Assembly: GCA_027018875.1 (NCBI GenBank)
Contig: JALUYA010000024.1
Coordinates: forward strand, 1-51,967
Direction of reading: 5' to 3'
Length of the DNA: 51,967 nucleotides
From: Gammaproteobacteria bacterium
GTDB taxonomy: Bacteria; Pseudomonadota; Gammaproteobacteria; JAKDMP01
Notes under the pieces: model-generated
Told to the model about the DNA's origin: nothing
Database searches by the model: none
Seen by the model: the letters and a program-made list of their open reading frames with translations, nothing else
Shown here: positions 1 through 51,967 of the stretch, piece after piece
How the letters are laid out: each line of letters opens with the position of its first letter
Position numbering within the stretch: the stretch's first letter is position 1
Position numbers and translations under genes: made by a program

Positions 1-390
1 AGCCACGTGCTCTGCGCTTGGCGGACTGGAACAGCCCGTTGAGGGCTTCCAGGAAGCCATTGGTTTGTCGGGTCTGTGCCCAGGCGACGATGCCCTCGAA
101 GTGATTGCGGATCATCTGGGCAACCTTGGAGCGCATGACGTTGGTGCACCACTACCGAAGGAGGCCGGAGACGACATGGATCTGTTTGCGATCAAGGATC
201 TCGCGCAGTTATTCGCGCTAAACCCAGGCCCTCGCGGTGCGCCGGGTGGTCAGTCTGGCGAGCAAGGGGTCGAGTTCGGCGCGGGCGGCGGCGCTGAGGT
301 CGTTGTAATCGTGCAACAGCGCCCAGCGCATCCCCTTCAGATCGGCGCGCTCTTCTGCTCCAGGCGCCGGGTCTCGTCCAGCGCCTTGCG
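1..390 (-). pseudogene. ISL3-family transposase, C-terminal remnant
   Basis: The minus strand encodes the C-terminal part of an ISL3-type transposase, with segments such as LKGMRWALLHDYNDL, RTARAWV, FEGIVAWAQTRQTNGFLEAL and FQSAKRRARG. The reading is broken: stop codons fall in frame at 218-220, 209-211 and 152-154, and a frame change is needed near 355 to join the DETRRLEQK part to the LKGMRW part. The fragment runs off the left end of the window. Its N-terminal half lies at 699-1001 and the catalytic middle is missing. The family assignment rests on remembered family sequence. Confidence 0.8.
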
Positions 391-698
391 CATCCCCGCA
401 AACCCGTACTCGCTGAGTATTCCATAGACCCCTTCCAATGGGGTGGTATCCTTGACTCAACAGGCCATCGGTTGTCTCCTTTCGTTTGGTTGGTAAAAAA
501 TCCCTTCGAAAGAATACGCCATGGCCTGTCACTTGCGCCTCAGACCAATTTACAGAAAGCATGGTACACACGCCAAACAAGAAATCGGAGCAGCGCCGCA
601 TAGCTACGGATGGGACAGAATACACAGCTTGAATTCAGCTGCTTTCTGCCTTGACAATGGGATCCACTTTACACCGCCTGGGTCGAGGCCTTTTTGCA

Positions 699-1001
699 TC
701 AGTCAATCACCAACGCCTCATACAGCGCACCAAAGCCCGAACCCGGCTCCGCGCACCGGATCCGAGGCAGCTCCGCCACCAGTAGCGTCTTGAGCCGGCA
801 AGTGTCCAAATGCCGCCACTGCCGAGGCCGTCGGTCATAGCCGGGACAGCAGGCTCCGCATTTTGGACAGATCTGCCTGGCCTCCGGCTTCTGCCCCACA
901 TGCACCTTGACCTCGCCTGCCTTCAGCTCCGGTTCAATCTCCGAGACCTCACACGGTGCCTGGATGCCCAATATCCGCCTGTATGGCTCTTTGTCTCTCA
1001 T
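699..1001 (-). pseudogene. ISL3-family transposase, N-terminal remnant
   Basis: An ATG at 1001 opens a 100-aa frame beginning MRDKEPYRRILGI and containing the N-terminal zinc-finger region of ISL3 transposases (CPKCGACCPGYDRRPRQWRHLDTC). About 12 residues normally present between RIRC and the AEPGS motif appear to be deleted, and the frame stops after FGALYEALVID, where the full protein would continue. Together with 1-390 this is one dead transposase whose centre has been replaced by about 300 bp (391-698) in which no gene is recognised. Confidence 0.8.
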
Positions 1002-1095
1002 CCCCTATACCTCACCCCCTATATACGCTGATCCACCCACTCGATCAGGGGAAGGCCCCGCGGGTCAATTGGTTGGGCCATAGAGCGGCACCGGA

Positions 1096-1593
1096 TCAAC
1101 GATCAATCGCGGCGATCCAGCGCGCGACGATCCGCTCGAGCCCCACCCGATCTTCGGCATCAAAACGCTTCACCACCGGCGCATCCAGATCCAGCACTCC
1201 AATCAATACCCCATCGGCGGCATTCAATGGGACCACGATTTCCGATCGGGAATGGACATCACAGGCGATATGATCCGTAAAAGTACTTACATCATCTACA
1301 ATTAAAGTTTCGCGCCGCTCGGCTGCGGCGCCACAAACCCCGCGCCCGAGGGGGATCCGTACGCAGGCGGGAAGACCTTGAAATGGACCCAGTACCAACT
1401 CGTTTCCGCTCAGGAAATAAAATCCGGCCCAGTTCAGTTGCGGCAGGGAATGAAATAATAAAGCAACCAAGTTGGCCGCATTGGCGATGCGCTCATGCTC
1501 CCCGTCCAGTAAGGCCTCTACCTGTTGCTCCAGTGCCGCATACAAGCCGGGTTTATCATCGATGTGCGGAGTAGTCTTTCGGGGCTCAAACAT
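1096..1593 (-). CDS. msrC: Free methionine-(R)-sulfoxide reductase (GAF domain)
   Basis: A 165-aa cytoplasmic protein made of a single GAF fold, the usual size for fRMsr. These enzymes reduce free methionine-R-sulfoxide using a thioredoxin-recycled disulfide. The three cysteines expected of the family are present at residues 77 (LPAC), 87 (RGVC) and 111 (HIAC), as are NWAGFYFL, LGPFQG and the DVHSRSEIVVPL segment. The ATG overlaps the stop of the upstream alcohol dehydrogenase gene by 8 nt, so the two are probably translationally coupled. The function is assigned from motifs and is confident. Confidence 0.9.
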   Translation of the reverse strand: MFEPRKTTPHIDDKPGLYAALEQQVEALLDGEHERIANAANLVALLFHSLPQLNWAGFYFLSGNELVLGPFQGLPACVRIPLGRGVCGAAAERRETLIVDDVSTFTDHIACDVHSRSEIVVPLNAADGVLIGVLDLDAPVVKRFDAEDRVGLERIVARWIAAIDR

Positions 1594-2593
1594 CGTCTGT
1601 TTCCGGGGTCAACACGGCAGCACCTTCAAATCTGCCGGCGCGCAGATCGTCCAGCGCCTCATTCGCCGCGCCGAGCGGATAGGGATGCGTCGCGATATCC
1701 AGTCGGGACTCCCGGGTCACCCGGAAAAAATCCACGCCGTCGGCGCGGGTCAGGTTCGCCACCGAACACAGCCTTCTTTCCCCCCATAGCAGGGAATAGG
1801 GGAACCGGGGGATATCGGACATGTGGATGCCGCCGCAGACTACGCTGCCGCCGGGGCGTACCGCGGCAAGCGCGGCGGGAACCAGAGCGCCCACCGGTGC
1901 GAATATCAGCGCTGCATCCAGCGGCTCGGGCGGCATCTCGTCCGACCCCCCGGCCCAGGCGGCGCCGAGTCGACGCGCGAACGCTTGGGTGCGTTCATCG
2001 CCCGGTCGCGTGAAGGCATAGACCCGTTTGCCCTGTACGCGCAAAATCTGCGCCAGTATGTGGGCCGCGGCCCCGAAACCGTAGAGACCCACCCGTTCCG
2101 CCCGGCCCGCCAGACGCCAGGTACGGTAGCCGATCAGGCCGGCGCACAGAAGCGGCGCCATCGAGAGGTCTTCTCCCGGCGGCAACCGATAGACGAAATC
2201 GGCGCGTGCGGCCAAATATTGTGCGTATCCGCCGGGGCGGGAGAAGCCAGTAAACTCGGCCTTCGGACACAAATTCTCCTCGCCACGAAGACAATATTCG
2301 CACTCGCCGCAAGCGCCCCCGAGCCAGGCCACACCCACCCGTGTGCCGAGAGAAAACCCTTCGACGCCATCGCCCAAGGTCGCTACGTGCCCCACGACCT
2401 CGTGGCCGGGAATCACCGGCCAGGACGGCGGCACCAAGTCCCCATCGAGGATATGCAGGTCCGTGCGACAGACGCCACAGGCGTGGACCCGAACCAGGAT
2501 CTCCCCCGGCCCGGGCCGGGGTCGGGGGATACGCCGCTCCACCAACCGCCCGCCCGGCCCGTCCAACACCATGGCCTTCATGTAATTTTCCAT
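1586..2593 (-). CDS. Zinc-dependent alcohol dehydrogenase family protein
   Basis: A 335-aa medium-chain dehydrogenase/reductase. The catalytic-zinc site is seen as CGVCRTDLH (Cys42 the likely ligand) and GHEVVGH near residue 63. The structural-zinc loop CGECEYCLRGEENLC carries four cysteines. The nucleotide-binding turn reads GLYGFGAAAHI, the pattern of a subgroup of bacterial alcohol dehydrogenases. The substrate cannot be told. The start at 2593 has an AGAGG box 7 nt upstream; a second ATG lies at 2581. It follows lipA by 97 bp on the same strand and overlaps msrC, so it may be part of a small redox operon. Confidence 0.85.
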   Translation of the reverse strand: MENYMKAMVLDGPGGRLVERRIPRPRPGPGEILVRVHACGVCRTDLHILDGDLVPPSWPVIPGHEVVGHVATLGDGVEGFSLGTRVGVAWLGGACGECEYCLRGEENLCPKAEFTGFSRPGGYAQYLAARADFVYRLPPGEDLSMAPLLCAGLIGYRTWRLAGRAERVGLYGFGAAAHILAQILRVQGKRVYAFTRPGDERTQAFARRLGAAWAGGSDEMPPEPLDAALIFAPVGALVPAALAAVRPGGSVVCGGIHMSDIPRFPYSLLWGERRLCSVANLTRADGVDFFRVTRESRLDIATHPYPLGAANEALDDLRAGRFEGAAVLTPETDDV

Positions 2594-2690
2594 GAATCAA
2601 CCTCTTGGCAACAGCAACAAACGAAAAGCGTGAACCAATGCCTCTCCCCCGGCCCAATATACTCTCGGAACGGCCCTCAGATCAGCACGA

Positions 2691-3692
2691 TTATTCCCCG
2701 ACGGGCAGACCGACATTATTGTGCTCAAACACCTGTTTGGCGCGATAACTCGAGCGCACAAACGGGCCGGAGACCACTTCCATGAATCCCCGTTCAAGAC
2801 CCCACTCGCGATAGCGGGAAAAATCCTCGGGCGGAACATAACGCCGGACCGGAAGATGATTCTTCGTCGGCTGCAGATACTGGCCCAGGGTAACGATATC
2901 CACCCTGGCCGCGCGACAATCATCCAAGGCATGGCGGATCTCATCCTCGCTTTCGCCGAGCCCCAGCATGAGACTGGTCTTGGTAAATAGATCGGGACGA
3001 TGCCGCTTGGCGTAAGCCAACACATCCAGCGTTTGGCGGTACCCCGCGCGCCGATCCCGCACCATGCCGGTCAAACGCTCGACCGTTTCCAGGTTCTGAG
3101 CATAAACTTGCAGGCCCGAGTCCACCACGGTCGCAATAGCAGCTTTATCGCCACGGAAATCCGGAGTGAGCGCCTCGACGGCGGTCTTCGGGTTGACACG
3201 GCGGATTTCCCTCACGCAAGCGGCATAATGCGCCGCTCCTCCATCCTCGAGATCATCGCGATCGACCGAGGTGATAACCACGTACCCGAGCCCCATGAGA
3301 TGTACCGAGTCGGCCGTGCGCCGCGGCTCCTCCGGGTCCAGCCAACCGTGCGGATTACCCGTATCCACGGCACAAAAACGGCAGGCACGGGTACACACCG
3401 AACCCATGATCATGATAGTTGCGGTTCCCTGCGTCCAGCATTCGCTGATATTCGGGCACATGGACTCTTCACAAACGGTGGCCAAGCGATGCCCATGTAC
3501 ATTCCGTTTGATTGACTCATATCCCGTTCCGCCCGGTAGTCGTACCCGTAACCAGGCCGGCTTGGGTACGGAATCCGTCGCTTCCGCACCCCGAGATCGG
3601 GCCTTTATACCGTTCTTAACCGCAGTAAAACCCTGCTCGGTGGTGTATTTACCGCCGCTTGCAACGCCGGAGACCGCCTTTAACCGTTTCAT
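2691..3692 (-). CDS. lipA: Lipoyl synthase
   Basis: Radical-SAM enzyme that inserts two sulfurs into protein-bound octanoyl groups to give lipoate for pyruvate and 2-oxoglutarate dehydrogenases and glycine cleavage. The auxiliary cluster ligands ([12 protein letters not shown]), the radical-SAM motif CTRACRFC and the C-terminal RSSY motif with its serine ligand are all visible. The ATG at 3692 is chosen (333 aa) because it has an AAAGGCGG box close upstream; an in-frame ATG at 3716 has no ribosome binding site. lipB is not adjacent, unlike in E. coli. Confidence 0.95.
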
Positions 3693-3742
3693 GACCCGCC
3701 TTTTGAGTTCAAGCATTAATATTGTCGCATGTTCGACACCAA

Positions 3743-4135
3743 TCAGTCGCCACGCCTCTTGAGTTTCGCCAAAAGTCGTCGGTCACGGCGCCCGGGCCGA
3801 CTCCGAGGCATCCGCAATTCTTGCCTGTGCTGATCCCTTGCCGCGGCGACCGCAGCCAGGCTCGCAGCCGATTCCCGGTATAGCAACCGGGCGACGGCGG
3901 CAGGTCCACGACGCCCGGAGAGTCCCAGCACGAGGATCTCCCGCTGCACGCCTTCGCAGCGAATTATCAACCTCTCGCCACCACGCAATCGCCTCCCGGC
4001 CCTGGCCACCGAGTCATCGACACGCACATGACCCGCCTTGACCGCAGCGGTGGCCCGGGGTCGGGTCTTGTAAAACCGAGCCGCCCACAGCCACCGGTCC
4101 AGCCGAATCGGAACCGATTCATCACTCGCATCCAT
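3743..4135 (-). CDS. hslR: S4-domain ribosome rescue protein (Hsp15)
   Basis: A 130-aa basic protein with an N-terminal S4 RNA-binding domain ([28 protein letters not shown]) and an arginine/lysine-rich C-terminus ending [12 protein letters not shown]. Hsp15 binds stalled 50S subunits carrying nascent chains after heat shock and helps recycle them. The start at 4135 (MDASDES) is chosen because the longer frame to 4216 would run back into the divergent kbl gene. It is transcribed divergently from kbl, with 43 bp between the starts. Confidence 0.88.
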
Positions 4136-4146
4136 CACCGCAAAAG

Positions 4147-4152
4147 TATAAT
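4147..4152 (+). promoter_or_regulatory. Candidate -10 box for kbl-tdh
   Basis: A perfect TATAAT lies 27 bp before the kbl ATG in the short hslR-kbl divergent gap. No good -35 box is seen at the proper distance, so either an activator or a different start site may be involved. Motif only. Confidence 0.4.
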
Positions 4153-4178
4153 GTCTCAAACCAATCCGGAGTCCGAAA

Positions 4179-5378
4179 ATGCCACGCCCTTCACTCGACT
4201 TCCTGACCGATGCCATTGAACAACTTCACCGCGAGGGTTTATACAAGTCCGAGCGCATTCTCGCAGGCCCGCAGGGAGCGGAGATCGAATTGGCCGATGG
4301 CAGGCAAGCCATTAATTTATGCGCCAACAACTATCTCGGCTTGGCCGGGAACCCGGATCTGATTCGAACCGCCCAGGCAGCACTGAACCGCTATGGCTAC
4401 GGCATGGCCTCGGTCCGCTTTATTTGCGGAACACAAACCGTACACAAGGAACTCGAGGCGCACATCAGCCGTTTTCTAGGCATGGATGATGCCATCCTCT
4501 ACGCCTCGTGTTTCGATGCCAACGGCGGACTGTTCGAAACGTTACTCGGAGAAGAAGACGCGATCATCTCCGACGAGCTGAACCATGCAAGCATCATAGA
4601 CGGGGTACGCCTGAGCAAGCCCCGGCGCCTGCGTTACCGTAACAACGACATGGCCGAACTGGAGGTGCGGCTGCAGGAAAGCGCTAATGCCCGGGTGCGG
4701 CTGATTGCCACCGACGGGGTCTTTTCAATGGACGGTGTGGTGGCCAACCTGAAAGAGATCTGTGACCTGGCCGAACGCTACACGGCACTGGTGATGGTGG
4801 ACGACTCTCACGCCACCGGATTCATGGGAGCCAATGGCCGCGGAAGCCACGAATACCGCGGCGTAATGGGCCGAGTCGACATCATTACCACCACCTTCGG
4901 CAAGGCACTCGGCGGCGCCTCCGGCGGCGTAACCGCTGGACGACGGGAAATCATCGAATGGTTGCGTCAGCGATCACGCCCCTACCTGTTTTCCAACTCG
5001 CTCGTTCCCGCCATTGCCGCCACCACGATTCACGTACTCGATAAACTGGAGGAAAACGCCGAACTGCGCAAACGCTTGCATGAGAATGCGAGTTACTTCC
5101 GCGCCGGGCTCGAAACCCTCGGATTCAATTTGATTCCCGGCGAACACCCAATCATCCCGGTGATGCTCGGCGACGCCCACCTAGCCGAGGAAATGGCCGC
5201 CCGGTTGCTCGACGAGGGCGTTTACGTCACCGGCTTTTCCTATCCGGTGGTTCCCAGGGGGAAGGCTCGCATCCGCACCCAGATGTCGGCGGCCCTGACC
5301 CGTGCCCACCTGGACCGGGCACTGGCCGCCTTTGAAAAGGTGGGACTGAAACTTCACATAATCGGTCGATCGGTATGA
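4179..5378 (+). CDS. kbl: Glycine C-acetyltransferase (2-amino-3-ketobutyrate CoA ligase)
   Basis: A 399-aa fold-type I PLP enzyme that cleaves 2-amino-3-ketobutyrate with CoA to glycine and acetyl-CoA, the second step of threonine breakdown. Visible family marks are [35 protein letters not shown] and the PLP-lysine segment [13 protein letters not shown]. The length matches the E. coli enzyme (398 aa). The ATG follows a GGAG at about 8 nt. The tdh start overlaps its stop by 4 nt (ATGA), the usual kbl-tdh arrangement. Confidence 0.96.
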
Positions 5379-6412
5379 AGGCGCTGGTCAAGTCCCGGGC
5401 CAAACCGGGCATCTGGTGTGAAGAGGTGCCCGAACCCCTGCTCGGACACAATGATGTTCTGATCAAAATACACAAGACCGCGATCTGCGGTACCGACATC
5501 CACATTTACAATTGGGACGAATGGGCCCGGCAAACCATCCCGGTTCCCATGGTCGTGGGGCATGAGTTCGTCGGTGAAATCGTCACGCTGGGCAGCGAAG
5601 TCCAAGGACTCAAGGTAGGGCAACGCGTTTCGGGAGAAGGCCATATCACCTGCGGTTATTGCCGCAACTGTCGTGCCGGAAGACGCCATCTCTGCCCTAA
5701 CACACAGGGTATCGGCGTCAATCGCCCCGGCGCCTTTGCTGAATACCTGGCTCTGCCGGCGCTCAACACCACCCCTCTGCCGGATTCCATCCCCGATGCC
5801 ATTGCCGCATTTCTGGATCCCTTCGGTAATGCCACCCACACCACGCTGTCCTTCGATCTGGTTGGTGAAGATGTGCTGATCACCGGTGCCGGTCCCATCG
5901 GCTGCATGGCGGCGGCCATCGCCCGCCATGCCGGAGCCAGAAAAATTGTCGTCACCGACATCAACGACTACCGCCTCGGCCTAGCCCGGAACATGAGCGC
6001 AGACCGGGTGGTGAATGTCGAGCATGAGTCCATTGCAGAGGCCATGCGGGAACTCGGCATGAAGGAAGGCTTCGATATCGGACTGGAAATGTCGGGTAAT
6101 CCCCGGGCATTGCGCCAAATGCTCGGCGTCATGGCCAATGGGGGAAAGATAGCCTTGCTCGGCATTTCGTCCGCCGAGGCGGCAATCGACTGGAGTCAGG
6201 TTATCTTCAAGGGTCTCGTGCTCAAGGGGATTTATGGACGCGAAATGTTTGAAACCTGGTACAAAATGATTGCCATGCTAGACTCCGGACTTGACTTGAC
6301 GCCGATCCTGACGCACCAATTACCCTGTAAACAGTTCCAGGAAGGGTTTGACATCATGCGCTCGGGCCACTCCGGGAAGGTAGTGCTAGACTGGAGTGAT
6401 ATCCCCGGCTAG
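5375..6412 (+). CDS. tdh: L-threonine 3-dehydrogenase
   Basis: A 345-aa zinc-dependent medium-chain dehydrogenase that oxidises L-threonine to 2-amino-3-ketobutyrate with NAD+. The catalytic zinc site is [14 protein letters not shown] plus GHEFVGE. The structural zinc loop is [15 protein letters not shown], followed by the Tdh-specific [16 protein letters not shown]. The coenzyme site reads [15 protein letters not shown]. The start overlaps the kbl stop (ATGA), so the two enzymes of the unstable-intermediate pathway are coupled. Length is typical of the family. Confidence 0.96.
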
Positions 6413-6548
6413 GAACCTGCCGGACTTAGGAATAATCTACTGCATTAATTAATAGGATAGCGTCCAAAAAAATTCCGACCCCTCGTTGCATGGCCCCACT
6501 ATGTGCTATAAAACCTAAAATATTTTGACCCGCTTTCCACCGCGCTTG

Positions 6549-8074
<1,526 letters not shown>

Positions 8075-8089
8075 GAGTATCCAGTAAAA

Positions 8090-8977
8090 TCAGTGCTTGC
8101 GCTGCTTCCCATTCCCCTGATCCAATGTTTTAAACCAGGGACTTGCCGTTGAGATAACCACTACGCGGGTATCACCTTTGAACAAAGCCCGCCGTTCCTC
8201 TTCCAGCGCAAAAAAGAAACGGAAAAACCCAGGGGCGCGCCGTTCGGCTTGCGCATACCATTCCGCCACCTGGGCTTCGCTGCCGCCACGCACCTTGGCC
8301 GCCTGTATTTGCGCGGTGACGAGCAGGGCCTCACGCTTGTCTGCCGCTGCCTGCCGAATCTGGCGAACGGCTTGGTCTATTTGCAGTTTCGCGGCCGTGA
8401 GGCGAGTCGTTGCCACCGTCGTCATTTTAGCGACAATTTGTTCCCGGTTCCGATCAGGTAGAGATGCCGCGGTAATATAGACACCCTCCAGCGTAATACC
8501 CAGTTTCGCGGCTTCCGCCCGAGCTGCTCCGAGCAGTTTTCCCTCAAGAACCGAAACGGTAACCGTCCCCATCTCCTTGATCTCCGGATTACTGAATACC
8601 TTCTGTGCCACGGCATTAAACCGGGCACCCACGGAAGCGGGATTATCGTGAGTCGCCCGGTAGTAGACGCGTGGACTGGAAATCCGCCAGGCCAAAGTGT
8701 AAGCGTAATTCGGCGTGGCTTGTCGCCGAGGCTGCTTGGGCTTACTATTGGATTGGCCGCTTACCAGCCTCACGCGAGTATCCAGAATAATGACACGATC
8801 GAGTAGGGGCCATTTCCAGTGCAGCCCGGGGCTGGACTGGCCGGAACTGACCTGCCCGTTCCGTAATACCAAGGCTGCCTGCCCTGGTTTCAACACATAG
8901 GTAGAAGCAAAAACAACCAGGGCGAGCGCCACCAAAAACGCACCGATAGCCGGAGCTCGCATATTCGGGTTCTTCAC
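8090..8977 (-). CDS. hflC: Protease modulator HflC (SPFH domain)
   Basis: A 295-aa inner-membrane protein with one N-terminal membrane segment (IGAFLVALALVVFASTYVL) and a periplasmic SPFH/band-7 domain. HflC and HflK form a large cage around FtsH and control its proteolysis. Visible features are RNGQVSSGQSSPGLHWKWPL, the helical Ala/Gln/Arg-rich region (AAAKLQIDQAVRQIRQ) and FFALEEERRALFKGDTRVV. The start is GTG at 8977, overlapping the hflK stop (GTGA) with a GGAG 6 nt upstream; the alternative is ATG at 8962. Confidence 0.92.
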   Translation of the reverse strand: MKNPNMRAPAIGAFLVALALVVFASTYVLKPGQAALVLRNGQVSSGQSSPGLHWKWPLLDRVIILDTRVRLVSGQSNSKPKQPRRQATPNYAYTLAWRISSPRVYYRATHDNPASVGARFNAVAQKVFSNPEIKEMGTVTVSVLEGKLLGAARAEAAKLGITLEGVYITAASLPDRNREQIVAKMTTVATTRLTAAKLQIDQAVRQIRQAAADKREALLVTAQIQAAKVRGGSEAQVAEWYAQAERRAPGFFRFFFALEEERRALFKGDTRVVVISTASPWFKTLDQGNGKQRKH

Positions 8978-10041
8978 GGTTTGCTCCCGGACTTGGCCTG
9001 CGTAACCGGTGTGCTGGCGGGGGCCGGTACGCTTGCCGCCGGTGGCAAACGTGACAGGCTAACCACCCGCACAGGGCCAACCACCACCACCCTGGGGGCT
9101 ATAGACAAAGCCTCGGCGCGAGCCTGGCCACGCAGTAACATTTTCAAAACGGACGGGTTTTTTCTCCAGGCCGGTAACAATGCATTGAACCGGGAAATCT
9201 CTACCCGAGCCCGGGCAATTTGGTCCGCCGCGGCACGCTTTGCCTTGGTAATAACCACCCGGGCCTGCTCCTGAGCCTTAACCAACATGGCCCGGGCCTC
9301 CACTCTAGCCTTTCTGCGTGCTGCTTCAATCTGTTTCCCGGTACGATTGAGACGCATCTGCACTGAAGCCACCGACCCGGGAAATCGAATTTGCCCAAGA
9401 GTAACCGAACTCAAGACAATGCCGAATCGATCCGCATTCACGATTGCGGTCAACCGCCGAGTTAATACCGCCTCGATATTACTCAGCCGCGCGTCCTGGA
9501 GTTCGGCAAGTGTGTGTGTAGCTGCTACCTGAATCGCGGCATTACGCGCCAGGGCACTCAAAAATTGGACGGGATGCGCCAGGCTGAACAGATAAGTGAC
9601 CGGACGGGTGACCCGATAATGCAATGTCAGTCCAAGGCTGGCCAATTTCCCGTCCTGGGTTAACATGGTTTCGCGTTGGCTGATCGATCGCTGCTCAGAC
9701 ACATCCACCAAGAGTGTATTGGCTATCGGCCAGGGCCAATTCCAATGCAGGCCGGGACCGCTGAGCCCGGTATAGGCGCCAAAACGAAGTTGCACGGCCC
9801 TGTTATTGGCGGGGACCTGATAAAACCCTGTCAGCAGCCAAATGACCAGCAGAATGGGTAACCCCATCCACCAACGGAACCGAAACCCGGAAGGAGGCGA
9901 CTTACCCGTGGAAGCTCGGCGCGGGTGTTGCTTCCATTGGCGCAAACGGTTGCGAATCCGGCGCACCATTTCATCGACGTTGCCTTCTTCGCGTCCTCCA
10001 TTCCACGGGTCATGATCGCGCCCGGACTCATTCCTGCTCAT
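8974..10041 (-). CDS. hflK: FtsH protease modulator HflK (SPFH domain)
   Basis: A 355-aa partner of HflC. The N-terminus MSRNESGRDHDPWNGG resembles the Asp-Pro-Trp start of other HflK proteins. It is followed by a basic stretch, one membrane segment (LPILLVIWLLTGFYQV) and an SPFH domain with RAVQLRFGAY and GPGLHWNWPWPI. The start at 10041 is chosen on this similarity although no strong ribosome binding site precedes it. A TTG at 10080 in frame would add 13 residues. A Pro-rich tail ends the protein. Confidence 0.92.
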   Translation of the reverse strand: MSRNESGRDHDPWNGGREEGNVDEMVRRIRNRLRQWKQHPRRASTGKSPPSGFRFRWWMGLPILLVIWLLTGFYQVPANNRAVQLRFGAYTGLSGPGLHWNWPWPIANTLLVDVSEQRSISQRETMLTQDGKLASLGLTLHYRVTRPVTYLFSLAHPVQFLSALARNAAIQVAATHTLAELQDARLSNIEAVLTRRLTAIVNADRFGIVLSSVTLGQIRFPGSVASVQMRLNRTGKQIEAARRKARVEARAMLVKAQEQARVVITKAKRAAADQIARARVEISRFNALLPAWRKNPSVLKMLLRGQARAEALSIAPRVVVVGPVRVVSLSRLPPAASVPAPASTPVTQAKSGSKP

Positions 10042-10072
10042 TTTAAATGAATTCTCACACCTTTCGAGGACA

Positions 10073-10141
10073 TCACCCAAGCAACGTCATACATGGCAAA
10101 CGGTGGAGCAGTCTAGCACGACGGCCCCTCCGTGGTTTCAT
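10073..10141 (-). other. Possible 22-codon leader ORF upstream of hflK
   Basis: In the hflX-hflK gap an ATG at 10141 is preceded by AGAGGAAAAA and opens a 22-aa frame (MKPRRGRRARLLHRLPCMTLLG). It stops at 10073, 31 nt before the hflK ATG. It is basic and resembles no protein known to me. It could couple translation into hflK, whose own start lacks a good ribosome binding site, or be chance. Confidence 0.25.
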
Positions 10142-10165
10142 TTTTTCCTCTGAACTCCGTATTTT

Positions 10166-11497
10166 TTAGTATACATCGACATCAATCCGCCGGGCACACT
10201 CGGGGGCGAAATGTCGGCGTAAACTTTCCAGCACAGCCTCGGGCATCCGCACCTGCAGCATCCAGCCTCCCTCCGGACGTGGTGTCTCATCGACCACTGC
10301 ATCCAATGCGAACAGGCGCGCCCGAAAGCGACCCGCAGCAGAATCCAGTTCAAGGCGAATGGCGGGCGATGACAATCCGCAGGCCTCGCCCATACTCCGG
10401 ATCAACGTGGCGACACCCATTCCACTCATTGCGGAAAGATAGACACGCGGAGGATGTTCACGAGAACCGGGGCGCCATCCGGGAATCCCATTCATCTGGT
10501 CGATCTTGTTATAGACCTCGAGCTGGGGAGTGTGGGCGCAACCGATCTCCGCTAACACCCGGTTGACTACGCCCACGTGTTCAGCGCTTTCCGGGTCGGC
10601 TGCATCAATGACATGAATCAATAGATCGGCTTCCCGTGCTTCGCTGAGAGTGGCCTTGAAGGCATCGATAAGCTCATGCGGCAACTCACTGACAAACCCC
10701 ACAGTATCGGCGAGAATCGCCTTCCCTATACCCGGCATATTGATCCGCCTCAACAGCGGATCCAGGGTTGCAAACAACTGATCCGCGACATAGGCATTCG
10801 CCCGGGTCAAGCGGTTGAACAGCGTGGTCTTGCCGGCATTGGTATAACCGACCAATGCAAACACTGGAATACCGTTGCGGCGGCGCAGCATGCGCCCGCC
10901 GGCACGGCGCCGTGCAACTGTTTCCAGCCGCCCTTCAAGCTGACGGATCCGCCGGCCTATGAGGCGCCGATCCACTTCCAGCTGGGTCTCCCCCGGTCCA
11001 CGCAATCCGATGCCACCCTTCTGACGCTCCAAGTGAGTCCAGCCACGCACCAGGCGGGTAGACAAGTGCTTCAGTTGGGCCCGCTCCACCGCAATCCGGC
11101 CCTCAAAACTTCGCGCCCGCCGAGCGAATATATCCAGGATGAGCCCGGTACGATCCAACACTCTAGCGTGAACCACCCGTTCAATATTGCGTTCTTGGGC
11201 GGGACTCAAAGATTCATCCACGAGCACCAGATCGGCCTCGAGCGCGGTAACCTGAACGGCAAGCTCAGCAGCCTTTCCACTACCAATAAAAAGTCGCGGA
11301 TCCGGGCGTAAACGGCGGTTATATACCTGACCGACAACTTGAGCCCCCGCAGCCTGTGCCAAGGCGAAAAATTCATTCTTGATCGGACTGCCGCCCCCGG
11401 CGCAGCATGTTCCAGCGCGATGAACCAAGATCGCTCGTTCCCCACCGGGGCGCAAAACGGTCTCAGAACCTTTCCGCAAGTTCCTCCTCGGAATCAT
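10166..11497 (-). CDS. hflX: Ribosome-associated GTPase HflX
   Basis: A GTPase that splits stalled 70S ribosomes. The N-terminal HflX domain ([39 protein letters not shown]), the glycine-rich linker ([20 protein letters not shown]) and the G domain ([33 protein letters not shown]) are all intact. The true start is uncertain. ATG 11497 overlaps hfq; TTG 11479, right behind an AGGAGG, and TTG 11455, which gives 429 aa and fits the E. coli N-terminus best, are alternatives. Confidence 0.93.
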
Positions 11498-11759
11498 CAA
11501 AGGAAGAATCCGGCGACTCTTCTCCCGATTGGTCATAATCCGACCGCGGCATACTGACCCTGCGGGCAGGCTGTACGGTAGAGACGGCATGTTTATAAAT
11601 CATCTGGCTGGTGGCGTTTTTAAGCACGATCACGAATTGATCGAAGGCTTCGATTTGCCCGGTCAACTTAATGCCATTGACCAGATAGACATTCACCGGC
11701 ACATGATCTTTACGCAGCATGTTCAGGAATGGATCTTGTAGATTATGGGCCTTGGCCAT
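11463..11759 (-). CDS. hfq: RNA chaperone Hfq
   Basis: A 98-aa Sm-like hexameric RNA chaperone pairing small RNAs with mRNAs. The Sm1 and Sm2 segments are clear: [27 protein letters not shown] and the YKHAVSTV motif. The start at 11759 (MAKAHNLQ) has GGAG 9 nt upstream; an ATG at 11768 is too close to that box. The C-terminal tail after RRVSMPRS is strongly acidic ([20 protein letters not shown]), and its coding sequence overlaps the likely hflX start region. miaA lies immediately upstream. Confidence 0.96.
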
Positions 11760-11872
11760 GGTATTCATCTCCGTTTTGATACCTTTTTGCAGTTTCTTCC
11801 GTGGTGACTTGGAAACCACGACGAATAAATTTGTATCGTACCATGCCGGCGTAGTAAATCGGGAGGCCAGTA

Positions 11873-12802
11873 TCAGCGGATGACGCTCCGCCAATGATGC
11901 AGGATTTGTTCCATCGCCGTGCTTGCCATCGGGATACGTATCAATCCGGGTTCTCCCCGCAGCCAGGTTAGCTGGCGTTTGGCGTAACGTCGGGTTGCCA
12001 CCACGGCCCGCCGGACTGCCTCTTCGAAATCATACTTCCCCCCCAACCAGGCTCCTAACTGACGGTAACCCACAGCTCGCGCCGCGGGACAATCGGGAGT
12101 CAAACCGGCCTGGACGTGCAGGTAACGCACCTCGTCGACCAACCCTGCCGCCAACATGGCATGAAAGCGGGTTTCGAGCCGGCGCGTATACATTTCACGG
12201 TCCACCGGCCACAACGCATAACGCAGTGCATCATAATTTGCTGTTTCCCTCCTCCCGTCACGGGCATACAGCTGACTCGGCGACAGGCCGGTGAGCCAAT
12301 ATAACTCCAGTGCCCGCTCGATCCTCTGGCGATCATTCACATGAATACGCGCGGCGCTTTGTGGATCGAGACGGGCCAGATCCGCATGTAAACTTCCCCA
12401 ACCCCGCCGCTCTGCCCTGGCTCGAATTGCGGCCCGGACCGTGAGATTCGCATCTGGGAGCCGGGAAAGCCCCTTGAGCAAGGCGCGGAAATATAAGAAT
12501 GTTCCTCCAACCAGAATGGGAACTTTTCCCCGGGCGCGGATTTCCGTAATCACCCGCCGCGCATCGGTGGTAAACTCGCCCGCACTGTAGCGCTCCACCG
12601 GATCCCGAATATCGATCAGGTGATGCCGGATACGCGCGCGGTCGCCGCGGCCGGGCTTCGCGGTACCAATGTCCATCCCCCGATAGATCATGGCCGAATC
12701 CACGCTGATAATTTCCCCGCCCAGGCGCTGGGCAAGATCCATCCCAATAGCACTTTTCCCGGTGCCGGTGGGCCCCATCAGACACAGTAGGGGTAGGCTC
12801 AT
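11873..12802 (-). CDS. miaA: tRNA dimethylallyltransferase
   Basis: A 309-aa enzyme adding a dimethylallyl group to A37 of tRNAs that read UNN codons. The P-loop [15 protein letters not shown], the [19 protein letters not shown] segment, HHLIDI and [13 protein letters not shown] are family hallmarks, and the C-terminal [13 protein letters not shown] is also present. Its ATG overlaps the mutL stop by 4 nt. Length is as expected. Confidence 0.96.
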
Positions 12803-14574
12803 CGCCCGCGCCGAAACAACCGATCCAGCGCCTCCAGGTTCAGTTCCACCCAGCTGGGTCGACCATGATTACATTGATCGGCCCGGGGAGTGGTTTCCAT
12901 CTGTCGCACCAGGGCCTCCATTTCCTCGGGATCCAACCGGCGCCCCGAGCGTATAGCGGCCCGACAGGCGAAATCGGCCAGAACCCTATCCGCGGCAAGA
13001 TCCACCATGGTTTCTGCCGAACCTTCACGCTCCAGCACAGCAACGAGATCCTCGACCAACTCGGCCGGTGACAAGTGGCTCAGCAGGGCCGGAACCGAGC
13101 GCACGGCAACGGCATCCGGGGTGATCCGATCCAGTTCAAACCCCAGCGATTCCAGCACCGTCCGAGCTTCCAACAAATGTTCTACTGCCGCCGCATCCAG
13201 GCGCACCTCGACCGGCACCAGCAGGCGTTGCACCGCATCCCCGGCTCGCTGGCCCCGCTTCAAGCGCTCGTACAGCACCCGTTCATGCGCCGCATGCGCA
13301 TCGATAATGGCCAAACCATGCGCCGTTTCGGTAACCAGGTACAAGGTGCCGATCTGGCCTAACACGCGCCCCAGGGGATGCTCGTGGGAAAAGTCGGGTA
13401 AGGCTGGTGGTTCGGCGCGAGAGGCCGATTGAAACTCCCGGGCGCGGGCCATCGGCACCGGCTCGGAGACATAGCGGTTTGCGGATTCCGCAAGTCGGGT
13501 CCAGTCAAAATTTATATCCCGCGTAGCGGTTCCGGATCGGTTCGTATACAGTGATGAATGCGCTGATTCGGTAACGACCACCTTCGCTCGGGTCCGTGCC
13601 AACCCAGCCTTGATCGATTCATAGACCGCCTCATGCACCGCCCGGGGTTCACGAAACCTCACCTCGTGTTTCATCGGATGAACGTTGACATCCACCCGCT
13701 CCGGCGATAATTCGAGGAACAGCACCCAGGCCGGCTTCCGGCCGTGAAACAGCACATCCCGATAGGCCTGCTCCAGCGCATGAGAAACCACGCGATCGCG
13801 GATCCAGCGGCCATTGACATAGAGATATTGCGGTTGTCCCCGGGAATCGGCGGCCGTCGGCCGTTCGATGTGGCCATATATATGCAGCGGGCCTATCCGG
13901 GAATCCAAGTCGAGGAAATCGGCCGTCGGGCGCTGGCCTATGATCTGCCTGAAACGCAGTGCGGACGTTGCGGGACTTACCTCGATTACGGGCCGGCCAT
14001 CGTGTTCGAGACAAAATCCAACCGCGGGATTCGCCAGGGCCAGGCGGCGAACGACCTCGGCGATATGAGCAAACTCGGTCGCTGGTCGGCGCAAAAATTT
14101 ACGCCGTGCCGGAACCGAGAAAAATAACTGTGAAACCTCGACCGAGGTGCCTGAAGGATGTGCCGCAGGCGCCGGGGGCGCGCCCGCGAGACCCGGCTCC
14201 AACATGATCTTCCAGGCGCTATCGGCATCCGGAGTACGGCTGGTCAGGCTTACCCGCGCAACCTGGGCGATGCTTGCCAACGCCTCCCCGCGAAAGCCGA
14301 AACCGGTAATGGTCTCCAGTCCGGCGGCGCCGGAAAGCTTACTGGTGGCGTGGGGGGTAACGGCCAGGCCCAATTCCTCCCGGGCAATGCCGACACCATC
14401 ATCGGTGACGCGAATGGTCCGGATCCCACCCTCCTCCACCGCGATATACAGGGACTTCGCCCCGGCGTCGAGGCTGTTTTCCACCAGTTCCTTGACAATC
14501 GATGCGGGCCGCTCGATGATCTCCCCGGCGGCGATCTGGCTGACCAGCGCGGAATCAAGTATCTGAATGCTCAT
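12799..14574 (-). CDS. mutL: DNA mismatch repair protein MutL
   Basis: A 591-aa GHKL ATPase that couples MutS mismatch recognition to strand removal. ATPase motifs are VKELVENSLDAGA, VTDDGVGI and TGFGFRGEALASIAQV. The C-terminal domain carries DAHAAHERVLYE, which fits the DxHAxxExxxxE endonuclease metal site, plus the ACR and CNHGRP motifs, so this MutL is probably a nicking type unlike that of E. coli. The start at 14574 (MSIQILD) overlaps the tsaE stop (ATGA). An extension to 14601 is unlikely. Confidence 0.95.
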   Translation of the reverse strand: MSIQILDSALVSQIAAGEIIERPASIVKELVENSLDAGAKSLYIAVEEGGIRTIRVTDDGVGIAREELGLAVTPHATSKLSGAAGLETITGFGFRGEALASIAQVARVSLTSRTPDADSAWKIMLEPGLAGAPPAPAAHPSGTSVEVSQLFFSVPARRKFLRRPATEFAHIAEVVRRLALANPAVGFCLEHDGRPVIEVSPATSALRFRQIIGQRPTADFLDLDSRIGPLHIYGHIERPTAADSRGQPQYLYVNGRWIRDRVVSHALEQAYRDVLFHGRKPAWVLFLELSPERVDVNVHPMKHEVRFREPRAVHEAVYESIKAGLARTRAKVVVTESAHSSLYTNRSGTATRDINFDWTRLAESANRYVSEPVPMARAREFQSASRAEPPALPDFSHEHPLGRVLGQIGTLYLVTETAHGLAIIDAHAAHERVLYERLKRGQRAGDAVQRLLVPVEVRLDAAAVEHLLEARTVLESLGFELDRITPDAVAVRSVPALLSHLSPAELVEDLVAVLEREGSAETMVDLAADRVLADFACRAAIRSGRRLDPEEMEALVRQMETTPRADQCNHGRPSWVELNLEALDRLFRRGR

Positions 14575-15047
14575 GCGCCCACCCAGTTTATCGCCCGGCA
14601 TAGCCGCCGCCCCGCCTTGCTGCGTGGTCGAACCTGCAACTCCCGGGCCAACGCAACGTGGTCGAGCTCAAGAATAAAATCGAAATCCAGTACCCCCGCA
14701 ATATCGCGTTCCGGCCATTCGACCAGCATCAATGCAGCATCCGCGACCAGCTCGGGCAAGCCCAACGCCAACAACTCGCTCGCTCTGCTAATCCGGTACA
14801 AGTCCACATGATAGGCCTCCCCCAGTGACGTCGTGTAGGGCTCAATCAGGGTATAGGTCGGACTCGGCACCGCACCACTAACTCCTAGTCCCCGCAGAAT
14901 CGCCCGTGCCAAGGTGCTCTTACCGGCCCCCAGCGGACCACTGAGGCCAATTCGCCACCCCTTCTGATCCAGCGCCGTTGCGATTCGAACCCCAAGGTGC
15001 TGCGTTGCCGCCTCATCCGCCAGAACAACTACCGCCGCCGTGCTCAA
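14571..15047 (-). CDS. tsaE: tRNA t6A synthesis ATPase TsaE
   Basis: A 158-aa small ATPase that works with TsaB and TsaD to form threonylcarbamoyladenosine at A37 of ANN-reading tRNAs. The Walker A loop GPLGAGKSTLARAIL, PSPTYTLIEPY and VDLYRI are diagnostic, and the later LVEWPERD segment is typical. The start is TTG at 15047, overlapping the nnr stop (TTGA). There is no clear ribosome binding site, so translation probably depends on coupling to nnr. Confidence 0.94.
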   Translation of the reverse strand: MSTAAVVVLADEAATQHLGVRIATALDQKGWRIGLSGPLGAGKSTLARAILRGLGVSGAVPSPTYTLIEPYTTSLGEAYHVDLYRISRASELLALGLPELVADAALMLVEWPERDIAGVLDFDFILELDHVALARELQVRPRSKAGRRLCRAINWVGA

Positions 15048-16525
15048 GAGGGGTTAACCACAGCCCGCAACTCGTCAATTAAATCGCCCGCCAATAATCC
15101 ACGGCTCCCTCCGCGGGCAGCGGCCCGGTCCCCGGCGCAGGCATGAATCCATACCCCGAGACGCGCGGCGACGGAGGCGTCAAGCCCCTGGGCACGCAAA
15201 GCGGCGATCACCCCCGTCAAGGCATCCCCCATACCCCCCGAGGCCATGCCCGGGTTACCGCGATCACAAAGCCACGGCATGCCTTCACCCGGCGACAACA
15301 CCAGGCTCCCTGCTCCTTTGAGGACCACGGTGGCCTCAAACCGCTCCACCAGCCGCTGGATGGACCGGATCCGGTCCGCCTCGATCGCACCTACTGTCGT
15401 TTCCAAGAGCCGCGCGGCTTCTCCCGGGTGCGGCGTCAAAATCCAGTCTTCCCGCCGCCGGGGATCGCCCGCGAGCAAGTTCAACCCATCGGCATCGAGG
15501 ACCAGGGGTTGCGACGCATCGAGCGCCGCCCGCCACAGCGCCCGGCTCCACGGGCTCTGCCCGAGTCCCGGGCCGAGTGCAAGTACATTCGCCCGCTCCA
15601 GCAAGGCGGGAGACAGAACCCCGTCCGTGCTCGCGTGAGCCATTAGCTCGGGACGCACGCCGACTATCCCCACTACGTGTTCGGGGCGAGTCAACACGCT
15701 GACCAGGCCCGCACCCGCGCGCGCGGCCGCAACGCCCGCCAGGCAAGGCGCGCCGGCAAACCCCCGCTCGCCCCCGATGACCAGCACGTGCCCGAAACGG
15801 CCCTTGTGGGCGCCCGCAGACCTGGCAGGCAACACCGAGTTCAACTCGTCGCCCTCGATAAGTTGTGCCCGTGGACGCAGATCCGCGGCCAACGCCTCGG
15901 GCACGCCAAGGCCGGCGAATTCCAGTCGGCCAACATGATCCACACCCGCTCCCGTGAACAGGCCGGGCTTCAGGCCGATAAAGGTGACCGTAAGGTCGGC
16001 CCGGACGGCGGCGCCTGCCACCGCCCCCGTATCCGCCTGTACGCCGGAAGGAATATCCACGGCGGCTACCGGCAGGGAGGCCCTGTTGAGCTTATCGATA
16101 ATCTCAGCGGCCGGGCCCCGGGGTGGTCGATCCAGGCCGATCCCAAACAGGGCATCCACCACCAGGTCGGCCCCCGCAGCCAAGGACGCGCCGAGCGGCT
16201 GGAGTGCACCGCCGCAACCTTGATAGGCACTCGCCGCAGCGGCCGCGGGCCCATCGGGTGGGGGCGGCTTCAGGGCCGCAACCGTAACCGTAAGCCCGGC
16301 CAGGTGGGCAAGCCGTGCCACCACGTAACCATCCCCACCGTTGTTACCGCCCCCGGCAAGGATCAGCCAGTGCCGGGCCTCAGGCCAGCGGGTTCTAATA
16401 AATCCGAATGCCGCCTCACCGGCGCGCTCCATAAGCAGGACCGGCGGCAGCCCCTGCAGGGCGGCGCGGCGATCCAACTCCGCCAGGGAAGAGGCCGAGT
16501 AAAGTAGGCGGGATGATGTATTCAT
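15044..16525 (-). CDS. nnr: Bifunctional NAD(P)H-hydrate epimerase / dehydratase
   Basis: A 493-aa fused enzyme that repairs hydrated NAD(P)H. The N-terminal epimerase (YjeF_N-like) half shows GGGNNGGDGYVVARLA and VVDALFGIGLDRPPRG. The C-terminal ADP-dependent dehydratase half shows HKGRFGHVLVIGG, ALGPGLGQ, DADGLNLLA, LTPHPGEAARLL, VVLKGAGSLV and GNPGMASGGMGDALTG. The start at 16525 (MNTSSRLL) leaves only 14 bp to the divergent queG start. It heads the minus-strand operon. Confidence 0.95.
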   Translation of the reverse strand: MNTSSRLLYSASSLAELDRRAALQGLPPVLLMERAGEAAFGFIRTRWPEARHWLILAGGGNNGGDGYVVARLAHLAGLTVTVAALKPPPPDGPAAAAASAYQGCGGALQPLGASLAAGADLVVDALFGIGLDRPPRGPAAEIIDKLNRASLPVAAVDIPSGVQADTGAVAGAAVRADLTVTFIGLKPGLFTGAGVDHVGRLEFAGLGVPEALAADLRPRAQLIEGDELNSVLPARSAGAHKGRFGHVLVIGGERGFAGAPCLAGVAAARAGAGLVSVLTRPEHVVGIVGVRPELMAHASTDGVLSPALLERANVLALGPGLGQSPWSRALWRAALDASQPLVLDADGLNLLAGDPRRREDWILTPHPGEAARLLETTVGAIEADRIRSIQRLVERFEATVVLKGAGSLVLSPGEGMPWLCDRGNPGMASGGMGDALTGVIAALRAQGLDASVAARLGVWIHACAGDRAAARGGSRGLLAGDLIDELRAVVNPS

Positions 16526-16539
16526 GCGATCATTATAGA

Positions 16540-17688
16540 ATGAGAAAATCGGTCGTACATCCCGTCGGAAGGTTAAATTCAACCGAACTGCAAACGCTCG
16601 TCGAGAGGCTCCGCGAATGGGCCTTGGAACTGGGTTTCGAGTCCCTCGGCATTGCCGATATTGAACTGGATGAGGCAGAGCGCCGGCTCGCCCGCTGGCT
16701 GGCCGCCGGCAACCACGGGGATATGCACTGGATGCACCGTCACGGCCGCAAGCGCAGCCGCCCGGCGGAGCTGGTCCCCGGCACCATTCGCGTCATTGCC
16801 GTACGCATGAATCATCTTTCCACCTCCGCGGAGGAAGCCCGGGCCACCCTGGCCAACCCCGAACGCGGCTACATCGCCCGCTACGCACTCGGGCGCGATT
16901 ATCACAAGCTGATTCGCAAGCGCTTGCAGCACCTGGCCGGACGGCTGGAGCAAACCATCGGCGCATTCGGTTATCGCGTCTTCTGCGACAGTGCCCCGGT
17001 GCTGGAAAAGCCCCTGGCACTCAAGGCGGGCCTGGGGTGGATGGGAAAACACTCGCTCCTGCTCGATCGGCACATGGGGTCCTGGTTCTTCCTGGGTGAA
17101 ATTTATACCGATCTGCCTCTGCCGGTGAGCCAACCTCAGAGACCATTGTGTGGCAGTTGTCGGCGGTGCCTCGATATCTGCCCGACCCGGGCGATCAGTG
17201 CCCCCTACCACCTCGATGCCCGCCGCTGCATCGCCTATCTCACCATTGAACACCGCGGGCCGATCCCCCCGGCGCTTCGCCCCCTGATCGGCAACCGGAT
17301 TTTCGGCTGTGACGACTGCCAACTGGCCTGTCCCTGGAATCGCCATGCGCAGCTCAGCCGCGAGGCGGCCTTTGTGCCGCGGGCTACGCTGCGAGCGTCC
17401 CGCTTAGTCGAGTTATTCTCCTGGAGCGAGGTGACTTTCCTGCGCCATACAGAAGGCAATCCCCTGCGGCGCGCAGGCTACCGGGGATTTCTCCGCAATC
17501 TGGCGATCGCACTGGGGAATGCCCCCAAATCGGACCCGATTACAGCGGCGCTGCGCCGGCGAGCGGAGGATCCATCCGGTCTCGTACGCGAACACGTCCG
17601 CTGGGCGTTGTCACAACAGCGGCGGCACAAAAAAGTCACGAATTCCCCCAGCGAAAACCGGAGTGCTACCGCACATTCCGCGAACTGA
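16540..17688 (+). CDS. queG: Epoxyqueuosine reductase
   Basis: A 382-aa cobalamin-dependent iron-sulfur protein performing the last step of queuosine synthesis in tRNA. The first ferredoxin-type cluster is CGSCRRCLDICP and the second is FGCDDCQLACPWN. RYALGRDYHKLIRKRL and GLGWMGKHSLLL are typical, and a C-terminal HEAT-like repeat contains REHVRWAL. The start is unclear: the ATG at 16540 has no ribosome binding site and may be leaderless, and an ATG at 16513 would overlap nnr. A diverged copy of its last part lies at 28544-28645. Confidence 0.93.
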   Translation: MRKSVVHPVGRLNSTELQTLVERLREWALELGFESLGIADIELDEAERRLARWLAAGNHGDMHWMHRHGRKRSRPAELVPGTIRVIAVRMNHLSTSAEEARATLANPERGYIARYALGRDYHKLIRKRLQHLAGRLEQTIGAFGYRVFCDSAPVLEKPLALKAGLGWMGKHSLLLDRHMGSWFFLGEIYTDLPLPVSQPQRPLCGSCRRCLDICPTRAISAPYHLDARRCIAYLTIEHRGPIPPALRPLIGNRIFGCDDCQLACPWNRHAQLSREAAFVPRATLRASRLVELFSWSEVTFLRHTEGNPLRRAGYRGFLRNLAIALGNAPKSDPITAALRRRAEDPSGLVREHVRWALSQQRRHKKVTNSPSENRSATAHSAN

Positions 17689-17739
17689 TGTCTCGCCCCC
17701 GACGCTACGGCCCTGCGAGCCGACCTGTCATGCCCCGAA

Positions 17740-17904
17740 TCACCTCGCCAGGAGCAATCGCCTGGCTTCGGGCTCCAGCGCACGCCGGGCTCCACCGCCA
17801 AGATCTCTCACGCCGGTGATCAGGGGCGTTTCGGAATGGGTCACCGTGCCGATCAACAGCAGACTCGATCTTGGCAGCAAGTCAACGAGTTGTTTTTCGC
17901 TCAT
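17740..17904 (-). CDS. Possible small protein, 54 aa, unknown
   Basis: An ATG at 17904 (MSEKQLVDLLPRSS) has a GAGG box about 7 nt upstream and lies 10 nt after the stop of the exported 176-aa gene, so the two could be cotranscribed. The sequence includes LLLIGTVTHSETPLITGVRDLGGGARRALEPEARRLLLAR. I recognise no domain, and no membrane segment or signal peptide is evident. It may be a real short gene or a fragment. Confidence 0.4.
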   Translation of the reverse strand: MSEKQLVDLLPRSSLLLIGTVTHSETPLITGVRDLGGGARRALEPEARRLLLAR

Positions 17905-17914
17905 AGCCATTCCT

Positions 17915-18445
17915 CTACTTGAGATTCCCGAGTGCGATGCGTGCAAGTCGTTTGCTTTGCACGAGCGCCTTGGGACTCGCGTCGTGGAGCATGCTGATGA
18001 CGATCGCCGTGCCGTGGGCCAACACATGCAATTGGAAGGATCCACGCGCCTTCAGGAGATAGGCCGCCTCTCCCAGACCCTTGACATCGGCAAAGCTGGG
18101 TTTGGCCATACCGGGCGGAACATCGAGGGTGGCCGTCTGCTTTTGGTAGGCGACTTCGGCGGCCGCATCGGTGTAATGGATGCGCCCGGCGAGCAGCATG
18201 AATCCGCCGTGAAGACTACCGGTATTGTAATTGCAAATCGAGGCGGCACCCGACCCGGCAGCCGAGGTATCGACCGCTTTAACGGTTACCCGGGTGCCGA
18301 GAACCCTGCCAGCCGCCGTGGCGCTCACCAGTTTGCACGCGTCAATCTTGCCACTGCCGGCATAAGAGGCGGCGGCGAAGGTCAACGTCAGGCCGAGCGC
18401 AATGACCCCGGTCGATGCGCAGTAGTTTCGGAACCGATGGCACAT
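17915..18445 (-). CDS. Exported protein of unknown function
   Basis: A 176-aa protein with an N-terminal signal peptide (hydrophobic core TGVIALGLTLTFAAASYA, cleavage likely before GSGK). The mature part begins KIDACKLVSATAAGRVLG, a pattern seen in small periplasmic or lipoprotein-like domains whose role is not known, and contains SICNYNTG. The start at 18445 has AGGAG 9 nt upstream. It follows the long secreted-protein frame on the same strand, separated by a GC-rich hairpin, and may be cotranscribed or separately expressed. Confidence 0.75.
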   Translation of the reverse strand: MCHRFRNYCASTGVIALGLTLTFAAASYAGSGKIDACKLVSATAAGRVLGTRVTVKAVDTSAAGSGAASICNYNTGSLHGGFMLLAGRIHYTDAAAEVAYQKQTATLDVPPGMAKPSFADVKGLGEAAYLLKARGSFQLHVLAHGTAIVISMLHDASPKALVQSKRLARIALGNLK

Positions 18446-18513
18446 GACAAGTTTCTCCTGTAAATTGGAGGCTTCGGGGCGCTTCGCACCGAAACGCCTC
18501 GACCACCGAGGGT

Positions 18514-18547
18514 GACCCCGACCCCCTGTGACGGGGAGGCCGGGGTC
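18514..18547 (-). terminator. GC-rich hairpin after the long secreted-protein frame
   Basis: GACCCCG at 18514-18520 pairs with CGGGGTC at 18541-18547, with further inner C/G pairing around a short loop. It begins 9 bp beyond the stop of the long frame. It is not followed by a T-run, so it may stall or stabilise RNA rather than be a full intrinsic terminator. Confidence 0.45.
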
Positions 18548-18555
18548 GCATTGCC

Positions 18556-20643
18556 TCAGAACTCGCGACGCTTGCGGAACATTACGCCGAAGCCCAGCAA
18601 GGCCAGGGCGAGCAAGCCGATGATGCCCAAGCTTCCGCCGCCACCGCCGCCGCTCGGGGGCGCAGGAGGCGCCTTCTTGACGGTGATTGCAACGGTGGCA
18701 ATATTCGAATCGGCCACCCCGTCGTTCACCTTCCAGGTGAAGGCGTCGGCGCCGGTGTAGCCGCCGGTGGAGGTATAGGTGTAAGCGCCGGTGACGGCAT
18801 TGGTGAGGGTGACCGCGCCGTGGGCGGGCGGGGTCACGATCGCGAAGGCGAGCGTGCCGCTGCTCGGGTTGGTGGCGGAGAGCGTGCCGGCGGTCGCCTT
18901 GGCCGTGGTGGCGGAGAGCGTGCCGTCGCTGGCCACCGGGGGCACATCGGTGGTGGTCTTCCAGCTAGCCGTGACGGTACTGCCGAGCGGAACCTCGTAG
19001 TTGTTTGCCGCCCAGAAGCCGCCGAGCACCACGGTGGTGGTGGTGTCGGTGCCGCTGCTGGGGGGCGTCATCTGCTCGAGCGCGAGCGGATTCTCGGCGT
19101 GCGCCCAGGCGACGTTGGTGCCGATGAAAGTACCCGCGAACGGGGCGCCGCCGCTGGTGCTGTACTTAGCGGTCTGGGTGACGAGGGCGATGTTCACTCC
19201 ACTGCTCCCCCCGCCGATGCTCACCCCGCTCACGGCGACGGCGTTGGAGGCCAGCGCCTGGCCGAGCGGTGCGCGGAGGACAGCGGTGAATGCGGGAGCC
19301 GTGGGCGTGAGATCGTAGGTATCGCTCAGCACCCGGGTGACGAACCCGGCCTCACCGCTGCCCTGGGTGGAATCGGCCCAGCCCGAGGCCACGATCCTGC
19401 CGTCACCCTGCAGCAACAGTGCGGTGGGGGTGGGAGTGTAGTTGTAGCTGTTGATGTTGCTGAAGTCGATAAAGCTCACGCTGCCGCCGCCCGCGAAGTT
19501 GAGATCGGCCGTGCCGTCGGCGAGAAAGCGCCCGATCGGGAGGCTGTTTTTGCCGTTATTGGCACTGATGAGGATCTTGCCGTCGGGCTGCACCGCGACC
19601 GGTACCTGCCACGTCCCATTCGAAGCGGAGCCGAACGCAACCGGTTTGCCGCTGTTGAAGCCGGTATCCACCGTGCCGTCGGCGAGAAAGCGCCGCATAT
19701 CGACTGGGTATGGTGGTGAACCGCTCTCATCCAGCTCGCTGATTACGAAGCCGCCGTCCGGAGCTAGTGCCAGGCCGGCGAGAAGCTGGCTGGTCGCACC
19801 GGTGATGAAGCCGGTGCTGCCGAAGCCGGTATCCACCGTGCCGTCGGCCTTCAGCCGCGTGAGCTTCCAGCCCCCCGTAGCGCTTAGTTGGCAGCCTGCG
19901 ATGAGTGCGCCGTCGGGTTGCAGGGCGGGCAAGCAAAATTCGTACGCGGAATCGTTGATGGCGGCGATCTGCACGTAACCGGTGCCGCCGAAGGCGGTAT
20001 CGGCCGTGCCGTCGGGGTTGAACCGCCACACCGTGAGCTGCACGGTACCGGAATCCATCGCACTGCCGGTGACGAGAATATGGCCGTCGGCGGTGAGCGA
20101 GAGGCCAGAGGCGCTGGCGTAATTGTGGAGCGGATCAACCACAATACCGGTGCCCGCCGTACCAAAGCTGGTGTCGAGTGAGCCGTCCGGTTTGAATCGC
20201 ACCAGGATCATGGCTGGGGCACCGTATGTGTTTACGAGCATGCCGGCGGCGAGAATCCGGCCCTGGTCGTCCACGTCGATGGCGTACAAATACAGGTTAC
20301 CGCCGGTGAAGCCGGCTTGGGCGGCGGTCAGGGCAGTTTCCCCGCTGCCGCTGCCTACCGCGGTATCGAGCGAGCCGTCGGGTTTATAGACGTTAATCGC
20401 CCCGCCCTCGCTCGTAGGGGTTTGAAAATGCCCGGCCCACAGGATGTCGTGGTTGAGCGGGTTCATGGCTGCGGCGTTGGGGTTAAAGGTAGCGGTAGGG
20501 GTGAAGTCAAACACCACCGGCGTACCGCCGTTGAAGGCCGGGTCGACGTCACCTGGTGTGGCGAGGGCCGGCAGGGCCGCGAGACTTAGCGCCAGCGCGG
20601 CGCCGGTGGAAACAAGAAAACGTCGGGTTAAATGGAATTTCAT
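18556..20643 (-). CDS. Second half of the fused frame: delta-60 repeat secreted protein (internal start)
   Basis: This is the part of the long frame that can be read alone from the ATG at 20643 (695 aa), which has its own AGAGG box at the same distance as the first start. It carries a signal peptide ending ALPALA before TPGDVDPAF. Repeated units such as RFKPDGSLDTSFGTAGTG, RFNPDGTADTAFGG and RFLADGTVDTGFN are delta-60-type repeats likely forming a propeller. A cadherin-like domain (TPPAHGAVTLTNAVTGAYTY) precedes the tail GGGGGGSLGIIGLLALALL and RKRREF. The tail resembles GlyGly-CTERM sorting signals. Confidence 0.6.
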   Translation of the reverse strand: MKFHLTRRFLVSTGAALALSLAALPALATPGDVDPAFNGGTPVVFDFTPTATFNPNAAAMNPLNHDILWAGHFQTPTSEGGAINVYKPDGSLDTAVGSGSGETALTAAQAGFTGGNLYLYAIDVDDQGRILAAGMLVNTYGAPAMILVRFKPDGSLDTSFGTAGTGIVVDPLHNYASASGLSLTADGHILVTGSAMDSGTVQLTVWRFNPDGTADTAFGGTGYVQIAAINDSAYEFCLPALQPDGALIAGCQLSATGGWKLTRLKADGTVDTGFGSTGFITGATSQLLAGLALAPDGGFVISELDESGSPPYPVDMRRFLADGTVDTGFNSGKPVAFGSASNGTWQVPVAVQPDGKILISANNGKNSLPIGRFLADGTADLNFAGGGSVSFIDFSNINSYNYTPTPTALLLQGDGRIVASGWADSTQGSGEAGFVTRVLSDTYDLTPTAPAFTAVLRAPLGQALASNAVAVSGVSIGGGSSGVNIALVTQTAKYSTSGGAPFAGTFIGTNVAWAHAENPLALEQMTPPSSGTDTTTTVVLGGFWAANNYEVPLGSTVTASWKTTTDVPPVASDGTLSATTAKATAGTLSATNPSSGTLAFAIVTPPAHGAVTLTNAVTGAYTYTSTGGYTGADAFTWKVNDGVADSNIATVAITVKKAPPAPPSGGGGGGSLGIIGLLALALLGFGVMFRKRREF

Positions 20644-23600
20644 CGGAATGTCCTCTCTGGGGTGGATGGAAGTGGAAGTGGAACCGCGGCGGCGCAGCCA
20701 CCACGGCACGAGGGCGAGCAGCAGCAGGCCGAGGAGCGCGAACGGGCCGAAGGCACCGCCGCCGCCGCCACCGCCACTACTCGGGGGTGCAGGAGGCGCC
20801 TTCTTGACGGTGATCGCAACGGTGGCGGTGTTCGACGTTAAGCCGGTCACCGTGTCTTTGGCGGTGAAGGTGAAGCTGTCGGTGCCGCTGTAGCCACTGG
20901 TCGGGGTGTAGGTGAAGGCGCCGGTGGTGGCGTTCACGGTGAGGGTGCCATGGGCAGGCTGAGAAGCGCTGGCATAGCTCAGCGTATCGCTGCTCGGAGT
21001 GACTACCGCGGGCAGGGTGCCGCTAAGCGCCTGGCCGGCGTAGGTGGTGAGCGTCAGGTTGCTGGCCACCGGCGGCACCTGCCCCGGTGGCGGCGTGGCA
21101 TTGATGGTGATGGCAACGGTGGCGGTGTTCGACGTTAAGCCGGTCACCGTGTCCTTGGCGGTGAAGGTGAAGCTGTCGCTGCCGCTGTAGCCACTGGTCG
21201 GGGTGTAGGTGAAGGCGCCGGTAGTGGCGCTGACCGTGACCGTACCGTTAGTGGGCTGGGCGACCAGGGCGTAGCTCAGCGTATCGCTGCTCGGAGTGAC
21301 TACCGCAGGCAGGGTGCCGCTGAGCGCCTGACCGGCGTAGGTGGTGAGCGTCAGGTTGCTCGCCACCGGATTCACCTGCCCCGGCGGTGGGGTCGGGTTG
21401 ACGGTGATGGCAACGGTGGCGGTGTTCGACGTTAGCCCGGTCACCGTGTCCTTGGCGGTGAAGGTGAAGCTGTCGGTGCCGCTGTAGCCACTGGTCGGGG
21501 TGTAGGTGAAGGCGCCGGTGGTGGCGTTCACGGTGAGGGTGCCATGGGCAGGCTGAGAAGCGCTGGCATAGCTCAGCGTATCGCTGCTCGGAGTGACTAC
21601 CGCAGGCAGGGTGCCGCTGAGCGCCTGACCGGCGTAGGTGGTGAGCGTCAGGTTGCTGGCCACCGGTGCGACCTGCCCCGGCGGTGGGGTCGGGTTGACG
21701 GTGATCGCAACGGTGGCGGTGTTCGACGTTAGCCCGGTCACCGTATCTTTGGCGGTGAAGGTGAAGCTGTCGGTGCCGCTGTAGCCACTGGTCGGGGTGT
21801 AGGTGAAGGCGCCGGTAGTGGCGTTCACCGTCACCGCGCCGTGGGTGGGCTGGGTGACCGAGGCATAGCTCAGCGTATCGCCATAGGGCGCACTGGCCGA
21901 CAGGGTGGTGCTGATCGCGCTGTTCTCGTAGGTGGTCAGCGACAGGTTGTTGGCCACCGGGGAAAGCTGTACCGTGAAGGTGAAGGTACCCGTGGCACTC
22001 TGGTTGTAGGCATCGGTGACGGTCACGGTCACGGTGGTACTGCCGCTCTGGCCGCTCACCGGGGTGAGCGTGAGGGTGCAGGACCCCGCCGCGGTGCACG
22101 AGCTTGCACCCGTGATGTTGGCATCGGGCAGCAGCGTGGTGTTGGAGCTGGTTGCCGTCACCGTGAGTGGCGTGCCGCTGCCGGCCAGCGTGAAGGCCTC
22201 GCTGCCCGCGTTAGGCACCGTCACCGTCACATTGCTCAGTCCGCTTAGCGTCGGCGGCGCCGGCGGCACAACAATGGTGGTGCTCGCGGTTTGGACAAGA
22301 TCGGGGGCGCCGTTGGCCAGTTGCCCGCTCTGGGCAATGCTCGATCCCCCCGCGCCGGTGGCCTGGAGCGTGAGCGTCGCGGAGCCGGTACCGCCGTTGC
22401 CGGCGATGCTGCCCAGGTCGCAAGTAACGTACTGGGTGATGCTGTTCTGGGTGCAGCCGAACACACCGTTCGGGCCGGTGCTGCTGACCGCCACCACGTC
22501 GGCCCCGCTGCTCGGAGCCGGCAACGCCACCTGTACATCGGCGCTGGCGGAGCTGCTGTTGTTGGTGAGGATGTACTGGCTGTCGAACCGGCCGCCCGGC
22601 ACCACCGTGGCCGGCGCGCTGAGCCCGGCGGAAAGATCGGAGGTGCCGAAGAAATAGGCCGCACCCTGGCTGCTGTTGCCGCCGATGGTCTTGTTGTAGG
22701 CCCCCACCAGTGCGGTGGCGCCGTCGGCGGAGAGCGCGACCGAGCTGCCGAAGGAGTCTTGCGCCGCACCGTCCGAGGCCGTCAGTTCGGCGGTGTAGGT
22801 CCAGGTGGTTACCCAGCCGCTGGGCAGCTCGGTGTACACATAGGCTGTACCCCGGTAGCTATTGCTGCCGACGGTCTTGTCACCCGCTCCCACCAGCGCG
22901 GTGGTGCCGTTGGCGGAGAGCGCGACCGAGATACCGAAGCCGTCATTCACCGCGCCGTCCGAGGCGATCAGTTCGGCCGGGGTATTCGTGGACCAGTTGT
23001 TCGTGGTAGTGAACAGATAGGCCGCACCCTGGCCGCTGTTGTTGCCGACGGTCGTGTTATACGCCCCCACCAGCGCGGTGGCGCCGTCGCCGGAGAGCGC
23101 GACCGAGATGCCGAAGTAGTCTTGCGCCGCACCGTTCGCGGCGATTAGTTCGACCTGAGCGTTCGTGGACCAGTTGTTCGTGGTAGTGAACACATAGGCC
23201 GCACCCCGTTGGCTGTTGCCGCTGACGTTCTTTTCCCACGCCCCCACCAGCGCGGTGGCGCCGTCGGCGGAGAGCGCGACCGAGAAACCGAAGTAGTCAT
23301 TCGCCGCGCCGTCCGTGGCGGTCAGTTCGGCGGTCTGGCTCCAGGTGCCGGCGGTGAGCGTGAATACATAGGCCGCACCCCGGTAGCTGTTGCCGCCGAC
23401 GGTCTTGTAATCGGCTCCCACCAGCGCGATGGTGCCGTTGGCGGAGAGCGCGACCGAGTTGCCAAAGTGGTCACCCGTCGCGCCGAGCGTGGTGGTCAGT
23501 TCGGCCGGGGTATTCGTGGACCAGTTGTTCGTGGTAGTGAACACATAGGCCGCACCCTGACCGTAGTTGCTGCCGACGTTCTTGTAATCGGCTCCCACCA

Positions 23601-24591
23601 GCGCGGTGGCGCCGTTGGCGGAGAGCGCGACCGAGTCGCCGAAGCCGTCTTGCGCCGCGCCGAGCGAGACGGTCAATTCGGCGGCCTGGCTCCAGGTGCC
23701 CCCGGCGAGCGTGTACACATAGGCCGCACCTTGGCCGCTGTTGCCGCCGACGGTCTTGGTGGGTGCCCCCACCAGCGCGGTGGTGCCGTTGGCGGAAAGC
23801 GCGACCGAGCTGCCGAAGTTGTCACCCGCCGCGCCGTCCGCGGCGGTCACCTCCTGCTGCACCCAGACCAGCGGATCGACCGTGACGGGATAACGGGCGT
23901 GGGCGGCATCGAAGGCGAGTGTGAGGGTGGTGCCGCGGGACCTGAGGGTTGCCGGCAGAACTTTTCCCGTGGCATCGACGACCCGCAGCTTGCCGTAGCG
24001 CAGCCGACCCCAGGCCAGCGTGCCATGGTGCACGGTGGGCGCGGCGCCGGCGCTCAGTTGCAGTATTACTTTACCGCGGCCCGCCGGGGCCTTGTCGATG
24101 GTGAAACCCTGCTCGTAGCCCAGCGGCAGCACCCGCCACCATTCGCTGATATGCCGGCCGCGGTAGGCGATGCGGTTGGCATGGGGTGCACTGCGGACCA
24201 GCTGCACTGGCCGTAGCGTGCCCACCCGGCCCCAGGCGGTGAGGTGCAGGCTTAGCTTATCCCGGCCGGCGCTGAATGCCGGGCCATGGCGACCAAAGCA
24301 GCCGGAAAACCCGGAAGATGAGTGCGCCCCGGTGGGCAGCACGGCACAGCCGTTGCGCCCAATGGCGTAGGCGGGATTGTGTGCCGCCGCCCCGGCCTGG
24401 GTCCGGGCGATAGCGGCGACCAACCCCGCCGGGGCCAGGCCGATGCCGTGGCGCGCGGGTGCGGCCTGCGTCGATTGGGAGGTGGTGGGGGTGTGCTGCG
24501 CGGTCTGCGCGAAGGTCGGCAGGGCCGCGAGACTCAGTGCCAGCGCGGCGCCGGTGGAAACAAGAAAACGTCGGGTTAAATGGAATTTCAT
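18556..24591 (-). CDS. Fused pair of secreted repeat proteins (FG-GAP/Ig protein plus delta-60 protein)
   Basis: One 2011-aa open frame from the ATG at 24591 (AGAGG 8 nt upstream). Residues 1-31 are a twin-arginine-like signal peptide (TRRFLVSTGAALALS). About 240-650 hold seven FG-GAP-type repeats, each with a DxFGxSVALS core, suggesting a seven-bladed propeller. Then come DUF11/Ig-like regions and four 99-aa cadherin/Ig-like repeats (about 871-1261). Residues 1273-1302 are a Gly-rich stretch, a membrane segment and RRR, a normal protein end. Without any stop the frame continues through GSTSTSIHPREDIP into a second near-identical signal peptide at 1317, a delta-60-repeat region (PDGSLDTSFG type), a cadherin-like domain and another Gly-rich/membrane/RKRR tail. 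It may be one polyprotein, or two proteins using an internal start. Confidence 0.85.
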   Translation of the reverse strand: MKFHLTRRFLVSTGAALALSLAALPTFAQTAQHTPTTSQSTQAAPARHGIGLAPAGLVAAIARTQAGAAAHNPAYAIGRNGCAVLPTGAHSSSGFSGCFGRHGPAFSAGRDKLSLHLTAWGRVGTLRPVQLVRSAPHANRIAYRGRHISEWWRVLPLGYEQGFTIDKAPAGRGKVILQLSAGAAPTVHHGTLAWGRLRYGKLRVVDATGKVLPATLRSRGTTLTLAFDAAHARYPVTVDPLVWVQQEVTAADGAAGDNFGSSVALSANGTTALVGAPTKTVGGNSGQGAAYVYTLAGGTWSQAAELTVSLGAAQDGFGDSVALSANGATALVGADYKNVGSNYGQGAAYVFTTTNNWSTNTPAELTTTLGATGDHFGNSVALSANGTIALVGADYKTVGGNSYRGAAYVFTLTAGTWSQTAELTATDGAANDYFGFSVALSADGATALVGAWEKNVSGNSQRGAAYVFTTTNNWSTNAQVELIAANGAAQDYFGISVALSGDGATALVGAYNTTVGNNSGQGAAYLFTTTNNWSTNTPAELIASDGAVNDGFGISVALSANGTTALVGAGDKTVGSNSYRGTAYVYTELPSGWVTTWTYTAELTASDGAAQDSFGSSVALSADGATALVGAYNKTIGGNSSQGAAYFFGTSDLSAGLSAPATVVPGGRFDSQYILTNNSSSASADVQVALPAPSSGADVVAVSSTGPNGVFGCTQNSITQYVTCDLGSIAGNGGTGSATLTLQATGAGGSSIAQSGQLANGAPDLVQTASTTIVVPPAPPTLSGLSNVTVTVPNAGSEAFTLAGSGTPLTVTATSSNTTLLPDANITGASSCTAAGSCTLTLTPVSGQSGSTTVTVTVTDAYNQSATGTFTFTVQLSPVANNLSLTTYENSAISTTLSASAPYGDTLSYASVTQPTHGAVTVNATTGAFTYTPTSGYSGTDSFTFTAKDTVTGLTSNTATVAITVNPTPPPGQVAPVASNLTLTTYAGQALSGTLPAVVTPSSDTLSYASASQPAHGTLTVNATTGAFTYTPTSGYSGTDSFTFTAKDTVTGLTSNTATVAITVNPTPPPGQVNPVASNLTLTTYAGQALSGTLPAVVTPSSDTLSYALVAQPTNGTVTVSATTGAFTYTPTSGYSGSDSFTFTAKDTVTGLTSNTATVAITINATPPPGQVPPVASNLTLTTYAGQALSGTLPAVVTPSSDTLSYASASQPAHGTLTVNATTGAFTYTPTSGYSGTDSFTFTAKDTVTGLTSNTATVAITVKKAPPAPPSSGGGGGGGAFGPFALLGLLLLALVPWWLRRRGSTSTSIHPREDIPMKFHLTRRFLVSTGAALALSLAALPALATPGDVDPAFNGGTPVVFDFTPTATFNPNAAAMNPLNHDILWAGHFQTPTSEGGAINVYKPDGSLDTAVGSGSGETALTAAQAGFTGGNLYLYAIDVDDQGRILAAGMLVNTYGAPAMILVRFKPDGSLDTSFGTAGTGIVVDPLHNYASASGLSLTADGHILVTGSAMDSGTVQLTVWRFNPDGTADTAFGGTGYVQIAAINDSAYEFCLPALQPDGALIAGCQLSATGGWKLTRLKADGTVDTGFGSTGFITGATSQLLAGLALAPDGGFVISELDESGSPPYPVDMRRFLADGTVDTGFNSGKPVAFGSASNGTWQVPVAVQPDGKILISANNGKNSLPIGRFLADGTADLNFAGGGSVSFIDFSNINSYNYTPTPTALLLQGDGRIVASGWADSTQGSGEAGFVTRVLSDTYDLTPTAPAFTAVLRAPLGQALASNAVAVSGVSIGGGSSGVNIALVTQTAKYSTSGGAPFAGTFIGTNVAWAHAENPLALEQMTPPSSGTDTTTTVVLGGFWAANNYEVPLGSTVTASWKTTTDVPPVASDGTLSATTAKATAGTLSATNPSSGTLAFAIVTPPAHGAVTLTNAVTGAYTYTSTGGYTGADAFTWKVNDGVADSNIATVAITVKKAPPAPPSGGGGGGSLGIIGLLALALLGFGVMFRKRREF
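20569..20657 (-). repeat. Signal-peptide/leader cassette, copy 2
   Basis: About 89 bp covering the ribosome binding site and most of the signal-peptide code, differing from 24517-24604 at only a few positions. The copies lie in direct orientation at the two starts of the long frame. Confidence 0.85.
20644..20657 (-). promoter_or_regulatory. Internal ribosome binding site within the long frame
   Basis: On the minus strand CAGAGAGGACATTCCG directly precedes the internal ATG at 20643. It is nearly the same as the leader of the first start at 24591, and within the long frame it is translated as PREDIP. It supports independent initiation of the second protein. Confidence 0.6.
20809..21978 (-). 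repeat. Four 297-bp tandem repeats (99-aa cadherin/Ig-like units)
   Basis: The unit boundary word ggcggtgttcgac recurs at 20824, 21121, 21418 and 21715, an exact 297-bp period. Each unit encodes PVASNLTLTTYAGQALSGTL, then FTYTPTSGYSG and DSFTFTAKDTVTG. The three copies nearest the C-terminal tail are almost identical; the outermost (protein-proximal) one is more diverged. Copy number is likely to vary by recombination. Confidence 0.92.
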
Positions 24592-24604
24592 CGGAATGTC
24601 CTCT
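24517..24604 (-). repeat. Signal-peptide/leader cassette, copy 1
   Basis: Direct-repeat partner of 20569-20657. The near identity is stronger than expected from protein-level selection, because synonymous positions and the non-coding leader are also conserved. It points to recent duplication or gene conversion. Confidence 0.85.
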
Positions 24605-24662
24605 CGGGGTTGAGTGGCAGTGGAACGGGTGGGCGCGGGTGCGAGCAAAGGATGTTGGAGTT

Positions 24663-24926
24663 TCATGGCGAATGGCCTCCGTGCCCGCTGGATGAGCGCT
24701 GGTCGCGGTGGACAGCGAATACCGTCACTCCGCCCGCACCCAGGATGTCCCACAGCTCGCTGATGTTGTGAAAGGGGCGGCGCTTGCTGTCGGTGTAGAC
24801 GTCTTCAACCAGACCGACGAGCGTTCCAGAACCGCCGTCACGCCCTGCCGTGCGCCGATAGATACGCACGATGTAGCTGTCGACATCGGTATTGTCCGTA
24901 CTCAATTGCCGTTTCTGCCGGGCCAT
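24663..24926 (-). CDS. Small conserved cytosolic protein, 87 aa
   Basis: MARQKRQLSTDNTDVDSYIV starts at 24926 with GAGAG 6 nt upstream; a TTG at 24941 would add 5 residues. The core SYIVRIYRR, GTLVGLVEDV and RRPFHNISELWDIL looks like a small conserved family often found near large regulators and exported proteins, but I cannot name a function. There is no signal peptide. The stop overlaps an ATG at 24666 (ATGA) that is in frame with the long secreted protein, so translational coupling is possible. Confidence 0.65.
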   Translation of the reverse strand: MARQKRQLSTDNTDVDSYIVRIYRRTAGRDGGSGTLVGLVEDVYTDSKRRPFHNISELWDILGAGGVTVFAVHRDQRSSSGHGGHSP

Positions 24927-25027
24927 CCGGTACTCTCGCAATGAACTTGCTTCCCAGTGTGGAGGCCAGGCGATTACAGATCGGGTACGGATTGCCCGCG
25001 ATTTACGCGCTTATGTCGAAAGGCGAC

Positions 25028-28000
25028 TCAGTGGCGGGTGAGGGCGCGGTGCAGGGCCTCGGTTTCGGCGCTGGGAGCGCAGTCGAGCACCTGGTCGAGC
25101 AATTCGGCGCAACGGCGGTAGACGGCCAGTCCCTCGGCGCGGCGCCCACTATCCAGGTGACAGCGCATCAGGCTTCGGTAGCAGGCTTCGGCCAGTTCGT
25201 CGAGAGCCAGGGCGTGTTCGTAACAAACGATTGCGGCGCAATTGTCACCGTTCGCGTGCAGGGCGTCGGCAGTGGCGGTGACGGCCCGCAGCAGGCGGTT
25301 ACGGATTCGTTCGCGCGCCGGCAGCGCCCACGGCGCTTCCTCGTCGCCATGAAGGAATGGGCCTCGATAGAGCGTCAACGCCGGTTTGAGCGCCGCAAGA
25401 GCGAGTTGGGCGTCATCCGGCAGCGCGTTTTCGACCCCATCCAGGTGACGCTCGCAGGCCCACAAGTCCACCCGGCACCGGGTCGGGTCCAGGCCTATCA
25501 ATCCCCCCTGGCGCTGTACCGCCTCGACCCCGATCAGTCGGCGCAGGCGATGCAACGTTGTGGCCAGTGCCTGCTGCGCGGCGTCGCCCTCGGCCTCCGG
25601 CCACAGGGCATCGGCGAGGCGCACTTCGGGAACTTCGCGCCGGCCCAGTGCCACGATCGCCTTGAGCAGTGCGAGCGGGCGTTTCTGGCTTTTGCCCTCG
25701 AAACGCAACGGTATATCATCCTTTCGTACCTCGAAATGACCTAGGGTGGTGATGCGCAGCGGCCACGGCCAGTTGCTCAAATGCACCGGGGGGTGTTCCG
25801 GCGCGAGCCGCCGTAATCGGATCAACCGCTGCACGAACTCGGTCTCTATGTCGTGTTCGAGGGCGATGACGCACAACTCGGCCATCGTGGAGCTGTTCCA
25901 CAAGGACGAGGTGGTGAAGTCGTGAACCCGGCACACTGCCATAAATTCGCGCAGCGTACTCAACATCTTCCGCCGGTGGCCGCGGGTGCGGGCAAATTCG
26001 GTCTGCGCCAGCAGTGCGGCATAGGCAATGGTGCCGCTGTGGCTGGCCGCGGCCAGATCCCTGGCTTCGGCCACCGCCGCATCGGCGGCAGCCGTTTCGC
26101 CCCGTAGCTCAAGTGCCCGCGCCAGTGCCGGCAGCACCGTCCCCTGGGCCCAAGGCACGCCGGCCCGGCGAGCTAGTTGCAGTGCGGTTTCGGCGTGTTC
26201 GTGCATTGTCGCGACATCACCCCGGTGCATGGCCGCCGTAAAGACCTGGTAGTGGTAGTGGCAGGCATCGAGCAGACGGGCGGGCTGGAGTACCGCACTC
26301 ATGCGCGCGAGCAGTTCGTCCGTGGCGGCCAGATCACCGGCGGTAACCTGGCCCCAGGTCGCCTGCGCCAGGAGCATGAAATCCCACATATGAGTGCCGC
26401 TGCGTTCGGCCAGTTCGAGACCACGCTCAGCCATCGTCACGCAGCCTTGAGTATCCGAACGCATCCACAATTCCATGGCCCGAATCGCACACCAGACGAC
26501 CCCGATCAGCGGGGCCGCATCGATGTGTTTGGCCCGCGGCTGCAGCAGGGCGGTAATGCTCGCGGCCCGCGCCAGATCGCCGCTCCACCAGACATAATAG
26601 GGTACCAACCGGCTGCCGGCTAACAGCCGCAGGCTCTCGTTTTGTTCGATGAGTCGATGCATACGCCGGGTCCAGTCCGGCAGATCCGGATGCTGCGGCT
26701 GCCGGTACGAGAGCGCCGTGAAGATGCCGATCACCGCCCGCGCTTCGGCCTCGGCATCGGGAAAGCACGGATAGCGTTCGCGTAACCGCTCGAAGCGTTC
26801 GATCCAGCAGTCGAGTGCGGTGAAATTTCCCCACTCGTAGACGAAGCTGTCTACCACGCCCGACCAGGCGCAAAAGCACCCGCGGGCATCATCGCCGGAC
26901 TCAAAGCCTTCCAGTGCGGCGGAAAATAGTGCGCGGGCCATCGGTTGGTCGAAAGGCAACCGACAGATGGCCTGCCAATAAAGCAGCCCGGGCCGGGCCT
27001 CGATCTCGCTGCCGGGCATGGCCTCCAGGGCCGACTCGATGAGCCGGGTACGGCCCTCCGCCAACCAGGTTGGCGCTTGGGCCGCCAGCAGGGTTGCGAC
27101 CTGTGCCCAATCTCCAAGCTCGACCAACAGTTCGAGCGCATCTTCGCTCTGGTGGTCCTCGATCAGCAGCCGCGCGGCGCGATGGCGTACCGCGTCGAGT
27201 CGTTTCGGAGACCAGCATTCCCGGGCCCGGCGCAGCAGGCAGTCACGAAATAACGGATGATACTCGTAAGCCGGCCGGGCGCCGACGTTACGGCTGGTGA
27301 AGTAGTTGAGCCGGCACAGCTCGGCAATCCGCGCGGCGGCCTTGGGATCCTCGCACTGGCGGGCAAGAAGAGCCGCCGGCATGCGCGGCAACCAGGCGCT
27401 TTGCAGCAAGGTCTCCAGTGTTTCCGGTGCGACCCCGGATAGAACCTCGGCGGAAAAGTAGTCGAACAACGGCTCGCTCGCATCAGCCGCTACGACCGGC
27501 GACGCCGGGCTTTGTGCCCCCGCCTGTTCCAGGAGCAGGGTAAAGCCCGCGGCCCAGCCCCGTACCTGGCGATGTAGTTTATCCACACTTGCGGGCGTCA
27601 GCCGTTTGCCAAAGCGCTTCAGGGCGATAGCGCGGGCCTCGGTGACGTCCAGCATCAAGGCACTGTCGTCGATAATGCCAATGGATTCGCAGGCCCGCAG
27701 ACGTGCGAATGCGATCCCGGGTGGACTGCGGCTGGTCAGAATCACGCTGATCGAATTCGGCGCCTGCTCCAGACCTGCCGCCAGCAGGGTTGCGGTGATC
27801 GAATCATTGGGAAGTACCTGGCAATTGTCGAATACCAGAATGCTCTCGGGTTGGATGAGTTCAAAGAAGCGTTCGAAAAAGCTCCGTGCGTAGGCGTCGA
27901 GTCCGGCCAGGTATTCCGGGGTCAGATACGGCAGTTGCGTCGCCCGCTGCGGCGCAACGGCCTGCACCGCGAGACGCAGATAGTGAAACAGCGTCGCCGG

Positions 28001-28243
28001 ATAGCGGTCGCGGCTGTCGAGTTGATACCAGATACAGGGGCGCCGGCTGGCCTCGACGTAGGTGCTGGCCAACACGGTTTTACCGCTACCGGGAGCGCCG
28101 ACGACCCAGGCCGCCGAGTGGGCGAGCGTCTCCCGCAGCCGCTGCTGTAGTCGTTGGCGTCGATAGGCGTGGGGCAGACGTGGCCTGGCCAATTTTAATG
28201 GTAGTTTCGCACCCCCCGATCGTGGTGCTGCTGTGCCCGGCAT
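25028..28243 (-). CDS. MalT-like STAND ATPase regulator with C-terminal BTAD/winged-helix domain
   Basis: A 1071-aa cytoplasmic regulator. The N-terminal KLARPRLPHAYRR signature and the Walker A GAPGSGKT (49-56) and Walker B ILVFDN (135-140) motifs match MalT/LuxR-type signal-transduction ATPases. The middle is a long helical TPR-like sensor region. Instead of a LuxR helix-turn-helix, the C-terminus has an OmpR-like winged helix (about 830-915, ITTLGHFEVRKDDIPLRFEG) and a bacterial transcriptional activation domain (about 920-1071, LALAALKPALTLYRGPFLHG, ERIRNRLLRAV). The start has GGAG 6 nt upstream. It lies upstream of the small and secreted genes on the same strand and is their likely regulator. 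Confidence 0.88.
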   Translation of the reverse strand: MPGTAAPRSGGAKLPLKLARPRLPHAYRRQRLQQRLRETLAHSAAWVVGAPGSGKTVLASTYVEASRRPCIWYQLDSRDRYPATLFHYLRLAVQAVAPQRATQLPYLTPEYLAGLDAYARSFFERFFELIQPESILVFDNCQVLPNDSITATLLAAGLEQAPNSISVILTSRSPPGIAFARLRACESIGIIDDSALMLDVTEARAIALKRFGKRLTPASVDKLHRQVRGWAAGFTLLLEQAGAQSPASPVVAADASEPLFDYFSAEVLSGVAPETLETLLQSAWLPRMPAALLARQCEDPKAAARIAELCRLNYFTSRNVGARPAYEYHPLFRDCLLRRARECWSPKRLDAVRHRAARLLIEDHQSEDALELLVELGDWAQVATLLAAQAPTWLAEGRTRLIESALEAMPGSEIEARPGLLYWQAICRLPFDQPMARALFSAALEGFESGDDARGCFCAWSGVVDSFVYEWGNFTALDCWIERFERLRERYPCFPDAEAEARAVIGIFTALSYRQPQHPDLPDWTRRMHRLIEQNESLRLLAGSRLVPYYVWWSGDLARAASITALLQPRAKHIDAAPLIGVVWCAIRAMELWMRSDTQGCVTMAERGLELAERSGTHMWDFMLLAQATWGQVTAGDLAATDELLARMSAVLQPARLLDACHYHYQVFTAAMHRGDVATMHEHAETALQLARRAGVPWAQGTVLPALARALELRGETAAADAAVAEARDLAAASHSGTIAYAALLAQTEFARTRGHRRKMLSTLREFMAVCRVHDFTTSSLWNSSTMAELCVIALEHDIETEFVQRLIRLRRLAPEHPPVHLSNWPWPLRITTLGHFEVRKDDIPLRFEGKSQKRPLALLKAIVALGRREVPEVRLADALWPEAEGDAAQQALATTLHRLRRLIGVEAVQRQGGLIGLDPTRCRVDLWACERHLDGVENALPDDAQLALAALKPALTLYRGPFLHGDEEAPWALPARERIRNRLLRAVTATADALHANGDNCAAIVCYEHALALDELAEACYRSLMRCHLDSGRRAEGLAVYRRCAELLDQVLDCAPSAETEALHRALTRH

Positions 28244-28315
28244 ACCCCTCTCCTTGTTGCCCCCAATACTGTCGCTGGCTGCCTTTACGTCCCCGTTACC
28301 GTCTCCTATCGACGT

Positions 28316-28321
28316 AGTATA
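28316..28321 (-). promoter_or_regulatory. Candidate -10 box for the BTAD regulator gene
   Basis: TATACT on the minus strand, about 75 bp before the regulator start. No matching -35 box is seen, so activator-dependent or weak expression is possible. Confidence 0.3.
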
Positions 28322-28417
28322 CCTTTGAAATTCATGGTATAGGCCGGTGGAAATGCCGGGAACACCGGAGCCGATTCCCGGCGCCCAAAGTGCACTTCAG
28401 AAATCCAGCCGATAATC

Positions 28418-28448
28418 CGAGGTTGCACGCCCTCACTGTGCAACCTCG
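28418..28448. other. Perfect 11-bp inverted repeat with 9-nt loop
   Basis: CGAGGTTGCAC (28418-28428) and GTGCAACCTCG (28438-28448) are exact inverted copies. There is no T-run on either strand. It lies between the regulator gene and the queG-tail remnant and could be an operator, a hairpin or an old transposon end. Confidence 0.5.
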
Positions 28449-28543
28449 TTATCTAGGCAGAATCAGCGATGACCGGCGAGAATCGATAGCATCTCCAGGT
28501 AGCCAAAGGCATCGCCTGGCTCGGTTGCGATCGAAGCGAACCT

Positions 28544-28645
28544 CTGCCCCGGCGGGCGAAGAATCCATTTGAACTCGTACGCGAACACGTCCGCTGGGCA
28601 TTGCCGCAACAGCGGCATCGCAAACCACACCGAAAAGAATTATGA
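28544..28645 (+). pseudogene. Remnant copy of the queG 3' end
   Basis: Bases 28544-28616 align without gaps to 17551-17623 of queG at 62 of 73 positions, including 26 identical bases. In frame this gives PRRAKNPFELVREHVRWALP against RRRAEDPSGLVREHVRWALS of QueG, stopping at 28643-28645. Weaker similarity continues upstream with an apparent 2-nt indel. The rest of queG is absent. With the intact gene it brackets the accessory module. Confidence 0.8.
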
Positions 28646-28676
28646 TGAAACAAATTCGGTGTTTCATGGAGTGCCA

Positions 28677-29810
28677 ATGACCACCGAGGCGGCGGGGCAA
28701 TATGATCGCTTGGTGACGCTTGCCATAGGCGGCGAGCGCATGATTGCCCGAATCCGCCTTGCGGTTATTCTGTTTATCTTCACGATTCCCCTGTTCCAAG
28801 CACTTCGCCAGTATCCAAGCCTGGATATCGAGATACTCATTGGCTTGGGTGCAAGCGGCCTGGCCCTGGGCATTGCCTTCATCATTCTGGTGGTTACACC
28901 CAAAATCGGGAACCGAGTCTGGTTTTCCTATTTTACTTCGCTGGTCGACGTGACTCTGGTCACCGCTACACTGGCCGCCTTTTTACTGCTATCCATACCG
29001 CACACCGCAGTAAACAGCAGGGTGGTATGGGAAATTTACCTGCTGGCAATCGGGGCGACCGCTTTGCGACCCCGTCCCGGCGGTGCTATTGCTGCCGCCT
29101 TGGTGGCTATTGCCGAATACCTGGGTATCGTGCTCTATGCGAGTCTACACTGGAGTCTCAACGACCCGATCCGGTTCGGCCCCTTTCCCTACGGCATGTT
29201 CAACTGGGGCGACCAGATCGGCCGAATGATCCTCATGGGTGCGGCGGGACTGCTGGCCTTCGCGCTCACCCGGCGTACCATTTATCTTGCCCGGTTGGCG
29301 GGCAAGGATGCGTTGACCGGCGCCTTTAACTGCACTTTTTTCAAGTTGCGGCTACACGAGGAGATTCAACGTGCCCATCGCCATCACCGTCCCTTGGTAC
29401 TGGCACTGCTCGACGTGGACAATCTCAAACAGATCAATGACCGGCTGGGGCACGAACTCGGTGATATTGCACTGGTCCGGGTCGTCGAGGCACTCCGTAA
29501 TGGATTACGGGCCAGTGACGGTGTATTCCGTTATGGAGGGGATGAGATAGTCGTACTCATGCCCGAATCGACCCCGGGCGAGGCGGAAAAACGCCTCAAG
29601 CGCATCGCCGCGAGACTTTACTCCCAACCACTGGAAGGCTTGCCGCTTACGGTTTCGGTAGGCGTTGCCAGTGATCCCTACGATGCCGATGTAGGCGGTT
29701 CACTGCTGCGGGTCGCAGATCGTCGATTGTATGCCGCTAAACGCGGGGGGCGCAACCAGATCGTCGCTACCGAGAAACCCGACTTGACATCGGCAGGGGT
29801 TGCCCGCTAA
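28677..29810 (+). CDS. Membrane-bound GGDEF (diguanylate cyclase-like) protein
   Basis: A 377-aa protein with about six hydrophobic segments in the N-terminal half (for example LAVILFIFTIPLF, IGLGASGLALGIAFIILVV, GAAGLLAFAL), then a cytosolic GGDEF domain from about residue 205 (DALTGAFNCTFFKLRL, DVDNLKQINDRLGHELGD). The signature reads RYGGDEI, with Ile for the usual Phe. An RxxD inhibitory site (RASD) lies five residues before it. Probable c-di-GMP synthase under product control, not proven. The ATG at 28677 has GGAG 5 nt upstream. Confidence 0.88.
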   Translation: MTTEAAGQYDRLVTLAIGGERMIARIRLAVILFIFTIPLFQALRQYPSLDIEILIGLGASGLALGIAFIILVVTPKIGNRVWFSYFTSLVDVTLVTATLAAFLLLSIPHTAVNSRVVWEIYLLAIGATALRPRPGGAIAAALVAIAEYLGIVLYASLHWSLNDPIRFGPFPYGMFNWGDQIGRMILMGAAGLLAFALTRRTIYLARLAGKDALTGAFNCTFFKLRLHEEIQRAHRHHRPLVLALLDVDNLKQINDRLGHELGDIALVRVVEALRNGLRASDGVFRYGGDEIVVLMPESTPGEAEKRLKRIAARLYSQPLEGLPLTVSVGVASDPYDADVGGSLLRVADRRLYAAKRGGRNQIVATEKPDLTSAGVAR

Positions 29811-29842
29811 CAATATTCTTTTATGCCATAAGCACGAATCGT

Positions 29843-31141
29843 TTGGATCGTTTCCCACTCTGGGCCTATTTTGTGTTGCTCGCCCTGCTGATATTGGCTT
29901 CTGGCTTTTTTTCCGCCTCAGAAACCGCCCTCATGCGCCTGGGCCGTTACCGACTGCGTCATCTGGTCCGCAGTGGCCATCATGGTGCGCGCCTGGCCGA
30001 AAAACTCCTGACCCGGCCCGATCGCCTGCTCGGTATTATCCTTCTCGGCAACAACTCCATCAATATTGCCGCCTCCTCGATTGCCACCATCCTGGCTCTT
30101 AGGCTCGGCGGAGACCGCGTGGTAGCAATTGCCATGGGCATTCTTACCTTCGTTATCCTAATCTTCGCTGAAGTAGCACCGAAAACCCTGGCCGCATTGA
30201 AACCGGAACCGATCGCCTTCGGCTCAAGTTACGTCTATATCGTCCTGCTCAAGGCGCTTTATCCACTGGTCTGGCTGCTGAATACGCTGGCTAATGGCCT
30301 GCTGCGTCTGTTTGGCCTGCGCGTCGGCAAACTGGAAGAGCATTCACTCGGGCGCGAAGAACTGCGGACGCTGGTGCTTGAATCGGGTAACCTCGCCGCG
30401 CGGCGGCAACAGCTGCTCCTGGGAGTATTTGAACTGGAAGAGGCCACAGTTGAGGATGTCATGCTCCCCCGCGGGCGCATCGAAGGCATTGACATGGCCG
30501 CCGGATGGGAAGATATCGAACAGCGGTTACGGGCAAGCCGGCATGCCTACCTGCCGCTATACCGCGAAAGCATTGAAGATATCATCGGTATGCTCCATGT
30601 CCGTGAGCTGCTGCCGGTTCTACTGAGTGGGGAGCTGGATCCCGAGCGTCTGCGCAATACCGCGCATGAACCCTATTTCATTCCTGAAGGCACCACTCTG
30701 GCACGCCAACTAATCCATTTCCAACGCCGAAATCTGCGCTGCGGCCTGGTAGTCGACGAATATGGCGACATACTGGGTTTGCTTACGCTCGCCGACGTAC
30801 TGTCTGAAATTGCGGGGGAATTAGGCAGCACCGTAAGTGATCGTCGAGATGAAATTCTACGAGAAGCGAACGGGGAAATTCTGGTTCCCGGCTCTATCGG
30901 TATCCGCACCCTAAATCGACGCCTGGGATGGCACCTACCATTAGAAGGCCCGCGAACACTCAATGGATTGGTGCTGGAACAACTGGAAACCATTCCCCGA
31001 CCGGGGGTACGCCTTACCTTGGGAACCCATCCTGCCGAAGTAGTGGAAGCCAACCCCAATGGAGTACTTTTACTTCGTTTTCCTCCCGCCACTGGGCGGA
31101 CCCACCCACCCAAAGAAGATCCTCGACAAGGAATCCAATGA
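29843..31141 (+). CDS. CorC/HlyC-family (CNNM-type) membrane protein
   Basis: A 432-aa inner-membrane protein with an N-terminal DUF21 transmembrane domain (FVLLALLILASGFFSASETALMRL, LLGNNSINIAASSIATILAL, IFAEVAPKTLAAL), a central CBS-domain pair (VEDVMLPRGRIEGID, GLVVDEYGDILGLLTLADVL) and a C-terminal CorC_HlyC domain (VPGSIGIRTLNRRLGW). It resembles E. coli YfjD/CorB, linked to magnesium or cobalt handling. The start is a TTG at 29843 without a clear ribosome binding site. The trpS ATG overlaps its stop (ATGA). Confidence 0.9.
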   Translation: MDRFPLWAYFVLLALLILASGFFSASETALMRLGRYRLRHLVRSGHHGARLAEKLLTRPDRLLGIILLGNNSINIAASSIATILALRLGGDRVVAIAMGILTFVILIFAEVAPKTLAALKPEPIAFGSSYVYIVLLKALYPLVWLLNTLANGLLRLFGLRVGKLEEHSLGREELRTLVLESGNLAARRQQLLLGVFELEEATVEDVMLPRGRIEGIDMAAGWEDIEQRLRASRHAYLPLYRESIEDIIGMLHVRELLPVLLSGELDPERLRNTAHEPYFIPEGTTLARQLIHFQRRNLRCGLVVDEYGDILGLLTLADVLSEIAGELGSTVSDRRDEILREANGEILVPGSIGIRTLNRRLGWHLPLEGPRTLNGLVLEQLETIPRPGVRLTLGTHPAEVVEANPNGVLLLRFPPATGRTHPPKEDPRQGIQ

Positions 31142-32154
31142 ACATCTTGCTAACCGGAATCAAGACCACCGGAACACCCCATTTGGGCAACCTGGCCGGG
31201 GCAATACTCCCTGCAATTAAAGCCAGTGCCGATCCGGGCGTTCAATGCTATTATTTCTTAGCCGACTATCACGCCCTGATCAATACCTGGAATCCACAAG
31301 CCCTGCACCGCTCAACTCTTGAGATTGCCGCGGCCTGGCTGGCTTTCGGCCTGGATCCTGATCGGGTTGTGTTTTATCGCCAATCGGATATTCCGGAAAT
31401 TTTTGAACTGACCTGGATGCTGTCCTGCCTGACCGCCAAGGGCCTGATGAATCGCGCCCACGCCTACAAGGCCGGTGTCGCGGCAAATGCAACGTCCGGT
31501 GAGACGGATGACCCGGATCGCGGCATTACGATGGGACTGTACAACTACCCCATTCTGATGGCGGCGGATATCCTCATGTTCAAAGCCAACCGGGTGCCGG
31601 TAGGGCGCGATCAATTGCAACACCTGGAGATGACCCGCGATATCGCAGCACGATTCAACCATCATTTCGGAGAGCATCTGGTACTGCCGGAAGCACTGGT
31701 GCGAGAACAATCCGGCGTTCTTCCGGGCCTGGACGGGCGCAAAATGTCGAAAAGCTACTGCAATATCATTCCGCTGTTCACATCCAGCAAGGCTCTACGC
31801 AAGGCAATCACGCATATCAAGACAGACTCCAGTCCTCCGAAAGCGCCTAAAGATCCACATACATCCACATTGTTTACCTTTTACCGGGCCTTTGCCAGCC
31901 CCGAGCAAACCGCAATACTGGCTGCGGATTACGCCCGGGGAATCGGCTGGGGAGATGTCAAGCAACGTTTGTTCGAATTGCTCGATGATCTCCTCCGCGA
32001 ACCCGGATACCGCCATGCAGAATTAATCGCCCACCCGGAACGAATCGAGGAGATCCTGCGGGAAGGAGCAACAAAAGCACGCCGTAAAGCCCAATTACAC
32101 CTGGCCGAGTTCCGTGCCGCCACGGGAATACGCCCGCTCAAGGCACCGCTATAA
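31138..32154 (+). CDS. trpS: Tryptophanyl-tRNA synthetase
   Basis: A 338-aa class I synthetase. The HIGH-like motif is TTGTPHLGNLAGAI and the KMSKS motif is GRKMSKSYCNII. FLADYHALI and DILMFKANRVPVGRDQLQHLEM are typical of bacterial TrpRS. The start at 31138 overlaps the upstream membrane-protein gene by 4 nt. It ends convergently with radA, overlapping by 6 nt, leaving no room for a terminator between them. Confidence 0.95.
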   Translation: MNILLTGIKTTGTPHLGNLAGAILPAIKASADPGVQCYYFLADYHALINTWNPQALHRSTLEIAAAWLAFGLDPDRVVFYRQSDIPEIFELTWMLSCLTAKGLMNRAHAYKAGVAANATSGETDDPDRGITMGLYNYPILMAADILMFKANRVPVGRDQLQHLEMTRDIAARFNHHFGEHLVLPEALVREQSGVLPGLDGRKMSKSYCNIIPLFTSSKALRKAITHIKTDSSPPKAPKDPHTSTLFTFYRAFASPEQTAILAADYARGIGWGDVKQRLFELLDDLLREPGYRHAELIAHPERIEEILREGATKARRKAQLHLAEFRAATGIRPLKAPL

Positions 32155-33507
32155 CAAGTCAAGAGCCTCAGCGAGAACACGTACGGGTTGCAGCGTCATT
32201 GTTTTGATCGTCCGGGAACGAGGAATATTCGCGGCCGGGACAATGGCCCGTGTGAAGCCTTGTGTCGCCGCCTCTGCTAAACGTTCCTCTCCCCCATAAA
32301 CCGGACGAATTTCACCCCCCAGGCCCACCTCGCCGAATACGACCAGCCCTGCGGGTAACGGCCGATCGCTCAAGCTGGAAATCAGGGCAAAGATAATAGC
32401 GAGATCGATCCCGGTTTCCGAGGTTCTGAGTCCTCCGACCACATTGATATAAACATCGTGACCGTATAATGCCCTCCCGCCATGGCGGTGCAACACCGCC
32501 AGCAGCATCCCTAAGCGATTTGCATCACTGCCGAGCACGACCCGCCGGGGATTGGCCAGTGGGCTTTCATCCACCAGTGCCTGAATCTCCACCAGCAGCG
32601 GGCGGGTGCCTTCCCTCAATACGGTGATGACACTTCCCGGGCTGCCATCCTTATCGCGAGCAAGAAAAATAGCGGAGGGATTGCGGACCTCTTTCAACCC
32701 CTGTGTGGTCATTGCAAACACACCCAGTTCATTGGCCCCGCCAAAACGATTTTTCACGGCACGGATCACCCGGTACCGACTGCCGGCGTCACTCTCAAAA
32801 TAAAGTACCGTATCTACCATATGTTCAAGAACCCGGGGCCCGGCGATGGCCCCCTGTTTAGTGACATGGCCAACCAGGAACATCACCACCCCACTTTGTT
32901 TGGCAGACCGCACCAACATGGCGGTACTTTCCCGCAGCTGTGATACAGACCCTGGTGTGGAACTCAATGCGTCACTAAACATGGTCTGAACGGAATCGAT
33001 CACAACCGCGGTCGGGCCGGATCTGGCAATCAGGTCCAGTACCGCCTCTACCCGGGTTTCGGCAGCCAGGGTCAGCGCCGAATCGGTAAGCCCCAACCGT
33101 GCCGCACGCAAAGCCACCTGCGCCGGCGACTCTTCCCCGGTCACATAAAGCACGGGAGATTGCGTTGCCAATCGCGCCGCCACCTGTAACAGCAGAGTGG
33201 ATTTTCCGATGCCGGGATCCCCCCCGATCAGGATGACCGAACCACCCACCACTCCCCCGCCAAGCACGCGGTCAAACTCACCGATTCCCGTTACAATTCG
33301 ATGGTGCGTCTCCGCCTTCACTGCGTTGAGCGGCACCACATCCGTCGTACCGGCATACCCACCGCCGCGTAAACCACTCGAACGAGGTGCTATCCGGCTC
33401 ACCTCATTCAGGGTATTCCAGGCTCCACAATCGGGACACCGGCCACTCCAACGCGAAACCTCGGTGCCACAGGCTTCACATACATAACGTTCCCGGGACT
33501 TGGCCAT
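32149..33507 (-). CDS. radA: DNA repair protein RadA
   Basis: A 452-aa RecA-like branch-migration protein. It has an N-terminal C4 zinc finger (CEACGTEVSRWSGRCPDC), Walker A GGDPGIGKSTLLLQ, the RadA-specific KNRFG motif, and a C-terminal Lon-protease-like domain (VGGLRTSETGIDLAI). RadA extends heteroduplex joints during recombinational repair. It lies 10 bp after alr at the end of the operon that starts at rpsF. Confidence 0.95.
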   Translation of the reverse strand: MAKSRERYVCEACGTEVSRWSGRCPDCGAWNTLNEVSRIAPRSSGLRGGGYAGTTDVVPLNAVKAETHHRIVTGIGEFDRVLGGGVVGGSVILIGGDPGIGKSTLLLQVAARLATQSPVLYVTGEESPAQVALRAARLGLTDSALTLAAETRVEAVLDLIARSGPTAVVIDSVQTMFSDALSSTPGSVSQLRESTAMLVRSAKQSGVVMFLVGHVTKQGAIAGPRVLEHMVDTVLYFESDAGSRYRVIRAVKNRFGGANELGVFAMTTQGLKEVRNPSAIFLARDKDGSPGSVITVLREGTRPLLVEIQALVDESPLANPRRVVLGSDANRLGMLLAVLHRHGGRALYGHDVYINVVGGLRTSETGIDLAIIFALISSLSDRPLPAGLVVFGEVGLGGEIRPVYGGEERLAEAATQGFTRAIVPAANIPRSRTIKTMTLQPVRVLAEALDLL

Positions 33508-33517
33508 TCGCGTTCTC

Positions 33518-34627
33518 TCAGTCCAGAGTCACACCGGGATCGAGCGAAGATTCCGGGGAATAATCACGTTGCACCCGGCGGGTCACCCCACAAATCAATT
33601 CATAGGGCGTAGTGCCGGCGCTACGCGCCACTTCCTCTACCGCGAGTCCTCGTCCCCATAGGGTAACCTCATCCCCGGGAGCCGCCGCGGGAATCTTGCT
33701 GATATTCACCGCCAGCATATCCATTGAAACCCGGCCAATAATCGGTACACGATGTCCGTGTAAACGCACCGAACCAGCGGTTGCACCGCGCCAGGGATAG
33801 CCGTCACCATAGCCGGCACCAACAATACCAAGCCGGATCCGGCACGGTGCACGCCAGTCCCCGCCATAACCCACGGCTTCCCCGGCGGCAACCTCCTTGA
33901 CGGCAATAAGCGAAGCACCGAAATGCATGGCGGGACGTAATCCCAAAGCCTCCGCCCTCTGCCCGGACAAGGGAGACACTCCATACAGCATGAGCCCCGG
34001 ACGCACCCATTCATAGTGCGCGACGGGAAATGCCAAAATCCCGGCGCTGTTGGCCAGGCTCCCAGGCAAATCGGGAACCTGAAGCCGAAGACGCCGGAAA
34101 CGCTCTATCTGCACGGCGGTTTCCGGGCGCGTGGGCTCATCCGCACAGGCAAGATGGCTCATCAGGCCCAAGGGAACCGGTGCCAAGGAGCGCAGCCTCA
34201 TCAGTGCATCCATGCCCGCGTCGAGTTCGAAACCGAGCCGATGCATCCCCGTATCAAACTTGAGCCACAACCGTGAAATTCCCCGGGTGCCATCTTTCTC
34301 CAGCAGTTGCAGTTGCCATTCGGCGTGGATAACCAGCTCCAATCCGAATTTAGCGGCAGCTGCAAGCTCGGCACCGCAAAAGGCACCCTCAAGCACCAGT
34401 ATGCGCTGGGCGATTCCGGCTTCACGCAGCGCTAAGGCCTCTCCCACGCAGGCCACCGCAAACCCGTCGGCGGCACCAAGTGCACGCGCGGCGGAAACCA
34501 ATCCGTGTCCATAGGCATCGGCCTTGACCACCGCAAAAACCCGGCTGGTAGGAGCGGCATTTTTCGCTACACGTAAATTGTGGGCCAGCGCAGCGAGATC
34601 AATCAGCAACCGTGCCCGGCCAATCAC
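33518..34627 (-). CDS. alr: Alanine racemase
   Basis: A 369-aa PLP enzyme that makes D-alanine for peptidoglycan. The PLP-lysine motif is VVKADAYGHG, and the catalytic tyrosine region reads VGAGYGDGYPW. RVSMDMLAVN and the C-terminal ELICGVTRRV are also present. The start is GTG at 34627, overlapping the dnaB stop (GTGA). alr after dnaB is the gammaproteobacterial order. Confidence 0.95.
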   Translation of the reverse strand: MIGRARLLIDLAALAHNLRVAKNAAPTSRVFAVVKADAYGHGLVSAARALGAADGFAVACVGEALALREAGIAQRILVLEGAFCGAELAAAAKFGLELVIHAEWQLQLLEKDGTRGISRLWLKFDTGMHRLGFELDAGMDALMRLRSLAPVPLGLMSHLACADEPTRPETAVQIERFRRLRLQVPDLPGSLANSAGILAFPVAHYEWVRPGLMLYGVSPLSGQRAEALGLRPAMHFGASLIAVKEVAAGEAVGYGGDWRAPCRIRLGIVGAGYGDGYPWRGATAGSVRLHGHRVPIIGRVSMDMLAVNISKIPAAAPGDEVTLWGRGLAVEEVARSAGTTPYELICGVTRRVQRDYSPESSLDPGVTLD

Positions 34628-36015
34628 TGAAACCCCGCAGGCAACACGGTTTCAGAAATAAAGTTCTCGAACCGGGTATAACGTTGTTGGAAGGCCACCT
34701 TAATGGTTCCCGTCGGTCCGTTACGTTGTTTGCCGATAATAAGTTCCGCAAGCCCCTTATCCTTGCTGTCTTCATTGTAGTAGTCGTCCCGGTAAATGAA
34801 TACGACCAGGTCGGCATCCTGCTCGATACTCCCCGAATCGCGCAGATCGCTCATGATCGGCCGCTTATTAGGCCGTTGTTCGACACTTCTATTAAGCTGT
34901 GAAAGCGCAATGACCGGAAGATTAAGCTCTTTTGCAAGAGCCTTCAGCCCCCGCGATATCTCGGAAATCTCAGTGGCGCGATTCTCCCGGGTACGTGGCA
35001 CCTGCATCAACTGCAGATAGTCGATAATAATCAGCGCCAAATCACCCACTTCGCGCTTCAAGCGCCGGGCCCGGGCCCGCAATTCACTGGGCGATAGAGT
35101 CGGCGTGTCATCAACATACAATGGTGCCTCGTTCATCAACTCCATCGTGGAGCTGACCCGCGGCCACTCGTCTTCCTCAAGACGGCCGGTACGCAAGCGG
35201 CCTTGGTCAATGCGGCCGAGAGAAGCAATCATCCGCATTGAAAGCTGTATCGACGACATCTCCATGCTGAACACGGCGGTCGGACACTTCTCGCTAATCG
35301 CAACATATTCCGCAATATTCATCGCAAAGCTGGTCTTTCCCATGGAGGGGCGTCCGGCAATAATGATTAAATCCCCCGCCTGAAGCCCAGCGGTTCTCTC
35401 GTCAAAATCCGTAATTCCAGAAGGTAGCCCAGTAATATGACTGTTGGATTTTCCCAGTTCATTCAGCCGTTCGACCGTCTCGCTCAGCAACGCCCGGATG
35501 GGGCGAAACCCTCCCTTGCTTCGGCTGCCGCGTTCAGCAATTTCAAAAATCCGGCGCTCCGCCTCATCGACGATAGCGCCAACTTCACGCCCTTCGGTGG
35601 CATAAGCGGCACCAGCGATCAAGCCGCCCGCCCGAATAAGCGCCCGCAGGATACCACGCGCGGCAACAATATCCGCATAAGCTCGGATATTGATTGCAGA
35701 TGGCGTCTCGCGGGCAAGCGACATCAGGTAGCTCAGCCCCCCCGCCTCTTCCAGGTCTCCCCGGTTCTTTAGGGTATCGCCAACGGTAACTACATCAAAA
35801 GGCACGAAACGCTCGGCATGATCACTCAGCACCTTGAATATCAATTGGTGATCGCGACGATAGAAATCTTCCACTGATAATTGATCGCCAATCTGATCCC
35901 ACGCCGAATTATCCAGCAACAACCCGCCTAGAACCGCACGTTCCGCCTCTACCGAATGGGGCGGAACCTTAAGTTTTTCGATCGCCAGATCACGATCTTC
36001 GGGGAAATCGGCCAT
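34624..36015 (-). CDS. dnaB: Replicative DNA helicase
   Basis: A 463-aa hexameric 5'-3' helicase of the replication fork. The N-terminal DnaB domain (PPHSVEAERAVLGGLLLD) is followed by a RecA-like domain with Walker A GRPSMGKTSFAMNIA, Walker B ALIIIDYLQLM and DLRDSGSIEQDADLV. No intein or insertion is seen and the length is standard. It lies 15 bp after rplI. Confidence 0.96.
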   Translation of the reverse strand: MADFPEDRDLAIEKLKVPPHSVEAERAVLGGLLLDNSAWDQIGDQLSVEDFYRRDHQLIFKVLSDHAERFVPFDVVTVGDTLKNRGDLEEAGGLSYLMSLARETPSAINIRAYADIVAARGILRALIRAGGLIAGAAYATEGREVGAIVDEAERRIFEIAERGSRSKGGFRPIRALLSETVERLNELGKSNSHITGLPSGITDFDERTAGLQAGDLIIIAGRPSMGKTSFAMNIAEYVAISEKCPTAVFSMEMSSIQLSMRMIASLGRIDQGRLRTGRLEEDEWPRVSSTMELMNEAPLYVDDTPTLSPSELRARARRLKREVGDLALIIIDYLQLMQVPRTRENRATEISEISRGLKALAKELNLPVIALSQLNRSVEQRPNKRPIMSDLRDSGSIEQDADLVVFIYRDDYYNEDSKDKGLAELIIGKQRNGPTGTIKVAFQQRYTRFENFISETVLPAGFQ

Positions 36016-36030
36016 AACACCCGACCGGGG

Positions 36031-36483
36031 TTATTCCTTGGGCAAGACAGCGATGATGACCCGGGCATTGACATTGGGATGCAAATGCAACTGAATTTCA
36101 AATTCACCTAACGCATGAATCGGCCCGGCATCCGGCATCCGAACCTCTTTCCGCTCGACCGGAAATCCAGCCTGGGTCAAAACTTCAGCGATGTCCGCAC
36201 TTCCCACTGAACCGAAGAGTTTACCTTCGGCCCCGGCTCGAGCGTTAATCTCAAACCGCTGTCCATCAAGCTGCGCCTTGCGCTCCTCGGCAGTCGTCAA
36301 AATCTTTTGGGCACTGATTTCCAGATCGGCACGGCGGCGTTCGAATTCAGCCAAATTCTCGGCGGTAACAGGAATCGCCTTGCCTTGCGGGATCAAAAAA
36401 TTACGGCCATACCCGGAACGAACCTTAACCTTGTCCCCCAGATTTCCCAAGTTATCGACTTTACTGAGCAGTATTACTTCCAT
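36031..36483 (-). CDS. rplI: 50S ribosomal protein L9
   Basis: A 150-aa protein with the N-terminal rRNA-binding domain (MEVILLSKVDNLGNLGD, VRSGYGRNFLIPQGKA), a connecting helix and a C-terminal domain. The ATG at 36483 has GAGGAG 7 nt upstream; the preceding TTG is less likely. It is part of the rpsF-rpsR-DUF2232-rplI-dnaB operon. Confidence 0.96.
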   Translation of the reverse strand: MEVILLSKVDNLGNLGDKVKVRSGYGRNFLIPQGKAIPVTAENLAEFERRRADLEISAQKILTTAEERKAQLDGQRFEINARAGAEGKLFGSVGSADIAEVLTQAGFPVERKEVRMPDAGPIHALGEFEIQLHLHPNVNARVIIAVLPKE

Positions 36484-36502
36484 CAATGTTCTCCTCGTTT
36501 CT

Positions 36503-37363
36503 TTAAGCCTTTGGCGCCTTCTGACGTAAATTCCGAAAATCGAACCAATTGTCCACTAATCCGGCTGCCGATACCACCCCCAACAACCAGAGGGGGAAAA
36601 GCACGATAAGTACATACAAAATCACCAACCCATAGCCGGGCCAGGCGCGTGCCTTAAACAGGGCATGGATAACGGCAAGTCCCTGGAATGTAAACATGGC
36701 AAGTATAACGATCGCCAAATTTTGGAACATCAGACTCGGATAGACCAGCCGCACCACCAATAATAATGAAGCGATAATCGTAACGCTATACCCCAGGCTT
36801 AAACGGCGGAATTCCTCTCCGAAAGCACCGGGCCGGATCAGGCGCGCCTGGGCATAACGGCCAAGCATCAGCATGACCATAACCCCAAAAATCCCTCCTG
36901 CAACACTCATTCCGGGCATTAGACGCGCCATGTGAGCAATGGCCTCCTGCCAATACTTGGCCTTATTTCCGTGCATGATCGGCAGCTGCGCCAGAACCTG
37001 ACTCAAAAGATGGTTCCAGAACTCGATGGGGTGCGCCACTAAAAGCATTTGCCCAACCACCACCAGAAGCCCGGCAAGGGATGCCACGGTCAGCGTCAAC
37101 GACAAAGAACGGCTCCAGCGCAACACAAAGGCCAATAACAACACCGGAATCCAGATACCTAGCAAGGGGCCGCCTAATGGTTGAATCAACGCCGCCCAGG
37201 GATTGTGATTAGCAAGCAACCCCAAAATAGCCAGCAGTACCGAAGCTATTGCCCCGACCAAAAATGCCTGTAACGGGCCACGAATCAACTCAACCAGGGC
37301 TAATAAAGCCCCGCTCAGCAGGCTCACCCCCGGCAAGATCCCCAGCCCCAAAGTCACGATCAC
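36503..37363 (-). CDS. DUF2232 integral membrane protein
   Basis: A 286-aa very hydrophobic protein with about eight membrane segments (for example GVSLLSGALLALVELIRGP, ASVLLAILGLLA, IIASLLLVVRLVYP). It matches DUF2232, the YybS-like group that is also near rplI in Firmicutes. No biochemical function is established. The only start found in frame is GTG at 37363; the frame is open further upstream into the end of rpsR, so the N-terminus is uncertain. It lies between rpsR and rplI, where E. coli has no such gene. Confidence 0.8.
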   Translation of the reverse strand: MIVTLGLGILPGVSLLSGALLALVELIRGPLQAFLVGAIASVLLAILGLLANHNPWAALIQPLGGPLLGIWIPVLLLAFVLRWSRSLSLTLTVASLAGLLVVVGQMLLVAHPIEFWNHLLSQVLAQLPIMHGNKAKYWQEAIAHMARLMPGMSVAGGIFGVMVMLMLGRYAQARLIRPGAFGEEFRRLSLGYSVTIIASLLLVVRLVYPSLMFQNLAIVILAMFTFQGLAVIHALFKARAWPGYGLVILYVLIVLFPLWLLGVVSAAGLVDNWFDFRNLRQKAPKA

Positions 37364-37443
37364 GCTGGCCGAGATACTATCTACCAGCCGTTCGATCAGT
37401 CGATTTCCGGGTACCTGCGGAAGATGCCCGGGTGCATCACCCG

Positions 37444-37668
37444 TCAGTGCCGATCCGTATAGGGCAGCAACGCCAAATAGCGGGCACGTTTGATCGCCAG
37501 CGCGAGTTGGCGTTGATAATAGGAACGGGTACCGGTAATGCGGCTGGGGACAATCTTTCCGGTTTCGGTAATGAACTGCCGTAAAGTATCGAGATCCTTA
37601 TAGTCGATCTCATCTACACCCTCAGCCGTGAACCGGCAAAACTTACGCCCTCGTTTCATTTGTGCCAT
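37444..37668 (-). CDS. rpsR: 30S ribosomal protein S18
   Basis: A 74-aa protein with [32 protein letters not shown] and the basic C-terminus [20 protein letters not shown], as in E. coli S18. It binds next to S6 on the 30S platform and follows rpsF by 6 bp. Confidence 0.97.
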
Positions 37669-37674
37669 GCGCGG

Positions 37675-38190
37675 TTACCTCCATAACTCATCATCAGTGG
37701 ACTCCGTGCCCGACTCCCCGGGATTGGAATCTTGATCTGGATCCGCCGGTTCGGAATTAGGGATCGGGGCATCCTCCCCATCATTGGCAGCCTCTGCCTC
37801 ACGCTCGGCACGAGCCTGGGCCGCACGTTGCTCTGCGGCGGCCCGCGCCTGTTTTTCGAGTTCTTCCCGCTCGTGTTCCTTAACCAGGGGGGAGGAATCG
37901 GTATGGGCTTTTTCGCGCCGGATTACCAGATGGCGGAGCACCGCATCATTGAATTTAAAAGCTTCCAATAATTCGTCGAGTGCCGTCTGGTTGCACTCGA
38001 TATTCATCAACACATAATGTGCCTTATGCAATTTCTGGATCGGGTAGGCCAATTGCCGCCGACCCCAATCCTCCTGGCGATGAACCTTACCGCCCGCGTT
38101 TTCCACCAAGGCCTTATAGCGCCCCATGGTCCCGGGCACCTGCTCACTCTGGTCCGGATGAACCAGAAATACCACTTCATAATGTCGCAC
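37675..38190 (-). CDS. rpsF: 30S ribosomal protein S6 with a long acidic tail
   Basis: S6 domain residues 1-100 ([51 protein letters not shown]). The tail of about 70 residues is Ala/Glu/Arg-rich then strongly acidic ([18 protein letters not shown]), longer than usual. The start is GTG at 38190 with a perfect GGAGGTGA 5 nt upstream, so the longer frame to 38244 is rejected. First gene of its operon. Confidence 0.95.
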
Positions 38191-38218
38191 TGTAGTCACC
38201 TCCTTCCGGCTTTGTGCA

Positions 38219-38242
38219 GCTTTCCGCAATATGCGGTAAAGC
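38219..38242 (-). promoter_or_regulatory. Hairpin in the rpsF leader
   Basis: On the minus strand GCTTT pairs with AAAGC and, inside, CCGCA pairs with TGCGG around a TAT loop, with one bulged A. It lies between the promoter and the rpsF ribosome binding site. Some bacteria control this operon through an S6:S18-binding leader; this hairpin is a candidate only. Confidence 0.35.
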
Positions 38243-38257
38243 AAGGAGTAATTTCTT

Positions 38258-38287
38258 ATTATCGCTTTTTATCCCTATTAAAGGCAA
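38258..38287 (-). promoter_or_regulatory. Promoter of the rpsF operon
   Basis: TTGCCT (38282-38287) and GATAAT (38258-38263) on the minus strand, spaced 18 bp, match a sigma-70 promoter at 4 of 6 and 5 of 6 positions. The -35 box lies next to the transposon-end-like sequence that starts near 38289. Confidence 0.6.
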
Positions 38288-38288
38288 G

Positions 38289-38398
38289 TTCTAGCCTCTT
38301 CCAATACGAAATGAGTCTAAAGAGCGGTTCGTGTTTCCAGCATGAGATGAGCCTGAACCGGGCCGCTCCGTTCATGATGGCGGAATAAAACTCATCAT
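38289..38398 (+). mobile_element. Degenerate left end of the same element that lies at 51829-51967
   Basis: Two 23-bp imperfect direct repeats (tccaatacgaaatgagtc at about 38299 and tccagcatgagatgagcc at about 38336) match the sequence before the transposase start at 51901. A ccgttcatgatgg block followed by a decayed start region (aataaaactcatcatgag) is also shared. No transposase frame follows. From 38399 to 38583 nothing else is recognised. Confidence 0.6.
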
Positions 38399-38583
38399 GA
38401 GACCCAAGCACTTACATACGCTCCAGCAGGTGGTGGATTTTTCACGGGAGCGGCGCACTGAAGCCCCTGCCCACCCCATAGGCCGAACGCTGCCAAAGGA
38501 TCGATCAGACGCTTCGTCTTCGTCATTATCAGATCCTAGACGTTGAATTCAAATGGCGCTGATGTCAGAGCTGAGGTGAATTC

Positions 38584-38961
38584 TCAAGCAGCGTTTTCCC
38601 GGTCTTCCTCCCCAACAAGCTGTACAATGGCGATTGGGGCGCTGTCACCATCACGGAATCCCGCCTTAAGAATACGCAGGTACCCACCCGGACGTTCGCG
38701 GAACCGGGGGCCCAATTCCAGAAATAGTTTCCCCACGCAGGCAGCATCACGCAATCGACTAAAAGCTCGACGACGGTGTGCAACACTGTCTTCCTTAGCC
38801 AAGGTAATCAGCGGCTCCACAACTCGCCTAAGTTCCTTTGCCTTGGGTACTGTAGTTCGTATCTGTTCATGCTCGATCAGAGATTTAGCCAAATTACGCA
38901 TAAGTGCAACGCGATGCCCACTGGTACGATTTAGCATTCTTCCGGTTTTACGGTGACGCAT
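38584..38961 (-). CDS. rplQ: 50S ribosomal protein L17
   Basis: A 125-aa protein beginning [17 protein letters not shown], with [26 protein letters not shown] and [20 protein letters not shown], standard for bacterial L17. It is the last gene of the alpha operon, 14 bp after rpoA. No clear intrinsic terminator is seen after it. Confidence 0.97.
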
Positions 38962-38975
38962 TCAATTTCTCCAAA

Positions 38976-39968
38976 TCAGGAAGCACGATGTTCTACCAAC
39001 GAAGATGGCGGCCAATTATCCAAGGTCATACCAAGGGTCAGTTCATATTGAGCCAGCATATCCTTGATTTCCGTAAGCGATTTACGTCCTAAATTTGGGG
39101 TTTTCAGCAAATCTTCCTCGCTTTTCAGTACCAAATCACCGACATAATAAATTCCCTCGGCCTTAAGCGCATTGGATGAACGAACGGTTAACTCCAGATC
39201 GTCTACCGGCTGTAATAAAATCGGCTTCAAGTTCGGCGAATTTTCTGATTCTCGTCTCTCGACTGCAGATAGATCCGCGAATACAGAAAGCTGATCAACC
39301 AGAATTCCAGCTGCCTGCCGCAAGGCTTCTTCCGCCTGCAAGGTACCATTTGTTTCGATATCCAGGATCAATTTATCAAGATCGGTACGCTGCTCTACCC
39401 GCGCTGCCTCAACGTGATAACTCACACGCCGTATCGGGGTAAATGTCGCATCAAGCTTAAGTCTGCCAATCTTGTCACCTTGAGTGTCATCCTGATAGCG
39501 CTGAGATACCGGCACATATCCTCTACCACGTACCAACTTCAACTGCATGGACAGCTTGCCATTTTTAGAAAGATGTGCGATTTCGAAATCAGGATTGACG
39601 ATTTCAATTGTATGGTCAAGTTGAATATCTCCCGCCTTCACAGTACCCTCGCCCTGAGCATTAAGCGTAAGCGTGGCTTCATCACGGGTATGCATGCGGA
39701 ATGCGAGCTGCTTGATATTCAGCAGCACTTCAACAACATCTTCCCGAACGCCATCGATCGAAGTGTACTCATGGAGAACCCCATCAATCTCGACTTCAAT
39801 AACAGCGGCTCCGGGCATTGATGAAAGGAGGACACGGCGCAAGGCATTGCCCAAGGTATGCCCGAACCCACGCTCAAGCGGCTCGAGTACAATTCGGGTA
39901 CGGTTTTCTCCAAGAGCACTAACATTGGCAATGCGTGGCTTGAGAAATTCAGAACCAGAAATTTCCAT
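38976..39968 (-). CDS. rpoA: RNA polymerase alpha subunit
   Basis: A 330-aa subunit that dimerises to nucleate RNA polymerase. The N-terminal domain shows [23 protein letters not shown], and the C-terminal DNA- and activator-binding domain shows [20 protein letters not shown] and [13 protein letters not shown]. Length matches the family. Confidence 0.97.
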
Positions 39969-40066
39969 AGACTAAACCTGATTAAAAAAATTATTCCTGA
40001 AAGGTTTTTAACTTTTCAGACTTGAAAAACCCTATATTTAAACTCATGAATCTTTCTAAGGGATTC

Positions 40067-40690
40067 TTACTTCGAGTAGAGTTCCACTACCAGATTTTCA
40101 TTAATATCCGGCAAGATTTCATCTCGCCCTGGTGCACCCTTAAAAATACCTTTGTAAGCCTTTTCATCAACCTCTAACCAAGCTGGACGATCAATCTGGC
40201 GGGAAATCTCCATTGCCATCTCAACTCGTACCTGTTTACGAGTTTTTTCGCTTAGTGACACTTCATCCCCCGCCTTCAACTCATAGCTTGGAATGTTAAC
40301 CTGCTTGCCATTAACCTTAACCCCCTTATGGCTGACCAACTGCCTTGCCTCAGCCCGGGTAGATGAGAATCCCATTCGGTAAACCACATTATCCAGCCGT
40401 GATTCCAGAAGTTGCAATAACAATTCTCCGGTAGATCCGCGGCGTCGGGCTGCTTCCTTGTAACAACGAAGAAATTGACGCTCGAGAATACCGTACATAC
40501 GACGGAGCTTCTGCTTTTCCCGCAATTGTAGTCCGTAATCGGACATTCGGGTACGTCGGTGCAAACTCTTCTGGCCTGGAGGCCTATCTAATTTACACTT
40601 CTTATCCAGCGGCTTTATCGGGCTTTTGAGGAATAAATCAGTACCCTCCCGCCTTGAAAGTTTACATTTGGGTCCTAGGTAACGTGCCAT
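40067..40690 (-). CDS. rpsD: 30S ribosomal protein S4
   Basis: A 207-aa primary 16S-binding protein beginning [20 protein letters not shown], with [15 protein letters not shown] and an S4 domain ([32 protein letters not shown]). Ends NLVVELYSK. The start at 40690 is chosen over the longer frame by homology. In E. coli S4 represses this operon. Confidence 0.97.
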
Positions 40691-40704
40691 CAACAATAAC
40701 CTCG

Positions 40705-41091
40705 TTATACTCGGCGTTTCTTTGGAGGACGACAACCATTATGCGGAATCGGAGTAACATCAGTAATTGACAATACCCGAAACCCCATGGCATGCAAAGC
40801 ACGAACCGTAGACTCCCGCCCGGGACCCGGTCCCTTAATTTGCACTTCCAGGTTTTTCACCCCATATTCCTGCGCAACAGTTCCAGCTCGTTCCGCGGCA
40901 ACCTGAGCCGCGAATGGTGTAGACTTTCGCGAGCCCCGAAATCCGGAACCGCCAGAGGTAGCCCATGCCAGAGCATTTCCCTTTCGATCTGTGAAGGTGA
41001 TAATGGTGTTATTGAAGGACGCATGCACATGCACGATTGCCTCCATCACCTGTTGCTTGATGCGTTTTGATTTACCTGCTGTTTTTGCCAC
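40705..41091 (-). CDS. rpsK: 30S ribosomal protein S11
   Basis: A 128-aa protein with [38 protein letters not shown] and the C-terminus [16 protein letters not shown]. The start is taken as GTG at 41091, 7 nt after AGGA; a TTG at 41097 would add two residues. Confidence 0.96.
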
Positions 41092-41103
41092 TATCAAATC
41101 CTT

Positions 41104-41463
41104 TTATCGCTTCACACTACGGCGTACTCGTCCCTTTCGGGTGCGAGCATTAGTACGCGTCCTCTGACCATGCACCGGCAAACCACGACGATGCCTGATA
41201 CCTCTATAAGTTCCTAAATCCATCAGGCGCTTAATATTCATGTTTACTTCACGACGCAGATCCCCCTCGACCTTATAATCCGCGATCGCCTGCCTCAACG
41301 CTTCAAGTTCAATTTCCACCAGATCTTTGACCTTCCTTGAAGGATCAACCCCGGCCGTAGCACAGATTGTATTCGCCCGGTTGCGCCCGATCCCATAAAT
41401 AGCCGTCATGCCAATAAGAATATGCTTATTGGGTGGAATATTGATACCTGCAATACGTGCCAT
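41104..41463 (-). CDS. rpsM: 30S ribosomal protein S13
   Basis: A 119-aa protein: [51 protein letters not shown] and a basic tail [10 protein letters not shown]. It contacts the 50S subunit and the P-site tRNA. First gene of the alpha operon, with its own promoter upstream. Confidence 0.97.
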
Positions 41464-41509
41464 ATGGGTTCCTCTGCCTCGTTACCGATCATACCCGACC
41501 GAACAAATT

Positions 41510-41538
41510 AGTATAACGATTATGGTAAATTATTTCAA
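41510..41538 (-). promoter_or_regulatory. Promoter of the alpha operon
   Basis: TTGAAA (41533-41538) and TATACT (41510-41515) on the minus strand, with a 17-bp spacer, each matching consensus at 5 of 6. It lies between rpmJ and rpsM. The expected leader is only about 40 nt. Confidence 0.75.
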
Positions 41539-41544
41539 TATACC

Positions 41545-41658
41545 TCAACCTTGCCGTTGCTTGTGACGGGGATCCGTACAGATAATCCGTACAGTACCCT
41601 TACGTCTAATCACCTTGCAATTTCGACATATTTTTTTAACTGATGCCCTTACTTTCAT
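41545..41658 (-). CDS. rpmJ: 50S ribosomal protein L36 (zinc type)
   Basis: A 37-aa protein ([20 protein letters not shown], then [17 protein letters not shown]). It has the C-x2-C...C...H zinc ligands of the C+ form. A ribosome binding site GGAGAGG lies before the ATG at 41658. It closes the spc operon after secY. Confidence 0.96.
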
Positions 41659-41710
41659 TTTATCCTCTCCGCAGGAATAAGGTGAGAAACAATTATCTCA
41701 ACGTAGCGGT

Positions 41711-43039
41711 TCAGTGTGACAATCCTTTCAAACGCGCCCGTTTAAGTAATCCTTCATACTGGTGAGTCATCATATGTGCCTGCAATTGAGCCATGAAGTC
41801 CATAGCAACAACCACGATAATCAACAGGGACGTTCCCCCAAAGTAAAACGGTACATGAGTGTAAATAATCAAAAACTCAGGTAACAAACACACCAAGACC
41901 AAGTAAAAGGCCCCCCATAAAGTGAGCTTGGTAAGAACATTATCTATATAATTTGCAGTCTGCTTCCCTGGACGTATCCCAGGAATAAAGGCACCGGATT
42001 TTTTCAAATTATCCGCCGTCTCATCACTATTAAATATCAATGCAGTATAAAAGAATGTAAAGAACAGAATCATTCCAGCATAAAGAGCGACATAAAGCGG
42101 TTGTCCCGGAGACAACCATAACGATACTGACTGTAACCACGCAAAACCTGAACTCTGGCCCAGCCATCCCGCAAGGGTAACCGGAAATAAAATGATACTT
42201 GATGCAAAAATTGGAGGAATAACACCCGACATATTTAACTTTAACGGCAAATGACTGGACTGCGCCGCGTACATACGGCGACCCTGTTGCCGCTTAGCAT
42301 AATTGACCGTAATCCGACGTTGCCCACTTTCTACAAAAACGACAAATGCAGTGACTAAAATGACCAGGGCAAAAAGGAGAATAGCCAAAATAGATGATAA
42401 CTCTCCATTGCGGACCAAGCTTAACGTGCCGGCTACCGCCGCAGGCAAGCCTGCCACAATACCCGCAAAGATGATCATAGAGATTCCATTGCCCAGTCCG
42501 CGTTCGGTAATCTGTTCACCCAACCACATCAGGAACATGGTTCCGGTAACCAAGCTGACTGTAGCCGCAATCACAAATCCAGACCCAGGATTAAACGCAA
42601 CATGTTGACTTTGCAAGGCAAACGCCGCGCCGAGGGACTGAAATAAAGCCAGTACTACCGTTGAATAACGTGTATAACGCGTAATTTTTCGCTGCCCGGC
42701 CTGACCTTCCTTCTTAATGGATTCAAGGCTAGGTACTACTGAGGTCAACATTTGGATTATGATCGAAGCTGAAATATAGGGCATTACGCCAAGCGCAAAA
42801 ATAGACATACGCGCAAGAGCCCCACCGGAAAAAACATTAAATATCCCGAGTATTCCACCGGCATTCTGGCTGAAAAGTCGTGAATAAGCGCTCAAATTCA
42901 CTCCCGGAACCGGAATATGAACTCCAATTCGGAAGATAACAATCGCACCCAAAAGAAAAAGCAAACGGTTGCGTAAATCCCGCGATCGAAATATATCCGA
43001 AACGGAACCGAAAGCCGCTTGTTGTGCCGGTCCAGCCAT
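41711..43039 (-). CDS. secY: Protein translocase subunit SecY
   Basis: A 442-aa channel protein with ten membrane segments. Family marks are [59 protein letters not shown] and [13 protein letters not shown]. Its start shares one base with the rplO stop (TAATG), so it is coupled. Confidence 0.97.
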
Positions 43040-43479
43040 TATGATTCCATTTTCCCGCTGGCCTTCTCCAATGCCGCAAGAACGCCACGGGTCAACTTCA
43101 CACCGTCGCCCGATACGATAAAGGGACGATCAATAGTACCCTTCAGGATGATTTTTACCAGTTGGGTCTTTGCGGGAACCAAGCCGGCATCTAAAAGTGT
43201 TTTCAGATCAATCCTATCACCTTCGATCTGAGTCAACTCATCCAAGCGCAACTCACAACGCGTGCTTTTAATTCGGGAACGGAAGCCTACCTTGGGCAAA
43301 CGACGTTGCAGAGGCATCTGTCCACCCTCAAAGCCCACTTTATGATATCCACCGGAACGTGCGTGCTGGCCTTTATGGCCACGTCCGGCGGTTTTACCCG
43401 CTCCAGCGGCAATCCCACGGCCCACACGAGTTCTAGAACAATGGCTCCCGGAAGCCGGTTTCAAATCATTCAAACGCAT
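43039..43479 (-). CDS. rplO: 50S ribosomal protein L15
   Basis: A 146-aa protein starting [12 protein letters not shown], with the glycine-rich [20 protein letters not shown] and [15 protein letters not shown]. The ATG at 43479 shares one base with the rpmD stop (TGATG). Confidence 0.96.
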
Positions 43480-43676
43480 CAGCAACTTTCCTCAATTTGG
43501 AGAAGATACGCAACCTTACGGATCATTCCCCGGTTTTCCGGAGTATCCATAACAACCGACGTAGAATGGGTGTAGTGTAATCCTAAGCCCCGTACACAAG
43601 CCCGGTGTGACTTCAAACGCCCTGCCGCACTACGTACCAAGGTTAACCTGATTTGTTTATCCACCTGCTTTTTCAT
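43479..43676 (-). CDS. rpmD: 50S ribosomal protein L30
   Basis: A 65-aa protein: [56 protein letters not shown]. The start at 43676 has GGAG 9 nt upstream. Lies between rpsE and rplO as usual. Confidence 0.96.
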
Positions 43677-43681
43677 AATAC

Positions 43682-44182
43682 TCAACTCCGAATATCGGCA
43701 ATGGAATAGCCGCGCTTTGCCGCTATATATTCGGGTGTCTGTATAGCCGACAGGGCATTCAAAGTAGCCCTTACGACATTGATTGGATTACGAGAACCGT
43801 AACTTTTGGCCAAAACATTACGCACACCGGCCACTTCAAATATTGCCCGCATGGGTCCTCCAGCAATGATCCCCGTACCCGCTGAAGCCGGCTGCATATA
43901 AACCTTAGTGGCCCCATGCCGTCCTTCAAGAGCATAATGCAAGGTATCCTCCTGTAGCGGAATGCGAGTCATTCGGCGCCGAGCCTGCTCAGTGGCTTTA
44001 GCAATCGCTGCAGGTACTTCACGGGCTTTACCATACCCAAACCCAACACGACCCTTACCATCACCAACCACCATTAACGCGGTAAAACCAAACTGACGCC
44101 CTCCCTTGACAACTTTAGCAACTCGATTGACCGTGATCAACTTCTCAAGTGCATCCGAAACACCCTCAGCAGCATGCGCCAT
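43682..44182 (-). CDS. rpsE: 30S ribosomal protein S5
   Basis: A 166-aa protein with [41 protein letters not shown] and [19 protein letters not shown]. It helps maintain decoding accuracy. Standard length. Confidence 0.97.
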
Positions 44183-44191
44183 TACAATCTC

Positions 44192-44548
44192 CTAAAATTT
44201 AAGTCCAGCCTCACGGGCTGCCTCGGCTAATGCACGAACCCGCCCGTGATAGCGGTAACCGGAACGATCAAAAGCAACAACTTCAACCCCTACGCTACGC
44301 GCACGTTCGGCGATTAGTCGACCTACTTCAGCTGCGGCCGCAATGTTTCCGGTTCCAGCCAGAGTCTGTCTCAGATCCTTGTCTAAAGTCGAAGCACAAG
44401 CCAATGTCGAGTCTCCGGTCGGTGAGATCAGCTGGGCATAGATATGCCGCGGAGTACGGTGCACACACAAACGCACTTTCCCGCTGGCCCGTATGCGTGC
44501 ACGGGTCGAACGGGTACGGCGTAAGCGAGATTTATCCTTTTCCGCCAT
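44192..44548 (-). CDS. rplR: 50S ribosomal protein L18
   Basis: A 118-aa 5S-rRNA-binding protein: [32 protein letters not shown] and the C-terminus [20 protein letters not shown]. Spacing to rplF is 9 bp. Confidence 0.97.
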
Positions 44549-44557
44549 ATTAATTCC

Positions 44558-45091
44558 TCACTTTTTCTTTGCATCTTTAAGCACTACCCGCTCGTCGGCA
44601 TAGCGCACACCCTTACCCTTATATGCATCCGGCGGCCTGAATGCCCTGATCTCAGCGGCAACCTGACCAACCCGCTGTTTATCAATCCCCCGTACAACTA
44701 TTTCGGTTGGAGTCGGTGTTTCCACATTTACGTCTTCTGCTATTGCATACTCAACGGGATGGGAATACCCCAGGGTAAGATTCAATTGTTTGCCTTGCTT
44801 CTGAACTCTGAAACCCACTCCTACTAGCTCGAGTTTGCGTTCATAACCCGCAACAACACCTTGGATCATATTGCGGGCTAGTGCTCGTACCGTGCCACAC
44901 TGGGCAAGCGTTTGGTAGCCTCCCGATCTAGGTTGAAAACTAAGTAAATTCTCCTTTTGACTAGCCGAGACTTCGGGATTCATGGTCAGGTTCAAGGTAC
45001 CCCTAGGTCCTTTAACAGAAATCAACTGACGGTCGATTGTAACTTCGACGCCCTCTGTTATTAGCAACGGTTTAAGTGCTGTTCGTGCCAT
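44558..45091 (-). CDS. rplF: 50S ribosomal protein L6
   Basis: A 177-aa protein with two L6 folds: VTIDRQLISVKGPRGTLNLT and LTLGYSHPVEYAI, ending with PPDAYKGKGVRYADERV. Located near the factor-binding site of the 50S subunit. Confidence 0.97.
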   Translation of the reverse strand: MARTALKPLLITEGVEVTIDRQLISVKGPRGTLNLTMNPEVSASQKENLLSFQPRSGGYQTLAQCGTVRALARNMIQGVVAGYERKLELVGVGFRVQKQGKQLNLTLGYSHPVEYAIAEDVNVETPTPTEIVVRGIDKQRVGQVAAEIRAFRPPDAYKGKGVRYADERVVLKDAKKK

Positions 45092-45103
45092 GCCGTGCCT
45101 CAG

Positions 45104-45499
45104 TTATGAAACGGTACAGAGAATCTCACCACCATGACCAGCCGCACGAGCCGCGCGATCGCTCATCAATCCGTGAGAAGTGGAAACTATGGCTACCCCG
45201 TAGCCACCGCGGACGTGAGGCAATTCATCCTTACCACGATAAATCCTTAATCCGGGGCGACTGACTCTGTGTATTTCATCAATCACGGGTTTACCCTGGT
45301 AGTATTTCAGATCTATCACCAATGTCCGCTTAACCGGGTGTTCATCCAGTACTCGGAAACCCTTAATATAACCTTCATCCTTAAAGACCTGCGCCAAATT
45401 GAGTTTAAGGCGCGAGGCTGGCATGCGGACTTCCATGTGTTCGCTATGAAGGGCGTTTCGAATACGTGTCAACATATCTGCAATAGGATCCTGGATCAT
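45104..45499 (-). CDS. rpsH: 30S ribosomal protein S8
   Basis: A 131-aa protein: [39 protein letters not shown] and the C-terminus [17 protein letters not shown]. In E. coli S8 represses the spc operon at the rplE region. Confidence 0.97.
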
Positions 45500-45511
45500 A
45501 TTTAATCGCCC

Positions 45512-45817
45512 TCACCAGCTCGATTTAGAAATTCCGGGTGCATCTCCATGCATCACGGTTTCGCGTAATTTATTACGCCCGAGCCCAAATTTTTGGTAAG
45601 TTCCCCTCGGTCGCCCGGTGATCCAACAACGGCGACGTTGACGTACCGGACTGGAATCGCGCGGCAACAAGGCTAATTTTTGAGCTGCCTCCATCTTCTG
45701 CGTGATATTCAACTCCGGATCAATCACACGTCGTTTTAACTCTGCTCGCCGTTCAGCATATCGTTTGGCAAGCTCTATTCGTTTAAGGTCGCGAATCACC
45801 ATCGATTTTTTAGCCAT
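45512..45817 (-). CDS. rpsN: 30S ribosomal protein S14 (zinc-free type)
   Basis: A 101-aa long form without the CxxC zinc pairs of short S14 proteins: MAKKSMVIRDLKRIELAKRY, RRRCWITGRPRGTYQKFGLG and NKLRETVMHGDAPGISKSSW. Confidence 0.97.
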   Translation of the reverse strand: MAKKSMVIRDLKRIELAKRYAERRAELKRRVIDPELNITQKMEAAQKLALLPRDSSPVRQRRRCWITGRPRGTYQKFGLGRNKLRETVMHGDAPGISKSSW

Positions 45818-45829
45818 ATACTGTTCCCT

Positions 45830-46369
45830 TTAGTTCCTGAATGGAAAGGAAAAGCCTTCTAAGAGAGCCCGCCCTTCCTCATTGGACCTGGCAGTAGTCG
45901 TAATAGTTATATCTATACCCCGAATCGCATCTATACGATCATAGTCGATTTCCGGGAAAATAATCTGTTCTCGTACACCCAGACTATAGTTTCCTCGCCC
46001 ATCAAAAGAGCGCGGAGATAATCCTCTAAAATCACGTATACGCGGAATGGCAATCATAATCAGACGCTCCAGAAAAGCATACAAATTGTCACGCCTGAGA
46101 GTCACCTTGCAACCAATTGCCTGTCCCTCACGAATTTTAAATCCTGCAACTGAATTACGGGCACGGGTAACCACTGGTTTTTGGCCGGCAATCAACGTTA
46201 TATCGGAAAGCGCACCTTCGATCAATTTACGGTCAGCCGCCGCCTCACCTACACCCATATTTAGAGTAATTTTAATTAGCCGTGGAACTTGGTATCGATT
46301 CGAATAATTAAACCGTTTCATAAGTGCTGGAACAATTTCATTCTCGTACTGTTTTCTAAGTCCAATCAT
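45830..46369 (-). CDS. rplE: 50S ribosomal protein L5
   Basis: A 179-aa 5S-associated protein: [56 protein letters not shown]. The ATG at 46369 has GAGG 9 nt upstream, preferred over the longer frame to 46384. Confidence 0.96.
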
Positions 46370-46380
46370 TTCAGTCGACC

Positions 46381-46698
46381 TCAAATATCCACTAATTCAT
46401 TGGTGGAACGAAAAAATCTGACCTTACGTCCATCTTCAAGTCGCTTATATCCAATACGGCCTCCTTTTTTTGTAATCGAATTGTATATGGCAATATTGGA
46501 TGCATTGATTGGCATCTCCCTTTCAACAATACCCCCCTGGTTTCCGCTTGCAGGGTTCGGTTTGACATGCTTACGCACCATATTGAGACCTTCAACCAAA
46601 ATCCGTCCATCCGAATAGACACGTGTTACCGCGCCTCGCCTGCCTTTATCCTTACCGGCAAGAACTATCACCTCATCACCCTTCCGAATTCTTTGCAT
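46381..46698 (-). CDS. rplX: 50S ribosomal protein L24
   Basis: A 105-aa protein with an N-terminal KOW motif ([18 protein letters not shown]) and [20 protein letters not shown]. The ATG at 46698 is chosen over a TTG at 46704. Confidence 0.96.
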
Positions 46699-46709
46699 AG
46701 TCAACTACC

Positions 46710-47078
46710 TCACAGCACCTCGGGTGCAAGCGAAACAATGCGCATGAATCGTTCGGTTCTTAATTCGCGGGTAACCGGCCCAAAAATACGAGTACCGACT
46801 GGCTCCAGCCGACTATTAAGAAGGACTGCTGCATTGCCATCAAAACGAATTACAGAACCGTCCGATCGACGTATTCCCTTTTTTGTACGAACTACCACGG
46901 CATTATAAACTTCACCTTTTTTAACTCGTCCACGGGGAATTGCATTTGCAACACTAACCTTGATCACGTCACCTATTCCTGCATAACGTCGCTTGGACCC
47001 TCCAAGAACCTTTATGCACCGGATGCGCTTGGCCCCACTATTGTCGGCAGCACTAAGCTGTGTCTGCATCTGAATCAT
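46710..47078 (-). CDS. rplN: 50S ribosomal protein L14
   Basis: A 122-aa protein: [53 protein letters not shown]. Its ATG overlaps the rpsQ stop (ATGA). There is therefore no separate spc promoter gap, so S10 and spc genes are read through together here. Confidence 0.97.
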
Positions 47079-47377
47079 TTTCCATCCCCCCCAGATATCT
47101 CTGCAATCACCTCACCAGTACGTTCTATAACTGATGAGACCCGCCATAATTTCCGTTTGGACACAGGCCGAGAAGAAACGATATAGACGACATCACCGAT
47201 TCGACACTTATTAGCCTCGTCATGCGCTAACAATTTTGTACGTCGATTAAGATACTTGCCATAAATAGGGTGTTTAACCCGACGTTCAACCACAACACCA
47301 ACAGTTTTATCCATGCTCGTACTAGTCACCCGGGCAACCATTCCATGCTCAACAGTCGTAGCGGTTCCTTTACTCAT
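47075..47377 (-). CDS. rpsQ: 30S ribosomal protein S17
   Basis: A 100-aa protein with an OB fold: [40 protein letters not shown], and a C-terminal extension ending [13 protein letters not shown]. The start overlaps the rpmC stop (ATGA). Confidence 0.96.
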
Positions 47378-47577
47378 TGCGAATCACCTGAAGCTTTGCG
47401 TTCATTAAGAATTGTAAGCACACGTGCCACCTCTCGGCGAACCCTTTTCATTTCGCTGGGTTTAGCTAACTGCCCACTATTGCGCCCCATTCTCAAACGA
47501 AATGCCTCATGCCGCAATTCTGAAAGCTCTTTGCCAAGCAATTGAGAATCTTTAGATCTCAACTCATTAATATCCAT
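47374..47577 (-). CDS. rpmC: 50S ribosomal protein L29
   Basis: A 67-aa helical protein at the polypeptide exit: MDINELRSKDSQLLGKELSE, LRHEAFRLRMGRNSGQLAKP, KRVRREVARVLTILNER. The start at 47577 follows the rplP stop directly. Confidence 0.96.
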   Translation of the reverse strand: MDINELRSKDSQLLGKELSELRHEAFRLRMGRNSGQLAKPSEMKRVRREVARVLTILNERKASGDSQ

Positions 47578-47578
47578 T

Positions 47579-47992
47579 TCAATCAACCCGCCGTGTCACG
47601 AATGTAGTTTGTACCGGCAACTTCGCCGCAGCCAATCTAAACGCTTCGCGAGCCACTTCTTCGGAAACGCCTTCCATTTCATACAACATTGTTCCCGGTT
47701 TAATCTGGGCAATCCAATATTCAACATTCCCCTTACCTTTGCCCATACGAACTTCGATCGGTTTCTTGGTAACAGGAAAATCCGGGAAAATCCGAATCCA
47801 TATTTTTCCACCCCGCTTTACATGACGAGTCATAGCACGGCGGGCAGCCTCAATCTGCCGGGCGGTGATACGTCCCCTTACGGTTGATTTCAACCCAAAA
47901 TCACCGAAAGAGACCTCATTACCGCGTGTAGCAATCCCGCGGTTTCGGCCTTTCTGTTGTTTACGGAACTTGGTTTTACGTGGTTGTAACAT
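47579..47992 (-). CDS. rplP: 50S ribosomal protein L16
   Basis: A 137-aa protein: [78 protein letters not shown]. Located near the A site of the 50S subunit. Confidence 0.97.
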
Positions 47993-48004
47993 GACTTGTG
48001 CGCC

Positions 48005-48688
48005 TTATCTGATCCGCTTCGACTCAACGACAGAGGCCTGCCGTTCCTTTAGAGCAGTTGGATCAAGGATCTCTCCCTTAAAAATCCAAACCTTAACTCC
48101 GATAATCCCATAGGTTGTTCTAGCCTCAGCCAAACCATAATCAATATCCGCACGCAACGTATGTAGCGGCACCCGCCCCTCGCGATACCATTCACTACGT
48201 GCGATTTCCGCACCATTTAATCTGCCTGCCACCCGAATTTTAATACCATGGGCTCCAAGTCTCATGGCATTTCCAACAGCGCGACGCATGGCACGCCGGA
48301 ACATAATTCTGCGCTCAAGCTGCTGTGCTACGGATTCGGCCACTAAATGCGCATCCAAATCAGGTTTGCGAATCTCCTCTACGGCTACCCGGACATCACA
48401 TCCAGCCAGTTTTCGCAGAAACCGCGTTAGAGATTCGATATCCTCACCTTTCTTGCCGATTATCATCCCCGGCCGCGCGGTGTGAATAAGAACTTGCAAC
48501 TTGTCAGCTTGGCGCTCAATCTCAATTCGGCTAACAGAAGCATTAGCCAGTTTTCCCTTTAGATAAGATCGTAGCTGAAAATCGGAATGTAGATATTCAC
48601 TATACCGCTGTCCTTCGGCATACCAGCGCGAATTCCACCCAGCGGAAACACCTAACCGAAAGCCAATTGGATTAACTTTATTACCCAC
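48005..48688 (-). CDS. rpsC: 30S ribosomal protein S3
   Basis: A 227-aa protein with a KH domain ([20 protein letters not shown]) and the C-terminal domain (RGRVPLHTL-like [32 protein letters not shown]). The start is GTG at 48688, 6 nt after AGGGG. Confidence 0.97.
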
Positions 48689-48697
48689 AACATTCCC

Positions 48698-49042
48698 CTA
48701 GATGTTGTCGTCGTCGTCGCCGACGACAACACTAATATGACTACTACGCTTCAAGATCTGATTCGCCCGGCCCTTAGCCCGGGGTCGCATACGCTTAAGC
48801 ATCGGCCCCTCGTCCACCATAATAACTTTCACCTTGAGTTCATCGACATCCGCACCGAGATTGTGCTCCGCATTAGCAATTGCCGACTCAAGCACTTTTT
48901 TTACCATTCCAGCAGCTTTTTTGCGACTATAATTAAGGACATTCAGTGCCTGCCCAACATCCTTGCCGCGTATTTGATCTGCTACGAGCCGGCATTTCAC
49001 AGCGGAAATACGAGCGTAACGAAATTTAGCCGTTGCTTCCAT
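48698..49042 (-). CDS. rplV: 50S ribosomal protein L22
   Basis: A 114-aa exit-tunnel protein: [57 protein letters not shown]. The ATG at 49042 has AGGTGAG 7 nt upstream; a GTG at 49054 overlapping the rpsS stop is the alternative. The tail DDDDNI is acidic. Confidence 0.95.
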
Positions 49043-49050
49043 AGATTCGC

Positions 49051-49323
49051 TCACCTAGCTTTACGGCCGCCGGAATGACCCTTAAAAGTACGGGTAACGG
49101 CGAACTCTCCTAGTTTATGACCCACCATATTCTCACTAACAAGGACAGGGATGTGCTGCCGCCCGTTATGTACCGCTATGGTCAGTCCAACCATATCGGG
49201 AATAATCATTGAACGGCGCGACCAAGTCTTAATGGGGCGTTTGCTGTTGGTTGCTACCGCCACCGCGACTTTGTTTGCCAGATGGGAATCCACAAAGGGT
49301 CCCTTGCGTATTGATCGTGACAC
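49051..49323 (-). CDS. rpsS: 30S ribosomal protein S19
   Basis: A 90-aa protein: [66 protein letters not shown]. The start is GTG at 49323 with GGAG 7 nt upstream. Confidence 0.97.
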
Positions 49324-49335
49324 GATATTTCTCCG

Positions 49336-50163
49336 TTACCTGCGACCACGCCGCCGAACAATCATCTTGTCGGTACGTTTGTTTTTACGAGTTTTATACC
49401 CCTTCGTAGGAATTCCCCATGGGCTTACCGGATGTCTACCCCCAGAAGTCCGGCCTTCGCCTCCACCATGGGGATGGTCCACGGGATTCATAACAACCCC
49501 ACGTACGGTGGGGCGGATCCCCCGCCAACGCTTAGCCCCCGCCTTGCCCAAGGATCGTAAATTATGTTCCACATTGCCGACTCCACCGATAGTTGCCCGA
49601 CAATCAATATGCACCCGCCGCATTTCACCCGAGCGCAACCGAAGACTGGCATAGTTTCCTTCGCGGGCAATAAATTGGGCAATCGCACCAGCACTGCGGG
49701 CTAATTGCGCGCCCCTTCCGGGACGCAGCTCGACACAATGCACTTCGCTACCTACCGGGATACCCGACAAAGGTAGTGCATTACCAACCTTTATAGGTGC
49801 CTGCACACCCGAGATTACCTCATCTCCCAAACTTAAACCACGCGGGGCAATGATATAGCGACGATCGCCGTCCGCATAAAGCAAAAGCGCCAGATTCGCA
49901 CTACGGTTCGGATCATACTCGAGCCGCTCGACCCGAGCCGGCACATTGTCTTTATCCCGCCGGAAATCTACCGTTCTATATCGGCGCTTATGGCCTCCAC
50001 CACGATGACGTACCGTGACACGACCATGATTATTCCGTCCCCCGGTTTTTGATTGCCGCCCCGTAAGACCCTTTTCGGGCCCGCCCCTGTGCAAATCATC
50101 CCTTACGGGTGAGATCACAAAGCGGCGTCCTGGGGAAGTCGGTTTGGCTCTGCGTAGTGCCAT
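49336..50163 (-). CDS. rplB: 50S ribosomal protein L2
   Basis: A 275-aa protein close to the peptidyl-transferase centre: [38 protein letters not shown], and [15 protein letters not shown] with the essential histidine. Standard length. Confidence 0.97.
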
Positions 50164-50174
50164 ATCAAATTTCC

Positions 50175-50471
50175 TTATTCAATACCGGAAAAGTCAATAT
50201 CATGCCCCGGCTTCAACGTGACGTACGCCTTCTTCCAATCCGATCGCTTGCCTCGACGCATGCCCATCGCTCGACGCTTGCCTTGCTGATTCAAGGTGGT
50301 CACAGAGTTGACTTCAACCTCGAAAAGTTCTTCTACCGCACGTTTTATCTCCGGCTTACTAGCATCACGGCGAACCCGAAATCCAATCTGCCGATAGCGA
50401 TCGGCTATCCGCGTGGCCTTTTCTGAAACCAGTGGAGCAAGAATAAGATATGTATTTCGAGCCGAGCTCAT
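50175..50471 (-). CDS. rplW: 50S ribosomal protein L23
   Basis: A 98-aa exit-site protein that binds trigger factor and [59 protein letters not shown]. The start at 50471 overlaps the rplD stop (ATGA). Confidence 0.96.
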
Positions 50472-51079
50472 GCCAGCCACTCCTCTACCCGCTTCAATGC
50501 TTCTGCAGTTATTAGAACCTTCTCGAAAGCAAGCAAGCTGACCGGATTAAGTTCACTCACTGCACAAACGTCAACCGCAGGGATGTTTCGAGATGAAAGG
50601 GTTAATATCTCGTTAACTTCAGCGGTAACAATCAGTACGTCCTTATACCCCAAGCTGCCCAGGTAGTGCATCAAATCAGAAGTTTTAGGCTTTTCGATTT
50701 CAGGAATGCTGAAAGCATGAAGCCGCCCTTGCCGCAACAACTCAGAGAATATGCCCGCCATTGCCGCCCGATACATTTTGCGATTAACCTTGACTGCATG
50801 GTTACGTGGGCGCGCTGCGTGGATTACGCCCCCACCCCGCCATAGAGGATTCCTAATACTCCCGGCACGTGCTCGTCCGGTTCCTTTCTGTCGCCAGGGT
50901 TTTTTGCCGCCACCACGAACCTGGCCACGAGACCTTTGCGCCTTGGTACCGGCACGCGCTCCAGCAAAATAACCCACAACAACCTGATGAATCAACGATT
51001 CATTGTAGTCACGTGCAAACACCGCATCCACGACCTCCAATGATTCTCGACTTTTGTCCGCGTATTCTAATTTCATCAT
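50468..51079 (-). CDS. rplD: 50S ribosomal protein L4
   Basis: A 203-aa protein: ARDYNESLIHQVVVGYFAGA, GGGKKPWRQKGTGRARAGSI, WRGGGVIHAARPRNHAVKVN. In E. coli L4 represses the S10 operon. Two adjacent ATGs (51079, 51076) could serve as the start. Confidence 0.97.
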   Translation of the reverse strand: MMKLEYADKSRESLEVVDAVFARDYNESLIHQVVVGYFAGARAGTKAQRSRGQVRGGGKKPWRQKGTGRARAGSIRNPLWRGGGVIHAARPRNHAVKVNRKMYRAAMAGIFSELLRQGRLHAFSIPEIEKPKTSDLMHYLGSLGYKDVLIVTAEVNEILTLSSRNIPAVDVCAVSELNPVSLLAFEKVLITAEALKRVEEWLA

Positions 51080-51092
51080 TACTTTCCAAAGT

Positions 51093-51734
51093 TCATTTAC
51101 GCGATTTAACCGCCGGCCGAATGATTAAATCAGTACCTTTCGCGCCAGGAACAGCACCCTTAATCAATAGCAGCCCCCGTTCGGAATCAATCCGTACAAT
51201 ATCGAGATTTTGTACCGTCCTTCGTACCGCGCCCATATGGCCGGCCATCCGCTTACCTTTAAAAACACGCCCCGGCGTCTGATTCTGACCGATCGATCCT
51301 GGAGCCCGATGCGAAAGGGAATTTCCATGGGTGGCATCCTGCATGCGGAAGTGATGGCGCTTCACACCGCCGGCAAATCCCTTGCCTATAGAACGTCCGG
51401 TGACATCTACCTGTTGACCTTCCTTAAATAAATTTACCCCGACCTCTTGCCCAGGTTTAGGCGCTTCGTCCCCCGTTGCAGTCCGGAACTCGTATAGACA
51501 CCTGCCCGGCCCGACCCCAGCCTTGGCCAGATGCCCCGTGATCGGTTTGCTAACCCGCCGTGGCTGACGAAATCCAGTAGTAAGCTGCAAGGCAAGATAT
51601 CCATCAACTTCCAGTGACCGTTGCTGCACCACACGATTAGGTAAAACCTCGACTACCGTTACCGGTATCGCGTCACCTTTGGCGGTAAAAACACGCGTCA
51701 TTCCGCATTTACGGCCAATAACCCCTAAGGCCAT
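51093..51734 (-). CDS. rplC: 50S ribosomal protein L3
   Basis: A 213-aa protein: [76 protein letters not shown]. It is the first gene of the S10 operon still visible. rpsJ, which should precede it, is not present in the 233 bp upstream, which instead hold element-end sequence and a transposase start. Confidence 0.97.
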
Positions 51735-51807
51735 GACTTCTTACCTCGCGACAACGCCGACTTGATATCGGCAAAAATGGTCAATCCCGTAACTCGGGAA
51801 GTTCGAT

Positions 51808-51836
51808 AGTATATCAACTAATTTTCCTCTGTGCCA
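51808..51836 (-). promoter_or_regulatory. Candidate promoter upstream of rplC
   Basis: TATACT (51808-51813, minus strand) matches the -10 consensus at 5 of 6. The -35 position at the usual 17 bp, TGGCAC at 51831-51836, is weak and lies at the edge of the inserted element. It may drive rplC onward in place of the usual promoter before rpsJ. Confidence 0.35.
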
Positions 51837-51967
51837 GAGGCAGTCTTGTCCAATATGAAATGAGTCTGAAGCCGGAAGGGGAACCGTTCATGATGGGGGG
51901 ATGAAAACCATCATGAAACTCGAAGACTTAACGACGATTGAACCGCTTGAAGATTTCCTGTCAGGTA
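51829..51967 (+). mobile_element. Left end of an insertion sequence upstream of rplC
   Basis: From about 51829 the sequence matches the remnant at 38289-38398: a block like tccaatatgaaatgagtc, then ccgttcatgatgg, then the transposase start. The element continues past the right end of the window, so its far end and target duplication cannot be seen. Confidence 0.65.
51901..51967 (+). CDS. Transposase, N-terminal fragment (runs off the window)
   Basis: ATG at 51901 opens MKTIMKLEDLTTIEPLEDFL and continues SG to the window end. This opening matches what I recall of a family of integrase-core (DDE) transposases that begin MKLEDLTTIEQL and are widespread in proteobacteria. The catalytic domain is outside the window. 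A second in-frame ATG at 51913 may be the true start. It is transcribed away from rplC. Confidence 0.7.
   Translation, partial: MKTIMKLEDLTTIEPLEDFLSG

Follow-up and report, generated by a model that had tools for sequence, protein, structure and literature searches.

Two surface protein genes in one open frame

The window, meaning the whole 51,967-nucleotide stretch of DNA that we analysed, comes from an uncultured gammaproteobacterium in which two cell-surface protein genes share a single frame of 2,011 codons. Translating the minus strand, we find that this frame runs from an ATG at 24591 to a stop codon at 18556-18558 (2,011 codons plus the stop) and spans two complete proteins. A preliminary description of this DNA had placed one open frame linking two complete exported proteins at 18556-24591 without naming the strand; translation confirms the frame, the coordinates are correct, and the strand is minus. 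The plus strand of the interval has stops throughout. An alternative GTG at 24753 lengthens the joined frame to 2,065 amino acids. The features of the locus, all on the minus strand, are listed below in the direction of reading.

24664..24923, minus: possible small upstream gene, 86 aa (translation)
24509..24625, minus: start module, first copy (DNA alignment)
20644..24591, minus: gene 1 plus the 14-codon linker, 1,316 codons (translation; Pfam)
20686..20772, minus: first sorting tail, GGGGGGGAFGPFALLGLLLLALVPWWLRRR (GGGGGGAFGPFALLGLLLLALVPWWLRRR), no stop behind it (tail profile, 39 bits)
20644..20685, minus: 14-codon linker, GSTSTSIHPREDIP, matching the gene 1 upstream region including its ribosome-binding site (DNA alignments)
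20561..20677, minus: start module, second copy, with upstream region, ribosome-binding site and signal peptide (DNA alignment)
18556..20643, minus: gene 2, 695 aa (translation; profile matches)
18635..18708, minus: tail-proximal stretch of gene 2, 89% DNA identity to 20762-20835 in gene 1
18565..18651, minus: second sorting tail, stop two codons on (tail profile, 30 bits)

Gene 1 encodes, in order, a signal peptide, seven FG-GAP_2 repeats, several Big_9/cadherin-like (Ig-like) repeats and a Gly-rich/hydrophobic/RRR tail. Its Pfam matches are strong (FG-GAP_2, 2e-78; Big_9, 4e-55), its domains are complete and internal stops are absent. Four of the Ig-like repeats lie at 297-nt spacing in 20804-21994; two are 95% identical and one 88%, suggesting a recent expansion or homogenisation. 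Gene 2 encodes a signal peptide, delta-60/DUF5122 beta-propeller repeats, a Big_9 (Ig-like) domain, and a GlyGly-type tail that ends in RKRREF before its stop (DUF5122, 2e-29; Big_9, 6e-8; TIGR02608, 5e-38). No close relative of gene 2 appeared in the collections searched, the contig scan included, and the class genomes gave weak repeat matches only, the best by E-value at 32% identity.

Upstream, the 86-aa frame has no family match in Pfam. Overlapping its TGA is an in-frame ATG at 24666 (MKLQHPLLAPAP...), from which gene 1 could alternatively start, further upstream. On the same strand, also upstream, 25028-28243 encodes a large regulator with a MalT-like ATPase/TPR region and a C-terminal BTAD domain, which possibly controls the gene 1/gene 2 pair.

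Since no stop follows gene 1, each ribosome that completes gene 1 has to proceed into gene 2. If the sequence is correct, the joined chain must be made.

A duplicated start module at the junction

The interval between the first tail and the second start, earlier put at 14 residues, is exactly 14 residues long (GSTSTSIHPREDIP) and is followed by the methionine at 20643; the ribosome-binding site claimed for this start is also present, as GAGAGG. Performing DNA alignments, we find that the second start region closely resembles the first. The segments 20561..20677 and 24509..24625 are 92% identical over 117 nt, with an exact run of 67 nt that reaches from the ribosome-binding site to within the signal peptide. 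This homology reaches upstream to about the first codon past RRR. Over their first 27 codons the two signal peptides differ at 4 of 81 bases, two of the differences being silent, and the predicted pairing of the ribosome-binding site is -6.5 kcal/mol for gene 2 versus -5.8 for gene 1. The host genome holds only these two copies of the module, and a leader search over 143 genomes including the host did not find it in the 142 related ones. From the alignments, one start module is a copy of the other, in either direction.

Because the two regions remain similar ahead of the start codon, the linker is the copied gene 1 upstream region translated as protein. It is not protein-like and, by its composition from copied DNA, it is not an evolved linker. 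As a start-region copy, it places the first tail directly against the start module. The openness of the linker itself was discarded as evidence, as 14 codons without a stop are expected by chance at about 0.6-0.75 (simple base-composition estimates, 60-70% GC); we relied instead on the absence of a stop behind the tail.

The other ends of the two genes are also alike. The 74 nt just before each tail (18635-18708 and 20762-20835; repeat family D9) share the 89% DNA identity listed above. With both the start modules and the tail-proximal DNA alike, gene 1 and gene 2 share both ends and differ in the middle, like cassettes that carry different passenger domains. The start modules lie 3,948 nt, or 1,316 codons, apart. 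As they share a frame, recombination between them would excise gene 1 cleanly and bring gene 2 under the first start.

As the second start region matches that of gene 1, ribosome-binding site included, internal initiation at 20643 is expected. It had been offered as an alternative to the joined chain; the matching module makes it likely in addition to the run-on. The two could then be separate genes in function, with translation of gene 2 starting internally at 20643 and the run-on chains being degraded. The shared start module and its ribosome-binding site would suit this arrangement, but gene 1 would yield no stable product, all of its completed chains being run-ons, and gene 1 has nonetheless kept complete domains and no internal stop. 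We regard such a purely two-gene locus as very unlikely.

The export route had been used as a further argument for internal initiation. Both signal peptides contain TRRFLV, and TatC is encoded in the host genome. The name "twin-arginine-like" given to the second signal thus holds for the motif but not for its conservation: those related signal peptides that are readable by eye lack the twin arginine. As it is missing there, Sec export of both proteins appears more likely than Tat export. For the same reason, the argument that a Tat-type signal favours internal initiation is weak, and we rejected Tat export as a ground for it.

A true stop or frame change near 20640-20690 might also have been lost in metagenome assembly. 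The host genome is a draft of 54 contigs, most of the relatives are metagenome-assembled genomes too, and the 67-nt exact repeat is of the kind that may confuse short-read assembly. In addition, one shifted frame would close with a TGA that overlaps the ATG at 20643. However, a path swap through the 67-nt repeat would alter the body that follows it and not the in-frame join, and the second run-on of this genome, described below, would require a second error of the same sort. We consider a sequence error unlikely. Mis-assembly through the repeat was rejected as a sole cause; it cannot alone create the join, because unique diverged sequence connects the tail to the repeat.

Sorting tails, standalone relatives and a second run-on

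Both tails have a Gly-rich motif, a hydrophobic helix and a basic cluster, which is the tripartite GlyGly-CTERM layout, and by this layout we term both GlyGly-type. The tail profile that scored them was built from 20 tails, one of which was the first tail itself. The first tail also gave a partial match to NF038115, under the cut-off of that model. TIGR03501 reported neither tail of the joined frame (contig C24) even at E 10; elsewhere in the host genome, it matched above its cut-off on contig C39 and below it on contig C34. The second tail lies at the extreme C-terminus, whereas about 709 codons follow the first. Because TIGR03501 is silent and the first tail is not C-terminal, gene 1 was not counted as a GlyGly-CTERM member in the strict sense.

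The preliminary description had invoked a rhombosortase-like protease, and the same genome does encode a rhombosortase (contig G000:C1), which matches TIGR03902 at 128.5 bits against a cut-off of 84. The topology proposed with it is coherent: the tail would lead inward and the second signal peptide outward.

We also checked the relatives of gene 1. Three proteins from Natronospirales metagenome assemblies (L179, L180 and L181) are 52-57% identical to it over most of the protein, and more distant relatives occur elsewhere. All five intact relatives with a readable tail (L179, L180, L181, L186 and L188) reach a stop 7-20 codons past the tail and are standalone, with no gene 2 joined; L180 and L181 carry extensions of 19-20 codons past the tail. 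L182 was excluded from this count, its frame being broken, and in G001, the only same-family genome, the frames of gene 1 paralogues reach the contig end and yield no tail. No close relative with both genes was found among the collections searched. The joined frame, which it had been suggested to seek in related genomes, is absent from these relatives and, as far as can be seen, appears unique to the host genome.

Searching the tail profile against 369 genomes of the class and the host genome, we obtained 56 tails from 35 genomes. The run-on survey of the host genome covers its detected tails, 6 of the 56. A stop follows within 0-27 codons of the matched tail in 54 of the 56 tails (median 5, from the 55 with a measurable stop). 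Both tails without a nearby stop belong to the host genome, that is 2 of 6 there versus 0 of 50 in the 34 other genomes (Fisher about 0.01 by hand, for tails that are non-independent and a profile that included both exceptions). This concentration of run-ons in the host genome is suggestive.

The second run-on (L065; G000:C34, 2483-3625) has a tail ending in FVLFTRRR, followed by 39 codons, an ATG, a signal peptide and an OmpA/DUF4892 protein. Its internal ATG has a ribosome-binding site with a predicted pairing of -7.3 kcal/mol, and the closest full-length relatives of the OmpA/DUF4892 protein are encoded separately, each in an open frame of its own (about 316-434 codons). Compared with the joined frame, the downstream protein and the linker are both unrelated. 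Read in another frame, the C34 linker gives MGLQWGMNPDAVEAGEFKAQRLDVNDDAVAYWTTGEQAK, closed by a TGA that overlaps the ATG of the OmpA gene; an indel may therefore have occurred there, or a small overlapping gene may be present.

These data bear on whether the joined frame was selected as a polyprotein, existing to supply equal amounts of both proteins from a chain cut by rhombosortase and signal peptidase. The complete in-frame layout, the consistent topology and the encoded rhombosortase all speak for it, as do two tail-to-signal-peptide run-ons in one genome against none for the 50 tails of 34 other genomes. On the other side, gene 1 relatives have their stop behind the tail, the linker consists of a copied start region whose plausible ribosome-binding site would defeat equal dosage, and the C34 run-on joins an unrelated protein through an unrelated linker. 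As no relative conserves the joined frame, the selected polyprotein is unsupported, and we find it improbable. It likewise seems quite improbable that obligate surface polyproteins are made in this lineage, with a rhombosortase tail inside the chain set against an internal signal peptide so that a single round of translation yields two lipid-anchored surface proteins, at each of two loci.

A probable tolerated run-on and its comparison with known systems

We favour, with moderate confidence, a recent and lineage-specific run-on over an evolved polyprotein; it would be tolerated since the discarded parts lie between two cuts. This reading draws on the open frame, the copied start module, the rhombosortase gene, the standalone relatives and the C34 run-on. 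A copy of the gene 1 upstream region, ribosome-binding site and signal peptide would have landed in frame right after RRR, with loss of the stop. The first tail would act as a stop-transfer segment, leaving RRR inside, and the second signal peptide would restart export. Signal peptidase and rhombosortase would cut on either side, giving two surface proteins, and the tail, the linker and the signal peptide would be discarded. Gene 2 would additionally be started on its own at 20643.

Since none of the tail, the linker and the second signal peptide would be kept, losing the stop may carry little cost. A low cost would fit both the 19-20 codon extensions of L180 and L181 and the C34 run-on. Thus, the polyprotein idea of the preliminary description stands as regards the joined frame, the topology and the rhombosortase, but not as regards conservation and selection, given that the relatives stop, the linker is copied and gene 2 has an independent start.

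If the sequence holds, the locus offers a natural experiment on whether a C-terminal sorting tail needs its terminal position: the membrane machinery would have to handle the internal tail and the internal signal peptide as though each were an ordinary protein end. Where a C-terminal tail is cut away, the position of the stop may be weakly constrained, and in-frame gene fusion may become possible. Gene callers would list such run-on loci as giant single proteins.

In Vibrio cholerae, rhombosortase removes the tail of VesB, cutting at glycines, and the cut VesB gains a glycerophosphoethanolamine-containing moiety and then goes to the surface (PMC6219818). Since rhombosortase removes the VesB tail (PMC6219818), residues past the tail would not be part of the mature protein. 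Rhombosortase substrates were described with the motif at the extreme C-terminus (PMC3237569), and in a 2026 paper the motif acts as an independent module (PMC13393428). Like the GlyGly-CTERM/rhombosortase substrates (TIGR03501/TIGR03902; VesB), both proteins of the joined frame have the tripartite tail and their genome encodes a rhombosortase. Unlike in those substrates, the first tail here is internal to the frame, and TIGR03501 reports neither of the two tails; both points weigh against our reading.

The standalone FG-GAP/GlyGly-tail genes (L179, L180 and L181) resemble gene 1 at the 52-57% identity given above and in having the same tail type; unlike gene 1, they stop about 10-19 codons past the tail and lack a joined gene 2. 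A literature search for bacterial polyproteins with internal signal peptides found none in the collection of papers searched. In Bradyrhizobium japonicum, the cytochrome b/c1 precursor (fbcH) is a single chain that contains an internal signal peptide and is cut into two proteins. In contrast to fbcH, whose joined frame is functional and established, the frame described here is not conserved, and its first part has its own sorting tail.

Follow-up and report, generated by a model that had tools for sequence, protein, structure and literature searches.

We have found a recurring cassette, as judged from sequence, in which a regulator, a small protein and secreted proteins share a common DNA switch, and which is present in several bacterial phyla. 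We think it very likely that a STAND-SARP activator drives an operon for the small protein and the exported proteins from a repeat operator, much as AfsR acts on afsS. The window that we analysed is a stretch of 51,967 nucleotides from a Gammaproteobacteria bacterium, and a sequence-only reading of it had proposed that a regulator, an 87-aa protein and very large exported repeat proteins form a linked system, the link being drawn from gene order only. The order is confirmed by the open reading frames and domain matches, with all members on the minus strand: the regulator of 1071 aa is at 25028..28243, the gene for the 87-aa protein at 24663..24926, and a long open frame of 2065 aa with repeat-domain matches at 18556..24753. 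The link itself no longer depends on gene order only, as there is now co-occurrence, a shared operator and a pattern of exported neighbours to go with it.

The regulator is recognised by STAND and SARP domain models. Residues of about 14-425 are a MalT-like STAND ATPase, although the score of 171.1 bits with NF003420, the NCBIfam model for full-length MalT, is below the cut-off of 537, and the middle of the protein is TPR-like (TPR_MalT at 28.5 bits, below the cut-off of 45). The C-terminus, residues of about 828-1068, is a SARP output with an OmpR-type DNA-binding part and a BTAD domain, and the AfsR model spans residues 828-1067 with a score below the equivalog cut-off of that model. The Pfam BTAD match covers residues 925-1068 of 1071 and has 87.9 bits against a cut-off of 22.1. 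BTAD is above its cut-off in all five of the relatives scanned as well, and Trans_reg_C is found in two of those five, below its own cut-off. The NTPase thus comes first and the BTAD last, with the SARP part at the opposite end to the N-terminal position that defines the large SARPs.

The long frame has FG-GAP_2, Big_9 and DUF5122/delta-60 matches from Pfam and NCBIfam, all above cut-off, including FG-GAP_2 at 258.8 bits (cut-off 23), TIGR02608 at 128.7 (76.5) and DUF5122 at 85.1 (27). The sequence-only reading had it joined to the 87-aa gene by an ATGA overlap, and the overlap is there, the stop of the 87-aa gene overlapping an ATG at 24666, but this is probably not the start in use. The ATG at 24591 (MKFHLTRRF...) has a Shine-Dalgarno-like GAGAGGA in front of it and is followed by an encoded signal peptide, and is probably the true start, in which case the ATGA would not be the point of translational coupling.

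We read the 2065-aa frame as two exported units that follow each other in a single open frame, because there are two copies of the leader, each with a Shine-Dalgarno-like site, an ATG and a signal peptide, and each unit has its own tail. The leader is a direct repeat of 117 nt on the minus strand, with copy 1 at 24509..24625 and copy 2, 92% identical, at 20561..20677. Unit 1 (20644..24591, minus strand, with the predicted start given above) has a signal peptide, seven FG-GAP_2 repeats, Big_9/tandem-95 Ig-like repeats and a GlyGly-like tail. Unit 2 (18556..20643, minus strand) has its own Shine-Dalgarno-like site, a signal peptide, delta-60/DUF5122 propeller repeats, Big_9 and again a GlyGly-like tail. 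There is no stop codon between the units, and in this single genome the arrangement could reflect either a lost stop or a polyprotein. In the tail of both units a Gly-rich linker is followed by a hydrophobic stretch and then Arg residues, and the two tails match NF038115 only partially, at 26.6 and 21.7 bits and below the cut-off of 150, which is set for the whole protein. The sequence-only reading had suggested looking for a rhombosortase gene elsewhere in the genome, and one was found (G000:C1:81289-81744, TIGR03902 at 128.5 bits, cut-off 84); the GlyGly-like tails would fit with processing by it.

The 87-aa protein, the founding query of the family (A3 profile match of 75.8 bits, with homologues), has no sequence match in Pfam, NCBIfam (E<=1) or the PDB, and by these searches is a member of an uncatalogued family. 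The core of the family is [D][S/T]YIVRIYRR, a short variable stretch, VGxVE, FHN and ELWxIL, the window copy having DSYIVRIYRR...FHNISELWDIL. Matches of single family members to L27, Pico_P2A and KOW6 in Pfam are weak and we took them as chance. A class sample of 369 genomes gave matches in 9, including the window's own and one (G020) that we rejected as false, as it lies on the strand opposite to an ORF that by eye is rmuC-like. A named scan gave nine loci, from genomes with the labels Acidiferrobacterales, Gammaproteobacteria (two), bacterium BMS3Bbin13, Desulfobacteraceae, Geobacteraceae, Geobacter and Nitrospirae and from a MAG with the title Bordetella parapertussis. For the phylum of the Geobacteraceae genome there are matches in 26 of 395 genomes, and in the phylum sample around the window's genome there is 1 in 398, that genome itself, so the family is rare in the Pseudomonadota-type sample. 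The gene is under purifying selection, with dN/dS of 0.09-0.45 in all seven close pairs. Two AlphaFold2 models of family members (mean pLDDT 65.8 and 71.0) agree on three strands and one helix. Neither has a significant structural relative, the best Foldseek E values being 0.46 and 0.33 and the best VIA Z 4.1, and for that reason we claim no fold relative; a resemblance to methyl-CpG-binding or AP2-type folds is a lead only.

The small protein is paired with the regulator. The loci were chosen by the small gene alone, and the profiles used to detect regulators were made from the window protein and sequences related to it, in place of Pfam models. A same-strand STAND/BTAD regulator is no more than 1.5 kb upstream of 50 of the 68 small-gene copies, representing 30 of 38 genomes, these being counts that include paralogues and genomes of one lineage and so are not independent. 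For the other 18 copies the regulator is farther upstream on the same strand (three), on the opposite strand (two) or downstream (one), and for 12 the fetched stretch contains no regulator, with some of these copies at contig ends. The genomes that share the pair include ones with the labels Gammaproteobacteria, Desulfobacteraceae, Geobacteraceae and Nitrospirae. A recurrent neighbourhood in other genomes, whose absence would have refuted the sequence-only reading, is thus present in several lineages, together with the operator and the exported neighbours.

Presence of the small gene also follows presence of the regulator at the level of the genome. In one phylum sample BTAD is found at E<=1e-10 in 19 of 20 genomes with the small gene and in 2 of 34 without it (Fisher p 2e-11). 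The first 14 genomes that carry the small gene have 28 copies of it; 13 of these genomes give a BTAD match at E<=0.001, and those with multiple BTAD genes have multiple small genes. Distances between linked BTAD domains correlate with those between the corresponding small proteins (r 0.64, with 44 of 48 pairs usable, and 0 of 2000 permutations reaching it). Five weak or odd genomes (G916, G971, G1056, G1061 and G1131) were left out of the BTAD co-occurrence and of the genome-wide operator count given below; all but G916 are among the 38 genomes of the pairing. The association is not absolute, and locus L102 has a regulator and a PEP-CTERM cargo gene without a small gene. In some loci there are PIN-domain-like ORFs, as read by eye, between the regulator and the small gene.

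The third member of the cassette is an exported protein, or cargo. An exported ORF starts between -150 and +700 nt of the small gene for 41 of 61 copies, as against 38 of 220 control genes (p 3e-13), by a home-made signal-peptide caller and with two of the 41 being RuvA-like false calls, named by eye; by the same caller 20 of the 61 have none. The cargo is diverse. Pfam matches are to DUF5122 (L090, L093), PD40 (L088) and RCC1 with CARDB (L174), and 6 of the 10 cargo proteins scanned have no Pfam match. The GlyGly-like tail, put forward in the sequence-only reading as a feature that the exported proteins would share, does not hold as a common factor: there are PEP-CTERM-like tails in L012, L014, L017 and L155 and an IPTL-like tail in L098, where the exported gene sits between the regulator and the small gene, and other cargo proteins are lipoproteins or have no tail, many being of 150-190 aa.

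The frequency with which an exported ORF directly follows the small gene could be explained if the small protein were a cytosolic pilot or chaperone for its exported partner, adjacent to the regulator only because the operon is. We think this unlikely. The cargo types are unrelated to each other, including propellers, PEP-CTERM proteins, lipoproteins and proteins of 160 aa, while the core of the small protein is conserved across them; there are small genes beside a regulator with no exported neighbour (L168 and L091 for example); and the BTAD co-occurrence shows presence of the small gene tracking the regulator.

The small genes also share a predicted operator. Upstream of them we find a tandem motif, ATCYGTRA-N3-ATCYGTRA, with a period of 11 bp. 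In the window the predicted SARP operator is at 24971..24992 on the minus strand, with the two 11-bp direct repeats ATCCGTACCCG and ATCTGTAATCG matching the family motif at 15 of 16 positions, and a putative -10 element, CACACT, is at 24956..24961 on the same strand, a weak match to consensus but at the spacing conserved in the family (alignment positions 32-37). A motif score of at least 13 of 16 at period 11 is reached by 39 of 54 small-gene upstream regions and by 4 of 304 other genes of these loci, with a consensus that was derived from part of the sequences on which it was scored. At other periods from 8 to 25 the score is reached by 1-12 upstream regions, and shuffled sequences average 0.5. 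The 54 are those of the 68 with enough upstream sequence and a core pattern to anchor the start. Of the 39 sites 17 lie outside the stretch in which the motif was spotted, and these include the window's own, which had however been seen earlier. The 15 upstream regions without the motif include most of the nine copies in G751, of which 2 have the operator.

After the repeats there is a TG-n-TA element at fixed spacing, with 1.39 bits for the T and 1.05 for the A at positions 32-33 in 33 non-redundant sites. SARPs are described as binding direct repeats with a spacing of 11 or 22 bp, the one on the 3' side lying 8 bp from the -10 (PMC10936776, PMC10972967). In silico our sites have the features of a SARP operator, namely direct repeats, one of the two periods of 11 or 22 bp, and the spacing to the -10, the gap from the second 11-bp unit to the hexamer being 9 bp with the unit phasing chosen here. 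Genome-wide the exact pattern occurs at 42 sites, spread over 24 of the 34 genomes that carry the small gene, and at 5 sites in 5 of 34 others, whereas the reversed pattern gives 1 and 3 matches respectively. Of the 42, 25 are followed by a small gene within 400 nt and 17 are not before a small gene. Some of the other sites directly precede exported genes (L197, L200 and L214 for example), and several precede no recognisable target. In the 2.2-Mb genome of the window there is a single exact match, at 24975-24992, which is before the 87-aa gene.

The operator also bears on the possibility that the regulator, small gene and exported genes are uncoupled neighbours, hitch-hiking in a block that moves horizontally. 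The patchy distribution (1 in 398 in one sample), the several copies per genome, the high G+C of the block and the PIN-domain-like ORFs of some loci could all be accommodated by such movement. We nonetheless consider it improbable, as the type of operator expected for SARP regulators stands before the small gene with its fixed -10 spacing even away from a regulator, with L085, L088, L152 and L173 as cases of small genes that retain the operator and have no regulator nearby. Moreover relatives of the regulator and of the small family were not found on viral contigs, nor was the small protein on plasmids, so these collections lend no support to a mobile-element or phage origin. It is most improbable that the cassette is a STAND-based defence or toxin-antitoxin system and not one for control of surface-protein genes, for while a STAND ATPase with a small uncharacterised partner might suggest this, neither the regulator nor the small protein has a PADLOC match at E<=0.01, the output domain is a transcription activator, the promoter element is conserved and the cargo is exported.

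For the STAND-SARP activator we therefore favour the following scheme. By comparison with MalT and AfsR, the STAND ATPase and TPR part of the cytosolic regulator would be a ligand- or assembly-gated switch, which would license the C-terminal SARP domain. The SARP domain would then bind the two 11-bp direct repeats at the -35 position upstream of the small gene and recruit RNA polymerase, and the gene order suggests that the transcript would yield the small beta-sheet-plus-helix protein first and then the exported proteins. As the conserved promoter lies between the regulator and the small gene, the regulator may be transcribed separately.

In the case of the small protein, we think that it probably has a regulatory role of one kind or another, because its conservation follows the regulator more than any type of cargo. 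Counting against this are the regulator without a small gene in L102 and the small genes without a nearby regulator or cargo. It could well be a feedback modulator of the STAND switch, although we would put that at somewhat below even chances, and it is a rather doubtful candidate for an AfsS-like relay to further genes. We also suggest, tentatively, that the cassettes may represent a cross-phylum class of one-component secretion-control switches, in which a STAND-SARP protein and a dedicated microprotein feeding back on its ATPase would let the cell count or time the production of each exported surface protein, the microprotein being a genetically encoded equivalent of the MalK- or Aes-like signal. 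If so, genomes with up to nine copies would have parallel, insulated channels with diverging operators.

SARP-type control has been studied mainly for the antibiotics of Streptomyces, and the present data extend it to environmental Gram-negatives, in which the cassette recurs and apparently governs secreted and surface proteins. They also provide a new family of small proteins whose partner is evident, an operator that can be read from sequence, which makes regulons predictable and testable, and a second, independent setting for the question raised by AfsR of how a STAND-SARP protein cooperates with the small protein of an adjacent gene.

With regard to known systems, keyword searches of an open full-text library, judged from the listed titles and openings of abstracts, found no description of the cassette. 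It is predicted to work like AfsR-afsS but departs from it in domain order, and its small protein is of no catalogued family. AfsR is described as having a SARP output with nucleotide-binding and TPR parts, and as activating the adjacent small gene afsS, which has a poor -10 (PMC10936776, PMC10972967). Here also the small gene adjoins the regulator, and as for afsS the -35 position is covered by two 11-bp direct repeats and the -10 is poor; the adjacency and operator are observed, and activation is predicted. However the SARP part is C-terminal in our regulator and the NTPase part is MalT-like, the cargo comprises exported proteins and not antibiotic regulators, and the hosts are not actinobacterial. 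The small protein apparently differs from AfsS, being set apart by its YIVRIYRR...ELW core and lack of a family match and not by alignment to AfsS. MalT, a STAND-LuxR activator, shares the N-terminal STAND ATPase half, but the output here is SARP/BTAD in place of the LuxR-type HTH. GSU1771 of Geobacter sulfurreducens is a further SARP-family regulator from outside the actinomycetes, and is reported to affect surface, exopolysaccharide and some PEP-motif genes; it has an N-terminal receiver domain and no STAND/TPR part, and the available text of that report mentions no small partner (PMC10599522). Finally, there is common ground with the PEP-CTERM/exosortase and GlyGly-CTERM/rhombosortase sorting systems, in the PEP-CTERM-like tails at other loci and the GlyGly-like tails and rhombosortase of the window's genome, but the tails vary and are missing at many loci, and the cassette would be a regulatory layer and not a sorting system.

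The two exported units of the window are encoded in a single open frame (18556-24753, minus strand) with no stop codon between them. Across the junction, near 20643-20690 on the same strand, there is a Gly-rich tail followed in order by a hydrophobic stretch, Arg residues, a second SD-like site, an ATG and a signal peptide. The frame could encode a polyprotein that is cleaved by rhombosortase and signal peptidase, or could be the product of loss of a stop codon. The G+C content of 18000-28200 is 65-68%, with most of both flanks at about 55-61%, and the block, which lies between queG (16513-17688, plus strand) and a diguanylate cyclase gene (28569, plus strand), may be an insertion.

The small gene is not present in all cassettes. 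At locus L102 (5278-9459; G748:C112) the gene immediately 3' of the STAND-BTAD regulator gene encodes a PEP-CTERM-like exported protein and has a partial operator (12/16), and there is no small gene. In Nitrospirae two small copies are shortened to 38-39 aa and lack the helix part (L098:9869-9985 and, in L099, G752:C37:45989-46084), and the latter is still preceded by an exact match to the operator. At loci L143, L151 and L163 the regulator and small genes are separated by ORFs that by eye look like PIN-domain (VapC-like) toxins.

One type of exported cargo protein, about 162 aa long and with the C-terminus ...TGxYEL/FKK, is recurrent (L145, L148, L159, L167 and L177). In the phylum sample centred on Geobacteraceae, several genomes encode it 3' of the small gene; the one copy scanned, that of L145, had no Pfam match. 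At L161:4052-4327 and L175:9836-10321 a gene judged by eye to be RuvA-like takes the place of the exported gene, being 3' of the small gene or overlapping its end.

One genome, G751 (L095 and L096), titled as a Bordetella parapertussis MAG (the title looks doubtful), has 9 small copies and 11 BTAD matches. Several of these small copies are preceded by another repeat, AATAAGT..../AAT, whose spacing, judged by eye, is also 11 bp.
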